A DNA stretch of 64,000 nt from Rheinheimera pacifica (GTDB lineage Bacteria; Pseudomonadota; Gammaproteobacteria; Enterobacterales; Alteromonadaceae): assembly GCF_900108485.1 (NCBI RefSeq), contig NZ_FNXF01000002.1, positions 124,001-188,000 of the forward strand, given 5' to 3'. Below the pieces are notes generated by a model. It worked only from the letters and a program-made list of their open reading frames with translations. It did not search any database and was not told the DNA's origin. Within the stretch, counting starts at the first letter, position 1. The number at the start of each line of letters is the position of its first letter. Positions 1 to 64,000 of the stretch are shown piece after piece. Both the position numbers and the translations under genes were made by a program.

Positions 1-1320
1 CAGGCTTTGCAGCCGCTGTGCGGTTTCGATTAACAGTAAGTCACCGGTAGCATGGCTGCGGCTATTGTTAATGGTTTTAAACTTATCCAAATCGAGAAAC
101 AACAAGCCGACATAACCGCTATGCAGCGGCAAACCAGCCAGTGCCACCCGCAGTTGTTGTTGCAGCAGGTTACGGTTGGCCAGGCCGGTAAGCGGGTCAA
201 ACATAGCAATTTGCTGCAGTGCCGTGGTGTTGTCGGCTAACCGTTGATCCAGATGCTCCAGCTCGTAACTGAGGTTAAGTACCGACTGGCTAAACGTACT
301 TAGTTCGTCTTGCAGTAACCCAGCGGGCAATTGGCTGGCATGGCGAAACTCGTGATACCGCCGCTGTGCCAGCAACGGCAACGCAGCTGCCAGTTGTAAA
401 ATACGGCTGCTAATACGGCGGGTAATAAATAGAATCAGTACCAGCACAGCGACAAAACAACCTGCTGCCACCAATAAAATTTGCCGCTGATAGCGCTGTT
501 TATCCTGCATGGCACTGCTGACATCTTCTACCATTAACAGCTGATACGACATAGCGTTGTCAGGGTCCAGCGGAATTAAATGCAGGTAATAGCTCATATC
601 TTTCAGCGCAATAACAATGCCGTTACTGCGTAATGAACCCACTTCTATATCGTCTGGCAACTGCTGATACAACTGTCGTATCAGCTGCCGGTCAGATGCC
701 TGCAGCAGGCGGAATTGCTGCGTTATGGTCTGGCCCGGCTGGTAACTAAGCAAAGCCACTTCTGTACCCAGTGTCTGGTGCAGATTAAACAGCACTTCTG
801 TCAGCTCAGTAACCATTAGCACCACTGCAACCTCACCATCGGCATTTAGCAATGGCAAAGTCAGTAGCTTATAGCATTGTTCGTCACAGCGGATCATAGC
901 TTGCGGGCTTTGTTGCTGCAGGGTGTGTTGCACAATATCGTTACTGTGTGCGGATAACTGCGGGCTACTCTGATAAATGACCTGCTGTGCCGGGCTAAAC
1001 AGGGCCAGATGGCGTAGAGCGAAGTTAAGTTGTAATGACTCAATCTGCCCCGGCAACGCAGCAGCAAACCGGCTAAACCCCTCGCGGCCGGTCACCTGTT
1101 GCAGCTCGGCAAAGCTTTGCATCCAGGTTAATAACTGTTGATCTACTGAGCGGTTATATAATTGAAAATACTGCTGGCCTTGTGTTTTACGCAGTGCTTG
1201 CTGGCGGTTAAACTGATCATTCATATGCAGCAGCGACAGGCTGGTAAACCAGATCAGCAACAGCAGCAACATACTTAGCATCAGTAGCAGTATCTTCCAT
1301 GACAGGCTCAGATAACGCAT
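1..1320 (-). CDS. Membrane diguanylate cyclase with periplasmic sensor region (3' end cut by window)
   Basis: Reading the minus strand from the ATG at 1318-1320 gives an open frame to the window edge. The protein starts MRYLSLSWKILLLMLSMLLL, a first membrane segment. About 260 mostly periplasmic residues follow, then a second membrane segment (about residues 282-300, LLVAAGCFVAVLVLILF), a short linker and the beginning of a GGDEF domain. Recognisable GGDEF-family signatures are FDPLTGLANRNLL and LFLDLDKFKTINN. The GGDEF motif itself would lie beyond the window, so catalytic competence cannot be judged. By family it would make c-di-GMP in response to a periplasmic signal. The start lies 3 bp after the stop of the barrel gene, so the two are probably co-translated. 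An EAL domain could follow outside the window. Confidence 0.85.
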   Translation of the reverse strand, partial: MRYLSLSWKILLLMLSMLLLLLIWFTSLSLLHMNDQFNRQQALRKTQGQQYFQLYNRSVDQQLLTWMQSFAELQQVTGREGFSRFAAALPGQIESLQLNFALRHLALFSPAQQVIYQSSPQLSAHSNDIVQHTLQQQSPQAMIRCDEQCYKLLTLPLLNADGEVAVVLMVTELTEVLFNLHQTLGTEVALLSYQPGQTITQQFRLLQASDRQLIRQLYQQLPDDIEVGSLRSNGIVIALKDMSYYLHLIPLDPDNAMSYQLLMVEDVSSAMQDKQRYQRQILLVAAGCFVAVLVLILFITRRISSRILQLAAALPLLAQRRYHEFRHASQLPAGLLQDELSTFSQSVLNLSYELEHLDQRLADNTTALQQIAMFDPLTGLANRNLLQQQLRVALAGLPLHSGYVGLLFLDLDKFKTINNSRSHATGDLLLIETAQRLQSL

Positions 1321-1323
1321 CGG

Positions 1324-2508
1324 TTAAAACCTGTATGTCAGCTGTGCGGCATAAAGCTGCCAGTATTTGTGCCGGTTTGTTACCACATCAGGCAATATTA
1401 CCGGTGATAAACGGCCTGCACCCTCAACCCAGTGAATTTCCGCACTTAACCTTAAACTGCTGCTGATATCATAACTTAGTCCACCTGCTACCGATTGCTG
1501 GTAGGCAAAGTATGCCGGTACAGTACCGCCACTGTTTTTATTTAACAATTGCCCGCGCCGGTCATCTTTATTGGCTACTGAGTAATCCAGCATAGCAAAC
1601 CATCTTAACTGCGCTGAGTGGCGGTATTGTGCCATCACATAGCCGCCCTGGCCCAATTGGTCCTGGCGAAATAGTGGTGAGAAAAAACCGTCAATTTGCA
1701 GCCGTTCTTGTTGGATTTCGCTGGAAAATTCCCATTTTTCCAGTTGATAGCGCATATTCAGCATCACCCGGCTTACCGTAAAGTCAGCAGCAAAAAAAGG
1801 CTCGGTGTCAGTGGCACTGTAACTAAAGTTAGAATCCAGCAGCACCATACCAAAACTGAAGCGGCTAAGCTGTGGCTGCCAATACAGGCTGGCCTGATGG
1901 TCAAAATTCATTTTTAGTTTGCCGTCAATAACACCGCCAAGCAGCAACTCGCTTTGCTGCGTTGACACCGGCGTAGTACCGAGACTCCAGTTAAAGGTGA
2001 AATCGCCCAGGTTGTTATAGTGGCGCGCCTGCAATGCCATACCATCACTGCCTACCGCTATATCGCGAAAGGCATCAAAATACACCGATTGCGGCAACAC
2101 AATAGAAGGCCGGGTAAAAGGCACATCACGGGTACTGGAATACAGCCAATGCTGGTTTTTTATCCGCCCCAGATACAGGTTGGCTTGCAGGTCGTTACTG
2201 TTGTAGAAATACCAGTCCAGAAATAAGTAGTCCAGCCGCAAGCCCGGCGGATAACGGTTGCCGCCATCCAGATAGACCAACTGCCCGGAAAGGTGCCAGG
2301 CTGGCGCTAACCGCAGGCGGCTGTTCAGGCCCAGTTCGGTTAGCTCAGCAGAAATATCCCCGCTGCTGTTAACAAAACCGCTGTCTGGGGCCTGGATCAG
2401 GCCCTGGGCAATAAAGCCGTTCCAATCAATAGCGGCAGAAGCATCAGAGGCCGGATAAAGCCATACGCTAAACAAAGCCACTGCTGCGATATTATAGGTA
2501 TTATTCAA
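1324..2508 (-). CDS. Outer-membrane beta-barrel (porin-like) protein in c-di-GMP sensory operon
   Basis: This is a 394-residue protein with an N-terminal hydrophobic signal (cleavage near DASAA) and many alternating aromatic/polar strands. It ends in ...QLTYRF, with the C-terminal Phe typical of outer-membrane barrels. I do not recognise a specific substrate. The start is a TTG at 2506-2508: an AGGAGG ribosome-binding site lies 6 nt upstream, and the frame overlaps the last 8 bp of the preceding gene, which implies translational coupling. It sits between a small phosphate-binding-like protein and a diguanylate cyclase, so a surface-sensing or solute-gating role is possible. That is inference from context only. 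Confidence 0.75.
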   Translation of the reverse strand: MNNTYNIAAVALFSVWLYPASDASAAIDWNGFIAQGLIQAPDSGFVNSSGDISAELTELGLNSRLRLAPAWHLSGQLVYLDGGNRYPPGLRLDYLFLDWYFYNSNDLQANLYLGRIKNQHWLYSSTRDVPFTRPSIVLPQSVYFDAFRDIAVGSDGMALQARHYNNLGDFTFNWSLGTTPVSTQQSELLLGGVIDGKLKMNFDHQASLYWQPQLSRFSFGMVLLDSNFSYSATDTEPFFAADFTVSRVMLNMRYQLEKWEFSSEIQQERLQIDGFFSPLFRQDQLGQGGYVMAQYRHSAQLRWFAMLDYSVANKDDRRGQLLNKNSGGTVPAYFAYQQSVAGGLSYDISSSLRLSAEIHWVEGAGRLSPVILPDVVTNRHKYWQLYAAQLTYRF

Positions 2509-2917
2509 TGCGCACCTCCTTTACTGCCGGGTCGGCCTGATACTGCTCAACATAGCCAATGCTGCCAGGCGTAGTGCGTAACAACTCCATCATATGTGCT
2601 TGGTCTTTAGCCAGCCATGGCCGGCTGGCGGTACCAGAGAAGCTTTGTCTGTCCCAAATATTGGTTAACTGATACGGAAACAGCCGCAGCTGTTCACGGC
2701 TAAAACGTTGATGCTCGGCGCTGTCATCGGGCAACACTACAACATAGATGGGTGAGCCATCCGGCCACTGAATTTGCCGCATGGTAAAAATACTGCGTAA
2801 TTGTGCTGATGTCAGTTTATCCAGCACCACACTGTTATTGACCACAACAGTGCTTGCGGCTGCACTTTTAACGGTGCAACACCACAATACTACCGCCAAC
2901 AAGGCTAACCACCTCAT
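2501..2917 (-). CDS. Small periplasmic binding-protein-like domain protein (PstS-type)
   Basis: This 138-residue protein has a signal peptide (MRWLALLAVVLWCCTVKSAAAS) and then one half-size periplasmic-binding domain: VVVNNS at the start, LRSIFTMRQIQWPDGSPI in the middle, and PGSIGYVEQY near the end. The last two are typical of PstS-like phosphate-binding proteins, but full PstS is more than twice as long. It is probably a sensor accessory rather than a transporter subunit, since no ABC permease or ATPase is adjacent. It is the first gene of a tightly packed operon with the barrel protein (8-bp overlap) and the membrane diguanylate cyclase. Confidence 0.75.
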   Translation of the reverse strand: MRWLALLAVVLWCCTVKSAAASTVVVNNSVVLDKLTSAQLRSIFTMRQIQWPDGSPIYVVVLPDDSAEHQRFSREQLRLFPYQLTNIWDRQSFSGTASRPWLAKDQAHMMELLRTTPGSIGYVEQYQADPAVKEVRIE

Positions 2918-3080
2918 TGCCTAACCACACTGAAAATAGCTATAAACCGGGTATATGCTCTGATCACTGCAATCTGCTTATAATAGAAAAGTGCCGGTTA
3001 AAATAACGAGCACTCGGGGAAATATCATTCTAGCACAGCAGGTTACACCTTGCCGCGGGCAAAATGTAGCTGATTAAAGA

Positions 3081-4334
3081 TTATTTTGCTCTGTTAGCCG
3101 GCCGGGCTGGCGGGCGCTGGCCATCGCGATGTTCTGGCTTAGGCGCTTTAGGCTTTTTCGGTGAATACGGTTTGGTATTCAGCTTAGACGGCGGCAATAC
3201 ATTTACCGGTACAAAGCCATCCAGCATCTGGCGTGGTAATTCCTGTTTAATTAAACGCTCAATGCCGGCCAGTTCTTTGCTTTCATCGGCACACACCAGC
3301 GATACAGCATGCCCGGCAGCACCGGCACGGCCGGTACGGCCAATACGGTGCACATAATCTTCGGCAACATTAGGCAGTTCAAAGTTAACTACCTGCGGTA
3401 ACTGGTCAATATCCAGGCCACGGGCCGCGATATCGGTAGCCACCAAAGCACGTACTGCGCCGGCTTTAAAATCGGCCAGGGCTTTGGTGCGGGCATTCTG
3501 GCTTTTATTGCCATGAATAGGCGCAGCTTTAATACCGGCATTTTCTAAATGCAGGCTAAGTTTATTCGCCATATGCTTCGTTTTGGTAAAAATAAGCACC
3601 TGTTGCCAGTTATTGTCGTTAATTAACTTGGTTACCAAGGCGGCTTTGCGGTTTTTATCTACCGGGTAAATAACCTGCTCGACCCGCTCAGCGGTGGTAT
3701 TGGCCGGACTGACTGATACTTCCAACGGGTTGTTTACCAGGCCTTTAGCCAGTTTGCGGATGTCATCGGAAAAAGTGGCCGAGAACAACAGGTTCTGGCG
3801 TTTTTTCGGCAGCAGTGCCAGCACTTTTTTAATGTCGTTAATAAAGCCCATATCCAGCATGCGGTCGGCTTCGTCCAGCACCAGCACTTCCAGTTGGCTA
3901 AAGCGCACAGCATTTTGCTGGTATAAATCCAGCAGGCGGCCCGGCGTTGCCACCAGTATGTCGACGCCACGGCGCAGTGCCATCATTTGCGGGTTAATTT
4001 TAACGCCGCCAAATACCACAGTGCTGCGCAGTGGCAGGTACTTGCCATACACCGCAACGCTTTCAGCTACCTGGGCTGCCAGTTCGCGCGTTGGCGTTAA
4101 AATAAGCGCCCGCACCTGGTTAGGTTGCACCTTAGGGCCATCGGTCAGTAATTGCAGTAACGGCAGGGTAAAACCCGCCGTTTTGCCGGTACCTGTTTGC
4201 GCCGCAGCCATTAAGTCACGGCCGCCAAGCACTGCAGGAATTGCCTGCAGCTGAATAGGAGAAGGAGTGGTATAGCCCTTGTCGGCAATGGCTTTAAGCA
4301 GCGCTGCCGATAGGTTTAAATCAGTAAATTGCAT
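3081..4334 (-). CDS. rhlE: DEAD-box ATP-dependent RNA helicase RhlE
   Basis: This 417-residue RNA helicase unwinds short RNA duplexes, typically in RNA decay, ribosome assembly and cold adaptation. Visible motifs in order are: a Q motif with [11 protein letters not shown], Walker [29 protein letters not shown] in [16 protein letters not shown] in LLFSATFS, and the second RecA domain with [11 protein letters not shown] and [11 protein letters not shown] basic, proline/lysine-rich tail (about residues 385-417) follows, typical of RhlE. The gene is monocistronic. Its upstream region carries several hairpins, described separately, that could control expression. Confidence 0.93.
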
Positions 4335-4591
4335 GCGATATCCCGCAGTTAATGCTGCGAAAAAAGTCTGCCGCAGCTGCAGTTGCCTCCGATACGGAGG
4401 GGCGCGCAGCTTACAGCAAAAGCGCTGTCAGCGCGAGGAGTATCCGTTATTCCTTTGCCGCAGCAACCCGCTGACTGTTCCTATTCTGACACTGGCGCAA
4501 CCGTTATAGCTTGGTTAAGCTGACTTTATAATTATTAACTACTGCAAAGTGTTACCTCTGCGGGCGTAACGCTGTCACTACCGGAGCAGGC
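4335..4591. other. Intergenic region with hairpin-rich rhlE leader
   Basis: This divergent spacer lies between rhlE (minus) and the solute-binding gene (plus). Read on the minus strand toward rhlE it contains a GCGCT/AGCGC hairpin (4422-4434), a CCTCCG/CGGAGG hairpin (4386-4400), and a CTGC...GCAG stem-loop (4368-4382) followed by a run of six T. That run makes the last one look like an attenuator or intrinsic terminator about 35 nt before the rhlE start. No coding sequence is supported. Transcription start sites cannot be placed from sequence alone, so whether these hairpins are in the transcript is inferred. Confidence 0.4.
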
Positions 4592-5317
4592 ATGAGGCTA
4601 TGGACAACAGCACTTTTACTTTACTGCTGCCCGGCACTGTCATGCCAATGGCCTGAGCTGACATTTTTAGTTGGCGTAAATAAGCCACCCTATATCGAGG
4701 TGGCAACGCAAACCGGCTATGAGCTGGAGTTATTGCAACAGGTCAGCCAAAAAATGCACCGCTGCGCCGTATTTCTGCATACGCCTAATGGCCGGCTACT
4801 GGAGCTGTTTAAGCAAGGCCAGGCTGATTTTGTTTCGCTGCAGCGCACTGTGCCGGATGGCTTTAATGCAACGGTGCCTTATATTCATTACGAAAATGTG
4901 CTGATTACCCGCAAAGATCTGCAGCCTCCGGTCAATACGCTGGCCGATTTAACCGGCAAGCGGGTACTGGCATTTCAAAATGCGCACCTGTTTTTACCGC
5001 AAGACTACGCGCAGCTGATCCCCGGCTTTGCCAGTTATCAGGAAGTGGTAGATCAGCAGCAGCTACCGGCTATGCTGCTAAAAAGCCGGGTTGATGTATT
5101 GGTAATGGACAAAAATATTTTTGAGTACTATTACCAGCAAACCGCCCCCGGTGATACCCGCCTGCAGCAACTGCCGCTGTTTGGCATTAACAGCTATCAC
5201 CTGCTGGGGCGTGATACCTGGCTGGTACAACGTTTTAATCAGGCTTTGCTGGCATTTCAGCAAAGCCCGCAATACCGGCAACTGCAGCTCAAATACTTTC
5301 AGCAGGCGGATCAATAA
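4592..5317 (+). CDS. Periplasmic amino-acid-type substrate-binding protein (SBP_bac_3 family)
   Basis: This 241-residue protein has an N-terminal signal (MRLWTTALLLYCCPALSC). The rest resembles family-3 extracellular solute-binding proteins: YELELLQQVSQKM near the N-terminus, a G(K/R)LLELFKQGQADF-like segment, LADLTGKRVLAFQNAHLF, and a C-terminal FNQALLAFQQSPQYRQLQLKYF helix. No permease or ATPase is nearby, so it may be an orphan binding protein or part of a sensory system. The ATG is preceded by GGAGCAGGC. The ligand cannot be deduced. Confidence 0.8.
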   Translation: MRLWTTALLLYCCPALSCQWPELTFLVGVNKPPYIEVATQTGYELELLQQVSQKMHRCAVFLHTPNGRLLELFKQGQADFVSLQRTVPDGFNATVPYIHYENVLITRKDLQPPVNTLADLTGKRVLAFQNAHLFLPQDYAQLIPGFASYQEVVDQQQLPAMLLKSRVDVLVMDKNIFEYYYQQTAPGDTRLQQLPLFGINSYHLLGRDTWLVQRFNQALLAFQQSPQYRQLQLKYFQQADQ

Positions 5318-5340
5318 AGCGGTTATGCTTGCGGGTGCAT

Positions 5341-5365
5341 AAAAAAGCCGCAGCAAGCTGCGGCT
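5341..5365 (-). terminator. Rho-independent terminator of the pullulanase gene
   Basis: A GCCGCAGC / GCTGCGGC inverted repeat (5347-5354 and 5357-5364) is followed on the minus strand by six T residues (5346-5341). It lies 40 bp after the pullulanase stop. The plus strand lacks a T run, so it mainly serves the minus-strand gene. Confidence 0.8.
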
Positions 5366-5404
5366 AAACACCAGGGGAACCCGGCTGATGCCGGGGTAAC
5401 ACAG

Positions 5405-8400
5405 TTAAAGTTTGGTGATTGTCATTACCGGTGCCTCCGGGTCAGTGGCATTTACGCTAAAGCGGTAAGTGCCGACTTCGGTGACATCCAGTGATAAGTT
5501 GCCGCCTTCGAACTCAAGTGTTTTGCCCTGCCCCAGAACAAAAGCACCATTTTGCGCACCATAATTCACAGTGCCCCAGTTCGCATCAGCAAACTTAAAC
5601 TGGTAGGTTTTTATCGTATTTAGTACCACATCTATACTGTAAATATCGCTGCCGATGTAAGTCATAGGGTTATCATTTGACCAAGGGGCCGGGTTCATAT
5701 CGCCCTTCAGATACACCGTAACCCCCACACCGTATGGTGGCAGCTCCTGTACGGTTAATACCGGCGCATTTTTATTAGTGGCATCAAGCACAAATACATA
5801 AGTGGCTGAGTTAGCAAAGTTCACCTGCAGGTTAGCGCCACCAGGGCTGAGTGTTTTCGCCTGTTGCAGCGTTACAGTCTGGCCATCGCCGCCCGCACCA
5901 AAATCGACCGACGACCAGTCGCCCGATGCTACTTTAAACTCATAACTGCCGGCAGTTATATCAATGGTGGCCATATAGATGCCGCTACCTTCATAGTTAA
6001 ATGCATCAACCTCACCCCAGCCATTCATGGCACCGCGAACAAACACTGTTGTAGCTTCATACGGCGGGATATCCGGTGCACCGGAGGTAGCATCGGCTGC
6101 CAGCCCTGTACCCTGTGCGCCCTGCTGTTGTTTTACAAATACCGCCATAGTTTGCGCCGGTACGGTAAAGGTGCCCTCATCTGCGCCCTGGCTAAAACTG
6201 GCTACACGTACCCTGGTATCGGCAGATGCCTGCTGAATGGGGTGTAAGTCAAAGCCTGCTGCCGTGCGCACAGTATGCGCTTGCTCTTCTGGAGTACCGT
6301 TAATCACCACCACTAAGGCATCTAACATCGGGTCCAGATCGGTTAACCCGACTCCGTCGTCAATGCTCATCACAATTAAGCCCTGGGTCTGGTTTTTACC
6401 GGTATTGTGAAAACCCACCCGCGCAATAACATCCTCAGCGCTGACCAAACGGAACAAGTTGCTGCCGGCACGGATACTTAAAAACTCTTTAAATACGTCG
6501 CTGGCAAAACGGATATCGTCTGCTGCCGGTTTGGCATTGGGGTTAGTCAGTATATTGCTGATACGCGACCAGTTAGCTTGGTTTTTCTCTGCCAGAGGTA
6601 AACCAATAGCAAAGTTATTGCTTTGCATGCTGAAATCCACATAGTTAAACCAATCGCCAGAGTCGTAGCTATCCCGGTCCATTGATTTTGAGCGCAGAAA
6701 ATCATCACCCATTTGCAAGAATGGAATACCCTGGCTCATCAGTGGTATGGCAAGCGCAATATTATGCACCCGTACCCGCTCGTCGATACTAACACCCGGA
6801 GCCAAGCCATACTGCAGCTGATCCCACAGCGTTTCGTTATCATGTTTGGAGACATAGTTAATAATATCAGCCGGTTTTTCGGCATAGCCTGCGGCCTGGC
6901 CATCCCAGTTAAAACTGGATGCAGGAGCTGCGATGCCCTGATAACTTTGCAGCACATAGTCTTTTAACGTACCGGCCAGGCCGATACGGATTAAATCCTG
7001 TTTGCGCAGATTCTCCTCTGTTGCTTTGTCGCTAAACAGTACGGCATCACGTACTTCATCGCGCAGCCTGTCGTTAAAGGTGCCAACGCCTGAGCCGGCC
7101 ATATCCTGTTGCTTGGCCTGAACAAATAAGCGGTTGTTAGTTACTTCGCCAAAGTTCCAGCCTTCACCGTAAAAGTACACATCAGGTGCTACGCTGCGCA
7201 CTATGTCACGGGTCGCCAGGATACTGTCTTTCGGGTGGTGGCCCATTACGTCATAGCGGAAGTCGTTAAAGCCAAAATCCCGCGCCAGAATCACCATCGA
7301 ATCCTGCATAAACTTCTCAAACATCCGGTGCTCAGTAGCGGTATTCTCGCAGCAGGTGGAACGCTCCATTGCGCCGCTAACCGGGTTGTAGCGGTGGTAG
7401 TAACCGGGCACGATTTTGTCGAACACTGAGGTGGTGTTCAGGCCGGAGGTGCTGGTATGGTTGTATACTACATCCAGCACGGTGCGCAGGCCAAGGTCAT
7501 TAAGCGCCTTAATCATTGCCCGCACTTCTTTAATGCGCACCACACCTTCCGGGTTAGAGGCATAGCTGCCTTCCGGGGCAATAAAATGCTGTGGATCATA
7601 ACCCCAGTTAAAGCCATCAATACCGCGGATAGCCTGCACCAGTTCCTGTGCTTTCTCGCCAAACAGCGAGTAGCCTTCCAGTACCGACAATAAGGTTGCA
7701 CCGGCACTGGTATTGCCGCATACCGGCGCGGCAGCATTTAACTGGCATAAACGGCCGACGGTATCGGTAAGCTCAATACGGCGGCTGGCATCTTCATTAA
7801 TATTGGCCTGATCGTTTAACGGCAACAGGTGAAAATGGGTTAAGCCGTTATCCGCTAAAGATTTTAAGTGTTTTACCGGTGCAGAGTCTGTTTCGGTAAA
7901 AGCCAGATACTTACCGCGGTTAGCGGCACTGACACTTTGATCACGGATTGAAAAATCCCGCACATGGCCTTCGTAAATCACGATATCTTCCGGTTTGGCC
8001 ACAGTAGGAACAGTACGCGCATCCCAGCCAGCCGGTTTTAAGTCGTCATCATCCAGGTTAACAAACTGACTGTAACGGCCATTGGTGGATACACTGAGCG
8101 AATACGGATCGGTGGCTTCGGTCGTTTCTACCTTGCGGGTTTGCGGATGATATACCGTGACTTCATAGCGATAAAATTGGCGGTCCAGCGCACTGCTGCC
8201 GGTATGGCTCCAGATACCGGTTTCGCTGTCTGCTGTCATCGCATGGGTGGCAGTAAGTGTTTTCGTCGCACTGTATATCTTCAGGTTAACACTGCGTGCT
8301 GTGGGGGCCCACACTCTGGCAGTAATATTACCGCCCTCGTAAATAATCCCTAAGCTGGCTTCATCGGCGTCGTTATCTGCTTTGGTGTACAAATCATCCA

Positions 8401-9391
8401 GCACTTTTGCCGCCTGCACCCAGGTCGCATCCAGCAGCACGTTTTCGCTGTCATACGCAGCCAGCACTAACTGGTTTTTCAGTATAGCTTTGGCTTCATC
8501 AGTGCTAAAATCTACGCTAAATGCGCTTTGCTCTGCCAGATGCGGCACTAATGCTTTTTGCTCATCGCTAAGGTTTACCGGCGTTAATGACACGGCACTG
8601 CCGGTTATTTTCTCGTCGAAATTTACGTCAAGGCTGGCATCGACAGCATAGTGCAGCTTTACCTCTGTCGCTGTTGCGGCTATCGCAGAACTCCAGACAA
8701 ACGTATGCTGATCAATCCAGTGTGCAGCAGCCCCGGCAATGCTGACACCTAACGACACCACCGGGTACTGATAAACATCCGGCTTGCCGGAGAAGGTCCA
8801 GTTCATGCGGGAGAAATCCGGCTCACCTTCCGGTTGCTGCTGGGTCAGCGGCATTTTCATGTCGGCGTCGCTTAAGTCTTTCTCATCGCCCTTGTGCACA
8901 ATAAAGTTACCGCAGGCGCCTTCAGTACCAGCGTAACCCGGTTTTAAGTTAAGTAGCCAATAAGCACCATAGTTTACATCGACACCGTTATGCACCAGGC
9001 CATTTTGCCAGGATGGCGCAACAGAGGATTGCTCATACGCATCGCAGCTTTCATTATTCCAGGTGTGTAAAATCCAACCGGTATAATTGCCATCGGGGCG
9101 TTTATAGAATAACACCGCCTGATTTGCGCCAGCCATTACCACAGGTACAGGGGCGCCAGGGTCATAGCCAATAATACAGGACTCATTATTCGCGCTGGGA
9201 AACGACGGTTTTTTGCATTTTATCGGTGGTGGATCAACACATTCTGTGCCTGTCGCATCAGGAATTTGCGGCACATTACAGGTTAGCAGCACTTCACCGG
9301 GTTTAGTTGAATCACCGCCGCCGCAGGCAGCCAGCAGTTGCACAGCCAGTGCCAGTACAGCGAGCTTTAGCAGTTTTATAGTTGTAGTCAT
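5405..9391 (-). CDS. pulA: Lipoprotein pullulanase (GH13, alpha-1,6-glucosidase) with duplicated C-terminal modules
   Basis: This 1328-residue debranching enzyme would cleave alpha-1,6 bonds of pullulan, starch or branched dextrins at the cell surface. A lipobox LAAC places a lipidated Cys at residue 23. A CBM41/PUD-like module follows (about 60-170, LFYKRPDGNYTGWILHTWN and NFIVHKGDEKDL), then N2/CBM48-like domains. The GH13 core has region I VLDVVYNHT (~640), region II DFRYDVMGHH (nucleophile Asp ~713), region III YGEGWNFGE (acid Glu ~741) and region IV SKHDNETLWD (~849). A DUF3372-type segment comes after that. The last ~210 residues are two similar modules (V(F/Y)(V/L)(R/K)G.MN at the start of each). 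It neighbours a maltodextrin TonB receptor 21 bp upstream on the same strand. Confidence 0.92.
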   Translation of the reverse strand: MTTTIKLLKLAVLALAVQLLAACGGGDSTKPGEVLLTCNVPQIPDATGTECVDPPPIKCKKPSFPSANNESCIIGYDPGAPVPVVMAGANQAVLFYKRPDGNYTGWILHTWNNESCDAYEQSSVAPSWQNGLVHNGVDVNYGAYWLLNLKPGYAGTEGACGNFIVHKGDEKDLSDADMKMPLTQQQPEGEPDFSRMNWTFSGKPDVYQYPVVSLGVSIAGAAAHWIDQHTFVWSSAIAATATEVKLHYAVDASLDVNFDEKITGSAVSLTPVNLSDEQKALVPHLAEQSAFSVDFSTDEAKAILKNQLVLAAYDSENVLLDATWVQAAKVLDDLYTKADNDADEASLGIIYEGGNITARVWAPTARSVNLKIYSATKTLTATHAMTADSETGIWSHTGSSALDRQFYRYEVTVYHPQTRKVETTEATDPYSLSVSTNGRYSQFVNLDDDDLKPAGWDARTVPTVAKPEDIVIYEGHVRDFSIRDQSVSAANRGKYLAFTETDSAPVKHLKSLADNGLTHFHLLPLNDQANINEDASRRIELTDTVGRLCQLNAAAPVCGNTSAGATLLSVLEGYSLFGEKAQELVQAIRGIDGFNWGYDPQHFIAPEGSYASNPEGVVRIKEVRAMIKALNDLGLRTVLDVVYNHTSTSGLNTTSVFDKIVPGYYHRYNPVSGAMERSTCCENTATEHRMFEKFMQDSMVILARDFGFNDFRYDVMGHHPKDSILATRDIVRSVAPDVYFYGEGWNFGEVTNNRLFVQAKQQDMAGSGVGTFNDRLRDEVRDAVLFSDKATEENLRKQDLIRIGLAGTLKDYVLQSYQGIAAPASSFNWDGQAAGYAEKPADIINYVSKHDNETLWDQLQYGLAPGVSIDERVRVHNIALAIPLMSQGIPFLQMGDDFLRSKSMDRDSYDSGDWFNYVDFSMQSNNFAIGLPLAEKNQANWSRISNILTNPNAKPAADDIRFASDVFKEFLSIRAGSNLFRLVSAEDVIARVGFHNTGKNQTQGLIVMSIDDGVGLTDLDPMLDALVVVINGTPEEQAHTVRTAAGFDLHPIQQASADTRVRVASFSQGADEGTFTVPAQTMAVFVKQQQGAQGTGLAADATSGAPDIPPYEATTVFVRGAMNGWGEVDAFNYEGSGIYMATIDITAGSYEFKVASGDWSSVDFGAGGDGQTVTLQQAKTLSPGGANLQVNFANSATYVFVLDATNKNAPVLTVQELPPYGVGVTVYLKGDMNPAPWSNDNPMTYIGSDIYSIDVVLNTIKTYQFKFADANWGTVNYGAQNGAFVLGQGKTLEFEGGNLSLDVTEVGTYRFSVNATDPEAPVMTITKL

Positions 9392-9412
9392 TATTCTTGC
9401 TCCAAAATCCGG

Positions 9413-12301
9413 TTAAAAGGTGTACACCGCGCCAAGGTAGAACTGGCGGCCAAAAAACTGGATAGTGCCGGTTTGTGCCTTGTCACCGAAATAGCTTTTT
9501 GTTGGCTCGTCTGTCAGGTTGTTAACCTGAAACAGCACTTTGAACTGGTCGGTAATGTCGTAAGAGGTTTGCAGATCAATAACGGTTTCGCTGTCAAAGT
9601 TAGTGATTTGCTCATCTATACCCACCTGAGACGACACAAACGGCGAGCGGTAACGCGCACTAATACGGGCGTCAAAGCCCTGATAGTTCCAGAACACCGT
9701 GCCGCTGAATACATCCTGCGACAGGCCTTCAAAGGTAGTTTCTATCGCGGCGCCACCCAGGCTGTTGATCAGGCTGACTTCGCTTTCGGTATAGGAGTAA
9801 CTACCCTGCACGCCGAGGCCAGACCAAAGCTCCGGCAGGAAATCGAACACCTTGGTAAAGGCCAGCTCGGCGCCGCGGATATAACCGCCTGCGCCGTTAT
9901 TTACTGCAGTAGAGAAAGCGCCGTTAAAGGTTGTACGCGGAATACCATCTTCATCAATAATCACCTCAGGAACATCAAAACCTGCCGCGGCGAAATCAAA
10001 CTCCTGAATGGTAAAATCATTTACAAATGACTTAATGTCTTTATAAAACAAAGCAAAAGCGATTGCTCCCGACGGTATGTAGTATTCATACGACAAATCG
10101 TACTGGGTAGCCTCAAACGGCCGTAAAAACGGGCTGTTGGCGCTGCTACCATTAATTTCACCGTCATCGCTGATGGTAATAGAGGTATTAGACGCCAGCC
10201 GGTTAATCGGTGGTCGCGACATCACTTTGGCAGCGGCAAAACGAATTTGCGAGTTGTCGGTAATAGCAAAATTCAGATTAAGCTGTGGCAACACATCAGT
10301 GTATTTTTCACCCAAAATGCCAGGCGCATAACGGGTGTTTACCAGGCCGGCATCATCGGTAATATTTTGCGCCCCGCGCAACGGGTCGCCATTTACATCG
10401 GCTAAGTCGGTAGCACTTTGATCGGTTTGCACTACACGCACACCAATATTCCCGGTTAGTGGAATACCAAAAATTTCCGTATCCAGGTTCGCCATAACAT
10501 AACCGGCCAGCACATCTTCGTATACTTCACCGCTTTCCAGCATTGTCCACCCTGTATCAGGGCCATTAGCCACTTGCTGGGACGGCAGGATGCCGGCATT
10601 GCCGGTGCCCCAGGTTTGCACCGGTTGCGGAATACCCTGCGGGAACCAGGCATTTAATGCCTTATCCAAATCTATCGCCAGGTAGCTGGGGTAAGTGGCA
10701 AAGTCACCTTTAAAATTCACCACTTCTACCATGTCGGCAGTCAGGCGCAGCGGTGGCTGCGAGGTTAAAAAGGCACCGTCGCTGCCGTATTCAAATACTG
10801 AGCGATTATTTTTATAGGTGCGCTCGGAGTAACGTACACCAGCCTCCAGTGAGGCAATAACCGGCATATCCAGCACCCAGCTGGCATCAAAGCGGTAAGC
10901 GGTAACTTCATCTTCGTTCACGTAAGGGTAAATACCGTATTTGCTTACCATTACCTTGTCGATATCAGAAAACGCCGCCGCCTGATTAAAGCCCACGCTT
11001 GGCAGGTTAAGACCATTTAGCAGGTAAGAAATTGACACATTGCTATCCAGTACCGGCGTTGCGGCGGTAGCATCTTCAGCTACCAGGCCCCATAACAAAC
11101 CATTGCGAAAATCGCTTTTGGCGCTGGAGTGCGATACGTCAAATGACAGGTTTACGCTGGTACTGACATCCCAGTCGGCATTAATACCAAAGCTGCGTAC
11201 TTCGTCGTAGTCGCGGTTGTCATCATTAACCAGTTCAACCCGGGTAAAGCTGCTGGAAGTACGGTTAAAAGTGCCGCCAATAACTGAGCTGCCGTTTAAT
11301 ACCGGATTGCCCAACGCCGCTGTCGGGCCGCCAAACTTAACGCGAAAACCGCGGGCAAAAGCTTCTTTGTCAAACTTAGATAAAAACGCATCGGCTTTTA
11401 ACGTAAACGCATCATGTGGTGTCCACTCCAACGCGGCCATGTAACCATCGCGGGTTTCTTCACCGCCTTTATGCTGCAACTCAAAGCCTTCGCTGATATA
11501 TTCATTTACGCCATCATCGTTAGTGTCTTTCTGGCCGTTATACGCCAGGCCGACAAACTGTGTGGCGACGCTGGGCTGGTAAAGCCGGGCATAACCGGCA
11601 GCAAAACCCAGTGTATCGCCAAGAAATTTACCCTGATACGACATACTGAAACGGTGGCCAAAATCGACACCGTCCGGCACTTCGTTGGCGCGGTCGTTGT
11701 ACATGCCGCGGGCATTTACCGTAAAGGTGTGTTGTTTGTCATTACGTAGCGGGCTGGCCGTTTGCAGCTCTACCGTGCCGGCCACACCGCCTTCAATTAA
11801 TGAGGCTTTTGGCGATTTATACACTGCCGCCGAATTAATCAGCTCCGACGGATACTGATCAAACTCAATATTACGCTTGCCACTGGTAGATACCTGCTCG
11901 CGGCCATTCAGCGTAGAAAACACAAAACCACCCGACATACCGCGGATATTAATTTCTGCTGCCTGGCCACCGGTACGTACCGCCGAAATGCCCGGCAAGC
12001 GGGTTAAGGCATCGGCCATTGATACATCCGGCAAGGCGCCTAAATCATCTGCCGAAATGGTTTCTGATACGGTATCGCCAAAACGTTTGGCATCCAGTGA
12101 ACGGAACAGGCTGCTGGCAAAACCGCGCACCTGGATAACCTCAACCGCATCTTCCGCTGCCGGCTGAGTATTGTTTTGTATAGTTGCCTGTTGAGTTGCT
12201 GATTGCTGCGCCTGCTCTGCTGTTTGTGCCACAGCAGAACATGCCAGACTACCCACCCCTGCCATAGCAAGTGTGAGCAGACTAAGCTTGAACTTATTCA
12301 T
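9413..12301 (-). CDS. TonB-dependent receptor, predicted maltodextrin transporter (first copy)
   Basis: This 962-residue outer-membrane receptor has a signal peptide (MNKFKLSLLTLAMAGVGSLA...) and a plug starting at about residue 75 (VEVIQVRGFASSLFRSLDA, then LPDVSMADALTRLPGISA and LNGREQVSTSGKRNIEFDQY). These are the TonB-Xanth-Caul (TIGR01782-type) signatures. A large barrel follows, ending ...YLGAVYTF. I chose the ATG at 12299-12301 rather than an upstream ATG because the second receptor has the same MxKFKLS start and a matching upstream GGGGAT..AGG sequence. It lies 21 bp before pulA, so both probably form one transcript. The substrate is inferred from pullulanase, neopullulanase and malQ nearby and the shared operator. 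Confidence 0.88.
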   Translation of the reverse strand: MNKFKLSLLTLAMAGVGSLACSAVAQTAEQAQQSATQQATIQNNTQPAAEDAVEVIQVRGFASSLFRSLDAKRFGDTVSETISADDLGALPDVSMADALTRLPGISAVRTGGQAAEINIRGMSGGFVFSTLNGREQVSTSGKRNIEFDQYPSELINSAAVYKSPKASLIEGGVAGTVELQTASPLRNDKQHTFTVNARGMYNDRANEVPDGVDFGHRFSMSYQGKFLGDTLGFAAGYARLYQPSVATQFVGLAYNGQKDTNDDGVNEYISEGFELQHKGGEETRDGYMAALEWTPHDAFTLKADAFLSKFDKEAFARGFRVKFGGPTAALGNPVLNGSSVIGGTFNRTSSSFTRVELVNDDNRDYDEVRSFGINADWDVSTSVNLSFDVSHSSAKSDFRNGLLWGLVAEDATAATPVLDSNVSISYLLNGLNLPSVGFNQAAAFSDIDKVMVSKYGIYPYVNEDEVTAYRFDASWVLDMPVIASLEAGVRYSERTYKNNRSVFEYGSDGAFLTSQPPLRLTADMVEVVNFKGDFATYPSYLAIDLDKALNAWFPQGIPQPVQTWGTGNAGILPSQQVANGPDTGWTMLESGEVYEDVLAGYVMANLDTEIFGIPLTGNIGVRVVQTDQSATDLADVNGDPLRGAQNITDDAGLVNTRYAPGILGEKYTDVLPQLNLNFAITDNSQIRFAAAKVMSRPPINRLASNTSITISDDGEINGSSANSPFLRPFEATQYDLSYEYYIPSGAIAFALFYKDIKSFVNDFTIQEFDFAAAGFDVPEVIIDEDGIPRTTFNGAFSTAVNNGAGGYIRGAELAFTKVFDFLPELWSGLGVQGSYSYTESEVSLINSLGGAAIETTFEGLSQDVFSGTVFWNYQGFDARISARYRSPFVSSQVGIDEQITNFDSETVIDLQTSYDITDQFKVLFQVNNLTDEPTKSYFGDKAQTGTIQFFGRQFYLGAVYTF

Positions 12302-12434
12302 GCCCTGTATCCCCGTTTTATTTTTATAGCGTTTATTTTTATAAAGGGTTGCGCGTTCCATGCGACCGGCATGAAAACCTGCAGCCTGTTGTTTCAGTGT
12401 TTATTTATTGACCGTTAAACGGTAACCCGCAATA

Positions 12435-12448
12435 TGAATACGTATTCA
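12435..12448. promoter_or_regulatory. LacI-type operator-like palindrome upstream of receptor 1
   Basis: TGAATACGTATTCA is a perfect 14-bp palindrome with a central CG, typical of LacI-family operators. It lies 134 bp upstream of the receptor start at 12301. An identical copy lies at 19056-19069 and variants at 12583 and 19231. The regulator (a MalR-like protein) is not in this window. Confidence 0.75.
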
Positions 12449-12582
12449 GTCGTCCATCACGGTGCAAAAAGGCCACCGCTGTTCCCGCAGCCGCACCAAA
12501 CTGGTATATAAAACAGGTAGAACACCGCACAAAGCACTGTTGGCGTGCAGGCAAGGTAAGGACAAAGCACAGCTTTGGTGCA

Positions 12583-12596
12583 CGAATACGTATGCA
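12583..12596. promoter_or_regulatory. LacI-type operator-like site upstream of the GH13 enzyme
   Basis: CGAATACGTATGCA matches the palindrome family with one side of each variant (GAATACG and CGTATGCA). It lies 113 bp before the GH13 start codon, measured from the right end of the site. Its distance and orientation mirror those of the other three copies, which argues against chance. Confidence 0.65.
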
Positions 12597-12708
12597 TAAA
12601 CTTGTATGCAGCCGCCGAAACGTTTATCCATTAACCAGCGGGATGGTTAACCAATAAAACAAATTAACAGGTACGCGGCAGGCCACCTGCCCCAAAAAGA
12701 GAGATAAT

Positions 12709-14607
12709 ATGCTCAACATTAAACTGACACCGGTAATGGCCGGCTTGCTGGCGGCAGGCACACTGTTTTATGCCACTGCAGCTGCGGCTTTTTGCCCGCA
12801 AACTTCAGATGCCACACCCAAAGGCCCCATTGCACTGAATGAACAGGGCGAATTTGTGCCTGGCTGGGCTAAAAGTGCAGTTTGGTATCAGGTATTTCCT
12901 GAGCGCTTTCGCGATGGTGACCCGGCAAATAACCCAACGGTAGCCGATATTGCCGGTGCAGATCCGGTCGAAGAGCCCAAAGTGTGGCAGGTACACCCCT
13001 GGGGCAGCGACTGGTACAAATTGCAACCGTATGAAGTTAGCAATGGCGAACCGGAACTGTGGAAGCACCTGCTGCGCCGTCGCTACGGCGGTGACTTGCA
13101 AGGCGTGATCAACAAGCTTGATTACATTAAAGATATGGGCTTTAACGCCATTTACCTGAACCCGGTGTTTGATGCCCCCTCGCTGCATAAGTACGACGGC
13201 GCCAGCTTTCACCATATCGACCCTAACTTTGGCCCGGACCCGGACGGTGACCGCGCGCTGATGGCGAAAGAAAACCCGCTGGATCCGTCTACCTGGGTAT
13301 GGACCAAAGCCGACGAACTGGCACTGGAGCTGATTAAACAAGCGAAACAGCGCGGCATAAGGGTAATTTTTGACGGCGTATTTAACCATATGGGCGCCAA
13401 CAGTTTTGCTTTTCAACACCTGAAACAGCATCAGCAAAACTCGCCTTATAAAGATTGGTTTACCGTAAACAGCTTTAAAGACGAAAAAGCCGGCACTGAA
13501 TTTAGCTATGAAGGCTGGTTTGGTGTGCCATCACTGCCTGAATTTAAAGAAGATAAAAACGGCCTGGTGCAGGGCCCGCGCGATTACGTATTTGCCGCTA
13601 CCGAGCGCTGGATGAACCCCAAAGGCAAAGGCGCCGAATATGGTATCGACGGCTGGCGGCTGGATGTGGCTTTTTGTGTGGCGCATGGTTTCTGGAAAGA
13701 CTGGCGTGGTCATGTAAAAACCCTTAACCCAGAGGCGTATATCACCGCAGAAATTGTGATGCCGCCCGAACTGGTAAAACCCTACCTGCAGGGTGATGAG
13801 TTTGATGGCGAGATGAACTACAACTTCGCCTTTGCCGCCGCTGAGTTTATGTTTAACCCGCCGCCACATAAGATCAGCGCAACAGAGTTTGATGCCAAGC
13901 TGCTGGAAATGCGCGGTTTATACCCTAAAGGCGTAGCTTATGTAACGCAAAACCTGTTTGGCAGCCATGACTCCAACCGGATTGGCTCGCACATTGTTAA
14001 CCGCGGTATTGGTAACTTCCGTGATTGGGGCGACTACTTTCAGTTATCACAGGTTGGCAGCAACCCGGATTACAAAGTACGTAAACCCAATGAAGAAGAA
14101 TTGCGTTTGCAAAAGCTGTTTGTGATTTTTCAGATGACCTACGTCGGTGCGCCTATGGTGTATTACGGTGATGAAGTAGGCATGTGGGGCGCCAATGACC
14201 CGGATGATCGCAAACCGATGATCTGGGAAGATATTAAATACGAAGACGAAGTAACCAACCCGGACGGCAGCAAACGCCCGGCCGACAAGGTTACGGTGAA
14301 TAAAACGCTGCAGCAGCACTACCGTAAGCTGATCCGGTTGCGTAACAGCCTGCCGGCGTTACAACTGGGTGACTTCAGCACCCTGCTTGCCGATAACGAC
14401 AAAGAGCTGTATGGCTTTGAGCGCCGTTATCAGCAGCAACGGGTACGGGTTATTCTGAACAACAGCGATAAACCGCAGCAAGTAACACTAAGCCGTGACC
14501 AGTTGAACTGGCAAGAGCAGATTGACCAACTGCCGGTAACGGTAAGCGGCGATAAAATCCGCCTGACCATACCGGCCAAATGGGGCGCGGTGCTGCTGGC
14601 GCAATAG
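12709..14607 (+). CDS. Periplasmic GH13 alpha-glucan hydrolase (neopullulanase/cyclomaltodextrinase-like)
   Basis: This 632-residue protein has a signal peptide ending near TAAAAA, so it is probably periplasmic. The GH13 (beta/alpha)8 barrel shows region I VIFDGVFNHMG (~220), region II GWRLDVAF (nucleophile Asp ~319), region III ITAEIV (Glu ~348) and region IV SHDSNR (~422). All catalytic residues are present. An N-terminal WYQVFPERFRDGD segment and a C-terminal beta domain complete it. Family members hydrolyse maltodextrins, cyclodextrins or pullulan; the exact specificity cannot be read from sequence. It is transcribed divergently from receptor 1 and would process dextrins that enter through the TonB receptors. 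A strong terminator follows. Confidence 0.9.
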   Translation: MLNIKLTPVMAGLLAAGTLFYATAAAAFCPQTSDATPKGPIALNEQGEFVPGWAKSAVWYQVFPERFRDGDPANNPTVADIAGADPVEEPKVWQVHPWGSDWYKLQPYEVSNGEPELWKHLLRRRYGGDLQGVINKLDYIKDMGFNAIYLNPVFDAPSLHKYDGASFHHIDPNFGPDPDGDRALMAKENPLDPSTWVWTKADELALELIKQAKQRGIRVIFDGVFNHMGANSFAFQHLKQHQQNSPYKDWFTVNSFKDEKAGTEFSYEGWFGVPSLPEFKEDKNGLVQGPRDYVFAATERWMNPKGKGAEYGIDGWRLDVAFCVAHGFWKDWRGHVKTLNPEAYITAEIVMPPELVKPYLQGDEFDGEMNYNFAFAAAEFMFNPPPHKISATEFDAKLLEMRGLYPKGVAYVTQNLFGSHDSNRIGSHIVNRGIGNFRDWGDYFQLSQVGSNPDYKVRKPNEEELRLQKLFVIFQMTYVGAPMVYYGDEVGMWGANDPDDRKPMIWEDIKYEDEVTNPDGSKRPADKVTVNKTLQQHYRKLIRLRNSLPALQLGDFSTLLADNDKELYGFERRYQQQRVRVILNNSDKPQQVTLSRDQLNWQEQIDQLPVTVSGDKIRLTIPAKWGAVLLAQ

Positions 14608-14625
14608 CGGCTTTAACCACACCAC

Positions 14626-14655
14626 AAAGGCCACCGGGTTAAGGTGGCCTTTTTT
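14626..14655 (+). terminator. Rho-independent terminator after the GH13 gene
   Basis: AAAGGCCACC and GGTGGCCTTT form a 10-bp stem around a short loop, followed by TTT on the plus strand. An A run on the left makes it potentially bidirectional for the convergent halogenase-like gene that ends at 14659. Confidence 0.85.
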
Positions 14656-14658
14656 ATC

Positions 14659-16149
14659 TTAACGGCCTTGCTGCAAAAACTGCTGATGCGCCGGTAACTG
14701 CGCGGCGGTGCGGCTTATAATGGCTTTTAAATCGGCCAGAAAGCCGCTTAACTGATCATCGGTTAAGCTATCTGCCAGCGGGTGATAATGTTGTGGCCGT
14801 AAATGCTGCCCCAGCATTACCTGCTGCCAGGCTACTTCGGTAAACAACTCATCCTGTTGACGAAATACCGCTCCTGACTGGCGAAACAGTTCAATGCGCT
14901 GTGCCAGTGAGTCCGGTAACGCCATAGTGCGGCAATACTGCCACAAGCCATTATCGTTACGCTGGTTTAAATGGTAATGCAGGATAATAAAATCGCGGAT
15001 CGCTTCAAACTCCTGCTGTGACTGGCGGTTATACTCCAGGCGCAGCGCGGCCATATCGGTCTGTTGCGGAAAACACTGCACCAACCGCACCACGGCACTT
15101 TGGATCAGGTGAATACTGGTTGATTCCAACGGCTCAAGAAAACCACTGGATAAACCAATAGCCACGCAGTTTTGCAACCACTGCTGGTTACGCCGCCCGG
15201 TTACAAAGCTGATTTTACGCGGCTCGGCCAGGGCTTCAGCATCCAGATTACTCATTAAGGTTTGGCGCGCAGCGTTATCGTCCAAAAACCGGCTGCTGTA
15301 CACCAAACCATTACCGGTACGGTGTTGCAGCGGAATACGCCACTGCCAGCCGCCGCTATGGGCAATAGCACGGGTATAAGGCATAACCGGCAAGGTAGCC
15401 GCTGTTGGCACGGCCAGGGCGCTGTCACAGGGCAGCCAGTGGCGCCAGTCTTCATAGCCGCCCCCCAATTCCCCGCCAATTAACAACGCGCGTAAACCGG
15501 AGCAATCTATAAATAAATCGGCACTAAAGCTTTGGCCATCCTTTAATATCACGCTAGCAAGATCACCGGCCGGGGTTTTAACCACTGCGCCAATGGTGCC
15601 TTCAGTTCTTACCACACCACGCTGTTCGCTGTAACGGCGTAAAAAAGCCGCGTACAGGCTGGCATCAAAATGGTACGCATGCACTAACCCTTGCAGCGGA
15701 GTATTGGGAATTTGCGGCAAAGGTGCATACTTGCCGGTATGGGCCGCCTGATAATTGAGTGAATAATCCCAAAAACTGCTGTTATCACCGCGCGCCTGCG
15801 CCGCCAGCCAGTAGTGATGAAAAGCGGTAAACCCCAGTGGCCTGCCCACCGGACCAAAGGCGTGCATGTAGCTGTCGCCGGCGTTACCCCAGTTTTCAAA
15901 CTGGATACCCAGTTTAATAGTGCCCTGGGTAGATTGTAAAAACTCTGCCTCGTTAATACCCAAAGCCGCATTAAAGTGCTGAATAGCCGGTATGGTGGCT
16001 TCGCCAACCCCCACAGTACCGATAGCGTCTGACTCTATCAGCCGGATGCTAAGTTGGGGCCCCATCAGCTTTGACAACATAGCGGCGGTCATCCAACCGG
16101 CTGTACCGCCGCCAACAATCAGCACTTGTTTTACTGCGTTGTTTGTCAT
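14659..16149 (-). CDS. Flavin-dependent tryptophan-halogenase-family protein
   Basis: This 496-residue protein has an N-terminal FAD-binding motif (VGGGTAGWM), the halogenase signature WxWxIP in GGWQWRIPLQ, a conserved Lys in GTIKLGIQFENW, and the EPLESTSI segment carrying the Glu-Ser of the active site. The residues needed for halogenation therefore seem intact, but the substrate is unknown. Family members next to TonB receptors in sugar-utilisation loci have no firmly established role. I chose the ATG at 16147-16149 because AGGAGAG lies just upstream; an earlier ATG at 16170 lacks this. It lies downstream of receptor 2, separated by a terminator-like hairpin, so expression may depend on read-through. 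Confidence 0.85.
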   Translation of the reverse strand: MTNNAVKQVLIVGGGTAGWMTAAMLSKLMGPQLSIRLIESDAIGTVGVGEATIPAIQHFNAALGINEAEFLQSTQGTIKLGIQFENWGNAGDSYMHAFGPVGRPLGFTAFHHYWLAAQARGDNSSFWDYSLNYQAAHTGKYAPLPQIPNTPLQGLVHAYHFDASLYAAFLRRYSEQRGVVRTEGTIGAVVKTPAGDLASVILKDGQSFSADLFIDCSGLRALLIGGELGGGYEDWRHWLPCDSALAVPTAATLPVMPYTRAIAHSGGWQWRIPLQHRTGNGLVYSSRFLDDNAARQTLMSNLDAEALAEPRKISFVTGRRNQQWLQNCVAIGLSSGFLEPLESTSIHLIQSAVVRLVQCFPQQTDMAALRLEYNRQSQQEFEAIRDFIILHYHLNQRNDNGLWQYCRTMALPDSLAQRIELFRQSGAVFRQQDELFTEVAWQQVMLGQHLRPQHYHPLADSLTDDQLSGFLADLKAIISRTAAQLPAHQQFLQQGR

Positions 16150-16171
16150 GTTGAAGCTCTCCTGCTGCAAT

Positions 16172-16208
16172 AAAAAAGCCCTGCTTTAACGTAACATTAA
16201 AGCAGGGC
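16172..16208 (-). terminator. Strong hairpin terminator between receptor 2 and the halogenase-like gene
   Basis: GCCCTGCTTTAA (16178-16189) pairs perfectly with TTAAAGCAGGGC (16197-16208), giving a 12-bp stem and a 7-nt loop, followed on the minus strand by six T. It lies only 23 bp before the halogenase-like start, so it either ends the receptor mRNA or tunes the amount of downstream message. Confidence 0.85.
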
Positions 16209-16231
16209 CTGATAGACAGCTATCTTACTGA

Positions 16232-18937
16232 TTAAAACTTATAAGATAAACCCGCCATAAAGGTACGGCCATAACGTTGATATTCAATCAACTGACCATT
16301 TTCAGTACGAACAAAGGGCTCATCAGTAATGTTGTTGGCCTGCAACAGCAGCGTTAAACCTTCAAACTGACCTTCGTCGAAGTTGTAGCTTATTTGCGCA
16401 TCAACCACGGTTTCCGCTTCAATCATTTTTAAATCGCGGCCACTGCCAAAACCAGAAATCTCACCCAGGAACTCTGAACGGTAACGGCCACTGACGCGGG
16501 CAGCAAAACCGCCATTTTCATAGTACATGGTTACGTTGGCAACGCGCTTAGACAAACCAGGTAAAGGTGTAGCTGGATTATTAGGATCAGACTCTATGCT
16601 GCTGTCTGTCCATGAACCCGTCAGGATAGTACCGAAGTTTTCTAACATCGGTGACACCATAGCGCCACTTAATGACAAGCTGAACTCAAGGCCGTTAATA
16701 CGGCCGCCGTCGCCGTTTTGCGGCTTGGTGGCCACACCTTGATTAATTACCGGAGTAATACCACCTGACGGATAACCGGTGAAATCCTGAATAGTGGCCT
16801 GATCATAAATATAGGTTTCAAGATCTTTATAGAACGCGGCCAGAGACATATAACCCAGGCTGTCATCGAAGTAATATTCGTATGACACGTCCAGCGCATT
16901 AGCCAGCCATGGCTTAAGTGCCGGGTTACCGCCGGTTGCGCTCCACGGCGAGTTGTTTTCAGGAGTGGCCTGGCTGTTATTGTTAGCCGGGTTAAAGCTG
17001 TAATCCTGGCTGGCGCGCAGCTGGTCCATACGGGCACGGGCCATAGTACGGGCCAGGCCTAAACGGACAAAATGCCCGGCGCCCAGATCAAAGCTCAGGT
17101 TCATGCTTGGCAGCACTTCCCAGTATTTATCACCGCCTTCAAGGCGGAACGACGATACATCAATACCGGTACCAGAGGCCGCCAGCGCATAAGACGATTG
17201 ATCGGTATGCACCACCTGAGTACCAAAATTACCGGTTACCGGAATTTCACCAATGCTGGTATTGATACCTACTTTAACAAAAGCAGTAACCACATCTTCC
17301 TGCACATTCCAGTCTTTGATCAGTACGTCAGCATTAGGGTTACGCACCAGTTCTAACACGCCGGACGATATTAATTCGCGTGGGTCGTAACTAACCATGC
17401 CCGGAATACCAAAACCTGCCAGGCTGGTAGTACCGTTTACATTAGGAATGGTGGCACTGGTGGCACCGTTTGGTAAGCCAAGGAAAAACTCATTGGCTTT
17501 TTTGTCTTTTTCGCGGCTGCTAACGTTCAAACCAAACTCTACTTCGTCAAAAACATTATGCTCAGTTAATGTTTTTGCACTCAGACGAATTTGATTCAGC
17601 TCATCGGTAATGGAAGGCGAATTGTAATAGCCTAACTGGCCGCCAGGAATGATATCGCCGCCCCAGCCTTGTGGGCTGGTAAGCAAAATCAGGCTTGGGT
17701 CAGCATAATTCAGGCCGGCATTAAAGGTGGCGCCTTTGCCGTTCATCTGAAACTGAATAGTGTCAGTTGCACCTGAACCGGCAGTACCGGTACCGGCATC
17801 TGATTCCAGAATAAGGTCGGTACGGTCCAGTTTTGAATGGCTGACATCAACGGTACCGAACCAATTATCGGCCAGTTTAAATTCGGTTTTCCAGCCGGCA
17901 GAAAACAAATCGCTTTCACGGAAATTACCATGGTTACGCACTATGGCTTTTACATCGCTGTAGGTGCCTGATGTTACCAGGCCATTTTCTACCACCGCAT
18001 CGCTAAGCTCTGCGCCGCCCCAAAACAGTGGCATTTCAATAAAGCTGGTACGCTGGGTTTCATCAAACTTGGAGTAGTATAAATCCAGGGTGGTGCTGAA
18101 ATCAGCATTAGGTTTGTACTCAAATACACCAATAAAACCATCACGTTCTAACAGGTTTGAGTTAGCGTAAATTTTGGCACCGCCAATCACTTTGTTGCCA
18201 TCTTCAGTATCGGCGTAACCCCAGGCTTCAAAGCGTTCAATCTGGGTTGGGTTAGACATATTGGCATAACCCAGTGCCACACCAATGGTGTTATCTGCAA
18301 ACTGGTCAATATAGGAAATGCTTAAACGCTGGCCGTTATCATCGGCGCCGGCATTTAACGCATCGATCTGGTTCCACTCGTAACGGGCATTAACAACAAC
18401 AGTGGTTTCGCCATGTTTCAGCGGGCTGATAAGACGCATGTCAGCCGTACCGGATAAACCCTGGCCAACTAAGGCGGCGTCTGGTGTTTTATATACCACT
18501 ACTCCGCTTAACAGCTCTGAAGGATACTGGTCAAACTCTACGCCGCGGTTATCACCGGAGCTTACCTGCTCACGGCCATTTAACAAGGCAGTGCTGAAAT
18601 CTGGCGACAAACCACGAATACTGATCACCTGGCCACGGCCATTCAGCCGCTGTGCGGTCAGGCCTGGCAAACGCGCCAGCGACTCAGCAATACTAACGTC
18701 CGGCAATTTACCGATATCTTCTGCAGACACTGCCTCAACAATAGATGAGTTAAACATCTTAATGTTTTGCGAATCCTGCAAACTGCGACGAAAACCCGTT
18801 ACTGAAATTACTTCGATTTGCTCATCAGCTTTGGCCTGTTCTTCTGCAGCCTGAGCAGTAGTTTGCGCATATGCCATAGAGCCAGTACCGGCCGCAGCCA
18901 GTGCCAGCGTAAGCATACTGAGTTTAAATTTAGTCAT
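16232..18937 (-). CDS. TonB-dependent receptor, predicted maltodextrin transporter (second copy)
   Basis: This 901-residue outer-membrane receptor is related to the one at 9413-12301. It has a signal peptide MTKFKLSMLTLALAAAG..., a plug with IEVISVTGFRRSLQDSQNIK, LPDVSIAESLARLPGLTAQR and LNGREQVSSGDNRGVEFDQY, and a barrel ending ...FMAGLSYKF. I chose the start at 18935-18937 (MTKFKLS): AAGGA lies directly upstream, and the same leader pattern precedes receptor 1. An operator-like palindrome lies 119 bp upstream. The barrels of the two receptors differ considerably, so they may import different dextrin sizes. Sugar specificity is inferred from context. Confidence 0.88.
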   Translation of the reverse strand: MTKFKLSMLTLALAAAGTGSMAYAQTTAQAAEEQAKADEQIEVISVTGFRRSLQDSQNIKMFNSSIVEAVSAEDIGKLPDVSIAESLARLPGLTAQRLNGRGQVISIRGLSPDFSTALLNGREQVSSGDNRGVEFDQYPSELLSGVVVYKTPDAALVGQGLSGTADMRLISPLKHGETTVVVNARYEWNQIDALNAGADDNGQRLSISYIDQFADNTIGVALGYANMSNPTQIERFEAWGYADTEDGNKVIGGAKIYANSNLLERDGFIGVFEYKPNADFSTTLDLYYSKFDETQRTSFIEMPLFWGGAELSDAVVENGLVTSGTYSDVKAIVRNHGNFRESDLFSAGWKTEFKLADNWFGTVDVSHSKLDRTDLILESDAGTGTAGSGATDTIQFQMNGKGATFNAGLNYADPSLILLTSPQGWGGDIIPGGQLGYYNSPSITDELNQIRLSAKTLTEHNVFDEVEFGLNVSSREKDKKANEFFLGLPNGATSATIPNVNGTTSLAGFGIPGMVSYDPRELISSGVLELVRNPNADVLIKDWNVQEDVVTAFVKVGINTSIGEIPVTGNFGTQVVHTDQSSYALAASGTGIDVSSFRLEGGDKYWEVLPSMNLSFDLGAGHFVRLGLARTMARARMDQLRASQDYSFNPANNNSQATPENNSPWSATGGNPALKPWLANALDVSYEYYFDDSLGYMSLAAFYKDLETYIYDQATIQDFTGYPSGGITPVINQGVATKPQNGDGGRINGLEFSLSLSGAMVSPMLENFGTILTGSWTDSSIESDPNNPATPLPGLSKRVANVTMYYENGGFAARVSGRYRSEFLGEISGFGSGRDLKMIEAETVVDAQISYNFDEGQFEGLTLLLQANNITDEPFVRTENGQLIEYQRYGRTFMAGLSYKF

Positions 18938-19055
18938 GTCCTTCATCCCCGGTGTGTTGTGTGTGGTGTCTGTCAGCTGTAAGCGCAGCCGTATCAGTAC
19001 AACCAGACTTTTGTCTAAGGCTATTTATTAAACTTATTAGCGCAACACCTCAACA

Positions 19056-19069
19056 TGAATACGTATTCA
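19056..19069. promoter_or_regulatory. LacI-type operator-like palindrome upstream of receptor 2
   Basis: TGAATACGTATTCA is identical to the copy at 12435. The symmetry extends to 16 bp with flanking A and T. It lies 119 bp upstream of the receptor 2 start. Confidence 0.75.
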
Positions 19070-19230
19070 TAATTACTAATTTGCACAAATGCAGAGCGGC
19101 CGTAGCAAAAACGCACCAACAAGGTGCAAGCTGCGTTTTATACGCATAACGGCAAGCTGATTGCTGCTCAAGCCGCCTGCCTGAACCCTTCTACTGCTGC
19201 TTGCCGGGTACTGTCGCATGATATTTTCAA

Positions 19231-19244
19231 TGCATACGTATGCA
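19231..19244. promoter_or_regulatory. LacI-type operator-like palindrome upstream of the araC-like/malQ operon
   Basis: TGCATACGTATGCA is a perfect palindrome that differs from the TGAATA copies by a symmetric A-to-C and T-to-G change. It ends 103 bp before the ATG at 19347. Confidence 0.75.
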
Positions 19245-19346
19245 ACAGGTTTAATAAATACATAACCCTGATTTATGCTTGCACCACCATATGGCAGCCC
19301 GTAGCAAACTTGTGGGTCTTGCTTTGCTGCCAGCGCGGAGCAAAAT

Positions 19347-19793
19347 ATGAAAAATTATAGTCCGACGGGATACAGTCTGGCAGCTTTTGATAGCAGCCAG
19401 AGTACACAACCGGTATTAGCGCAGCTGCGCCAGTTTATACTGCAGCAATTGCCACAGGCACCCAGATTAACGGATGCCGCCAGTACATTAAATATGAGCA
19501 GCCGCACGTTGCAACGGGCCCTGCAGCAAGCGGATACCAGCTTTCGCCAGTTGATGTGTCAGTGCCGGCAACAGTTAGCACATCACTATTTACAAGACGC
19601 CAGCCTGAGCCTGCAGCAAATTGCTTTTCAGCTCGGATTTGCAGAACAGAGCAGCTTTCAAAAAGCGTTTAAGTGCTGGCAGGGTTGCTCACCGGGCGTA
19701 TTTCGCCAGCGCCAACAGCTCGCTGCAAACAGACGTCGTCATTTATCCGGCTTAAATCAGCCGGGGTTACAGGTGAATTATGGAATTAATTAA
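19347..19793 (+). CDS. HTH-only AraC-family transcriptional regulator
   Basis: This 148-residue protein consists of little more than the AraC/XylS double helix-turn-helix. The first helix pair lies in LTDAASTLNMSSRTLQRALQ (~41-60) and the second in LSLQQIAFQLGFAEQSSFQKAF with the closing SPGVFR (~90-120). It has no ligand-binding domain, unlike typical AraC or MalT regulators, so a partner or constitutive DNA binding is possible. Its stop overlaps the malQ start by 14 bp, which indicates co-translation. It is predicted to be under the same palindrome as the other maltodextrin genes. Its target is unknown. Confidence 0.8.
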   Translation: MKNYSPTGYSLAAFDSSQSTQPVLAQLRQFILQQLPQAPRLTDAASTLNMSSRTLQRALQQADTSFRQLMCQCRQQLAHHYLQDASLSLQQIAFQLGFAEQSSFQKAFKCWQGCSPGVFRQRQQLAANRRRHLSGLNQPGLQVNYGIN

Positions 19794-21918
19794 GCAACTC
19801 GCCGCACTGGTGGGTTTGCAGGACAGCTACGTACACGCGCAGGGCCACACTGAAGTGATCAGCCTGGACAAACAACAAGCCATATTGCAAGCCATGGGAT
19901 ATGACTTAACGTCGAATGATGCGATACAGGACAAAATCGTTGAGCTAAGCGAGCAACCCTGGCATGAAGTTATAGCCCCTGTCACCGTATGCCAGCAAGG
20001 CGAGCCACTGCGCATTCGTGTACAGCAGTTACAACAAAACGCGGTCAGTGACTGGCAATGGCAAATTAATACCGAAGAGCAACAGCAGTTCAGCGGCAGC
20101 CTGACCATCGCGGCCAAAGATATCAGCGAACGCCGGCAAACCCGCCAAGGCGAAGTACTGGCCGCCGAACTGGTTTTAGATATCAGCTTACCGCTGGGCT
20201 ATCACCAGTTAACGCTAAGCAATAACCGCCAGCAATATAGCCAGCAACTGATTATTACACCGCAGCGCTGCTTTCAGCTGCATGACAAAGCGGTACTGCA
20301 TAAAACTTTTGGCCCGGCCATTCAGCTGTATGCGGTTAAATCGGCGCGCAACTGGGGCATTGGCGACTTTGCCGATCTGCAGCAGATGGTAGCGCCATTG
20401 GCCGCCCAAGGCGTTGACTTTATTGGCTTAAACCCGCTACACGCTCTGTACCCTGAGCTGCCACAAGACTGCAGTCCGTACAGCCCGAACAGCCGCTTAT
20501 GGCTAAATACCGACTATGTCGCGCTGGAGCACACCGCAGAATATGCTGACTGTGCAGCTGCACAGCAACTGGTTAACTCTGAAAGCTTTCAGCAGCGCTT
20601 ACAACATTTACGTGAACAAACTTACGTTGACTACATCGGCGTAGCCGCAGCTAAAAAAGCAGTGGCTACGTTATTGTTTCAGCAGTTTAAACAGCAACAT
20701 CTGGCGAAAAACACCGCCCGTGCTGCTCAGTTTCAGCAGTTTGTAGCAGACGGTGGCGATAGCCTGCGCCAGTTAACTATTTATCAGGTGTTGCAGGGCC
20801 AGCTATTTCAGCAAGACTGGAATATGGCCGCCTGGCAAAACTTTCCGCAGCAACTGCGCGATCCGCACAGCAGTGCCGTGGCTGAATTTGCCAGCGCAAA
20901 CAGCGATGCCATCAACCAGCAACTGTATTTGCAATGGCAGGCACAACTACAACTGGCAGAGGTAAAACGCTTGTGTCAGCAGCATGGTATGGCCATTGGC
21001 CTGTATTGCGATGTTGCCGTTGGCACCAGCCGCAGCAGTGCAGAAAGCTGGGGCGCACCGGAAGATTACCTGCTGGATTTAAGCGTAGGTGCACCAGCCG
21101 ACATTATGGCGCCCAAAGGCCAGAACTGGGGCTTGTTAGCCTACAACCCGCAAACGTTGCGGCAAAAAGCTTATCAGCCTTTTATTGCACTGCTGCAAGC
21201 CAATATGCGCTTTGCCGGCGCGTTGCGCCTGGATCACGTGATGGCACTGTTACGGTTATGGTGTTGCCCGGTGGGTGCTGATGCCACAGCCGGCGCCTAT
21301 ATCCGTTTTCCGGCCGCCGACCTGTTTGCCATTCTGGCACTGGAAAGCCAGCGCAACAGTTGTGTGGTAATAGGGGAAGATTTAGGCACAGTACCGGTAG
21401 AGATCAGCCACCTGCTGGCGCAATATCAGGTATTGTCGTACCGGGTATTTATGCTTGAGCAAAAGCCAGGCAGCTATGATTACGCCGCCCAAACCTATCC
21501 GGAACTGGCACTGGCAACGGTAACCACGCACGATATGCCCACGCTGGTGGGGTACTGGCAACAAGATGATCTGCAGCTGCGCCACGAGCTGGATTTATTT
21601 CCCAACCCGCAGGTAGCTGACAGCCTTTATCAGCTGCGTGCCGATGAAAAACAACTGATGAGCCAGCGCCTGCAATTACATGAAGGTGACTATCAGCAGT
21701 TGATCCGCGCCAGCCACTTGTTTACCGCGCAACAACCGGCCCGCTTATTTGCCTTTCAGCTTGAGGATTTGTTGTTAATGTCTACCCCGGTGAATATTCC
21801 GGGCACCAGCAACGAATACCCAAACTGGCGCCGGCGCCTGACAGATAACATCGACGTCATTTTGCAGCGTCCGGATGTACTTGCACTGATAGCCGATATT
21901 AAAACTGCCAGACAATAA
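19780..21918 (+). CDS. malQ: 4-alpha-glucanotransferase (amylomaltase, GH77)
   Basis: This 712-residue cytoplasmic enzyme transfers alpha-1,4-glucan segments between maltodextrins and releases glucose. The GH77 core shows SARNWGIGDFADL, FIGLNPLHALYP, SPYSPNSRLWLNTDY, the nucleophile region LRLDHVMALLRLW, the acid/base region VVIGEDLGTVP and the third carboxylate in TTHDMPTLVGYW. The ~170-residue N-terminal extension is as in E. coli MalQ. The ATG lies within the end of the preceding araC-like gene (14-bp overlap). A strong terminator follows, so the operon has two genes. Confidence 0.95.
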   Translation: MELIKQLAALVGLQDSYVHAQGHTEVISLDKQQAILQAMGYDLTSNDAIQDKIVELSEQPWHEVIAPVTVCQQGEPLRIRVQQLQQNAVSDWQWQINTEEQQQFSGSLTIAAKDISERRQTRQGEVLAAELVLDISLPLGYHQLTLSNNRQQYSQQLIITPQRCFQLHDKAVLHKTFGPAIQLYAVKSARNWGIGDFADLQQMVAPLAAQGVDFIGLNPLHALYPELPQDCSPYSPNSRLWLNTDYVALEHTAEYADCAAAQQLVNSESFQQRLQHLREQTYVDYIGVAAAKKAVATLLFQQFKQQHLAKNTARAAQFQQFVADGGDSLRQLTIYQVLQGQLFQQDWNMAAWQNFPQQLRDPHSSAVAEFASANSDAINQQLYLQWQAQLQLAEVKRLCQQHGMAIGLYCDVAVGTSRSSAESWGAPEDYLLDLSVGAPADIMAPKGQNWGLLAYNPQTLRQKAYQPFIALLQANMRFAGALRLDHVMALLRLWCCPVGADATAGAYIRFPAADLFAILALESQRNSCVVIGEDLGTVPVEISHLLAQYQVLSYRVFMLEQKPGSYDYAAQTYPELALATVTTHDMPTLVGYWQQDDLQLRHELDLFPNPQVADSLYQLRADEKQLMSQRLQLHEGDYQQLIRASHLFTAQQPARLFAFQLEDLLLMSTPVNIPGTSNEYPNWRRRLTDNIDVILQRPDVLALIADIKTARQ

Positions 21919-21930
21919 CGTCGTCGCAAA

Positions 21931-21970
21931 GTACCGGCAAACCCTGCAGCGGTTTGCCGGTACATTTCTT
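21931..21970 (+). terminator. Terminator-like hairpin after malQ
   Basis: GTACCGGCAAACC (21931-21943) and GGTTTGCCGGTAC (21951-21963) form a perfect 13-bp stem with a CTGCAGC loop, followed by ATTTCTT. The T run is interrupted but the stem is very strong. Confidence 0.75.
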
Positions 21971-22049
21971 CACTATCTGTTAATTATTGATTCATCTGGG
22001 TTTTGCTATACCTTCAGTGTCTTTTAGCAATCCAATATGAGGAATCATT

Positions 22050-22631
22050 ATGTTGAAGCTAATCCCTACCACCGTTGTTGCCGGTTCTTTTCTTGCCGTG
22101 GCGGGTTATGCACAAGCTCAGGACAGCGGTTTTTACGTTGGTGGTCATTATGGCCAGCATAAGGTTGAACTGGAATCTGATATAGCGGATACCGATTTAA
22201 AATTTGGCGTGGCCGGTGTGAATGCCGGTTACCAGCTGACCAGCTTTCTGGCACTGGAAGCGCGTTATGCCGTAGGCGTTAAAGACGAAGATATTTTCGA
22301 CGGCGACGATTCAGCCCGCTTTGAAATTGACCGCCACATGGCGTTAGTGGCCCGTGGCAGTATACCGCTGGGTGAGCGTTTCTCCATTTTCGGTATTGCC
22401 GGTTACGGTGAAACCCGTTACGCCTTCGCTTATGACATATTAGGTGCCAGTGGCTCTGAAAAGAGCACAGAAAAAGGCCTGGTGTATGGTGCCGGCGCCG
22501 CGTTTAACCTGACAGAAAGGTTAAGTTTAGTCGCCGAGTACAATGTACTGCCTAAGCTGGAAGATGACGACGAAGGCTTTTATGAGTCTGACGTGTCGCT
22601 GATGACAGTAGGTTTAAACTATCGTTTCTAA
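22050..22631 (+). CDS. Outer-membrane beta-barrel protein (OmpA-like transmembrane fold)
   Basis: This 193-residue protein has a signal peptide cleaved after GYAQA. Eight-stranded barrel features follow: DSGFYVGGHYGQHKV, GVNAGYQLTSFLALEARY, IFGIAGYGETRY, and a final VSLMTVGLNYRF with C-terminal Phe. No peptidoglycan-binding OmpA domain is present. GAGGAA precedes the ATG at a good distance. It is monocistronic, flanked by terminators. Function beyond a small outer-membrane barrel cannot be assigned. Confidence 0.85.
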   Translation: MLKLIPTTVVAGSFLAVAGYAQAQDSGFYVGGHYGQHKVELESDIADTDLKFGVAGVNAGYQLTSFLALEARYAVGVKDEDIFDGDDSARFEIDRHMALVARGSIPLGERFSIFGIAGYGETRYAFAYDILGASGSEKSTEKGLVYGAGAAFNLTERLSLVAEYNVLPKLEDDDEGFYESDVSLMTVGLNYRF

Positions 22632-22657
22632 ACTTGGATCTTATTCTGAGCTGACAT

Positions 22658-22688
22658 AAAACAGGGGCGGTTAAGCCCCTGTTTTTTT
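22658..22688 (+). terminator. Rho-independent terminator after the small barrel gene
   Basis: AAAACAGGGGC and GCCCCTGTTTT form an 11-bp stem with a GGTTAA loop, followed by a T run. The A run on the other side lets it also serve the convergent M13 peptidase gene. Confidence 0.9.
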
Positions 22689-22719
22689 GCTTATTGAACT
22701 ACTTATTTAACTACTTAGC

Positions 22720-24783
22720 CTACCAGATTTTTACCCGCACTTTATCGTCACGGTACATACCATCACCTGGTTTTATGTCATAGGCTTGATAAAACTGCGG
22801 CATATTCGACAAGGTACCTAACACACGGTACATGCCCGGTGAATGTGGCCCGGTGATCACTTGTTGGCGCAGTGCTTCATCACGGAATTTAATGCGCCAT
22901 ACCTGGCCCCAGCCCATAAAAAAGCGCTGCTCTGGCGTAAAGCCATCAATTACTGCACCAGCCTGGCCGTTCAGTGAGTTCTGATAGGCTTTGTACGACA
23001 CCGTTAAACCGCCTAAGTCAGCGATATTCTCACCTAGACCTAAAGCGCCTTGCAGGTGTAAGTCGTCTATCGGGTTAAAGGCGCTGTACTGGTCAATCAT
23101 CAACTGAGCGCGGCCCTGAAACTGAGCGGCGTCTTGTTCTGTCCACCAGTCACGCAGGTTGCCGTCGCCGTCTGAACGGCGGCCCTGATCGTCAAAACCG
23201 TGGGTAAATTCGTGGCCGATAACACCGCCGATAGCACCGTAGTTTACCGCGTCGTCGGCGTCTACGTTAAAAAACGGCGGTTGTAAAATCGCTGCCGGAA
23301 ACACAATTTCGTTCATAGTAGAGCTGTAGTACGCATTTACCGTTTGCGGTGTCATACCCCATTCAGTGCGATCTACCGGTTTACCTAAGCGCTCAATGAT
23401 ACGCTGATATTCACACTCGGCGCTGCGGCGCAGGTTACCAATTAAGTCAGTCGGGCTAATTTCTACACAGCTGTAATCACGCCATTTATCCGGGTAGCCA
23501 ATTTTGGTGTTAAATTTGGCCAGCTTAATTTGCGCCTGTTTTTTCGTTACCGGGCTCATCCACTCCAGTTCGTCAATGGACTGGCGAAACGCCACACGCA
23601 GATTTTCAATCATCTGATCCATGCGTGCTTTGGCTTCAGGTTTAAAATGTTGCTCTACGTATTTTTTACCGACCATAAAACCCAGGTTGCTATCTACCAG
23701 GCTAACTGCACGCTTCTCACGGCTACGCTGTTCTTGCAGGCCGTTTAGGGTTTTACCGTAAAACTCAAAGCTGGCATCGGCAAAGGCGCTGCTGAGGTTA
23801 CTGGCGTTGCTGCGGACTAAATGAAACTTCAGATACTGCTGCCACTGCACTACCGGGGTATTAGCCTGTAGTTTGGCAAACTCAGTAAAGTAACTGGGCT
23901 GGCGCACCACCAACTCGTTGATGTTGCCAAGGCCCGCTGCAGTTACAAAGGCCTGCCAGTTAAAACCCGGTGCCAGTTTAGTTAACTCTGCGATGGTCAG
24001 TTTGTTATAGGTGGCGTTACGGTCACGGTTTTGTACCCGGCTCCACTGCGCGGCGGCAATTTGCTTTTCCAGCGCTACGATATCGGCGGCGGCCTGTTCA
24101 GCGTTGTCCATACCGGCCAGGGTCCACAGTTTGGCAATAAAAGCCTGATACTGGCCCAGCAATTCAACCGAGCGTTCGTCATCTTTTAAGTAGTAGTCAC
24201 GATCAGGTAAACCTAAACCCGCCTGTGATGCGCCGGTAATATACTGATCAGATTGTTTTTGATCCTGGCCGACAAACAGCGCCACCGGTGTGCCAACGCG
24301 GTAACGCTGCCATTCGCCCCACAGCGCCGTTAAATCCTGGTGTGATTTAAGGTTGTCAATTTGCGCCAGCTCAGGCCGTAGCGGATTTAACCCCAGCACT
24401 TCGGCTAATTCTGCATCGAGGAAAGATTTATACAAATCAGCAATTTTTTGCTCATCAGAGCCTTTAGCTTGCTGTTCAGCCGCCAGTTGCTGCACTATTG
24501 CCAGCACTTGTTTTTCGGCGTTTTCGCGCAGCTCATCAAAACTGCCCCAGCGTGCTTTGTCTGCCGGGATCTCGGTTTTCTCCATCCAGCTGCCGTTTAC
24601 ATAATGGAAGAAATCCTGCTGCGGCGCGACACTGGTGTCCATATTCGCCAGCTCGATACCTGAGCTCAGGCCGGTTTGAGTTTGTACTGCAGTATTATTT
24701 TCGGTTGTTACACTGCTGTTTGAGCATGAAGCCACACCCAGCGCCAGCGCAATACTCAGCGCTACTGTTGTCATTTTTATCAT
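22720..24783 (-). CDS. M13-family zinc metallopeptidase lipoprotein (neprilysin/PepO-like)
   Basis: This 687-residue endopeptidase carries a lipobox (LGVASC, Cys at ~20), so it is probably anchored in the envelope. The zinc site HEFTH is in VIGHEFTHGFDDQGR (~523), with the third ligand in ENIADLGG. The M13 NAYYS motif is seen as NAYYSSTMNEIVFPAAILQ, and the C-terminal tail ends in DDKVRVKIW, typical of the family. M13 enzymes cut short peptides. The gene is monocistronic, and AGGAA precedes the start. It is complete in length for the family. Confidence 0.92.
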   Translation of the reverse strand: MIKMTTVALSIALALGVASCSNSSVTTENNTAVQTQTGLSSGIELANMDTSVAPQQDFFHYVNGSWMEKTEIPADKARWGSFDELRENAEKQVLAIVQQLAAEQQAKGSDEQKIADLYKSFLDAELAEVLGLNPLRPELAQIDNLKSHQDLTALWGEWQRYRVGTPVALFVGQDQKQSDQYITGASQAGLGLPDRDYYLKDDERSVELLGQYQAFIAKLWTLAGMDNAEQAAADIVALEKQIAAAQWSRVQNRDRNATYNKLTIAELTKLAPGFNWQAFVTAAGLGNINELVVRQPSYFTEFAKLQANTPVVQWQQYLKFHLVRSNASNLSSAFADASFEFYGKTLNGLQEQRSREKRAVSLVDSNLGFMVGKKYVEQHFKPEAKARMDQMIENLRVAFRQSIDELEWMSPVTKKQAQIKLAKFNTKIGYPDKWRDYSCVEISPTDLIGNLRRSAECEYQRIIERLGKPVDRTEWGMTPQTVNAYYSSTMNEIVFPAAILQPPFFNVDADDAVNYGAIGGVIGHEFTHGFDDQGRRSDGDGNLRDWWTEQDAAQFQGRAQLMIDQYSAFNPIDDLHLQGALGLGENIADLGGLTVSYKAYQNSLNGQAGAVIDGFTPEQRFFMGWGQVWRIKFRDEALRQQVITGPHSPGMYRVLGTLSNMPQFYQAYDIKPGDGMYRDDKVRVKIW

Positions 24784-24993
24784 TAGTGGTTCCTGGTTAT
24801 TAACGTTCTTATTGTTTTAACGCAGGCCAGTGTAGAAGCATGATTAGTGCTGTCCAGCCAATACAGGTTAAGCAGAAGGACTGCTGCGATAAATAACCTG
24901 CCGCAGCAGACCGATTTAACTTGAACTGTAGCCGTATTTTCCGCAGGATCGGCACTATGAGTTAAAACAGCCCGCCACAACACAGGATTTATT

Positions 24994-25407
24994 ATGCTAA
25001 ATACCGCTTTAACTTCACTAACCGGTTTACCGGCTTTTGCCGCGTACTTTGCACTGGCCGTTGTGCTGGTGCTGCTGTTTGTCCGCTTGTATACGCTGGT
25101 AACACCACATGACGAATTTGCGCTGATCCGCGCCAATAACGCCTCTGCAGCTATTGCTTTTGGTGGCGCCTTAATTGGTTTTGCCTGGCCATTGTCCAGT
25201 GCCATTACGCATTCCATGTCGTTACTCGACTGTGCTATCTGGGGCGGCGTAGCCTTGCTGGTACAGGTACTGACTTTTTTCATCAGCACCGCTGTGCTAA
25301 AAAAGCTGCCGCAGCGTATTACGCAGGGTGAACTGGCCGCCGGTATTTTCTCAGCTTGTTGTTCTGTCAGCGTAGGTATACTAAACGCCGCCTGTATGAG
25401 TTATTAA
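24994..25407 (+). CDS. DUF350 inner-membrane protein (YjfL-type)
   Basis: This 137-residue protein has four predicted membrane segments (for example AAYFALAVVLVLLFVRLYTL and AIWGGVALLVQVLTFFIST). The sequence between the first two, NNASAAIAFGGALIGFAWPL, is characteristic of DUF350. It is the first gene of an operon with DUF1190 and an ATP-grasp enzyme, an arrangement known from E. coli yjfLMC. AGGA precedes the start. The molecular function is not established; a membrane-stress or envelope role is only suggested by the family. Confidence 0.85.
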   Translation: MLNTALTSLTGLPAFAAYFALAVVLVLLFVRLYTLVTPHDEFALIRANNASAAIAFGGALIGFAWPLSSAITHSMSLLDCAIWGGVALLVQVLTFFISTAVLKKLPQRITQGELAAGIFSACCSVSVGILNAACMSY

Positions 25408-25417
25408 GGAGCGCATT

Positions 25418-26059
25418 ATGACTAACACTAAAACATTTAAACGCAGCAAAACCGCCCGCCTGATTATGATGGTACCTGCCGCAGGTATGGTACTGGCAGG
25501 CTGTGGCGAAAAGCCGGTTGAGGTACAGGTGTTTAACTCGCAGGATGAGTGCGCCGCTTATTATAACCCACCGGCAGAATGTAAAGCCGCCTTTGACGAT
25601 GCAAAAGCGTTGCACCCGCAAGTGGCACCACGCTACGCCAGCCGGCAGGAATGTGAAACCGATTTTGGCACTGGCCAGTGCGAAACCGCACCGGTACTAG
25701 CAGCAAACAACACTGTGCCAACAGAACAAACGCAACAAAGCCAGCAAAGCAGCGGCTTTTTTATGCCGATGATGATGGGTTTTATGGCCGGCCAAATGTT
25801 AAACCGGGGTGGTATGGCCGGCGCACCACAGCAGCAAACAGCCGCCGCCAACCGTTCACCGGTACCAAATCAGCCGCTGTATAAATCACGCGATGATCGC
25901 AGCACTTTTCGTACGGCAACTAATACTGCCGTTGCCAGCCAGCCGGGTAGCACCAGCATACGGCCCTCAGCGGTACAGCCTAAGCCGGCGGCCATGGCTC
26001 GCCGTGGAGGCTTTGGTGCTCAGGCGGCGCAGCGCAATGTCAGCAGCAACGGTGGTTAA
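25418..26059 (+). CDS. DUF1190 lipoprotein (YgiB/YjfM family)
   Basis: This 213-residue protein has a lipobox VLAGCG after a basic N-terminus. A Cys-containing region follows (QDECAAYYNPPAECKAAFDDAK and QECETDFGTGQCE) that is typical of DUF1190, then a Gln/Ser-rich and Met/Gly-rich segment (GFFMPMMMGFMAGQML) and a C-terminal low-complexity tail ending in FGAQAAQRNV. AAGGAG precedes the start, 10 bp after the DUF350 gene. It is co-transcribed with the next ATP-grasp gene. Its role is unknown. Confidence 0.85.
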   Translation: MTNTKTFKRSKTARLIMMVPAAGMVLAGCGEKPVEVQVFNSQDECAAYYNPPAECKAAFDDAKALHPQVAPRYASRQECETDFGTGQCETAPVLAANNTVPTEQTQQSQQSSGFFMPMMMGFMAGQMLNRGGMAGAPQQQTAAANRSPVPNQPLYKSRDDRSTFRTATNTAVASQPGSTSIRPSAVQPKPAAMARRGGFGAQAAQRNVSSNGG

Positions 26060-26065
26060 TTACTG

Positions 26066-27214
26066 ATGAAACGCGTTAACAGCACCCCAAGGCCGGGCTG
26101 GAAAGCTTTTGCGCAGAGCGTCGGCTTTAATTTTCATACCTTTGATGGCGAACCGTATTGGGATGAAAGCGCCTATTATCAGTTTAGCCTGCAGCAGATA
26201 GAGCAGGATCTGGAAGACCCGACCGAAGAGCTGCACCAAATGGCGCTGGATCTGGTAGACGATATCATTAGTGATGAACAAAAGCTGCGGCAATTGCAAA
26301 TTCCATCGCAGTTTTGGGATGCGGTGCGCGCCAGTTGGCGCAGCAAAGAACCGCATTTATACGGCCGCATGGATTTTAGCTACAACGGTACCGGCCCGGC
26401 TAAGTTACTGGAACTAAACTACGATACGCCGACATCGCTGTATGAAACCGGTTTTTTTCAGTGGGTATGGCTGGAAGACCAACTACTGCGCGGCGAATTA
26501 CCGCAAGGCGCTGATCAGTTCAACTCTTTACAGGACAAACTGCAACAAGCTTTTGCCGAGTTAGACCTGCCACAGCCGTTTTACTTTGCCAGTGTTACCG
26601 AAAGTATTGAAGATAAAGGCACGGTAGATTATCTGATGGATATTGCGCTGCAAGCAGGACTAAACAGCCGTTATATTCAGTTAGAGCAGCTGGGTGATAT
26701 TGATGGCCAGTTGGTCGATTTAGACGGTTTTCCGGTACAGGGCTTATTTAAACTGTACCCGTGGGAATTTATGCTGCAGGAAGATTTTGCCGGCACTATT
26801 CTTACCAGCCAGACCCAGTTTATTGAGCCATTGTGGAAATGTTTATTGTCTAACAAAGGCATATTGCCGCTGTTATGGCAAAAATATCAGGGCCACCCTA
26901 ACCTGTTGCCGGCTTTTTTTGATGACGGCAGCGCGTTGCAAAACGGCTGGGTGCGTAAACCGCTGTTATCGCGCGAAGGTGCCAACATTGAGCTGGTAAC
27001 CAACGATGGCAAAGCGTTAAAGCAAGACGGCCCTTATAACGACAGCGGCTATATCCGCCAGGCGTTAGCGCCATTACCGCAATTTAACGGCAACTATACA
27101 CTGATTGGCAGCTGGGTAGTGGCTGACAGTGCTGCCGGTATTTGCATCCGTGAAGACAACAGCCTGATCACCAAAGACAGCTCCCGCTTTTTACCACATA
27201 TTATCCTCGACTGA
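26066..27214 (+). CDS. ATP-grasp protein of the glutathionylspermidine synthase family (YgiC/YjfC-like)
   Basis: This 382-residue protein resembles the synthetase domain of glutathionylspermidine synthase without the amidase domain. Visible landmarks are WDESAYYQFS near the N-terminus, LYGRMDFSYNGTGPAKLLELNYDTPTSL (the pre-ATP-grasp region), LFKLYPWEFML, NKGILPLLW and the C-terminal RKPLLSREGANI...IGSWVVADSAAGICIRED. It would ligate a peptide or amine using ATP; the E. coli relatives have no demonstrated glutathionylspermidine activity. It begins 7 bp after the DUF1190 gene, so it is part of the same operon. Confidence 0.88.
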   Translation: MKRVNSTPRPGWKAFAQSVGFNFHTFDGEPYWDESAYYQFSLQQIEQDLEDPTEELHQMALDLVDDIISDEQKLRQLQIPSQFWDAVRASWRSKEPHLYGRMDFSYNGTGPAKLLELNYDTPTSLYETGFFQWVWLEDQLLRGELPQGADQFNSLQDKLQQAFAELDLPQPFYFASVTESIEDKGTVDYLMDIALQAGLNSRYIQLEQLGDIDGQLVDLDGFPVQGLFKLYPWEFMLQEDFAGTILTSQTQFIEPLWKCLLSNKGILPLLWQKYQGHPNLLPAFFDDGSALQNGWVRKPLLSREGANIELVTNDGKALKQDGPYNDSGYIRQALAPLPQFNGNYTLIGSWVVADSAAGICIREDNSLITKDSSRFLPHIILD

Positions 27215-27228
27215 TCCACCGTTATACA

Positions 27229-27258
27229 CCGGAGCGCAGGTTAAAGCGCTCCGGTTAA
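27229..27258 (+). terminator. Terminator-like hairpin after the ATP-grasp gene
   Basis: CCGGAGCGC (27229-27237) and GCGCTCCGG (27246-27254) form a 9-bp perfect stem with an 8-nt loop. It is followed by TTAAAATT rather than a pure T run, so efficiency is uncertain. Confidence 0.55.
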
Positions 27259-27580
27259 AATTAACATCCTTCCCGATAAGTGCATTTTTGGCCCGATAAT
27301 ATGTAAAAAAATCCGGCACTATGCTGTAAAAATATTTCGCCTTATTTCAGTCATTTAAGCTTAAATCAAAAATTTATCACTGAAAAATTAAACCACTTTT
27401 TTGACAACGCTGTCATTTTTGCCATAGTCAATTCGCCCATTTTCTACACAACACGGATCCGGGTTTTACGCCAGGCTGGCGCCATAATGTGCAACATCAA
27501 GCGGGTGCCGTAACGGTAAAACCAGCCAGGCACCGCAAAATAATAAAACATAAAAATAAGCAACAAAACTGGAGGAAGTT
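27259..27580 (+). promoter_or_regulatory. Promoter and leader region of the chitin cluster
   Basis: This AT-rich spacer upstream of the first chitinase contains the probable promoter with its overlapping palindrome at 27401-27428. Downstream, toward the start codon, is a possible long-range stem GGTGCC/GGCACC (27505-27510 with 27529-27534). A strong GGAGGAAG ribosome-binding site precedes the ATG at 27581. No open reading frame of merit is seen. Confidence 0.5.
27401..27428 (+). promoter_or_regulatory. Probable chitinase promoter overlapped by a NagR-like operator
   Basis: TTGACA (27401-27406) is a perfect -35 box, and CATAGT 16 bp later is a plausible -10 box. The -35 is part of the palindrome TGACAACGCTGTCA (27402-27415), which fits the TGACA-n4-TGTCA pattern I recall for NagR, the LacI-family regulator of chitin and N-acetylglucosamine genes in Alteromonadales, Xanthomonads and Caulobacter. 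A repressor bound here would block the promoter. The match is from memory; the regulator is not in this window. Confidence 0.6.
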
Positions 27581-29320
27581 ATGTTTAAACAAACAGTTAA
27601 CCTATGTAGCACTGTCTCACTGCTGCTACTGGCAGCCAGCATACAGGCTGCCACACCAAACGCACCGGTGATCAGCTGGATGCCCACCGAATACAGCCTG
27701 CAAAATGGTAGTGTGCAGGTACCGGTACGCTGGGATATGTGGTGGGGCACCAACGGCAACAAGTGGTATTTAAAACAAAATGACAGCGTTGTCTTTGCTG
27801 CTGCAATAACGCCCAACGGCCAGAATGCGCAAACCGGCTCTACCAACCTTACCTTTACCCAGCCAGGTAGTTATCAATTACAGGCAAGCTTGTGCCAGGT
27901 AACGGGTACTGTAGAAGAGTGCGCCAGCAGTGGCATTACCACTATTAATATTAGCGGTAACGGCGGCGGTGATGGAGGTGATAACGGTGGTGGTGACAAT
28001 GGTGGCGGCTTTAACCCCTGGACTGATCTGGATTTAACCGCCTGGCCGCACCCGCTAAAACAAAGTAATCTGCCGTATCAGAATACCACCGGCAAAAAAG
28101 TGGGTGCTTATTTTGTCGAATGGGGTATTTATGGCCGCGCCTTTCATGCCGCCGATATACCGGCACAGAACCTGACGCATATTTACTACGGTTTTATTCC
28201 GCTATGTGGCCCGAACGCCGGCTTACAACAAGCAAACCCTGAGGGCTACGCTGCTCTTAACAGCCAATGTGCCGGTAAACCGGATTACTCGGTGGTAGTA
28301 CACGACAAATTTGCCGCGCTGGAAAAAGGCTACCCCGGCGATGTCTGGGATCAACCGATACGCGGTATTTTTGCCGAGCTGTACCGTTTAAAACAAACCC
28401 ATCCGCATATTAAAATTTTGCCATCGGTTGGTGGCTGGACGCTGTCTGATCCCTTGTACGACGTAGGCACTAACCCGGCAGCACGGGCGGTATTTATCGA
28501 TTCTATTATTGATTTTATCCGCACCTATGATTTCTTCGACGGTATTGATATCGACTGGGAATTCCCCGGCGGCGGTGGCGCCAACCCCAATTTGGGCTCT
28601 GCTCAGGACGGTGCCGGTTTTGCCACCCTGATGCAGGAACTGCGTGCCGCACTGGATGCACTGAGTATAGAAACCGGCCGTGACTACGAGCTGGCCGCCG
28701 CTATGTCTGGCGGGGTAGAAAAGCTTAGTGTTGTTGATTGGGAAGATGCCCACCAGTACATGGATTACATTAACCTGATGACCTACGACTACTACGGCGC
28801 CTGGAACGGCGTACTGGGCCACCAGACGGGCCTGTATCCGTCGGCTAATTCTCCCACTCCCGGCTTTAGCGCCCATGAAGCCGTGCAATATTTGCTTAAC
28901 CGTGGCGTACCGGCAGGCAAAATTGCGCTGGGTGCTGCCATGTATGGCCGCGGCTGGCAAAACGTGGCGGGAGTAACCGGTAATAACCCCTTTACCGGCA
29001 CCGGTGGTGCAGGCATCAGTGGCGGTTGGGAACCCGGCATTATGGACTACAAAAAAATTGAAACCGACTATATGGGCGGGCCTGAAGCCAGCGGCGTTAA
29101 TGGCTTTACCGTGGGCTGGGATAACACTGCCAAAGCCAGCTATGTCTGGAACCCTACAACCAATACGCTGATCAGCATTGATACCAAGCGCTCAGTACGG
29201 GAAAAAGGGGCTTATATTCTGCAGCATCAGCTGGGCGGTATTTTCGCCTGGGAAATAGATGCCGACAACGGCCATATTTTAAACGCGATGCATGAAGGCT
29301 TAGGCCATACGCAGCAATAA
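27581..29320 (+). CDS. Secreted GH18 chitinase (ChiA type)
   Basis: This 579-residue enzyme hydrolyses chitin. After a signal peptide (cleavage near IQAA) comes a ChiA-type N-terminal beta-sandwich (residues ~25-120, PVISWMPTEYSLQNGSVQVP). A Gly/Asp-rich linker follows (~125-145). The GH18 barrel begins KVGAYFVEWGIYGRAF and has the catalytic DxxDxDxE at 320-327 (DGIDIDWE, Glu327), substrate-site MTYDYYG and a final GGIFAWEID. No carbohydrate-binding CBM5/12 is visible, unlike its two neighbours. It is first in the cluster, with a structured repeat between it and the next chitinase. Confidence 0.93.
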   Translation: MFKQTVNLCSTVSLLLLAASIQAATPNAPVISWMPTEYSLQNGSVQVPVRWDMWWGTNGNKWYLKQNDSVVFAAAITPNGQNAQTGSTNLTFTQPGSYQLQASLCQVTGTVEECASSGITTINISGNGGGDGGDNGGGDNGGGFNPWTDLDLTAWPHPLKQSNLPYQNTTGKKVGAYFVEWGIYGRAFHAADIPAQNLTHIYYGFIPLCGPNAGLQQANPEGYAALNSQCAGKPDYSVVVHDKFAALEKGYPGDVWDQPIRGIFAELYRLKQTHPHIKILPSVGGWTLSDPLYDVGTNPAARAVFIDSIIDFIRTYDFFDGIDIDWEFPGGGGANPNLGSAQDGAGFATLMQELRAALDALSIETGRDYELAAAMSGGVEKLSVVDWEDAHQYMDYINLMTYDYYGAWNGVLGHQTGLYPSANSPTPGFSAHEAVQYLLNRGVPAGKIALGAAMYGRGWQNVAGVTGNNPFTGTGGAGISGGWEPGIMDYKKIETDYMGGPEASGVNGFTVGWDNTAKASYVWNPTTNTLISIDTKRSVREKGAYILQHQLGGIFAWEIDADNGHILNAMHEGLGHTQQ

Positions 29321-29359
29321 CTGACATTGCCGGCCGATTGTTGCTATCTCGCATAGAGA

Positions 29360-29456
29360 GAATCGGCTTGCTCTAAACCAACCGTTGCAGGCCAGGATGG
29401 CCGAATCGAGCCTACAGGGATGTATTTACGGCGTGTTGGTGTGAGCAAGCCGGTTC
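29360..29456 (+). repeat. Structured 97-bp intergenic repeat, copy A
   Basis: The terminal arms GAATCGGCTTGCTC (29360-29373) and GAGCAAGCCGGTTC (29443-29456) pair with one G-U. Inside are a CCAAC/GTTGG closing helix, hairpin 1 GGCCAGGATGGCC, and hairpin 2 with TAC/GTA around an AGGGAT loop followed by TTTACGG. The core is almost identical to copies B and C while the arms differ and keep pairing. It lies between the two chitinase genes in sense orientation, within the probable 5' leader of the second. Confidence 0.85.
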
Positions 29457-29495
29457 GACCTGCAGCAACCTGCGGCATTTTCCGGGAATACCACT

Positions 29496-31844
29496 ATGAA
29501 ACAATCTATTTTACTGTCGCTGCTGGCACTGGTTAGCACAGCAGCATTTTCACAGCAAACTGATCATAACAACTGCCGGCCCGATGGCCTGTACCAAACC
29601 CCCGGCATTAACGTACCCTACTGCACGGTGTACGATACTGAAGGCCGCGAAATAATCAGCCCGGATCATCCGCGGCGCATTATTGGCTACTTTACCAGCT
29701 GGCGCCATGGCAAAAACGGCCAGCCGGCTTACTTAGCCTCTGATATTCCGTGGGATAAAATTACCCATATCAACTACGCCTTTGCCCATGTAAATGGTGC
29801 GAACCAGATTTCAGTAGGTAATACGGGTTCGCCTGATAATGCATCCACCGGTATGGAATGGCCTGGCGTGGCCGGCGCTGAGCTGGACCCTAACCTGCCT
29901 TATAAAGGCCACTTTAACCTGCTGCAAAAATACAAACAGCAACACCCGCACGTAAAAACGCTGATTTCGGTCGGTGGCTGGGCCGAAAGCGGTGGCTATT
30001 TTGACAACGACGGCGAGCGCATTGCCAGTGGTGGTTTTTATACGATGACCACCAACAGCGATCTAAGCATTAACACTCAGGGCATTAATACCTTTGCCGA
30101 CTCAGCCGTGGCCTTTATCCGCCAGTATGGTTTTGACGGCGTGGATATTGACTACGAATACCCCACCAGCATGAATGATGCCGGCAACCCGGACGACTTT
30201 ACGCTGGCTAACAGCCTGCGTGGTGGCCTGATGCGCTCTTATATCGAGCTGATGAAAGTGCTGCGGCAAAAACTGGATGCCGCCGGTGCTGCCGACGGTA
30301 AGCATTATCTGCTTACCATCGCTTCCCCCTCGTCCGGCTATCTGTTACGCGGTATGGAAGCCTTTCAGGTAACCCAGTATCTGGACTACGTTAACATTAT
30401 GACCTACGACCTGCACGGTGCCTGGAACCAGTTTGTTGGCCACAATGCGGCACTGTTTGACACCGGCCAGGACGCCGAACTGGTAGCGTGGAATTACTAC
30501 AACACCAGCCAGTACCAGCAAATTGGCTACCTGAATACCGACTGGGCGTACCGGTATTTTCGCGGCACCATGCCTGCAGGTCGTATTAATATTGGCATTC
30601 CGTATTACAGCCGCGGCTGGAAAGATGTACAAGGTGGCAGCTTTGGTTTATGGGGCACGGCAGCGTTACCAAACCAGAGCCAGTGCCCTCCCGGCACTGG
30701 TGGCAGCACGGTAAGCAAATGTGGTAACGGTGCAGTGGGCATCGATAACCTGTGGCATGATAAAAACACCCAGGGCAGTGAAATGCCGGCAGGTTCAAAT
30801 CCGCTTTGGCATACCATGAACCTGGCCGAAGGTATCAGCGCCAGCTACTTTAGCCTGTATGATCTTGACCCAGGCAACCCAGAGCATCAGCTGACCGGCA
30901 GCTACAACCGCCACTATGATGCTACTGCCGTAGGCCCCTGGTTATGGAATGCGCAAAAACAGGTGTTTTTATCGGTAGAAACCGAGCAAAGCATCGCTAC
31001 CAAAGCGCAGTATGTGATTGACAACGGCATTGGCGGCGTGATGTTTTGGGAGCTGGCTGGCGACTACGACTGGGACGCAGCTAAAGGCGAGTACTTTATT
31101 GGTAACACGCTGACATCGCTGTTTTATAACAGCTTTAAAAATGCCAGCCCTTACGGCGCAGTAAAAGCCGAACGCGTTATGCCAACCCAGGCAGTAGATG
31201 TGCGCTTAAGTATCAGCGATTTTAAACTGGGCGATCAAAACTTTCCTATCAACCCCAAGCTTACGCTGACGAACCACAGCAACAGCACTATTCCCGCTGG
31301 CAGTAACATCAGTTTTGATGTACCCACAGCGATACCCGATACCATCAGCGATCAAAGCGGTTTTGGTTTAACGGTAGTGGAAAGCGGCCGAAACGCCAGC
31401 GGCAATAATATTGGTGGCCTGCAAAATAGCCTGCACCGGGTCGCTTTTAATCTGCCGGCTTATTTAAGCGTAGCCCACGGTGAAAGCGTTACCGTTACGC
31501 TGAATTATCAGCTGCCAATGCCGATGCCGTCTAACTGGATCCTTAGCACCAATGGTAACAGCTATGCCTTTGCTGAAGAGCATCCGCAGTTACCGGTTGT
31601 TAGCATCGGCAATGGTGATGGCCCCGGTGACGGAGATGGCGACGGTAACGGCGAGAGTTGTGGCGGTATTACCGCCACTATTCACCCGTACCCGGCCTGG
31701 CCGCAACCCGACTGGGCCGGTAACCCAAGCCACGCTGTCAACGGTGATTACCTGTCGCATCAGGGCGGCGTGTACAAAGCCAACTGGTGGACAAACTCAG
31801 TGCCGGGCAGTGATGGCAGCTGGAGTTTTATCTGTAATTTGTAA
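29496..31844 (+). CDS. Secreted multidomain GH18 chitinase (ChiC type) with CBM5/12
   Basis: This 782-residue chitinase has a signal peptide (MKQSILLSLLALVSTAAFS). Its GH18 catalytic domain contains RIIGYFTSWRHGKNGQPAYL, HINYAFAHV, LISVGGWAESGGYF and the DxxDxDxE motif DGVDIDYE (214-221, Glu221), with INIMTYDLHGAW-like active-site residues and GGVMFWELAGDYD. A ChiC-type Ig-like module follows (~545-700), then a short Asp/Gly linker (DGPGDGDGDGNGE) and a C-terminal CBM5/12 (YPAWPQPDWAGNP, YKANWWTNSVPG). The architecture resembles Serratia and Pseudomonas ChiC. It probably works together with the adjacent ChiA-type enzyme and the lytic monooxygenase. Confidence 0.93.
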   Translation: MKQSILLSLLALVSTAAFSQQTDHNNCRPDGLYQTPGINVPYCTVYDTEGREIISPDHPRRIIGYFTSWRHGKNGQPAYLASDIPWDKITHINYAFAHVNGANQISVGNTGSPDNASTGMEWPGVAGAELDPNLPYKGHFNLLQKYKQQHPHVKTLISVGGWAESGGYFDNDGERIASGGFYTMTTNSDLSINTQGINTFADSAVAFIRQYGFDGVDIDYEYPTSMNDAGNPDDFTLANSLRGGLMRSYIELMKVLRQKLDAAGAADGKHYLLTIASPSSGYLLRGMEAFQVTQYLDYVNIMTYDLHGAWNQFVGHNAALFDTGQDAELVAWNYYNTSQYQQIGYLNTDWAYRYFRGTMPAGRINIGIPYYSRGWKDVQGGSFGLWGTAALPNQSQCPPGTGGSTVSKCGNGAVGIDNLWHDKNTQGSEMPAGSNPLWHTMNLAEGISASYFSLYDLDPGNPEHQLTGSYNRHYDATAVGPWLWNAQKQVFLSVETEQSIATKAQYVIDNGIGGVMFWELAGDYDWDAAKGEYFIGNTLTSLFYNSFKNASPYGAVKAERVMPTQAVDVRLSISDFKLGDQNFPINPKLTLTNHSNSTIPAGSNISFDVPTAIPDTISDQSGFGLTVVESGRNASGNNIGGLQNSLHRVAFNLPAYLSVAHGESVTVTLNYQLPMPMPSNWILSTNGNSYAFAEEHPQLPVVSIGNGDGPGDGDGDGNGESCGGITATIHPYPAWPQPDWAGNPSHAVNGDYLSHQGGVYKANWWTNSVPGSDGSWSFICNL

Positions 31845-32075
31845 GCTGTTACCAAGCGCAAAACGGTGAGTAGCAGACTTACCGCTTTTCCTTGCGAGGG
31901 TCATGGCCTGGCGCAATCCGGTGAGCGGGTAACGCTTTTCAGGCTCGTCGCAGCAACTCGCGCCCGCTTCGGCGGGCACTCAAACACTCTGCGCCGCCCT
32001 GCCAAGGTCACGCCGCTCACCAATGTCAACTAAGGTGCAGCCTGAAGGTTCTCTGGCTGCATAGGAGATTCAACG
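31845..32075 (+). other. Structured intergenic region before the LPMO gene
   Basis: This 231-bp spacer has two imperfect direct repeats beginning GCGCAA..CGGTGAG and ending CGCTTTTC (about 31856-31889 and 31911-31940). It also has a GGTGAGT/ACTTACC hairpin (31866-31883), a very stable CCCGC-TTCG-GCGGG tetraloop hairpin (31963-31976), and TGCAGCC/GGCTGCA (32036-32042 with 32055-32061) ending just before the GGAG ribosome-binding site. GGTGAG/CTCACC at its outer edges are also inverted. No coding frame is supported. Confidence 0.5.
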
Positions 32076-33290
32076 ATGAAATCAAAATATGTAGTGCCCG
32101 CATTACTAACAACAAGCCTGCTATTTACCAGCCTGCAGGCCAGCAGCCATGGCTATGTCGACTACCCCAAGGCCCGGCAACAGATTTGTAAAGACGACGG
32201 CGGTTACTGGTGGCCGGCCGATGGCAGCGGCATACCTAACTCTGCCTGTCGCGCCGCTTACCAACAATCGGGCGGTTATATGCTAACGCAGCACCATGAG
32301 TTTTCGGCCAACGTTGCCGATTACCGCAATATGGCAGCGGTGCAGGCAGTCGTCAGCGATGGCAGCCTGTGCGCCGGCGGTGACAGCCGCAAAAGTGGTA
32401 TGGATATTCCCTCAACCGACTGGCAACGCACCAGCATTAACCTGACACAAAGCAATGAGATCACGCTGCGTTTTCGCGCCACCACGCCACATAACCCCAG
32501 CTACTGGCAAATCTACCTGAGTAAACCCGGTTTCGACAGCGCCAGCGAAACACTCAGCTGGAACCAGCTACAGCTGATACACCAGCAAAACGACGTAACC
32601 GCCGAGGCCGGTTACTATAATCTTAATGTGCAGCTACCAGCAGATCGCAGCGGCCCGGCAGTGCTTTATACCCGCTGGCAGCGGGTCGATGTAGTTGGCG
32701 AAGGTTTCTATAACTGCTCAGATATCGAATTGGTAAATGGCAACAGCGACCCTTCGCCAGTGCTATGGTTTGATAAAGGTGCTTTTGTTAACCTGCAAAC
32801 GCCGGCAGAAATAGGCGGTTATGCTCAGCTACGGCTATTTGATGCCGATGGACAAGAGCTGATAGACGAAAGCTGGCAGATCACCAACGCCAATATCGGC
32901 AATGCACTCTGGGCCACTGAACTGGCAACACAGATAAACACCCAATACAGTAATCTGCTGCAAATTGGCGTGTTAAGCGGCGATAATGTGGTTTTTAGCA
33001 GCGATCTGGCAACTAACCGTGCCTATGTGCGGGATAACAACACCTTCTATAACCTTGACCTGCGCCCGGCAGACAGCGGTGGCAATAACCTGCCTGGTAA
33101 CTGCCCGGGTTATGACCTGAGTAGCGTAAACACCTACCCTGACTGGCCGCAAAGCAACATTCAGGGCCAACCCGGACACGCCGCCGGTGGTGATCAACTG
33201 ATCCACCAAAACGCGTTGTATCAGGCCAACTGGTGGACACAATCTACACCAGGCAGCGACAGCAGCTGGGTACAGCTATGTAGCTGGTAA
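32076..33290 (+). CDS. AA10 lytic polysaccharide monooxygenase (GbpA-like chitin-binding protein)
   Basis: This 404-residue secreted copper enzyme oxidatively cleaves crystalline chitin. Signal peptidase cleavage after ASS would expose His25 (HGYVDYPKAR) as the N-terminal copper ligand. The second ligand is His139 (TTPHNPSYWQIY), completing the histidine brace. The AA10 domain runs to ~205 (YTRWQRVDVVGEGFYNCSDI). A middle GbpA-like module follows, and a C-terminal CBM5/12 (~350-404) has YPDWPQSNI and YQANWWTQSTPGSDSSW. The same CBM type ends the preceding chitinase. A GGAG site precedes the start. Confidence 0.93.
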   Translation: MKSKYVVPALLTTSLLFTSLQASSHGYVDYPKARQQICKDDGGYWWPADGSGIPNSACRAAYQQSGGYMLTQHHEFSANVADYRNMAAVQAVVSDGSLCAGGDSRKSGMDIPSTDWQRTSINLTQSNEITLRFRATTPHNPSYWQIYLSKPGFDSASETLSWNQLQLIHQQNDVTAEAGYYNLNVQLPADRSGPAVLYTRWQRVDVVGEGFYNCSDIELVNGNSDPSPVLWFDKGAFVNLQTPAEIGGYAQLRLFDADGQELIDESWQITNANIGNALWATELATQINTQYSNLLQIGVLSGDNVVFSSDLATNRAYVRDNNTFYNLDLRPADSGGNNLPGNCPGYDLSSVNTYPDWPQSNIQGQPGHAAGGDQLIHQNALYQANWWTQSTPGSDSSWVQLCSW

Positions 33291-33546
33291 GCTGGCAGTA
33301 TTGAGACCGCCTGTGCGACCTCAATTGTCAAAATATTTTACAACCTCCGTCACATTTACACCAAACCAAAATGTTAAATTATTACCTCATTGTTTTTACT
33401 ATTGTAAAAAATAGTGGTGCAATTATTGCTTTGTCGACGCTGTTGAATCAGCGGCCGGTGAGTCAGGGAGATGTTCTCTCACCGCCATTACATTGAGCAA
33501 AAGTTTGCCAGCGGTATTCAGCAAACCCGACTAACGGAATCTAACA

Positions 33547-36500
33547 ATGCTACACAAAACACTTGGCTTTATTGCCGTCTTATTCTCATCTACCGTCAGC
33601 TTTGCTGCCGACCAGCATACCCAAGATGGTGACATACAGGTAGAAGCAGGAAATCAGTTCAACATATTATCCCGCTCCTCCCCTTTTGACCCGCCAGCCA
33701 ACCATAGCTTCGTAGCAGATTCAGGGCCAGGTCTGGATACCGGTTGCACTTTTAACACCGATCCCGGACATCCACTGCTGATCGATGTAATGATTGACAA
33801 AGCAGTAGGTCCGGTCGATGCAAATGGTTATCTGCTGAATGCTGATGCTCTGATTGCGAAAGGGATAATTCCCTCTACTGTGGGTATTCTGATGCCTGCT
33901 TTTGACGTGGATGTTAACGGAGCACCGCCACCGGAGCGCAATGAAGTGCTCTTTAACGGTCAATCGTTGGGTACCCTTACCGGCGACGATAATATCTGGA
34001 TGTTGAACAACTTTAGCGTTGATATCCGGAGGGTCAGATTCCCTGCGCCGGGCAGTGGCGTCCCGCAAGCTAACCGGATCCAAATTAATATCGATACCTT
34101 ATCCAGTGGACGCTGGTGTACCGCAATTGACTGGGTCGCGCTGATCCTGGAAATTAAACCTGTTGTGGCGTTAAAACTGACACCGAGCAATAGCAATCCA
34201 GTATGGAAAGATAATGCAACCCGGATAACCGACATTTTTACCCAAAGCCTGGATGCTAATTGCAACCTTACAGACGACAGCAGTCCTGCAGCAGACAAAC
34301 CTTTTTCAGCTGCCAGTGAGGTCGCTCTGGTGGATGTGGATGCCCAGTTAAGCTCCTGTCCAGGCGATTTACTCAACGATGCACAGGTGCAGGCGCAATG
34401 GGCAATTCAGGGCACGTCTAAACAGGGTAGTGCATCCTGGACCGGCTCTGCCGGCACAGTTTCGCTAGATGTTCCGGCCCAAATAGGGGCCTACAATGTC
34501 ACCTTTGACTATCAGGTGAACGGAGAGGCTTTACCTACCGTTACCCGCAGTTTGTACGTCACCAAGCGCGCCCCTACCCTGGCCAAACCGCTGTCATACT
34601 GGTATGAGCAAGCTACTGCCTGGGCCAGCGGCGAATCTGATGACCAGCAGATCCTGACCAAGGTACTACAGGGCGTATACAGCTATGGCAATAGCCATTG
34701 GGAGTATGGTTATGGTGCACATGCCGGCACATTTGGGTCAGTGGTAAAATGTTCATGGACAGAGCTGATGGCCGACCCTATCAGTTGCAACTATTCGGAT
34801 TGCTATGTATTTAGTGATGTGTTTGAAAATATGTCTGGTTTGTTAGGCGTCAGTGGGCTTAGCCCGATCACGAAAGTTGGCAGCGCTGCAGATGGCCTTT
34901 TTATAACAAACGCTGCCCCCTCGCTCGACCCAGCCTTTCCAGGCAGTGCTAGGCCGATAGGCAGCAGTTATGACAGGTATTTGTTCTCCACTCACAGCCT
35001 GCGTCTGCGCTCAGCCGTTTACTATGATGCCACCTTTAACGGCAGTTACAGCCAGGATGATGAGTTTATTGCCTGGAATATCGACGGTGTGTCTGCCGAT
35101 GGAAGAGGCCCACATTATACTACGCTAGAGGGTGCAAAAATTTATCGTTATGCTCCGGCCATACCCAACAAGTACGAACAAACCTGGGGCGCTTATGAAT
35201 ATCTGGCACCAGTTCCTTTTGCTCCTGTGGTGCCGCTGGCAGATACCCCGCAACAAGCCACAATGTCTGTACAAGCCGAAGCTGTATTTGAACCCCTGGA
35301 TCAGGATAGCAACGATATGTTTGAGCAATTACAGGTCCGACTGTCACTGGATTTCCCCGGCGCAGGCTTCTATTTCATTCAGGCATCGCTGACTAAAGAT
35401 GGCTCGCTGGTAGCCAACCGTACCAGTGACAATGATTCCAGACCGGTGAGTTTGTTTTTTGATGCACCAACAGCGGGTTCACACGAAATCAGCCTGCGTT
35501 TCTCCGGCCAGCAGATCCTCGAATCTGGTGTTGATGGCCCTTATGAACTCAATCTGCAGGCTGTAGGACCTGGTGGTCTCCACTTTGCGGTATCTGCAGT
35601 GTCACCAATACTGGATCATCGCCTGTTTGGCGAACGGCCGTTGTCTATACTGTCTGGAACCGATCAGGGCATTGATGTAGACGCCGACTCTCTGTTCGAT
35701 TTGCTGCGTGTTCAGGTTGAGCTGAATGTTATGACAGCTGGCGAATATCAGGTTAAAGCGACACTGCTTGGTGCCGGCAACAGTGTGCAGAATATCCTGC
35801 TGCCTGTTACCCTGATACAAGGCAGCCAAAGCCTTAGCCTGGATTTCTCCGGTGTGGCCATTTATCGCGCCCAAACGGACGGTCCTTTTGAGATTGCAAT
35901 CAATATCGCCGATATGAATGATCGCACGGTAGCCAGCAAAACCCTGCTCAGCCAGCCCTATCAATATTTGCAGTTTGAAGGGCTGATCGAGTTCAGCGGC
36001 AACCTGCAGGCGCAAGGAATTGACAGCAATGGCAACGGTAGATTTGAACAGTTGCAGGTGGATATTCCGGTGTTGAGCCGTACCATTGGTGACTTCAATA
36101 TCAGAGCCACGCTCAGAGACAGTAGCGGCAATAAACTTTTGGTTGCTGAACAAAGTATCCGTTTTGACAACAGCAACCAGTTACTACGCTTCCTGTTTGA
36201 TGGTGCTGCTATATATAACTTGCAAATGGATGGTCCTTACACACTGACGCTGATACTGGTTCAGACTGCCAACAACTATATATCTGATGTCGTTATCGTG
36301 CCTCAGACTACGCAAAGTTTCAGTTATGAAGAATTCGAAAATACCAGCCAGACGTCACAATTGCGGCTTAATGGCAGCAACAGTGATCAGGGCATAGATA
36401 CCAATGGCAACGGCCTGTTTGACAACCTGCGGGTAAGCATCGGTATCGAGGTGGTACTGGCCGGCAATTATAACTGGACCGCCAGCCTGGTGGATGTTAA

Positions 36501-36915
36501 TGGCAGGGTACTGTCTTTGGGCAGCGGCCAGGGCTTTCTGAATCAGGGTAATCAGTCATTAATCCTGAACTATCCCGGACACGCCATCGGTAGCAATGGC
36601 ATAGCTGGGCCCTACACCGTTCGGGATCTACTGGTATTCAGTAATAACGGTGCCAATCTGGTGTCGACAGTCGGTGCCACCACCCAGGCGTATGCTGCCA
36701 ACCAGTTTGAAGGTTATACCGGACAGGTTGAAGGCGATTTCGACGGTGATGGCGATGTCGACCGGCAAGATCTGGAGTTACTGATGAGCCAGTTAAATCA
36801 ACCCGTTAACGCTGGCAATGCCGCCATGGATTTGAATCGGGATGGCATTATCAACATCCTCGATGCACGCTTACTGAGGTTACGTTGCAGTCGTCCTCAA
36901 TGTGCTGAGGAATGA
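33547..36915 (+). CDS. Large secreted protein with transglutaminase-like region, tandem repeats and C-terminal dockerin
   Basis: This 1122-residue protein has a signal peptide (cleaved near FAAD) and an N-terminal beta-rich region. A region around 340-560 looks like a transglutaminase-type fold: Cys419 in SDCYVFSDVFENMSGLLGV, His483 in FSTHSLRL and Asp494 in YYDATFNG occur in the Cys-His-Asp order of that superfamily. About four ~115-residue repeats follow (from ~580), several opening with D.GID.(N/D).NG.F(D/E).L. A type-I dockerin completes it (~1064-1106), with Ca loops DFDGDGDVDRQD and DLNRDGIINILD. The next gene encodes a cohesin-like protein. I do not recognise a characterised homologue, and enzymatic function is not proven. 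Confidence 0.8.
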   Translation: MLHKTLGFIAVLFSSTVSFAADQHTQDGDIQVEAGNQFNILSRSSPFDPPANHSFVADSGPGLDTGCTFNTDPGHPLLIDVMIDKAVGPVDANGYLLNADALIAKGIIPSTVGILMPAFDVDVNGAPPPERNEVLFNGQSLGTLTGDDNIWMLNNFSVDIRRVRFPAPGSGVPQANRIQINIDTLSSGRWCTAIDWVALILEIKPVVALKLTPSNSNPVWKDNATRITDIFTQSLDANCNLTDDSSPAADKPFSAASEVALVDVDAQLSSCPGDLLNDAQVQAQWAIQGTSKQGSASWTGSAGTVSLDVPAQIGAYNVTFDYQVNGEALPTVTRSLYVTKRAPTLAKPLSYWYEQATAWASGESDDQQILTKVLQGVYSYGNSHWEYGYGAHAGTFGSVVKCSWTELMADPISCNYSDCYVFSDVFENMSGLLGVSGLSPITKVGSAADGLFITNAAPSLDPAFPGSARPIGSSYDRYLFSTHSLRLRSAVYYDATFNGSYSQDDEFIAWNIDGVSADGRGPHYTTLEGAKIYRYAPAIPNKYEQTWGAYEYLAPVPFAPVVPLADTPQQATMSVQAEAVFEPLDQDSNDMFEQLQVRLSLDFPGAGFYFIQASLTKDGSLVANRTSDNDSRPVSLFFDAPTAGSHEISLRFSGQQILESGVDGPYELNLQAVGPGGLHFAVSAVSPILDHRLFGERPLSILSGTDQGIDVDADSLFDLLRVQVELNVMTAGEYQVKATLLGAGNSVQNILLPVTLIQGSQSLSLDFSGVAIYRAQTDGPFEIAINIADMNDRTVASKTLLSQPYQYLQFEGLIEFSGNLQAQGIDSNGNGRFEQLQVDIPVLSRTIGDFNIRATLRDSSGNKLLVAEQSIRFDNSNQLLRFLFDGAAIYNLQMDGPYTLTLILVQTANNYISDVVIVPQTTQSFSYEEFENTSQTSQLRLNGSNSDQGIDTNGNGLFDNLRVSIGIEVVLAGNYNWTASLVDVNGRVLSLGSGQGFLNQGNQSLILNYPGHAIGSNGIAGPYTVRDLLVFSNNGANLVSTVGATTQAYAANQFEGYTGQVEGDFDGDGDVDRQDLELLMSQLNQPVNAGNAAMDLNRDGIINILDARLLRLRCSRPQCAEE

Positions 36916-36929
36916 ACCTGATAAAGGAG

Positions 36930-36953
36930 CGGGGAAAGTTAACACTTTCCCCG
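36930..36953 (+). other. Intercistronic hairpin between dockerin and cohesin genes
   Basis: CGGGGAAAGT (36930-36939) and ACTTTCCCCG (36944-36953) form a perfect 10-bp stem with a TAAC tetraloop. No T run follows, so it is more like an mRNA-stability or processing hairpin than a terminator. It lies 14 bp after the dockerin gene stop and 33 bp before the cohesin gene start. Confidence 0.65.
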
Positions 36954-36986
36954 ACATTTAAACTAAGAAGGATAAGGATTAAAAAA

Positions 36987-37622
36987 ATGAGCATCAACCC
37001 AATAAAATTGCTGTTAGGTTTGCTGATATTACTGGTATCTGGTTTTAGCCAGGCTGCGCTTATCAGCATTGTTCCTTCACAAAGTTCTGTGCTACCCGGA
37101 CAAAGCTTTGCTGTAGACATTGTTATTGACCAGCTGGCTCCCGGCGGTGCGCCATCGCTGGGCGCTTTTGATCTGGTATTTACGTTTACAAGTGCACGCC
37201 TGGGGGTGGATAGTACCGATGCAGATGCTGATGGCGTGCTGGATAACGTAATTATCGATCCGTCCGGCCAATTGGATTTATTCAATTTGGGTTTGAACAT
37301 ACTGGGAACCGAACTGCTGGCTCCGGGCCAACTGCGAATTTTCGATTTGTCTTTTGACCTTCCCACTGATCTGAATAATTTTCAGGCCAATAGCTTTGTC
37401 CTTGCCAGCCTGACATTGATAGCACTGAGCCCTGGACACGCCGATTTAGCTGTCAGTTTAAACGGCTTGGCCGATGGTTTGGGAAACGCGCTTAACAGTC
37501 AGCTTATTAACGCTACAATCATGGTGGAAGGTACAACTGCTATTTCAGAGCCTGCTACTTTGCTAATGATGCTGCTCAGCCTTGGTATGCTGGTGGTTAG
37601 TATGCGTTTTTCAAGGCCGTAA
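36987..37622 (+). CDS. Cohesin-like domain protein with PEP-CTERM-like sorting signal
   Basis: This 211-residue protein has a signal peptide (MSINPIKLLLGLLILLVSGFSQA). A cohesin-type beta-sandwich follows (~25-175: ISIVPSQSSVLPGQSFAVDI, PSLGAFDLVFTFTSARLGV, LASLTLIALSPGHADLAV). The tail ISEPATLLMMLLSLGMLVVS plus a basic end (RFSRP) resembles PEP-CTERM sorting signals recognised by exosortase. I chose the ATG at 36987 because a signal peptide begins there and AAGGATAAGG lies upstream; a longer frame from 36912 would add a non-signal leader. It follows the dockerin gene in the same operon, so the two may bind each other at the cell surface. Interaction is inferred. Confidence 0.78.
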   Translation: MSINPIKLLLGLLILLVSGFSQAALISIVPSQSSVLPGQSFAVDIVIDQLAPGGAPSLGAFDLVFTFTSARLGVDSTDADADGVLDNVIIDPSGQLDLFNLGLNILGTELLAPGQLRIFDLSFDLPTDLNNFQANSFVLASLTLIALSPGHADLAVSLNGLADGLGNALNSQLINATIMVEGTTAISEPATLLMMLLSLGMLVVSMRFSRP

Positions 37623-37776
37623 CAGACGCAGAATAAATATGCTTAAAAAGTAGATATGCACCCACTAATCACCTAAAATGCCGACTTTGTCGCAGTTGCA
37701 GTTGGCATTTTGTCATCTTGCTGCCATCTTTAAGCCTTACACCTGTGTTGTCTTTTCAGAAGGAAGCCCCAAGCCC

Positions 37777-39096
37777 GTGCGCACTACTGAACTTGTTTCC
37801 GGTTTTCGTCAGTCTGCCCCTTATGTTAATGCTCACCGCGGCAAAACCTTTGTGGTAATGCTCGGTGGTGAAGCGATTAGCCAAAGCGGTTTTCGCAGCA
37901 TTATTAACGACATTGCCCTGCTAAACAGCCTGGGTATTAAAATTGTGCTGGTGTATGGCGCCAGGCCGCAGATAAACGCAGCGCTGCAACAGGCCGGTTT
38001 GGAACCTACCTACCATAACCGTGTACGGGTAACCGATGACGACTCGTTTAAACTGATTAAGCAAGTCGCCGGTGCGCTGCAACTGGATATAACAGCCCGG
38101 CTGTCGATGAGTTTAAGTAATACCCCGATGCAAGGCGCGCAAATTAACGTGGTAAGCGGTAACTTTGTTATCGCCCAGCCACTGGGTGTCGATGAAGGTA
38201 TTGATTATCACCACAGCGGCCGAGTGCGGCGCATTGATGCGGCCGGTATCCGCCGCCAGCTGGATAACAACGGCATAGTGCTGATGGGGCCAATAGCGGC
38301 CTCGGTTACCGGTGAAAGCTTTAACCTTACCGCTGAAGATATAGCTACCCAGGTCGCGGTAAAACTAAAAGCCGACAAAATGATTGGCTTTAGTGAAATT
38401 GGCGGTATCGTTGGCGAAAATGGCGAAATAACAGCAGAGTTAATGCCAAACTACGCCGAAAAAATCATGCTGGATATGGAGCAGCAACCCAATGCCTGCC
38501 CCGGTACGCTGGCATTTTTGCATGCCGCTATTACCGCCTGCCGTGCTGGCGTACCGCGCTGCCACTTAGTTAGTTACGATGAAGATGGCGCCCTGCTGCA
38601 GGAGCTGTTCTCACGCGATGGTATCGGTACGCAAATTGTGACTGAATCGGCAGAAAAACTGCGCGCAGCCACTATTTCAGATATTGGCGGTATTCTGGAT
38701 TTAATCCGCCCACTGGAGCAGCAAGGCCTGCTGGTGCGCCGCTCCCGCGAGCAACTGGAAATGGAAATAAACCAGTTTACCTTAATTGAACGCGATGGTT
38801 TGGTAATTGGCTGTGCAGCGCTGTATCCGTTTCCGGAAGAAAATGTCGGCGAATTTGCCTGTCTGGCAGTGCACCCGGATTACCGCGATGCAGACCGCGG
38901 CAGCCTGCTGCTAAAAAGTATTATCCAGCAGGCGCGACAGCGTAAATACGACAAACTGTTTGCCCTGACCACCCGCAGCATTCACTGGTTTTTAGAACAA
39001 GGCTTTGAACTGTTAACGGTAGATGATTTACCGGCACAGAAAAAGCAACTGTATAACTACCAGCGCCGCTCTAAAATTCTGGCCATTACCTTGTGA
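37777..39096 (+). CDS. argA: Amino-acid N-acetyltransferase (N-acetylglutamate synthase)
   Basis: This 439-residue enzyme makes N-acetylglutamate, the first step of arginine synthesis. It has an N-terminal amino-acid-kinase domain ([36 protein letters not shown]) and a C-terminal GNAT domain ([48 protein letters not shown]). It aligns well from [23 protein letters not shown] with E. coli ArgA. I therefore chose the GTG at 37777, which has AGAAGGAAG just upstream, rather than an earlier ATG at 37678. A weak AT-rich GAATAAATATGC at 37631 resembles half an ArgR box, but I do not call it. Confidence 0.93.
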
Positions 39097-39099
39097 TCC

Positions 39100-39131
39100 A
39101 CACCGGGCCGCTTTAGCGGCCCGGTGTTTTT
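39100..39131 (+). terminator. Rho-independent terminator after argA
   Basis: ACACCGGGCCGC and GCGGCCCGGTGT form a 12-bp stem with a TTTA loop, followed by TTTTTAT. Confidence 0.92.
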
Positions 39132-39235
39132 ATACTACCCGGCAATAAAACCAGGCCTAAATTATTTTTGCCAGCTGCCAACGGCTGCAAACTGGCTACA
39201 CTAAAAATATCTGCCACCCAAACGGATAGATAGCT

Positions 39236-41338
39236 GTGCTACGTATACTCATACTAAGCCTGTTGTTACTGCTGCTGGCTGCACTGCTGCTAATACAATG
39301 CAGCGGCACCCCTGGTCCGCGCTGGCGTGAGCCCAACCCGGTGCAGGCTATTGCCCCTGATCAGGCCGGTTATAGCCTGGCCGTAACCACTCATATTCGC
39401 CACAGTGCCCGCCCGGCAGATCCCTATCCGTACCCGATACCACTGGGTGAACCCGGCCCGGTAATGCCCTTATACAGTGGCGGCTTGCGTTACCCGCTGT
39501 ATTGCGATTTTTCGCAACAGGGTTTACCACCACCGCTGGCAGATAACCCACAAGGCTATGGTATTGCTATAACACAGCAGGACAACACTGTGGGTTACAG
39601 CAAAGACTGCCTGCACCCGGCCAGCCAGCAGTATTTTTATGTCAACGCCGCCGGCAGCATCAGCCATTATCAGCAGCAACCTTTAATGCCCGGCGATATA
39701 TTACTGCGGCTTGAACTGGGTACAATCAACCGGTTCTTTTACTATCTGCTAATGCCGGTACTACCGGAAGAAAGCGCGTCACGCAGCAGCGCTAAGCTAT
39801 GGAACGGCAAACTGATTTACCAGTTTCATGGCGGCGTTGGCATTGGTTACCGCCAGGGTTATTTACGTCCCGAACGGTTGATTAGCGACCGGCTGGCAGA
39901 ACTGCAGGCCGGTTTTGCTGTTGCCAGTGCCAGCATTAATAAAACCAGTTACGGTTATAACTTTTTATTGGCAGAAGATACCGCCAGCCGGGTAAAGCGC
40001 CAGTTTATCAGCCTGTACGGTCAGCCACTGTACACTCTGGGTATTGGTGGGTCGGGCGGGGGTATAGCACAGTACCTGCTGCTGCAGAACCACCCGGATC
40101 TGCTCGACGGCGGTATAGCGCTGTACAGTTACCCCGATATGCTAAGCCAGACCCTGTATGCGCTCGATTGTGATTTACTGCATAACTATTACTACTTTAA
40201 TGCCGCAGATAAAACCCGCTGGCAACAGATTAGCCAGCGCCAGTTGCTCGAAGGGCTGAGTGTGTCGGCACAGCACAGCCTAAAATTCAGCCAACAGGTG
40301 GTGTTGGCTCAGCTTGGCAGCGGTATCCGGCCCACGCTGCCCGACGGTGCTACCCAATGCCACAATGCCTGGCTTGGTTTATCGTCACTGATACATAACC
40401 CCACCCAGGGTAAACTGAAGCGGCTAACCACAGATCCGCTGCTGGCGCAGGTTAACTGGAGTTACTGGGGCGATATGGCCGGTATTTTTGGTAAAGACGA
40501 ACATGGTTTTGGCCACAGCCTGTGGGGTAACAGCGGCGTACAATACGGCCTTAGCGCATTAATTAAAGGTGAGCTTGATGCGCAAGACTTTATCGTCCTT
40601 AACGCGGCTATAGGCAGTTGGCGGGTGCAGGCAGATATGCGGACAGAACAAATTAGCTACTTGCCGCTGGTTGATGTACCGCTGTGGCATACCGCTTTTG
40701 GCCGGCAAAATATTATCAGCCGTAATAACAATGAAACCGCCCCCCGTTTTAGTGCCAATATAGCTGCCATTGCCCGTGCTTACCGGTATGGTCAGCTGTT
40801 TCTCGGCATGACAGAAAAACCTGTTCTGGATCTGCGGCATTATCTGGACCCGGAGCTGGACATGCATCACCTTGAGCCGTCGTTTGCTGCGCGCGAACGC
40901 CTGCAAAAACGCAACGGCCACACTGCTAACCAGTTAATCTGGGTAAGCCACCCCGGCTATACCCCTTTAACTGAAGCCATCGCACTGATGGACCAGTGGC
41001 TAACCCGGCAGGAAAAGCCAATGCAGGCTAGCGACCGGTGTTTTGCTGCCGATGGCTCTGTTATCGCCAGCGGCGATCATGTCTGGCACAGCGGGGAGCT
41101 ATGTGCAGCAACCTATCCCCCGCTCAGCAACAGCAGGCGCCAGGCCGGTGCGCCTGAGCATGGTCTGATGTTCAGCTGTGCACTTATCAGCGTGGATCAA
41201 GCAATAGCGCGCGGCGATTACCAGCCGCAGGACATGCGCCCTTTTGCCGCACAGCTCAAAGCAGTGTTTCCAGATGGGGTGTGCGATTACACCCGGCCGG
41301 ATCAGGCCATGCCGGAAGATTTAGCTTTTACGTACTGA
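39236..41338 (+). CDS. Large alpha/beta-hydrolase (DUF6351-type), possible lipoprotein
   Basis: This 700-residue protein has a hydrophobic N-terminus (LILSLLLLLLAALLLIQC) that ends in a Cys of a poor lipobox, so export or lipidation is likely. The core has GIGGSGGGIAQYLLLQ, where Ser273 is a candidate nucleophile in the GxSxG setting. A long Asp/His-bearing C-terminal half follows (FGKDEHGFGHSLWGN and HPGYTPLTEA). It resembles DUF6351/tannase-type hydrolases; the substrate is unknown. The start is a GTG at 39236. The 3' end overlaps that of the convergent flavoprotein gene by 18 bp. Confidence 0.65.
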   Translation: MLRILILSLLLLLLAALLLIQCSGTPGPRWREPNPVQAIAPDQAGYSLAVTTHIRHSARPADPYPYPIPLGEPGPVMPLYSGGLRYPLYCDFSQQGLPPPLADNPQGYGIAITQQDNTVGYSKDCLHPASQQYFYVNAAGSISHYQQQPLMPGDILLRLELGTINRFFYYLLMPVLPEESASRSSAKLWNGKLIYQFHGGVGIGYRQGYLRPERLISDRLAELQAGFAVASASINKTSYGYNFLLAEDTASRVKRQFISLYGQPLYTLGIGGSGGGIAQYLLLQNHPDLLDGGIALYSYPDMLSQTLYALDCDLLHNYYYFNAADKTRWQQISQRQLLEGLSVSAQHSLKFSQQVVLAQLGSGIRPTLPDGATQCHNAWLGLSSLIHNPTQGKLKRLTTDPLLAQVNWSYWGDMAGIFGKDEHGFGHSLWGNSGVQYGLSALIKGELDAQDFIVLNAAIGSWRVQADMRTEQISYLPLVDVPLWHTAFGRQNIISRNNNETAPRFSANIAAIARAYRYGQLFLGMTEKPVLDLRHYLDPELDMHHLEPSFAARERLQKRNGHTANQLIWVSHPGYTPLTEAIALMDQWLTRQEKPMQASDRCFAADGSVIASGDHVWHSGELCAATYPPLSNSRRQAGAPEHGLMFSCALISVDQAIARGDYQPQDMRPFAAQLKAVFPDGVCDYTRPDQAMPEDLAFTY

Positions 41339-42388
41339 CAGCGCAACCTGCTTACCCAGCGCCCGCGCGGTAGTCCATTTCCCGCCCGACACCGTTAACA
41401 GCTGGCCCTGCCAGTTAAGCTGATATTCGCGGCTGGCTTTGCTGGCATTGGCCGTGCCGCCAAGCAAAGGCCGCACACCGGCAAAATCTGCCAGCACCGC
41501 CTCACGCTGGCGCGCGGGTAAAAAGTAATGGTTATATACACCAAGCAGGTAATCACGCTCGGCATCTGAGCACACTATGGGCTCATCCAATTGCTGGCGC
41601 ACTTCGGTAGTTCCCAGCAGTGTTTTGCCCTGATACGGCAGCACAAATACAATCCGCGCTTCGCCAGGCACTTCCAGCATATGGCCGTAACGGCTGATTG
41701 GCGGCAGCAATAAATGGCTGCCACGCACTAAATCCAGCGGTTGCTGCGGTAAGTCCGATTGCTGCAACAGCTGTTGGCTCCAGGGCCCGGCCACGTTTAC
41801 TATGCGTTCAAACTGCTGCCAGCCACTGCTCAGCAATACCTTGCCATCCGTGGTTACCTGTTGCACCGGGCTGTGCTCAAAAATATGCACTCCGGCTTTG
41901 GTACATTGCTGAGCCATCCACAGGCCGAGTTTTTTATCGTCCATCTGGCCATCAAAAAACAGGTAAGCCCCGGCTAAACCTTCGCTGTTTAGTTGCGGTG
42001 AACAGCGCAGTGCCTGCGCAGCCGTTAACCAGCGATGGCGGCCAATGCCTTTTCTGCCGGCAAAAGTATCATACAGCCACAGGCCTATTTTTAATTGCCA
42101 GCGGGCCCGGCGCGAGGTGTTATACAGCGGATACAAAATGGGCAGGCGGCGGGTTAACTGCGGTGCTTTTTTAAGCCACCAGCGCCGCTCTTGCAATGCT
42201 TCGCGCACCAGCCGGAACTCACCCTGCTCTAAATAACGCAGGCCACCATGCAGCAGCTTGGAAGATGCCTGGCTGGTAGCCTGCATCAGGCCGTCACGCT
42301 CAAACAGGCTCACATCATGCCCGGCCAGTGCCAGTTGCCAGGCACTGCTTAAGCCGTTAATACCTCCGCCTACTACTGCTATTTTCAT
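41321..42388 (-). CDS. FAD-dependent oxidoreductase, short GlpD-like
   Basis: This 355-residue flavoprotein has the dinucleotide motif VVGGGINGLSSAWQLA and the GlpD-type segment SKLLHGGLRYLEQGEFRLVREALQER. Later come VNVAGPWSQQLL, PYQGKTLLGTTE and the final SGGKWTTARALGKQVA. Full GlpD has about 500 residues with a C-terminal helical domain that is missing here, so it is a compact relative that may oxidise glycerol-3-phosphate or another hydroxy-acid. It starts 12 bp after the proB stop, so the two are probably co-transcribed. Confidence 0.82.
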   Translation of the reverse strand: MKIAVVGGGINGLSSAWQLALAGHDVSLFERDGLMQATSQASSKLLHGGLRYLEQGEFRLVREALQERRWWLKKAPQLTRRLPILYPLYNTSRRARWQLKIGLWLYDTFAGRKGIGRHRWLTAAQALRCSPQLNSEGLAGAYLFFDGQMDDKKLGLWMAQQCTKAGVHIFEHSPVQQVTTDGKVLLSSGWQQFERIVNVAGPWSQQLLQQSDLPQQPLDLVRGSHLLLPPISRYGHMLEVPGEARIVFVLPYQGKTLLGTTEVRQQLDEPIVCSDAERDYLLGVYNHYFLPARQREAVLADFAGVRPLLGGTANASKASREYQLNWQGQLLTVSGGKWTTARALGKQVALSVRKS

Positions 42389-42400
42389 CCGGTATTTGCC

Positions 42401-43507
42401 TTAGTTGGTCAGTGCAATATCATCGCGGTGTACCACTTCTTCGCTGGGGCAAAATCCCAGTGTGTCTGCAATTTGCTGGCTGTGTAAGCCTTTAATTAAC
42501 TGTAGTTCAGTCACGCTGTACTGGCTGATACCTTTTGCCAGTTGCTTGCCGCCGCTGTCGCATAGCCAGATAGCATCGCCTTTATCAAAATCACCTTCAG
42601 CGGCAACAATGCCTTTTGCCAGTAGCGATGCGCCCTTATGTAGCAATGCCTGCACCGCACCACTGTCCAGCACAATACTGCCATGGCTTTTCAGGCTGTG
42701 CAGCAGCCAGTGTTTTTTTGCACTGAGCCGGTCTTGCTGGCGTACAAATAACGTACCGGCCTGCTCACCTTTAAGTAAAGCATCAAAACTTTCGGCTTTC
42801 TGGCCGTTAATAATCAGTGTATCTACGCCAAGCCGGGTAGCTTTTTCTGCCGCCTGAATTTTGGTTACCATGCCGCCGGTACCAATGGCGTGGTGGCTGC
42901 CGCCAGCCATAGCATAAATGCTGGCATCAACCCGCTCTACTCTGGGGATAAACCGCGCATCTGGTGTAGTTCTTGGGTTGGCGCTGTACAGGCCGTCGAT
43001 ATCCGAGCAAATAATCAGTACATCAGCATCAACCAGTACCGCCACCATGGCCGCCAGATTGTCGTTGTCGCCTACTTTCAGCTCCGCCGTGGCAACACTG
43101 TCGTTTTCATTCACTACCGGCAACACCTGGTTTGCCAGCAGGGTACGCAGCGTATTGTCGATATTAAGATAACGGCGCCGGTCGGCCAGATCGTCATGTG
43201 TCAGTAAAATCTGCGCACAGCGAAAATCAAATAAATGGCTCCAGGTAGCCATCATCTGGGTTTGGCCAACTGCAGCCATAGCCTGCTTAATATTGATAGG
43301 TAACGGATGGTGTGAGAAAGCAATAGCCGAGCGCCCGGCGGCCACACTGCCGGAGGACACCAGCACCACTTCAACTCCGAGCTGGCGGCATTCGCTGATA
43401 AAGCGGGCAATAGCAAGTAAATAACGGGTAGAACACCCTTTGGCATCGGGGGAGATCAGCGCACTGCCTACTTTGATCACAATGCGCCGCCAGGCTGAAT
43501 TTAACAT
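42401..43507 (-). CDS. proB: Glutamate 5-kinase
   Basis: This 368-residue enzyme phosphorylates glutamate, the first step of proline synthesis. The kinase domain shows VIKVGSALISPD, VEVVLVSSGSVAAGR, QILLTHDDLADRRRYLN, NENDSVATAELKVGDND and GTGGMVTKIQAAEKATRLG. A C-terminal PUA domain follows (~275-368, GSIVLDSGAVQALLHKGASL). I chose the ATG at 43505-43507 because GAAGG lies 7 nt upstream; a GTG two codons earlier is too close to that site. proA is not adjacent; instead a GlpD-like gene follows. Confidence 0.93.
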   Translation of the reverse strand: MLNSAWRRIVIKVGSALISPDAKGCSTRYLLAIARFISECRQLGVEVVLVSSGSVAAGRSAIAFSHHPLPINIKQAMAAVGQTQMMATWSHLFDFRCAQILLTHDDLADRRRYLNIDNTLRTLLANQVLPVVNENDSVATAELKVGDNDNLAAMVAVLVDADVLIICSDIDGLYSANPRTTPDARFIPRVERVDASIYAMAGGSHHAIGTGGMVTKIQAAEKATRLGVDTLIINGQKAESFDALLKGEQAGTLFVRQQDRLSAKKHWLLHSLKSHGSIVLDSGAVQALLHKGASLLAKGIVAAEGDFDKGDAIWLCDSGGKQLAKGISQYSVTELQLIKGLHSQQIADTLGFCPSEEVVHRDDIALTN

Positions 43508-43568
43508 AGACACACCTTCACGCTGCTATAGTGCCAGCAGCTTAAAGTTCAGGCGTCTATATGTCTAT

Positions 43569-44087
43569 TTAATTTTGAGCGCGGGCCACTTTTACGTCAC
43601 AGTTACCGGGCGATAAATGGGTAAAACCGCCATAAGCAGAAATAACCAGTTGCTCGTCTGTGAGCTTTCTTACCTGCCAGCTAACCTGGCCACTGCCAAA
43701 GGCCGGGTGGTCAATAACAAAAGAGCCCGGAGTCTGGCGAATGGCATATTTAAAAGTGTCTTGCCGCTGGCCCTGACTGATGTGCTGCACCATCTGGCGC
43801 TCGCTGAAAATCCAGGTTTTACGCATGGCGTTATCCAGTGTCACAGTGCCATCAGCCACAACGGAGGTACCTATCTCGCACCAGCTGCCAGAAATCAGCT
43901 GGTTAATGTCCACCACCTGCTGTTCACCAAAGCGGATATCCACTTTTACTTCGCTACCACTGCGGCAAGGCTCGCCCTGAAATACCACATCGCCATTAGC
44001 TGCCGTGCATTTATATACTTCAGCACTGGCATAAGGCACAACCAGCAAACTGGCGAGTAGCAAATATAACCGTATCATTATTGTCAT
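43569..44087 (-). CDS. DUF4124-domain exported protein
   Basis: This 172-residue protein has a signal peptide (MTIMIRLYLLLASLLVVPYASA). A DUF4124 motif follows (VYKCTAANGDVVFQGEPC), with two Cys that could form a disulfide, then a beta-rich C-terminal region (SGSWCEIGTSVVADGTVTL... ) of unknown type ending with another Cys (PGNCDVKV). AAGGGA precedes the ATG at 44085-44087. The function is not known. The next gene downstream, proB, is separated by 61 bp. Confidence 0.8.
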   Translation of the reverse strand: MTIMIRLYLLLASLLVVPYASAEVYKCTAANGDVVFQGEPCRSGSEVKVDIRFGEQQVVDINQLISGSWCEIGTSVVADGTVTLDNAMRKTWIFSERQMVQHISQGQRQDTFKYAIRQTPGSFVIDHPAFGSGQVSWQVRKLTDEQLVISAYGGFTHLSPGNCDVKVARAQN

Positions 44088-44287
44088 TATTCAATCCCTT
44101 AACGCACACTGGCAAACTGTATGCTGACAAAATCCTGCTTACAATACTGAAAAAACTACCTAAAGTGAATCATGCTTACATAAACATACAAAATAGCAAC
44201 AAAACCTTTTGCTTAGTTCCGTTATAGTTCAGCCCGAATTCAGCTGTCAGCACTATGCTAAACAGAATAATTTATCGGGAGTTTATT

Positions 44288-44926
44288 ATGCGCCGTTCAG
44301 CTTTGTTAGTATCTTTATTATCTGCCAGCCTGGTGATGGCAGGTTGCGCGTCTACAGAATATTCCAATACCGCCAAGGGTGCGGCTATAGGTGGTGTAGT
44401 AGGTGCTGTTGCAGGTAAAGCCACAGGTAACCATAAAGACAAACGTCTGGTTATTGGTGCCGCTGTAGGTGCTTTAGCCGGTGCCGCTGTAGGCAGCTAT
44501 ATGGACAATCAGGAAAAAGCGCTGAAAGAAGAATTAAGCGGCAGTGGGGTAAAAGTGGTACGCGATGGTGACAAATTGCGCCTGGACATTCCTGCCCAGC
44601 TGACATTTGATATTAACCGCTCAGACATCCGCTCTAACCTGTACCCGGTATTTAATGATATTGCCAAGGTACTGCGCGATTATGAAAAAACCATGCTGGT
44701 TATTGCCGGCCACACTGACGATACCGGTGCCTATCAATACAATATGACGCTGTCGCAAGCGCGCGCTGACAGTGTTAAAAAGTATCTGACAGCACAAAAT
44801 GTGCAGGCTATTCGTATTGAAACACAAGGCTATGGCCCAAGTTACCCCATAGTGCCAAACACCTCTGAAGCTAACCGCGCACTAAACCGCCGGGTAGAAA
44901 TTCATATTGAACCTATAGTGCAATAA
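44288..44926 (+). CDS. OmpA-family lipoprotein with glycine-zipper (YiaD-like)
   Basis: This 212-residue protein has a lipobox VMAGC, then a glycine-zipper region (GAAIGGVVGAVAGKATGN...AVGALAGAAVGSYMD) and a C-terminal OmpA peptidoglycan-binding domain (~95-210) with LTFDINRSDIRSNLYPVF, VIAGHTDDTGAYQYNMTLSQ and NRALNRRVEI. It probably links the outer membrane to peptidoglycan. I chose the ATG at 44288 since it starts a typical lipoprotein signal and GGGAG lies upstream. A strong bidirectional terminator follows. Confidence 0.9.
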   Translation: MRRSALLVSLLSASLVMAGCASTEYSNTAKGAAIGGVVGAVAGKATGNHKDKRLVIGAAVGALAGAAVGSYMDNQEKALKEELSGSGVKVVRDGDKLRLDIPAQLTFDINRSDIRSNLYPVFNDIAKVLRDYEKTMLVIAGHTDDTGAYQYNMTLSQARADSVKKYLTAQNVQAIRIETQGYGPSYPIVPNTSEANRALNRRVEIHIEPIVQ

Positions 44927-44942
44927 GCATTACGCATAAAGC

Positions 44943-44972
44943 AAAAAAAGCGGCCGGGGCCGCTTTTTTTTA
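44943..44972. terminator. Bidirectional rho-independent terminator
   Basis: A7-GCGGCC / GGCCGC-T8 is a compact stem with T runs on both strands. It serves the OmpA-type gene (plus) and fkpA (minus). Confidence 0.92.
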
Positions 44973-44982
44973 TTGGCTCGGA

Positions 44983-45723
44983 TTATTGCTCTACCGTTTC
45001 TGCAGAGACAATTTCCAATAACTCTACTTCAAATACCAGTACGCTGTTTGGCTTAATCACGCCCATATCGCGCTCGCCGTAGGCCAGCTCTGATGGAATA
45101 GTAAACTTAAACTTAGAACCCACGTTCATCAGTTGCACGCCTTCTGTCCAGCCCGGAATAACGCGGTTTAACGGGAACTGTGCCGGTTCGCCACGATCCA
45201 GTGAACTGTCAAACTTGGTGCCATCGGTTAAGGTGCCAACGTAGTGCACTTTTACTGTGTCAGTTGCTGCCGGTTTTGCACCATCTGCCGCTTGCAGCAC
45301 TTCGTACTGTAAGCCTGATTCAGTTACTTTTACGCCTTCTTTCTTAGCGTTTTCTTCTAAGTAAGTTTTACCGGCTGCAATAGCCTGCGCCGCTTCAGCT
45401 TCCATTACTGCAGCTTGCTTTTCACGGAATTGTTCTTCCAGCGCAGTCATCATGGTTTGCACTTCTTCTTCGGTCAGTGCAGTTTTATCAGCAATGGCGT
45501 CTTGTACACCACGTAAAATTAATGCGCTGTCCAGCGACAGGCCCATTTTGTTGTACTCATCCAGCGTGCTGTCCAGGTAACGGCCAACAGACACCCCTAA
45601 GCTGTAAGATTGTTTTGCTTCGTCAGTATCCAGCGCAGCTGGCTTTTGCTCTGCTTCTTTCTGACAGGCTGCAAGAGTAATAACAGCCACTGCGACCAGT
45701 GACATTTTGGTAACTAAGCGCAT
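44983..45723 (-). CDS. fkpA: FKBP-type peptidyl-prolyl isomerase FkpA (lipoprotein-like)
   Basis: This 246-residue periplasmic foldase has a signal ending TLAACQ (lipobox-like), a helical dimerisation domain (~30-125, ALDTDEAKQSYSLGVSVGRYL), and a FKBP domain (~130-235: VKVHYVGTLTDGTKFDSS, FPLNRVIPGWTEGVQLM, IPSELAYGERDMGVI, LVFEVELLEI). It catalyses cis-trans proline isomerisation of exported proteins. I chose the ATG at 45721-45723, 7 nt after GGAG; an upstream TTG start is less likely. The slyX gene lies 1.1 kb away, as in E. coli. Confidence 0.93.
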   Translation of the reverse strand: MRLVTKMSLVAVAVITLAACQKEAEQKPAALDTDEAKQSYSLGVSVGRYLDSTLDEYNKMGLSLDSALILRGVQDAIADKTALTEEEVQTMMTALEEQFREKQAAVMEAEAAQAIAAGKTYLEENAKKEGVKVTESGLQYEVLQAADGAKPAATDTVKVHYVGTLTDGTKFDSSLDRGEPAQFPLNRVIPGWTEGVQLMNVGSKFKFTIPSELAYGERDMGVIKPNSVLVFEVELLEIVSAETVEQ

Positions 45724-45828
45724 TCGGTTCTCCAAGATTTACGCAGCCAGGCTGCAAAAGTATGTTTTAATAGTGTCCAATGAACTGACCTATACTAACG
45801 GTTTGTGCGGATGAGGTTAACACCCGAC

Positions 45829-46809
45829 ATGAAATATCCTGTGTTTTTTCTGCTATTACTGCTTGGTGGCTGCGAAAAACTGACATCAACGCCACCGTTG
45901 CAACAATTTCCGCATGTAGCACAAGGTAGCTACGCCGCTGCTCTGTCAGATGATGGCCGCTACAGTGCCGTATCGTCAATTCAGGATGGCGTGGCGTTAT
46001 GGGATTTGCAAACGAATGCATTAAAATACCAGTGGAAGCATCAGGACAGCGCTGAAAACCTGGTGTTTAGCCTGGCTATCAGCAATAACAACAGCCATGT
46101 ACTAACGGCCGATCAAAATACTTATGCGTTATGGCAGCTTAGTAACGGCGAAAATGTCGGGTTTTGGCAGTTAGACGCTGCCACGGTACGTGATGTCGCA
46201 GTGTCGGACAACGGCGCGCATTTACTTATTGGCAAAAGCAATGGTGGTGTACAGCATATTACGCTGGCATCAGGCCGGCGGCTGGAGTTTTTGGGCCATA
46301 CCGAGCGCATTAATAGTGTGGCCATGTCGCCCAATGGCCGTTATGCCCTAACCGGCGGCAATGACTACAAAGCACATTTATGGGACACACAAAGTGCGCA
46401 AATTTTATATAGCTTTAGCCACCCCAGCCGGGTAACCAAAGTAGCGCTGGACCCGCAAGGCCGCTATGCCTTTACCGCCGACAGTCAGGATTTAGCCCAG
46501 ATTTGGGACATTCAAACCGGCCAGTTAGTCAGTGCGTTAAAATTTGTCGCACGCCAGCAAATATTCAGTGCAGTGCGCTTTAGCCGTGATGGTAAATATC
46601 TGGCCACCGGCGCCCCGACGCGCAAACTGGCATTATGGGATGTACAAAGCGGCCGCGAGTTACAGCAGTGGCAAGTCGGCGTAAAACCTGACAGCCGTCC
46701 GCCCAGTGCGGTAGTGCATGCGGTTGCCTTTTTAACAGATAATAAGCTGATAAGCGAAAGCTCCAGTGGCATAGCCGAAGTATGGGAGATAACACATGAC
46801 ACCAAGTGA
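45829..46809 (+). CDS. WD40-repeat lipoprotein
   Basis: This 326-residue protein has a short lipoprotein signal (MKYPVFFLLLLLGGC). About six or seven WD40-type beta-propeller repeats follow, with typical WD/GH pairs (GVALWDLQTNAL, YALWQLSNGENV, AHLWDTQSAQIL, AQIWDIQTGQLV, LALWDVQSGREL, GIAEVWEI). It is an envelope protein-interaction scaffold of unknown partner. Two in-frame alternatives (45805, 45811) would add a charged leader; the signal peptide favours 45829. It overlaps slyX by 14 bp. Confidence 0.85.
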   Translation: MKYPVFFLLLLLGGCEKLTSTPPLQQFPHVAQGSYAAALSDDGRYSAVSSIQDGVALWDLQTNALKYQWKHQDSAENLVFSLAISNNNSHVLTADQNTYALWQLSNGENVGFWQLDAATVRDVAVSDNGAHLLIGKSNGGVQHITLASGRRLEFLGHTERINSVAMSPNGRYALTGGNDYKAHLWDTQSAQILYSFSHPSRVTKVALDPQGRYAFTADSQDLAQIWDIQTGQLVSALKFVARQQIFSAVRFSRDGKYLATGAPTRKLALWDVQSGRELQQWQVGVKPDSRPPSAVVHAVAFLTDNKLISESSSGIAEVWEITHDTK

Positions 46810-47023
46810 GCAGGAATTACAGCTGCATATTGTTGAGTTAGAGAGCAAGCTGGCGTTTCAGGAAGATACAGTAAACAGCTTAAGCAATGAATTGCTCGAG
46901 CACCAAAAACGCATAGACCGGCTGGCGCAGCAGGTAATGCTACTGGCCGAAAAACTACGCAACCTGCCGGACGATCAGGGTATATTGCGGCCGGAGGAAG
47001 AGCCACCACCGCCGCATTATTAA
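46796..47023 (+). CDS. slyX: SlyX family protein
   Basis: This 75-residue protein is a coiled coil (about residues 6-55, VELESKLAFQEDTVNSLSNE), ending in a Pro/Glu-rich tail (EEEPPPPHY), as SlyX proteins do. Its function is unknown. It is translated from an ATG in the end of the WD40 gene and lies near fkpA, as in other gammaproteobacteria. Confidence 0.88.
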   Translation: MTPSEQELQLHIVELESKLAFQEDTVNSLSNELLEHQKRIDRLAQQVMLLAEKLRNLPDDQGILRPEEEPPPPHY

Positions 47024-47042
47024 GTTATTAGTCTATCTGAGA

Positions 47043-47139
47043 GAATAGGGTTGCTCTAAGCCAACCGTTGCAGGCCAGGATGGCCGAATCGAGCCCCCAG
47101 GGAAGGGTTTACGGCGTGTTGGTGTGGGCAACCCTGTTC
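47043..47139 (+). repeat. Structured 97-bp intergenic repeat, copy B
   Basis: The arms GAATAGGGTTGCTC and GGGCAACCCTGTTC pair, and 2 further bp (GA/TC) extend the stem to 47041-47141. The core has hairpin 1 GGCCAGGATGGCC and hairpin 2 CCC/GGG around AGGGAA. It lies between slyX (plus) and yheV (minus), in the 3' part of the slyX transcript. Confidence 0.88.
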
Positions 47140-47163
47140 TCGCAAAGTTTAACCTTGCTTACG

Positions 47164-47370
47164 TTATTCTGGCTTAAAAACGCCAATAACCTGCTCGGCG
47201 GCGCGGCTGGCTTTGGCTATCTGCGCTTCGGGCTGCACCATCTGGTGGCCACACTCCACGCATTCGACTTTTTCTACGTTATTTTCCAAAAACAACATCA
47301 GCGTATCCATCGCTTTGCATTTCGGGCAGCTGGCACCGGCAATAAAACGTTTCTTTTTACGTGTTGTCAT
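47164..47370 (-). CDS. yheV: YheV-family zinc-ribbon protein
   Basis: This 68-residue protein has two CxxC pairs (SCPKCKAMD and VECVECGH), a zinc ribbon. The N-terminus TTRKKKRFIAGA and the C-terminus EQVIGVFKPE match YheV. The role is unknown. I chose the internal ATG (47370) because it matches the family start; an ATG four codons upstream is possible. In E. coli yheV lies near yheS, as it does here. Confidence 0.88.
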   Translation of the reverse strand: MTTRKKKRFIAGASCPKCKAMDTLMLFLENNVEKVECVECGHQMVQPEAQIAKASRAAEQVIGVFKPE

Positions 47371-47473
47371 CTTGTATCTCATTTATCAGTGGCAGCAATT
47401 TTATCCGGCAAGCCTTGGTTTGTTGCGGTTATACGGGTAAATTAGCAACCCAATTCAGTACACAGGAAAAAAC

Positions 47474-49381
47474 ATGATCCAACTGCAACAGGTCGAATTG
47501 CGCCGCGGTATTCAGTGTTTGTTTCAGGGCGCCGATCTTACCGTATTTCCGGGGCAAAAGGTGGGAATTGTCGGTGCTAACGGCTGTGGTAAATCCAGCT
47601 TGTTTGCCTTACTGCAAAATAAACTGCACGCCGATGCAGGTAATGTCAGCATTCCGGCCAGCTGGCATATTTCTACTGTAGCCCAGGAAACACCGGCGCT
47701 GGACTGCAGCGCCATGGATTATGTACTGCAAGGCGACGAGCAGCTGTTTCCGTTATTGTTAAAAGTGCGCACCGGTTGCAGCGAAAGTGATTTAGCTGCA
47801 ATACACCTGCAAATTGAAGCCTTAGACGGCTACCGTGCCGAAGCCAAAGCCGGTATTTTGCTCGACGGTCTGGGCTTTAGCGGTGAAGCACAGCAGCATG
47901 CAGTAAAGTCATTCTCTGGTGGCTGGCGTATGCGGTTAAACCTGGCACGGGCGTTAATGCAACGCGCCGAACTGTTGTTACTGGATGAACCGACCAACCA
48001 CCTCGATTTAGACGCTGTGCTGTGGCTGGAGAAATATCTGGCTAACTATCAGGGCACCTTGCTACTGATCAGCCACGACCGCGATTTTCTCGATGCGGTA
48101 ACCGACAATATCGTGCATATCGAGCGCCAAGCCCTGACAGTGTACAAAGGTAACTATAGCCAGTTTGAACGCCAGCGTGCAGAGCAGTTATCGCAGCATC
48201 AGGCCAATTTTGATAAACAGCAGCGCCAGGTGGCGCACCTGCAAAAGTTTATTGACCGCTTTAAAGCCCAGGCTACCAAAGCGCGGCAGGCACAAAGCCG
48301 GATTAAAGCGCTGGAGCGGATGACGGTGTTAGCGCCGGCGCATGTTGATTCGCCATTCAGTTTTAGTTTTCGTGAACCCAAAGCGCTGCCCAATCCATTA
48401 TTAAAAATGGAAAACGTGCAGGCCGGTTATGCCGACAAAATTATTTTAAGCCAGATTAAATTTCAGCTACTGCCCGGCAGCCGCATTGGTTTACTTGGCC
48501 GCAACGGCGCCGGTAAATCTACGTTAATTAAACTGCTGTCTGGCGGCATGACACCGCAAAGCGGTGAAGTATGGTACGCCAATGGCGTAAGTTTAGGCTA
48601 CTTTGCCCAGCATCAGCTGGAAACGCTGCGGCCGCAAGATTCACCGCTACAACACCTGGTGCGTTTAGACCCGTTAGTACCCGAGCAAAAGCTGCGCGAC
48701 TTTTTGGGCGGTTTTGGCTTTCATGGCGATAAAGCGCTGGAAGCCTGCGCACCGTTTTCCGGCGGTGAAAAAGCCCGTTTAGTGCTGGCACTTATAGTTT
48801 ACCAGCGCCCCAACCTGTTGCTGCTGGATGAGCCAACCAACCACCTTGATTTAGATATGCGTGAAGCCATAGTGATGGCGCTGCAGGAGTTTGAAGGCGC
48901 CATTGTTATCGTATCGCACGACCGGCATTTGCTTAGCAGTTGTACCGACGAGTTTTATTTAGTCGCTAATGGCCGGGTTGCGCCGTTTGACGGCGATTTA
49001 GCCGACTATTACCAGTGGCTGCAACAAGACGCCCGGCAAACAGCCAATGCCGCCCAGGCTGACAGCGCCGTTAGCAGCAACGTGGTACGTAAAGATCAGA
49101 AGCGGCTGGAAGCGGACTTGCGCAATTTGCTCAGGCCTGTAAAGCAAAAAGTGGAAAAGTTAGAACAACAGCAGGAAAAGCTGACCAAAGAGCTGGCGGC
49201 GATAGAAGAAAAAATGGCCGACCCGGATATTTACGAAGCCAAACGCAAAGCCGAACTGACTGAACTATTAGCCAAACAAGCCAACGCCAGCAGCAGCCTG
49301 GCCAGCATTGAAGAAGACTGGTTTATGGCACAGGACGAACTGGAGCAAAAAACTGCGCAGTTCTGGCAGAACAATGCCTAA
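47474..49381 (+). CDS. yheS: ABC-F family ATPase YheS
   Basis: This 635-residue protein has two ABC ATPase domains and no membrane domain. The motifs are Walker A GANGCGKSS (~32-40) and GRNGAGKST (~345), signatures FSGGWRMRL and FSGGEKARL, and two LLLLDEPTNHLDLD Walker B regions. The interdomain linker is charged and helical (LQKFIDRFKAQATKARQAQSRI). The C-terminal coiled coil (~530-630) is typical of Uup/YheS. ABC-F proteins act on the ribosome. It is followed 2 bp later by a TIGR02444-type gene, an operon. Confidence 0.93.
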   Translation: MIQLQQVELRRGIQCLFQGADLTVFPGQKVGIVGANGCGKSSLFALLQNKLHADAGNVSIPASWHISTVAQETPALDCSAMDYVLQGDEQLFPLLLKVRTGCSESDLAAIHLQIEALDGYRAEAKAGILLDGLGFSGEAQQHAVKSFSGGWRMRLNLARALMQRAELLLLDEPTNHLDLDAVLWLEKYLANYQGTLLLISHDRDFLDAVTDNIVHIERQALTVYKGNYSQFERQRAEQLSQHQANFDKQQRQVAHLQKFIDRFKAQATKARQAQSRIKALERMTVLAPAHVDSPFSFSFREPKALPNPLLKMENVQAGYADKIILSQIKFQLLPGSRIGLLGRNGAGKSTLIKLLSGGMTPQSGEVWYANGVSLGYFAQHQLETLRPQDSPLQHLVRLDPLVPEQKLRDFLGGFGFHGDKALEACAPFSGGEKARLVLALIVYQRPNLLLLDEPTNHLDLDMREAIVMALQEFEGAIVIVSHDRHLLSSCTDEFYLVANGRVAPFDGDLADYYQWLQQDARQTANAAQADSAVSSNVVRKDQKRLEADLRNLLRPVKQKVEKLEQQQEKLTKELAAIEEKMADPDIYEAKRKAELTELLAKQANASSSLASIEEDWFMAQDELEQKTAQFWQNNA

Positions 49382-49383
49382 CC

Positions 49384-49896
49384 GTGGCAGAAAAAATGTC
49401 TGAAGCCATCACAGCAGACAAGTTGTGGCACTTTAGCCTGCAGCTGTATCCGCAGGTTAAAGCGCTGTGCCTGCAATGGCAGGACGAGCTTGGCGTAAAT
49501 GTAAATCTGCTGCTGTTACTGTGCTACCTAGAACAACAACAACTTAGTTTAAGTGCCGCCCAGCTGCAGCAACTGGCAGCACAGTTAAACAACTTTAGCG
49601 CGCAGTTTACCAAGCCATTACGCGCACTACGCAAAAACACCGCAGTTGCTGCGGTAACACCGGCACAACAGCAAGCGTTAAAGCAGGCTTTGCTGCAGGC
49701 CGAACTGACACTGGAGCAGTTAGAACAACAACTGCTGCTACAACACTGCCCGCCAGTAATGTCCCAAGCCACACCGTTGCTGGAGCTGTATTTAGCCCAG
49801 TTTAATACCGATAGCAACGCTGACAGCGATACCCTAGCCGCGCAAATAATTGATCTGCGTCAAGCTTACCAACGCCTAAATCAGCACAGTGGCTGA
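49384..49896 (+). CDS. TIGR02444-family hypothetical protein
   Basis: This 170-residue protein is helical and Gln/Leu-rich. The N-terminal DKLWHFSLQLYPQVKALCLQWQDELGVNVN and LLLLLCYLEQQQLSL are typical of TIGR02444/DUF2390 proteins found after yheS in marine gammaproteobacteria. The start is GTG at 49384 or ATG at 49396; neither has a strong ribosome-binding site. The function is unknown. Confidence 0.75.
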   Translation: MAEKMSEAITADKLWHFSLQLYPQVKALCLQWQDELGVNVNLLLLLCYLEQQQLSLSAAQLQQLAAQLNNFSAQFTKPLRALRKNTAVAAVTPAQQQALKQALLQAELTLEQLEQQLLLQHCPPVMSQATPLLELYLAQFNTDSNADSDTLAAQIIDLRQAYQRLNQHSG

Positions 49897-49972
49897 TCTT
49901 TGATCTGTATCAGTTAAGCCGATTATTGCTTTACCTACACTTGCACTAACAACACAGCAAGAGGGTAAAGTT

Positions 49973-50113
49973 ATGAACCTGTGGCAGGAATTTTTAAACG
50001 ATCCGGTAATTTTTATCTCTTTTACTGGTTTGGCAATTGTGATTGGCTTATGTATTTTTTACGCCGTGTACTTTATGTATAAGGTCGGGCACGAACAGCC
50101 CGACGGCAAATAA
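49973..50113 (+). CDS. Small DUF3149-like membrane protein
   Basis: This 46-residue frame starts MNLWQEFLNDPVIFISF and has one membrane segment (ISFTGLAIVIGLCIFYAVYF), with a polar end VGHEQPDGK. GAGGG lies upstream of the ATG at the right spacing. It resembles the small DUF3149 proteins of related bacteria. The frame ends 10 bp before the convergent fdxA stop. The function is unknown. Confidence 0.72.
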   Translation: MNLWQEFLNDPVIFISFTGLAIVIGLCIFYAVYFMYKVGHEQPDGK

Positions 50114-50123
50114 CTGCTGATAG

Positions 50124-50450
50124 TTATTCTATTGCCAGATACTGCAGTTTATCCGGTACACCATTCCAGGTGTCAGCATCTGTTGGCGCCGGTTTTACTT
50201 CGCGGATATTTGGCCACAGCGCGGCCAATTCGGCATTTAGCTGAATAAAGCCGTGCTGCTCTGCCGGCACTTTATCTTGCTGCACTATCGCATTGGCCGG
50301 GCATTCCGGCTCGCATAAGCCGCAATCAATGCAAATAACCGGATCAATTGCCAGAAAGTTGGGCCCTTCAAAAAATGCATCTACCGGACATACCGCTACG
50401 CAGTCGGTGTATTTGCATTTTATACAGTTATCCAGCACCACAAAGGCCAT
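50124..50450 (-). CDS. fdxA: 7Fe-8S ferredoxin
   Basis: This 108-residue ferredoxin has the FdxA cysteine arrangement: [20 protein letters not shown] for the first cluster and [17 protein letters not shown] for the second. A C-terminal extension follows ([21 protein letters not shown]), as in Azotobacter-type ferredoxins. It is a small electron carrier. AGGAA precedes the start codon. It is divergent from the COG2509 flavoprotein, with repeat C between them. Confidence 0.93.
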
Positions 50451-50536
50451 AGTGTATTGGTTCCTAATGTTTCAGGCTGGCGATCATACTGCAGCGCTGT
50501 AAAAAAACAACTATCTGCCAACCCGGATTTAAGTGA

Positions 50537-50633
50537 GAACAGGTTTGCCCTAAACCAACCGTTGCAGGCCAGGATGGCCGAATCGAGCCCCCAGGGACGG
50601 GTTTACGGCGCGTTGGTGTGGGCAAACCTGTTC
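50537..50633 (+). repeat. Structured 97-bp intergenic repeat, copy C
   Basis: The arms GAACAGGTTTGCCC (50537-50550) and GGGCAAACCTGTTC (50620-50633) are perfectly complementary. The core has GGCCAGGATGGCC and a CCC-AGGGAC-GGG hairpin, and is otherwise almost identical to copy B. It lies in the leader of the plus-strand flavoprotein gene. Confidence 0.88.
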
Positions 50634-50775
50634 GTATCGAAGCTCACAGACAGACTTTTCTGCATGACTGCCACAAACGAATACGGACAATGCCTCAGGC
50701 TTGGCGTAAAATAGCCTCTATCTTGTGAGCTGCCCGCCTGTTGCTGTGCAGCAATGACACCGATTTGGAACCCCT

Positions 50776-52377
50776 ATGCTGCGCCTGACCGAAATAAAAC
50801 TGCCGTTAAACCATGACGAAAATGCCCTAACTGCCGCCATTATTGCCAAACTAAAACTAAAACCAGAGCAGCTGCACAGTTATACGGTATTTAAACGTGG
50901 CTTTGACGCACGCAAAAAAACCGATATCCAGCTTATTTACACGCTGGATATTGAGGTGGATAACGAAGCAGCTCTGCTGCACACCTTTGCCAAAGATCAG
51001 CATGTAAAACCATCACCCGATACCAGTTATAAATTTGTCGCGCAGGCTCCGGCCAGTTTAACCGAGCGGCCCATTGTGATCGGCCTGGGCCCCTGTGGTT
51101 TATTTGCTGGCTTGATTTTGGCACAAATGGGCTTTAAACCGATTATTTTAGAACGCGGCAAAGAAGTACGTGAGCGCACCAAAGACACCTTTGGTTTTTG
51201 GCGCGGTAAAGAGTTAAACCCCGAGTCAAACGTGCAGTATGGTGAAGGCGGTGCCGGTACCTTTTCTGACGGTAAACTGTACAGCCAGGTAAAAGACCCT
51301 AAGCATTATGGCCGCAAAGTCATGAGCGAGTTTGTCGCAGCCGGTGCACCGGATGAAATTATGTACGTTAGCAAGCCACATATCGGCACCTTTAAGCTGG
51401 TGGCGATGGTGGAAAAAATGCGCGCCACTATTATAGAACTGGGGGGCGAGATCCGCTTTAGCAGCCGCGTTGATGAGCTGCATATCGACGATGGCCAGCT
51501 TACCGGGTTAACACTGGCCAGTGGCGAGCGGCTAAACAGCCGCCACGTGGTGCTGGCCGTAGGCCACAGCGCGCGCGATACTTTTCAGATGCTGTATGAC
51601 AAAGGCGTGTATGTTGAAGCCAAACCGTTTTCTATCGGCTTTCGGATTGAACATGAGCAATCGATGATTGACGAATGCCGCTTTGGCCCTAACGCCGGTA
51701 ACCCGATTTTAGGCGCTGCTGATTATAAATTAGTGCACCATTGCAGCAATGGCCGCAGCGTTTACAGCTTTTGTATGTGCCCCGGCGGTACTGTGGTAGC
51801 CGCTGCGTCAGAACCCGGCGGCGTGGTTACCAACGGTATGAGCCAGTATTCACGCCACGAGCGTAATGCCAACAGCGCTATTGTCGTCGGCATAGACCCG
51901 GAGCGTGACTACCCCGGCCACCCGCTGGCCGGTATTGCGCTACAGCGTAAGCTGGAGCAGCAGGCATTTAAACTGGGCGGAGAAAACTACTTTGCGCCGG
52001 CGCAGCTGATTGGCGACTTTCTGGCCGGCAAACCCTCTACCGAGCTTGGCGATGTCAAACCATCTTATACACCCAATATTACGCTAACTGATTTAACCCA
52101 GTTACTGCCGGAGTTTGCTGTTACTGCCATGCGCGAAGCCATACCGGCATTTGATCAACAAATTAAAGGTTTTGCCAAAGCAGACGGTTTATTAACCGGC
52201 GTAGAAACCCGCACCTCGTCGCCCATTTGCATTAAACGCGGCGCCGATTATCAGAGTATTAACGTCAAAGGCCTGTATCCGGCCGGTGAAGGTGCAGGCT
52301 ATGCCGGCGGTATTTTATCCGCCGGTATCGATGGCATTAAAGTAGCCGAAGCAGTAGCCCTGGCGATGCTGGGCTAA
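50776..52377 (+). CDS. NAD(P)/FAD-dependent dehydrogenase of COG2509 type
   Basis: This 533-residue flavoprotein has an N-terminal ~95-residue domain (LPLNHDENALTAAIIAKLKL, YTVFKRGFDARKK). A FAD domain follows with VIGLGPCGLFAGLILAQMG, then YGEGGAGTFSDGKLYSQ and CMCPGGTVVAAASEPG. The C-terminal KGLYPAGEGAGYAGGILSAGIDGIKVAEA is typical of FAD-dependent proteins of this family, whose substrate is not established. It is preceded by repeat C and ends 7 bp before the convergent diguanylate cyclase stop. Confidence 0.85.
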   Translation: MLRLTEIKLPLNHDENALTAAIIAKLKLKPEQLHSYTVFKRGFDARKKTDIQLIYTLDIEVDNEAALLHTFAKDQHVKPSPDTSYKFVAQAPASLTERPIVIGLGPCGLFAGLILAQMGFKPIILERGKEVRERTKDTFGFWRGKELNPESNVQYGEGGAGTFSDGKLYSQVKDPKHYGRKVMSEFVAAGAPDEIMYVSKPHIGTFKLVAMVEKMRATIIELGGEIRFSSRVDELHIDDGQLTGLTLASGERLNSRHVVLAVGHSARDTFQMLYDKGVYVEAKPFSIGFRIEHEQSMIDECRFGPNAGNPILGAADYKLVHHCSNGRSVYSFCMCPGGTVVAAASEPGGVVTNGMSQYSRHERNANSAIVVGIDPERDYPGHPLAGIALQRKLEQQAFKLGGENYFAPAQLIGDFLAGKPSTELGDVKPSYTPNITLTDLTQLLPEFAVTAMREAIPAFDQQIKGFAKADGLLTGVETRTSSPICIKRGADYQSINVKGLYPAGEGAGYAGGILSAGIDGIKVAEAVALAMLG

Positions 52378-52384
52378 ATCAGGC

Positions 52385-53782
52385 TTAAACAGGCTCGCCA
52401 GGTGCTGTAACACGGTGTTTTACTACCGTAGCGTCGCTTAGCATAATTCTGTTACCGCCCGCTTTTTTTGCCCGGTACATGGCATTGTCGGCGCTAAGCA
52501 TCAAGGCCTGAGCCTCCTTACTGTGCTGCGGATACAAGGCCACGCCAATACTGGGCTGCACCTGCAGGGAGTTGTCAGCTAAAGTAAAAGGCAGGTTTAG
52601 CGCCTGGCGGATTTTTTCTGCCAGCAGCAGCGCCAAATCTTCACTGTCTACCTGCGGCAGTAAGATAACAAATTCATCGCCACCAAGGCGGGCCACAGTG
52701 TCGCTGCTACGCAAGCAACACTGTATGCGCTGTGCAGTATGCTGCAGTAATTCGTCACCAATATGATGGCCGTAATTGTCATTAATCTGTTTAAATTTAT
52801 CTAAATCCAGATATAACAGCGCAAACTGGCTTTGTTCACGCTCAGCCGTCGTCAGCGCCAGCTGCAATCTGTCGTAAAACAGCTCACGGTTCGGCAATTG
52901 CGTTAATTGATCATACAGCGCATTGCGGTGCAGCCGGTCCAGCATTTGTTTGCGCTCTATGGCCACTGCCACCTGTACCGAAACAAATTCGAGCAATTCC
53001 ATTTCACTATTGCTGTAACGGGGCGCGTCAGCACTGTTTTGCACCATTAAAGCCCCCATCACAGCGCTGTGCGATTTTAGCGGCACACCAAGCCAGTTTA
53101 TTGCCGCACCGGCTACCAGTTGCTGTAACTTTACCGGCAGTTCAGCCTGGTTATCACTGGTAACTAATACTGTTTCACACCGTCTTACTACCTCAGCACA
53201 TAGTGCCAGTATATCGCAGCCAGCCGGTGCAGCCGTTTGCTGCAATACCGAGGTATAAACAAAGCCCAGCTGTCCGCTGCTAACATCGGGCAGTACAATC
53301 GCAAAACAGCGCATAGGTATTAAACCAGCGATAATTTGCTGAATGCTGCGATACAACGCAGGTAGGTCGTCGCTGGCAAAGGCCGCTTCTGAAATCGCGT
53401 AAATTGCCGCCTGGCGTGCTTCAATTTGTTTGCTGCGGGTAATATCGCGCGCTACTGCCACGCGGCGTTTATCGGTTTGTGACCAACGGGCCGACCAGAG
53501 CAAATGCACTGTCTGGCCATCTTTGCGGATATAGCGGTTTTCAAAGTCTACTTTTACCGCACCGGCATTTATTTCACTGGCTGTTTGTAACGTGCGGGCT
53601 CTGTCATCCGGGTGTACCAGTTCAATCATTGGCCTGCCCAACATTTCCTCTGGGGTATAACCAAAAATACGTTCAGCACCGGCGCTGACAAATTCAAACC
53701 GGCCATCTTTATCTACTACGCAGATAGCATCCAGCAGTAAATCAATATATTGGCTAAGGGCTTTATAACTGTCAGTATTCAT
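52385..53782 (-). CDS. PAS-GAF-GGDEF diguanylate cyclase
   Basis: This 465-residue cytosolic protein has a PAS domain (~10-120, DAICVVDKDGRFEFVSAGAE, GYTPEEMLGRPMIELVHPDD), a GAF domain (~135-275), and a GGDEF domain (~295-450). The last has LTQLPNRELFYDRLQLAL, LLYLDLDKFKQINDNYGH and the active-site RLGGDEFVILLP. An inhibitory RxxD site (RSSD) sits five residues before GGDEF, so product feedback is likely. It makes c-di-GMP. The ribosome-binding site is weak. Confidence 0.93.
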   Translation of the reverse strand: MNTDSYKALSQYIDLLLDAICVVDKDGRFEFVSAGAERIFGYTPEEMLGRPMIELVHPDDRARTLQTASEINAGAVKVDFENRYIRKDGQTVHLLWSARWSQTDKRRVAVARDITRSKQIEARQAAIYAISEAAFASDDLPALYRSIQQIIAGLIPMRCFAIVLPDVSSGQLGFVYTSVLQQTAAPAGCDILALCAEVVRRCETVLVTSDNQAELPVKLQQLVAGAAINWLGVPLKSHSAVMGALMVQNSADAPRYSNSEMELLEFVSVQVAVAIERKQMLDRLHRNALYDQLTQLPNRELFYDRLQLALTTAEREQSQFALLYLDLDKFKQINDNYGHHIGDELLQHTAQRIQCCLRSSDTVARLGGDEFVILLPQVDSEDLALLLAEKIRQALNLPFTLADNSLQVQPSIGVALYPQHSKEAQALMLSADNAMYRAKKAGGNRIMLSDATVVKHRVTAPGEPV

Positions 53783-53893
53783 AAAACTGCGAAACGACTA
53801 CAACAGGAAATTTGTTAAACCTTAGCATGGATCAGCAAGGATATCTGGTGGTACAGGCCGGTTTACATAAAATAAAGCTAATATTACAAAGCA

Positions 53894-53915
53894 ACAGGGT
53901 GCTATAGCACCCTGT
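53894..53915 (-). terminator. Terminator-like hairpin after the amidohydrolase gene
   Basis: ACAGGGTGC TATA GCACCCTGT is a 9-bp perfect stem with a tetraloop, just downstream of the amidohydrolase stop on the minus strand, then TTGCTTTG. The T run is imperfect. Confidence 0.55.
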
Positions 53916-53920
53916 ATTGG

Positions 53921-55939
53921 TTATGGTTTAAACGCGACCGGGCTGGTAAAGGGCGTTACGCCAAGCACCGGGTACAGTTCATCCGGTTTATAGTAGTGTT
54001 TGCCTTTAAATACCATTGCCACTTTGCGGATATCAGCCATATTGGTGCTGGGATCGCCGTTTATCAGCAGTAAATCGGCATCTTTGCCGACATCAACTGA
54101 GCCACTGTGGTAGGCCGCGCCTACCAGCCGTGCCGGCTCATAACTGGCAATGCGCAGTACATCCAGCGGCGGTATACCGGCCAGGGCATACAGTTCCAGC
54201 TCACGGTGTAAGGTAAAACCGGCAATATGGTCGGTGCCAGGTACTATAGGCACACCAGCGTCATACAGCTTTTTTACCATTTTCAGCATAGCATCGGCCG
54301 ACTTTTGATACACCGGTTGCAGCTCTGGCGTGACATCCATTGACGCGCCTTTTAACTGCCTGACAACGCCAGGCGGTAAATGATCGGCAATAGCGGCAAA
54401 TTCCGGGTCAACTTTTTTATTCTGCCCCAGTAACAAACTGCGAAAAGTAGCGACGGTGGGGTCAACCACTATTTGTTTGTCAGCCAGCAACTTAATAAAA
54501 TCCGTTACGGGTTTGCTGGCTAAATCCAGGCTGCCGGCTTTTTCACCGAGCAGCGAAAACCGCAGTTGGGTGCGGGTGTCTACTTCAGTGCCGGCCAGAA
54601 AGTTTAAAAACAGCATATTTACGTGCTGAATTTCATCAAAACCCTGCTCTACCGCCTGGCGCGCTGTCATAAAGGCCGGTACATGGCCGCTTAAACGCAT
54701 GCCGCGGCGGTGTGCATGCTCAGCAATAGGTTTTACCCAGGTCGGGTCTATGGAGCTGTAGATCTTAATTTGCAGATAACCGTTATCAGCAAACCAGTCT
54801 ATTTTTTCATGCGCTTCCTGTAAGGAATTAACCGACAAACCGGCCGAATATTCACTTTGTTTATCAAAAAAGCCGGCGCGATATACCCGGTTGCCAATCA
54901 GTTGATCGCTGTTAAACAAACCGGCAATTTCCATAATATTGTCATGGCTGTTACCGATATCACGCACACTGGTAACCCCGGCGGCAATATTCAGTAAGCC
55001 ATCGTTTTTCGACAAATGGCCATGCATATCCCACAGGCCGGGTATAATAGTTTTGCCCCGCGCATCGAGCACCTTTGCCCCAGCCGGGGCAGTCAGGCCG
55101 CTTGCTACCGCCATTATTTTGCCGTCTTGCAGCAATACGTCGGTATTGCGCAGCACTTTGCGCTCAAGCACATCTACCACGCTACCGCCTTGTAGCAACA
55201 CGGTGCTGTAACTATGGCTCAGATGTTTAGCAATATCGGCCAGATAGTCATTCTCGGCCTGCTTTTGTATTTTTGTCAGCTCAGCAAAATTATCCAGGCT
55301 AAAACCATCGCGGATCACCCGCATAAAACCGCTGAAATCCTGAGCGAAATAGTGGCCATCTTTATCAAACCAGCCAAAGGATGGGTTAAACGCCAGGCCG
55401 CTGATGGCATATAACGTCACTTCTTTACTATTGCTGCCATTGCTTACCGTAACGGTTTTCAGCGCATCCAGCCTGGCTGTGCCGCCGGGGAATAAGTCGA
55501 CCGAGCGGGTTGGCGATGCCATTAATGCTTTCATCAGCACATGGCTGGCAGCACCGGCTTCATCGGTAGGCACGTAAAAACGTTGCTCGCCAGTTTGCAG
55601 CATGCCTTCATCTTTATTGCCGGACCAGCGCGCCACGCCATCAACCAGGCTAAATTGCTCAGCTATTGGCGCACCAAAAGCCGAAGTACCGCTGGCAGAA
55701 AACGCTATGGGTACCCCTTTGGCATCAACCTGCAGCGTTTCGTTAACGGTAACTACCCGGTTGTTCCAGCTCATTTTAAGCGATGCGCTGTAGTTACCGT
55801 CTTCCTGCCGGGTAATAACCTGCTCTCCGGCCTCACCTTTTTCTGAATATAACTTATTAACAACTTTGTGTTCCGCCGCATTAAGCACGGCGCAACGCAA
55901 CAACATCAGGCTGCAGATCAACATAGAGCTAAGTTTCAT
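53921..55939 (-). CDS. Exported amidohydrolase-family protein
   Basis: This 672-residue protein has a signal peptide (MKLSSMLICSLMLLRCAVLNA), an N-terminal ~240-residue beta region, and an amidohydrolase fold. The fold has GKTIIPGLWDMHGHLSK (metal-binding HxH), GVTSVRDIGNSHD, HAHRRGMRLSGHVPAF, GFDEIQHVNML and GVPIVPGTDHIAGF (the conserved Asp). C-terminal VGKDADLLLINGDP closes it. The metal ligands seem present, so it is probably an active hydrolase with an unknown substrate. AAGGA precedes the start. The adjacent GMC oxidoreductase gene lies 61 bp upstream. Confidence 0.85.
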   Translation of the reverse strand: MKLSSMLICSLMLLRCAVLNAAEHKVVNKLYSEKGEAGEQVITRQEDGNYSASLKMSWNNRVVTVNETLQVDAKGVPIAFSASGTSAFGAPIAEQFSLVDGVARWSGNKDEGMLQTGEQRFYVPTDEAGAASHVLMKALMASPTRSVDLFPGGTARLDALKTVTVSNGSNSKEVTLYAISGLAFNPSFGWFDKDGHYFAQDFSGFMRVIRDGFSLDNFAELTKIQKQAENDYLADIAKHLSHSYSTVLLQGGSVVDVLERKVLRNTDVLLQDGKIMAVASGLTAPAGAKVLDARGKTIIPGLWDMHGHLSKNDGLLNIAAGVTSVRDIGNSHDNIMEIAGLFNSDQLIGNRVYRAGFFDKQSEYSAGLSVNSLQEAHEKIDWFADNGYLQIKIYSSIDPTWVKPIAEHAHRRGMRLSGHVPAFMTARQAVEQGFDEIQHVNMLFLNFLAGTEVDTRTQLRFSLLGEKAGSLDLASKPVTDFIKLLADKQIVVDPTVATFRSLLLGQNKKVDPEFAAIADHLPPGVVRQLKGASMDVTPELQPVYQKSADAMLKMVKKLYDAGVPIVPGTDHIAGFTLHRELELYALAGIPPLDVLRIASYEPARLVGAAYHSGSVDVGKDADLLLINGDPSTNMADIRKVAMVFKGKHYYKPDELYPVLGVTPFTSPVAFKP

Positions 55940-56000
55940 GGTGTGTCCTTATCAGGAAATAAACTCAGAAACTATAGCAGCTCTTAATATTAAGGCAGGA

Positions 56001-57572
56001 TCAGCTGGCGAATTTGTGGTTTTGCTGCAAGCTGGTGATTAACTGCTGACAATTGCGCCACACCAAAGCGTAAATAGTCAGTTGCGGGTTAGCGCCAAGA
56101 CTGGTTGGCAGGATAGAACCATCGAACACCGATAAGTTTTGCAACTGATGATGCCGGCCATTTTGGTTTACCACACCTTTGGCCACACTGGCACTCATAT
56201 TACAACCGCCCATTACATGGGCTGATACCACAGTTTGCTTAAGCGCCTGCATTGGCAACGCCTGTATCGCGCGCTTTGCTTCACCCCAGTTGCTATACAG
56301 TTTGGCATCGTGATGTATTGGCAGCACCTGCTTAGCACCGGCAGCAAATTGCAACTCCGCCATCGACAGCAAGGCTTCGCGCATACCCTGCCACAGATAT
56401 TCGCTGATCGGATAATCCAGCACCGGTTGCTGTGCATCATCTAATTGCACGGTGCCACCCTGGCTTTGCGGGTGAAAACCATCGCGCAGCAGTGCTATAG
56501 TGACCTGCAAATGGTTAAATTGCTGCATCAGCGCGGCATGCTGCCCGCCGGTACCTGTTAGCTTGGTGGCCATTAACACCGGGTGCAGCGGCGGCACTTC
56601 CAGTTTATAACCGGCTTTATCGCTATGTTGTGGCCAGACAAATTGATCAGAATAAATCGACTGTGGCGCGCCGCTGTGGCCATTAATGCCTTCATCGAAT
56701 AAAGCGCCGGAAATCACCGTAGGATGCAGGTAAGTGTGTTTACCTAAACGGCCAGACGGGTTGGGTACCTTTGATCGCAGCAATAACGCCGGTGAACCAA
56801 TGGCACCAGCGGCAACAATATAGTGTTTTGCTTTAATACGAATGCGCAGATCGCTGCGCGGCTGAAAATACTGATCTACCGGCACGGCGTCCAGCCCCGT
56901 GATGCTATCGCCCTGCCACTGCAGCTGGCGTACGGAAATACGCGATATCAGCGTGGCTCCCAGCGCCATTGCCGCCGGAATAGTAGTTACCAGCATCGAT
57001 TGTTTGGCGTTAATCGGGCAGCCCATGCCGCAATAACCTAAATTGGCACAACCATTAACGTTGCGGTTAATCACGGTGTATTGCCAGCCCAGCTTTTGGC
57101 AGCCTTGTTGCAGTTTGGCGTTATTGGCATTGGGTGCTACCTGCCACGGCTGAATATTCAGCCGCTGCTCTGCCATTGCAAAATAGCGGGTTAAATCGGC
57201 ATCACCACTGAAATTGACACCAAATTCAGCATGCCAATAATCTAAAGTTGGCTTTGGTGTGCGAATTGACGTCGTCCAGTTCACGGTGGTAGAACCGCCG
57301 ACGGTGCGCCCCTGTAAAATGCTAATTGCCTGATCGCGGCTTTTGCGCGCAGCACCTTCCTGGTATAGCTGCGGATAAGCCCAGCGTTCCTGCATAACAA
57401 AATCGTCGCGGGTATACCAGGCGCCTTCTTCTAACAGCAGCACCTTAAAGCCAGCCTGCGCCAGTTGTTCTGCCGCAATACCACCACCGGCGCCGGAGCC
57501 GATAATAACGATATCCGCTTCAAACTGCCGGTTCTGCGTAAACTGGCTGGCATCAAGATGGTGAGTCATCAT
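56001..57572 (-). CDS. GMC-family oxidoreductase
   Basis: This 523-residue flavoprotein has the dinucleotide fold IVIGSGAGGGIAAEQLAQAG and LEEGAWY, then GRTVGGSTTVNW and CANLGYCGMGCPINAKQSML. Its C-terminal GMC signature SAHVMGGCNMSASVAKG has the catalytic His, and NLSVFDGSILPTSLGANPQLTI follows. It oxidises an alcohol or sugar. It has no signal peptide, but the small Tat-type gene upstream encodes a likely export partner, as in gluconate and related dehydrogenases. Repeat D lies between them. Confidence 0.88.
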   Translation of the reverse strand: MMTHHLDASQFTQNRQFEADIVIIGSGAGGGIAAEQLAQAGFKVLLLEEGAWYTRDDFVMQERWAYPQLYQEGAARKSRDQAISILQGRTVGGSTTVNWTTSIRTPKPTLDYWHAEFGVNFSGDADLTRYFAMAEQRLNIQPWQVAPNANNAKLQQGCQKLGWQYTVINRNVNGCANLGYCGMGCPINAKQSMLVTTIPAAMALGATLISRISVRQLQWQGDSITGLDAVPVDQYFQPRSDLRIRIKAKHYIVAAGAIGSPALLLRSKVPNPSGRLGKHTYLHPTVISGALFDEGINGHSGAPQSIYSDQFVWPQHSDKAGYKLEVPPLHPVLMATKLTGTGGQHAALMQQFNHLQVTIALLRDGFHPQSQGGTVQLDDAQQPVLDYPISEYLWQGMREALLSMAELQFAAGAKQVLPIHHDAKLYSNWGEAKRAIQALPMQALKQTVVSAHVMGGCNMSASVAKGVVNQNGRHHQLQNLSVFDGSILPTSLGANPQLTIYALVWRNCQQLITSLQQNHKFAS

Positions 57573-57605
57573 GTATTTATCTCATTAATCTGCTGCAATA
57601 GTTGC

Positions 57606-57703
57606 GACAAGGAAATTCTTACTCCGCCGCCTTCGACAGCACGTCCCTGTGCTGTCTCAGCCTCCACGGCATCCCTGCCGCTGCTACGTAAGAACACCTT
57701 GTC
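57606..57703 (-). repeat. Structured intergenic repeat, divergent copy D
   Basis: Read on the minus strand this 98-bp element has the terminal stem GACAAGG/CCTTGTC plus GTAAGAA/TTCTTAC with a small internal loop. Hairpin 1 is CGGC-AGGGAT-GCCG (57667-57680) and hairpin 2 is GACAGCAC-AGGGAC-GTGCTGTC (57635-57656). Primary sequence differs from copies A to C but the order of stem, hairpin 1, hairpin 2 and the AGGGA loops is the same. It lies sense to the flanking genes. Confidence 0.7.
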
Positions 57704-57729
57704 CCAACTTGTCGTGCCATCTGTCTAAC

Positions 57730-58227
57730 TTATCTAAACCTTGGCGCGGTATAAGCCAGCGCTTGCCAGTGTTCACTCTGGCCGTAGTAGGCACCGTACA
57801 GTAGTTCGCGCAGGCCATGATAAGCCTGCTGCAATAAGCCAAGGTAGCTGTCACGCCACTGGTTTAACAACTGCAACCGCTGGCTGATCGAAAGTTGTGG
57901 TAAGGCAGCAATATAGCCGGTTAGCGCCAGTTGCGTAACCCGGTTGGCCAGCAGGTTAAATAGCTGATGCAGCTCCTGCTGCTGGCGCAGCGGTAAAAAC
58001 GGCATAAAGTCGGCAACAGCGGCTTTAGTGCGGCTAAGCTCAGTGGCGGCTAAAGTCGCATCCTGTGGCAAAGCACCGTACAATAAGGCAGGTAATAAAG
58101 CAGACAGTACCAGATCACGGTTATCATTATGCTGCTGCAGGCTTTGCTGCCAACTTAAGCTAACGATACCTAAGCTGGCTGTTGTACCTAAGGCTATGCC
58201 AGATAAAATAAATTGCCGCCGATCCAT
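57730..58227 (-). CDS. Twin-arginine signal small subunit partner of the GMC oxidoreductase
   Basis: This 165-residue protein begins MDRRQFILSGIALGTTASLG, a twin-arginine signal. The rest is helical (LLPALLYGALPQD, LHQLFNLLANRVTQLALTGY, YHGLRELLYGAYYGQSEHW), resembling the small subunits that accompany GMC dehydrogenases. I chose the ATG at 58225-58227 because it places RR at the N-terminus. The GMC gene is 157 bp downstream on the same strand, separated by repeat D. Co-export of the pair through Tat is inferred. Confidence 0.78.
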   Translation of the reverse strand: MDRRQFILSGIALGTTASLGIVSLSWQQSLQQHNDNRDLVLSALLPALLYGALPQDATLAATELSRTKAAVADFMPFLPLRQQQELHQLFNLLANRVTQLALTGYIAALPQLSISQRLQLLNQWRDSYLGLLQQAYHGLRELLYGAYYGQSEHWQALAYTAPRFR

Positions 58228-58279
58228 AGTGCTGCGCCTGCAGTAAAAACTCACTTATTGTTTATCAGGATACGCTACT

Positions 58280-59284
58280 TTGCAAGACCAGATCAGACCA
58301 GTAAGCCATACACCGTTTCAGCCTGCCTGGTGGCTGAAACATGCTCATCTGCAAACCATTTTTGCCAAATATTTAAGCCCGAAACACCGGTTGAACACTG
58401 AAGCAGAAACAATTGCCCTGCCAGATGGCGATGAAGTACAGCTAAACTGGTTGCATAATAGTAAAAACAACAGTGATAACGCTCCGGTGGTTATTTTGTT
58501 GCACGGTTTAGCCGGAGATATTAACAGCCATTATATTCAGGCGATGCTGGCCCAATGCAACACACTGGGCTGGACTGCAGTATTACTGCATTTTCGCGGT
58601 TGTAACGGCAAACCCAACAAGCTGCCACGGGCTTATCATAGTGGCGATACTGCCGATGCGGCACTGGTAATAACACAAGTTAAGCGCCGCTACCCAAACC
58701 GGCCGTTGGTGGCAGTAGGTTATTCGCTGGGTGGTAATGTATTGCTGAAATATTGCGGCGAGCAAGCCGGGCAAAACCCGCTATCAGCAGCCGTTGCCGT
58801 GTGCCCGCCGCTGTCGCTGTCGGCCTGTGCTAAGCGCATTAATACCGGCAGCAGTAAGTTATATCAGCATTATTTGCTGGGGCGCTTAAAGCACAGCACT
58901 TTACGCAAACTCGAGCAATTTGCTGATTTTCCGCTGCCACTCACGCCGCAGCAGGTAAGGCGTTTTAGCAGTATTGAACAGTTTGATGAGCACTACACTG
59001 CGCCTATTCATGGCTTTTTAAACGCGCAGGACTATTACCAAAAAGCCAGTGGCAAAGCGTTTTTACGCCATATTTGCATACCCACACTGATTATTCATGC
59101 CAAAGACGACCCGTTTTTAAGTGCTGAGGTGATCCCCAAAGCTAACGAATTAAGCCCGTATATTCACTACGAGCTAACCAGCGGTGGCGGCCATGTCGGT
59201 TTTGTTTATGGCAGCCCGTTAAAACCCAAATTCTGGTTAAACCAGCGTATTCCGCAATTTATTACTGAGCAGTTAGCCCTATGA
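58280..59284 (+). CDS. yheT: Alpha/beta hydrolase of the YheT family
   Basis: This 334-residue protein has the N-terminal [16 protein letters not shown] typical of Yhe[29 protein letters not shown] and the nucleophile elbow [15 protein letters not shown] (Ser ~153). Later it has IHAKDDPFL (Asp) and [11 protein letters not shown] (His). It is a hydrolase of unknown substrate. The start is probably a TTG at 58280, since AGGA lies 9 nt upstream and the family N-terminus fits. It overlaps yheU by 4 bp. Confidence 0.9.
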
Positions 59285-59514
59285 TTATTCCCTATACCGA
59301 CATCGCTGAAGATACGCTAAACAACCTGATTGAATACTATGTACTGCGTGAAGGCACCGATTATGGCGAGTACGAAGTAACGATGGCAGAAAAAGTCGCC
59401 GCGGTAAAACGCCAGCTAAAAAGTGGCGAAATTGTGATTGTGTATTCTGAACTACATGAAAGCATTAACCTGATGCCAAAACAGTTATTTCTGCAGCAGG
59501 AAAACAGCCAGTAG
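59281..59514 (+). CDS. yheU: YheU family (UPF0270) protein
   Basis: This 77-residue protein matches Yhe[33 protein letters not shown] and [20 protein letters not shown]. Its function is unknown. The ATG overlaps the yheT stop as ATGA, so the genes are translationally coupled. The yheT-yheU order is as in E. coli. Confidence 0.93.
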
Positions 59515-59606
59515 TCATAATTACGACATAAAACTGCCATAACTCTTTCATTTTTCTTGTTTATGTTAACGGGCTAGTTATTCTAACCCTCAGGAAACAA
59601 GCCATA

Positions 59607-61457
59607 ATGAAAACCCGCTACCTGCTAAGCGCGCTGACGCTGGCGGTTCTTACCGCCTGTAATTCATCTGATAACCGGGAACCTGTTGTCACTGAACCTG
59701 TTGTGCAAACACCTACGACGTTAAGCTTAAGTTTGTTAGGCCGCCACAGTAGTGGCGAGTACCTGGTTAGTGCCGCTGAAATTACCGCTTACGACCCGGA
59801 CAGCAAACGCGCTTTTGTGGTGAATGCGCAATCTGGTGTAGTGGATGTGCTGTACCTGATTGACCCGCAAAACCCGGTATATCTCGATAGCATCAGCGCC
59901 ACAGCGATAGCAGAAAATGCCGTAGTTAACAGCGTGGCGGTGCACAATGGCCTGGTGGCGCTGGCAATTGAAAGTGCCCCGAAAACAGACCGCGGTTTCG
60001 TTGCTGTATATAACGCCGCAGATCTGAGCCTGCGCGACAGCATTGAAGTTGGCGCCCTGCCGGATATGCTGACCTTTACCCCCGATGGCAACTATATTCT
60101 GGTGGCCAACGAAGGCGAACCCAGCGACGACTATCAAATTGATCCCGAAGGTTCTGTCAGTGTAATCAATGTCAGTAACCCTGATGTACTGTTTGCTGCC
60201 ACAGCAGATTTTCGCACTTTTAACAGTAAAAAAGCCGAGCTGAAAACTGCAGGCGTACGTATTTTCGGCCCCAATGCCAGCGTAGCGCAGGATTTAGAAC
60301 CAGAATACATTACCGTGTCAGCCGACAGCAAAACAGCCTGGGTTAGCTTGCAGGAGAACAATGCTCTGGCCGTATTGGATATTGCCACGGCGACCATTAC
60401 CGATATCCTGCCGCTGGGTTACAAAGATCATGGTATTGATGGCAATGGCATTGCCGCCAGCGATACCCAAAAGAGCATTAATATTGCGCGCTGGCCTGGT
60501 GTGGTAGGCATGTACCAGCCAGATACTATCGCCAGTTATACCGCAGACGGTGCTACCTATATTGTAACCGCCAATGAAGGCGATGCCCGCGCCTGGGGAG
60601 AAACCAACCCGGCATACTGGAATGGTGATGCCAGCCAGGGCTTTGTTGAAGAAATCCGCTTTAAACACCTGTTCCATAAAAGCGGTTTTGCCCGTCGGGT
60701 CGGCGAAGATATGCCACCACAGCTGATTAATCTGGCGGCGGGTGCCTTATTAAACCCGGAAGTATTTGCCTATTGCGGTGCTGAGCCCGGTGAACCCGGT
60801 AATTGTCGGGAAGATGATTTGCTGGGCCGCTTAACCGTGGCCTGGACCGACGGCTATCGTAAAGACGCCAACGGCAACCCGGTACTGTTTAACCGCAGCG
60901 GTGTTGAAGATGAAAACGGTGACCGCCTGATGTATGACAAAGTCTATGCCTACGGCGGCCGCTCTTTTGCTATCTGGTCTGCCGCGGGTGAACTGGTGTG
61001 GGACTCAGGCGATTTCTTTGAACAGTACCTGGCCAGTGACGAGTGCAAACTTGGCAGTGCCCGCGATATTGCCTGTGCTGACTATTTTAACTCTAACCAC
61101 AGTGCCGGCAGCAGCTTTGGTAACCGCAGCGATAACAAAGGGCCAGAGCCGGAAGCGCTGGCTATTGGCAGCTTCGGTGAGAAGACCTTCGCCTTTGTTG
61201 GCTTAGAGCGCATGGGCGGTGTGATGGTATTTGATATCAGTACACCAACAGCCCCCACCTTTGTTGATTACCTCAATACCCGTGAAGACTGGACTACAGC
61301 CAACCCAGGCACCACCCTGGCGAATACCGGTGATCTGGGGCCTGAAGGCATTACTTTTGTCAGTGCAGAAAACTCACCAAACGGTAAACCGCTACTGCTT
61401 ATCGGTAATGAAGTCAGCGGCACCACGGCAATATATCAGATTGATTTAACTTACTAA
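59607..61457 (+). CDS. Choice-of-anchor I family lipoprotein
   Basis: This 616-residue protein has a lipobox (AVLTAC) and a beta-propeller-like domain of the choice-of-anchor I type: SGEYLVSAAEITAYDP, ALPDMLTFTPDGNYILVANEGEPSDDY, SLQENNALAVLDIATATI, YIVTANEGDARAW, and toward the end NKGPEPEALAIGSFG, AFVGLERMGGVMVFDI, LGPEGITFVSAENSPNG and LLIGNEVSGTTAIYQI. Members are often exported proteins linked to surface or phosphatase functions, but no activity is established. A ribosome-binding site (CAGGAAA) precedes the ATG. The gene stands alone between terminators. Confidence 0.85.
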   Translation: MKTRYLLSALTLAVLTACNSSDNREPVVTEPVVQTPTTLSLSLLGRHSSGEYLVSAAEITAYDPDSKRAFVVNAQSGVVDVLYLIDPQNPVYLDSISATAIAENAVVNSVAVHNGLVALAIESAPKTDRGFVAVYNAADLSLRDSIEVGALPDMLTFTPDGNYILVANEGEPSDDYQIDPEGSVSVINVSNPDVLFAATADFRTFNSKKAELKTAGVRIFGPNASVAQDLEPEYITVSADSKTAWVSLQENNALAVLDIATATITDILPLGYKDHGIDGNGIAASDTQKSINIARWPGVVGMYQPDTIASYTADGATYIVTANEGDARAWGETNPAYWNGDASQGFVEEIRFKHLFHKSGFARRVGEDMPPQLINLAAGALLNPEVFAYCGAEPGEPGNCREDDLLGRLTVAWTDGYRKDANGNPVLFNRSGVEDENGDRLMYDKVYAYGGRSFAIWSAAGELVWDSGDFFEQYLASDECKLGSARDIACADYFNSNHSAGSSFGNRSDNKGPEPEALAIGSFGEKTFAFVGLERMGGVMVFDISTPTAPTFVDYLNTREDWTTANPGTTLANTGDLGPEGITFVSAENSPNGKPLLLIGNEVSGTTAIYQIDLTY

Positions 61458-61467
61458 TATCTCCAAT

Positions 61468-61495
61468 AAAACAGGCCGCAATTGCGGCCTGTTTT
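61468..61495. terminator. Bidirectional rho-independent terminator
   Basis: AAAACAGGCCGCAA and TTGCGGCCTGTTTT form a perfect 28-bp palindrome. Its A/T ends let it stop transcription in both directions, from the choice-of-anchor gene and from the chemotaxis receptor gene. Confidence 0.93.
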
Positions 61496-61509
61496 ATTAC
61501 TGCCAAACG

Positions 61510-63129
61510 CTACACCTTAAATTTGCTTACCAGTGTATTTAACTCAACTGCCAGGCGCGACAGTTCTGATGCACTGGCGGTAGTCTGGTTGGAGCCTGCC
61601 GCCGTTTGTGCGGCTAAGTCGCTGATAGTCACTATATTACGATCTATTTCGCGCGCTACTTTTGATTGCTCTTCTGCAGCCCCGGCGATGACATGGTTTT
61701 GATCGCTGATGGCCATAATATTTTCAGCTATCAGCTCCAATGCATCCGCCGCCGATTTTGCTACATTCTGCGCGTTGTCTGCGTTGCCGCTGATAAGTTG
61801 CATAGCATTTACCGCTTCTTTGGCGGATGACTGCACTTGCTGAATCATCAATTCAATTTCGCCGGTAGAGGTTTGAGTGCGATGTGCCAGGCTGCGTACT
61901 TCATCGGCTACCACGGCAAAACCGCGGCCGGCTTCACCGGCACGGGCCGCTTCTATCGCAGCATTAAGCGCCAGCAGGTTAGTTTGGTCGGCTACATTGC
62001 GAATAACTTCAAGTACCTGATTAATAGATGATACTTTCTCGGCCAGGGTGTTAATAACAGTAGTGCTCTGGCGCACATCGGCATTCATTTTTTCAATAAC
62101 GCTGCGGGTTTGTACCACTTTTTGTGTGCCGTCTTTAGCCAGATTAGCTGATAGTGCGGAGGCTTCAGAAGTTTTCAGAGCAGTGCCTGCCACTTCATCT
62201 ACTGCTGAGCTCATCTCAGTAATAGCGGTAGCGGCTTGTTGTACTTCATCATTTTGTAGTTGCAGTGCTTTGGCTGATTCATCAGTAACGACATTCAGTT
62301 CCTCAGCAGCTGAAGCCAGCTGATTAGAAGAGCTGGCAATGTGACCAATCGCATCTCGCAGTTTTTCCTGCATTTGCATGAGCGCGGTTGCCAGTTGGGT
62401 AAGCTCGTCACTACCCTCTACCGTAACCTGTTGGGTTAGATCGCCATCAGCAATATACTGTGCTGATACTACAGCCCGTGAAAGAGGCTGATTAATACTG
62501 CGGGAAATTAGCATAGCAATAGCCAACGCAATCATAATTGCAATAACAATTAACACTATAACCGTCATCTGTGCCGAGCCATAAGTAGCTATAGATTCCA
62601 GCCGTGCATTAGCGGCTGCTTTGTGATTAAGCTCTGACAGCTGGTTTAAAATGCTGGTCAGTTGATCAGCCAACGGGTTCATTTTGTCCAGCATATCTGT
62701 AGCCGCACCAACTTCTTCCTGCTTCAGCAGCGCCAGAGCCTGTTGTTGTAACGCGAAATATTGCGTTTTAACGCCGCTAAATGCCTCATACAACTTGCGC
62801 TCTTCGGGCATATAAACCGTTGCAGCGTAAGCTTGCTCTGACTTTTCAACTCCTTGCCTCAGCACTTCGAGTCTGTCAAACGTAGCACTCTCCTGCCTGA
62901 TATCAATCGCCAGCAGTAGCCGCAATGTCAGCGCCTGGCTTCGGGCAATATCAGCATCAACATCGCCTAAGTAACTGACCGAAGGCAATAAATTTGTTTC
63001 TACCAAATTAGCCTGCTCACGCACTTTAGATAAGCTGTGTAAGCTAAACACACCTGTAATAGCCAATAGCAGTGCCAGTGTACCGAAAGCAGCTAACAGC
63101 CGCTTTTGAATCGAAATCGTTCTTAACAT
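61510..63129 (-). CDS. Methyl-accepting chemotaxis protein
   Basis: This 539-residue receptor has a first membrane segment (LLAAFGTLALLLAITGVFSL), a four-helix-bundle periplasmic domain (~35-185), a second membrane segment (VIVLIVIAIMIALAIAMLIS), a HAMP domain (~212-265) and a cytoplasmic signalling domain. The hairpin tip is in NVADQTNLLALNAAIEAARA and GRGFAVVADEVRSLAHRTQ. It transmits a chemical signal to CheW/CheA. No CheW-, CheB- or CheR-like gene is near. The ligand is unknown. Confidence 0.93.
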   Translation of the reverse strand: MLRTISIQKRLLAAFGTLALLLAITGVFSLHSLSKVREQANLVETNLLPSVSYLGDVDADIARSQALTLRLLLAIDIRQESATFDRLEVLRQGVEKSEQAYAATVYMPEERKLYEAFSGVKTQYFALQQQALALLKQEEVGAATDMLDKMNPLADQLTSILNQLSELNHKAAANARLESIATYGSAQMTVIVLIVIAIMIALAIAMLISRSINQPLSRAVVSAQYIADGDLTQQVTVEGSDELTQLATALMQMQEKLRDAIGHIASSSNQLASAAEELNVVTDESAKALQLQNDEVQQAATAITEMSSAVDEVAGTALKTSEASALSANLAKDGTQKVVQTRSVIEKMNADVRQSTTVINTLAEKVSSINQVLEVIRNVADQTNLLALNAAIEAARAGEAGRGFAVVADEVRSLAHRTQTSTGEIELMIQQVQSSAKEAVNAMQLISGNADNAQNVAKSAADALELIAENIMAISDQNHVIAGAAEEQSKVAREIDRNIVTISDLAAQTAAGSNQTTASASELSRLAVELNTLVSKFKV

Positions 63130-63286
63130 CGGTTACCTCGTTCCCAAATAATGATTCACTGCCAATTAGGGTTTATAAGCCATCTACTCTTACCCAGCAT
63201 ACTTTTTTGCACTATTTTTTGCATTCCTAATAGCCTTAATACTGCACATAGTAGCATATCAATAACAACAGCATAAAACGCATCAT

Positions 63287-63313
63287 AAAAAAAGGCCGCA
63301 GGTGCGGCCTTTT
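63287..63313 (-). terminator. Rho-independent terminator of pckA
   Basis: AAAAGGCCGCA (63290-63300) and TGCGGCCTTTT (63303-63313) form an 11-bp stem (realistically with a 4-nt loop), and the minus strand continues with T residues. It lies 18 bp after the pckA stop. Confidence 0.88.
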
Positions 63314-63330
63314 AAACAATAACCTTAAAA

Positions 63331-64000
63331 TTAAAGCAGCGGGCCTGCGGCCACTAATGCTTTACCTTCTTCGTTATCGGTAAATTTAATAAAGTTATCA
63401 ATAAAACGTGTGGCTAAGTCTTTGGCTTTTAGCTGCCATTCTGCCGCATTAGCGTAAGTGTTCCGCGGATCGAGAATAGATACATCATCCACCCCGTGCA
63501 GTGCGGTTGGCATTGCCAGATTAAAATACGGTAGTTGCACAAATTCCGCATTTTCAATGCTGCCATCTAAAATGGCATCAATAATGGCGCGGGTGGCTTT
63601 AATGGAAATACGCTTACCGCTGCCATTCCAACCGGTATTCACCAAATAAGCTTCTGCGCCCGATGCCGCCATACGCTTGCCTAATACTTCGGCATACTTG
63701 GTTGGGTGCAAGCTTAAAAACGCCGCACCAAAACAGCTGGAGAAGGTGGGTGTTGGCTCAGTAATACCTCGCTCAGTACCGGCCAGCTTGGCAGTAAAGC
63801 CAGACAGGAAGTGGTACTTGGCCTGATCTTTAGTTAACTTAGATACCGGTGGTAATACACCAAAGGCATCAGCAGTTAAAAAAATCACTTTTTTCGCGTG
63901 GCCCGCTTTAGACACCGGTGTAACGATATTATCGATATGATAAATCGGGTAAGACACGCGGGTATTTTCGGTTTTAGAGCCATCGTTAAAGTCAATTTCA
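63331..64000 (-). CDS. pckA: Phosphoenolpyruvate carboxykinase (ATP), C-terminal part; 5' end outside the window
   Basis: The minus-strand frame is open to the window edge and lacks a start. It contains [98 protein letters not shown] and [10 protein letters not shown], all typical of the ATP-dependent PEPCK C-terminal domain. It converts oxaloacetate to PEP in gluconeogenesis, fitting growth on chitin- and peptide-derived carbon. A terminator follows. Confidence 0.95.

Follow-up and report, generated by a model that had tools for sequence, protein, structure and literature searches.

Elements A, B and C, which lie in a 64,000-nucleotide stretch of the Rheinheimera pacifica genome (the window), are probably copies of a mobile, retained RNA element with several CsrA sites, whose fold works as RNA and whose binding by CsrA is predicted. 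Selection on RNA structure is supported in a far larger set of copies. The shape of the RNA is kept while its letters change, so the element probably does something for the cell.

Results

Three copies in the window

The first-pass annotation reported three copies of 97 nt. These are real, and equal the 101-nt copies described here less two bases at each end. Their parts are as follows.

29358-29458, + strand: copy A, short form, with a same-strand GH18 chitinase gene on either side
29358-29373/29443-29458, + strand: closing stem of copy A
29377-29387/29429-29440, + strand: second stem of copy A
29390-29402, + strand: hairpin 1 of copy A, GGCC-AGGAT-GGCC
29413-29424, + strand: hairpin 2 of copy A, TAC-AGGGAT-GTA, based on covariation and missing from the centroid fold of A
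47041-47141, + strand: copy B, short form, 3′ of slyX (46796-47023) and facing a small predicted gene on the - strand
47073-47085, + strand: hairpin 1 of copy B, loop AGGAT
47096-47107, + strand: hairpin 2 of copy B, CCC-AGGGAA-GGG, based on covariation; the minimum-energy fold uses another register
50535-50635, + strand: copy C, short form, in the gap between divergent genes
50124-50450, - strand, and 50776-52377, + strand: neighbours of copy C, a ferredoxin gene and a gene for an FAD-dependent protein, respectively
50567-50579, + strand: hairpin 1 of copy C, loop AGGAT
50590-50601, + strand: hairpin 2 of copy C, CCC-AGGGAC-GGG, based on covariation, with the other register in the minimum-energy fold

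The three copies align without gaps over 101 nt, and the matched substitutions reported earlier are present in this alignment (our closing-stem pair number is the earlier arm position plus 2). Pair 10 (arm position 8) is C-G in A, G-C in B and T-A in C; pair 7 (arm position 5) is C-G in A and A-T in B and C; pairs 6 and 15 (arm positions 4 and 13) alternate between wobble and Watson-Crick pairing; and hairpin 2 has TAC/GTA in A versus CCC/GGG in B and C. A 17-nt core pattern, allowed up to three mismatches, was found three times in the window, each time exactly, compared with 0.10 occurrences expected by chance, and the + strand folds of A, B and C lie 5.1-5.3 sd below those of dinucleotide shuffles. 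A pattern search of the 4.46 Mb source genome gave seven close copies, whose arms are imperfect in part (pair 10 is non-standard in three of the seven).

Rfam assigned no family to the window copies at gathering or permissive thresholds, and seven loci from the same genome gave no match on the element up to E 5. A sub-threshold Pyrobac-1 match in locus L004 falls outside the element. Copy C has no match in plasmid or phage collections at E 1e-3, which gives carriage by either no support. At window 50124-50776 it adjoins a ferredoxin gene (Fer4 + DUF3470) of the fdxA type. According to excerpts of PMC9788540, the fdxA-rsmZ order is conserved in Pseudomonas, and CsrR2 adjoins a ferredoxin gene in Alcanivorax. 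This neighbourhood common to copy C and rsmZ/CsrR2 is an odd coincidence; copy C is not rsmZ, because site C is empty in several relatives.

A branched fold with covarying stems

The fold is closed by a long stem, followed by an internal loop and an 11-pair second stem that has one bulge; this leads to a junction carrying two hairpins. The closing stem, second stem and hairpin 1 agree among minimum-energy folds of the + strand of the seven close copies; the register of hairpin 2 varies, and its pairing (TAC/GTA versus CCC/GGG) was taken from covariation. The long closing stem also forms when A, B and C are folded as reverse-strand RNA.

In a plain, gap-free alignment of the seven copies (A3), 14 of 34 pairs show changes on both sides, compared with 5.7 +/- 1.7 after shuffling of the 3′ letters and 0-2 with slid partners. 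A larger alignment (A4; 66 rows, 60 distinct), whose counts lean towards the covariance model because it was fitted to it, has both-side changes in 29 of 34 pairs, with 94.6% of cells pairing; none of 500 shuffles reached the observed covariation, and slid partners gave at most 46.3% of cells and 19 pairs. Amid these variable stems the junction letters AGC(C) and TT.AC.GCG are conserved class-wide in at least 75% of rows, a conservation not needed by CsrA binding alone.

GGA loops as candidate CsrA sites

Both hairpin loops keep (A)NGGA, mostly as CANGGANG, the type of the published CsrA/RsmA site. Across four genomes, hairpin 2 carries ANGGA in 171 of 172 distinct copies, the odd row having an over-long loop. 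Of 134 short forms (the 38 long forms were kept separate), 86 have ANGGA at hairpin 1 and 48 have another NGGA there. Stems vary and the loops persist in more distant rows, which were found with a model that itself includes the loops: ANGGA occurs in 30 (loop 1) and 30 (loop 2) of the 32 rows that represent further genera of the order, and in 27 and 31 of 31 rows from the class. GGA is absent from one class row at hairpin 1 and from one order row at hairpin 2, and CA.GGA.G occurs twice in the consensus rows.

Excerpts of PMC7652899 give the CsrA SELEX consensus as RUACARGGAUGU, in mostly six-base loops on short stems, and state that a CsrA dimer bridges two sites 10-63 nt apart with an optimum above 18 nt. 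The GGA motifs of the element likewise lie in the loops of short hairpins, and in A, B and C they occupy element positions 38-40 and 61-63, a spacing of 20 nt that falls within this range. Hairpin 2 of copy A, taken with the preceding base, fits the consensus at 11 of 12 positions.

The source genome has a csrA gene. Across the class, csrA was found in 60 of 65 carrier genomes and in 252 of 304 others (p = 0.06; hand-read counts, uncorrected for kinship), and among genomes at least 90% complete in 53 of 54 carriers versus 226 of 260 others (p = 0.016, also uncorrected for kinship). Five of the 65 carriers show no csrA; one of them is 98% complete, and two are inferred from absence among the listed positives. 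We regard this co-occurrence as weak evidence. In P. putida, pull-downs with Rsm proteins recovered intergenic sequences next to a transposase and its putative insertion sites, one of these sequences being termed a long palindromic region (excerpts of PMC7937890); as described there, they are a precedent for the present element.

Spread across the Gammaproteobacteria

Covariance model R1, built from the seven close copies, gave 48 matches in the source genome at E <= 1 (150 of 541 candidates scored), A, B and C being three of about 48 copies there, and matched all 31 of 31 genus genomes, with 8 to 61 matches each at E <= 0.01. Under strict filters, model R2 detected the element in 83 of 394 genomes of the order, representing 22 of the 114 genera, and in 65 of 369 genomes of the class, representing 58 of the 272 genera sampled; copy counts at both levels are lower bounds, because at most 10 or 11 candidates were scored per genome. 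A pattern scan of GTDB returned at least 118 stretches. Among the matches listed are Rheinheimera, Arsukibacterium, Marinobacter, Stenotrophomonas, Halopseudomonas, Aquisalimonas, Cellvibrio, Nitrococcus and others, and many are metagenome assemblies.

Two forms and exchange at sites

The element occurs in a short form of about 100 nt and a long form of about 170 nt. Thirty-six distinct long copies (150-180 nt, four genomes) contain an extra module, some 69 nt long, whose additional hairpins carry GGA in or at the loop, and long forms hold 4 to 8 GGA per copy. In the single long form that was folded, the two added hairpins form and hairpin 1 is absorbed into a longer arm. A similar 69-nt module lies inside several subtypes (for example L069, 1489-1658), as if moving or recombining on its own.

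Short and long forms are both present at 27 of 72 shared sites. At site B, the source genome (G000) and G010 carry a short copy, G015 carries a long, partly masked copy with the same arms, and G005 and G021 carry a different, reversed copy; G024, whose flank is 96% identical, has no copy there, nor do others. In G004 (L124), the 215 nt shown for site B contain no element, and another intergenic hairpin there has an AGGGA loop on the reverse strand. Site C spans the same range of empty, short, long and reversed states. The block that separates filled from empty sites, about 140 nt at B and about 170 nt at C, exceeds the coverage of the model, and neither of these two comparisons shows a clear target duplication. 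Presence and absence differ between close species at both sites compared. The family is mobile, since copies come and go between close species and short and long forms are exchanged at the 27 sites. Within each of three distant genomes, of which 9, 7 and 4 copies were read, the copies have arms in common, with matched changes, again pointing to mobile units. A 43-nt remnant at L076 1501-1543 has matched closing arms without the core and lies 3′ of a gene.

A REP-type Y1 transposase was not found in 4 of the 31 genus genomes, which still carry 18-47 copies, and an element lies within the 1.5 kb flanks of 1 of the 30 Y1 transposase loci examined (56 listed). Both observations argue against a REP-type transposase as the mover.

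Position relative to genes

Position was assessed for most listed copies of four genomes and the best-scoring part of six more, with the surrounding genes called by a simple in-house gene caller. Most copies lie 10-40 nt 3′ of stop codons; in the four genomes an upstream sense stop lies 10-40 nt away in 50 of 68 cases, and a downstream antisense stop in 46 of 59. The 126 distinct sites divide into 44 tandem sense, 32 tandem antisense, 42 convergent and 6 divergent, with 2 unassigned. At tandem sites the + strand is not significantly more often sense than antisense (44 versus 32, p = 0.21). This speaks against a general cis-regulatory role towards the sense neighbour and makes one on host mRNAs doubtful. 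T-runs follow the element at 2 of 102 sites on each strand, compared with 5.1% of background windows, and this lack of excess gives an intrinsic terminator no support.

Eight copies fall within 16 kb of the source genome (G000:C29:373605-389499; L070, L074), where 0.17 are expected, a cluster noticed post hoc. They include three doublets whose members lie 24-50 nt apart in opposite orientation, their 5′ ends facing, and copies at several sites of the region, doublets among them, recur in relatives. The genes of the region, read from their translations without a family search, appear to serve branched-chain amino acid and acyl-CoA catabolism.

Resident copies are constrained, probably as + strand RNA

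Change in place was measured between same-site copies across genomes, with both flanks required to match. The ten-genome set comprises 257 copies and 243 copy pairs at 72 sites; 25 of the 243 pairs, with at least 10 pair differences, were dropped as likely replaced copies. At 60 sites the arms changed at 102 of 1911 bases (0.053 per base) and the adjacent 15 nt at 268 of 1772 (0.151), so arms at shared sites change at about a third of the rate of the DNA next to them; the corresponding counts are 151 of 4142 for the core and 858 of 7654 for farther flanks. The four-genome set (57 shared sites, 34 used for rates) gives 33 of 1088 changes in arms versus 88 of 1013 in the adjacent 15 nt (p = 2e-8). 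The structure is kept while a copy is resident.

Read on the + strand over pairs 3-27, changes in the ten genomes comprise 74 G-U, 20 A-C, 28 other single and 18 both-side changes. Polarised from a Watson-Crick majority, they comprise 27 G-U, 10 A-C, 11 other mismatches and 10 double changes (p = 0.008). The G-U:A-C ratio is 22:6 in sense, 27:8 in convergent and 5:2 in divergent contexts, and the excess is still 18:3 at antisense sites, both of whose neighbours are encoded on the opposite strand. In the four genomes it is 34 versus 10 (6 versus 5 polarised), and in arms minus the wobble-rich pairs 6 and 15 it is 28:16 (p = 0.096). The + strand is the strand under constraint, a result that is firm overall and thin in the strictest subsets. 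An excess of G-U over A-C on one strand is not expected from a DNA palindrome or from palindrome-correcting mutation. The earlier reading of the copies as showing selection on RNA structure rather than a plain repeat can therefore be divided: covariation in 29 of 34 pairs, slower arms and the G-U excess uphold the structural half, and "rather than" must give way to "as well as", the element being a mobile repeat too.

The chief rival is a purely mobile DNA hairpin of the REP/MITE kind, which would fold only for single-strand transposition, present its GGA loops as a transposase signal and be of no use to the cell. We consider this unlikely. The dispersal of the copies, their presence or absence between close species at the two sites compared and the non-significant sense preference fit such a hairpin, and G-T pairs are tolerated in single-stranded DNA also. 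The location 3′ of stop codons, in unidirectional and convergent gaps, is likewise that described for REPs. Selection for transposition, however, does not give resident copies that change three times more slowly than their surroundings, and the genomes with many copies in which no REP-type Y1 transposase was found, the single one of 30 transposase loci near an element and the want of a clear target duplication at the two sites compared also count against it. We give still less credence to a hairpin at the 3′ end which, whatever its orientation, terminates transcripts or protects mRNA against exonucleases; the proximity to stop codons and the closing stem formed by the opposite RNA strand of the three copies folded would suit it, but T-runs show no excess, and the conserved GGA loops, the junction and the long form are left unaccounted for. 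Palindrome-correcting mutation, in which template switching within the hairpin yields matched changes without selection, could lower net change and create double changes in arms that are near-perfect palindromes, but is very improbable, as it restores Watson-Crick pairs blind to strand, against the 74:20 (27:10 polarised) seen here and against pairs 25 and 26, which stay U-G at 100 of 102 and 89 of 99 sites.

Kinship with known families

The closest known family is TwoAYGGAY RNA (RF01731), with which the element has in common a closing stem that is long, two loop-bearing hairpins in a junction, and CAUGGAUG-type loops. In excerpts of the sources, PMC2864571 counts TwoAYGGAY among the probable RNAs, from human gut, gammaproteobacteria and Clostridiales, and PMC4333381 matches it to the CsrA motif and proposes CsrA binding. 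The RF01731 model aligns to a distant copy of the present element, and its consensus has part of the junction letters (AG ... CGG, CGUC). Among 369 class genomes, 23 have an RF01731 match at E <= 0.001, 15 of them above cut-off, and 13 of the 23 hold more than one match. R2 matches 4 of 15 RF01731 loci at E <= 0.1, two of them strongly; loci L497 and L502 lie above the RF01731 cut-off (55.0, 44.6) and have an R2 match at the same place (50.7, 49.6).

The window copies gave no match at the RF01731 gathering cut-off of 43 bits, and are not assigned as members of RF01731 because this Rfam score failed. Their loops are AGGAT and AGGGA(T/A/C); AYGGAY is present in other copies. Twenty distant loci of the present family gave one RF01731 match, below cut-off. 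The RF01731 consensus shown is without the long-form module, and mobility, 3′ location and in-place constraint find no mention in the excerpts of PMC4333381 and PMC2864571. From the two strong R2 matches and the common junction letters we read the present element and TwoAYGGAY as a putative superfamily, of which the present element would be a distinct branch; no description of this branch as such was found in the partial texts of the open-licence literature searched.

Searched against Rfam up to E 1, the twenty distant loci gave seven matches, namely the one to TwoAYGGAY, five to Ysr224 and one unrelated. The Ysr224 (Yersinia sRNA 224) matches, in L267, L275, L292, L297 and L312, are weak, full-length, on the opposite strand and far below cut-off; Ysr224 may be the antisense of a relative. 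Two microRNA matches were taken as matches to a long hairpin.

The sponge RNAs CsrB/CsrC/RsmX/Y/Z are sRNA genes at single loci. They too have several GGA hairpins, whereas the present element, for which CsrA binding is predicted, occurs as dozens of short dispersed copies. Rfam gave no match to these sponge RNAs in the window or the seven loci of the same genome. REP/BIME, ERIC and other bacterial MITEs are likewise dispersed intergenic palindromes, mostly 3′ of genes, and mobile; ERIC forms with internal inserts exist. The present element differs in being longer, branched, constrained on the + strand and not tied to Y1 transposases; at 101 nt it exceeds the 20-40 bp palindrome given for REP in the source abstract. 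Its shape also invites comparison with integron attC sites.

Discussion

Binding of CsrA is most likely the work of the element. The palindromic closing stem and the second stem would support a junction that bears two hairpins in the short form and more of them in the long. The dimeric regulator CsrA/RsmA would recognise the GGA of the loops, which mostly has the CANGGANG setting. With its GGAs 20 nt apart on the junction, one dimer could bridge both hairpins. As non-autonomous repeats, the elements would enter the regions flanking the 3′ ends of genes and be exchanged and lost over time, resident copies being kept as + strand RNA structures. Dozens of copies might then act together as a distributed sink for CsrA, offer it local sites on passing transcripts, or both. 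We favour the sink over local control of individual neighbours, since copies are free in their orientation and + strand constraint holds at antisense sites too. Transcription, CsrA binding and an effect on genes are what we infer from these features.

More tentatively, a mobile RNA across much of the Gammaproteobacteria may seed dozens of multi-site CsrA platforms per genome, with copies domesticated in place and recombination between short and long forms retuning a distributed CsrA buffer, a possible bacterial counterpart of regulatory SINEs. If true, an obscure candidate RNA type (TwoAYGGAY-like) would become a large, mobile, class-wide family under selection as RNA. Existing CsrA/Rsm pull-down data would be open to re-reading for the element, and CsrA regulation would gain a layer, dispersed and evolvable, which a search aimed at single sRNA genes could miss.
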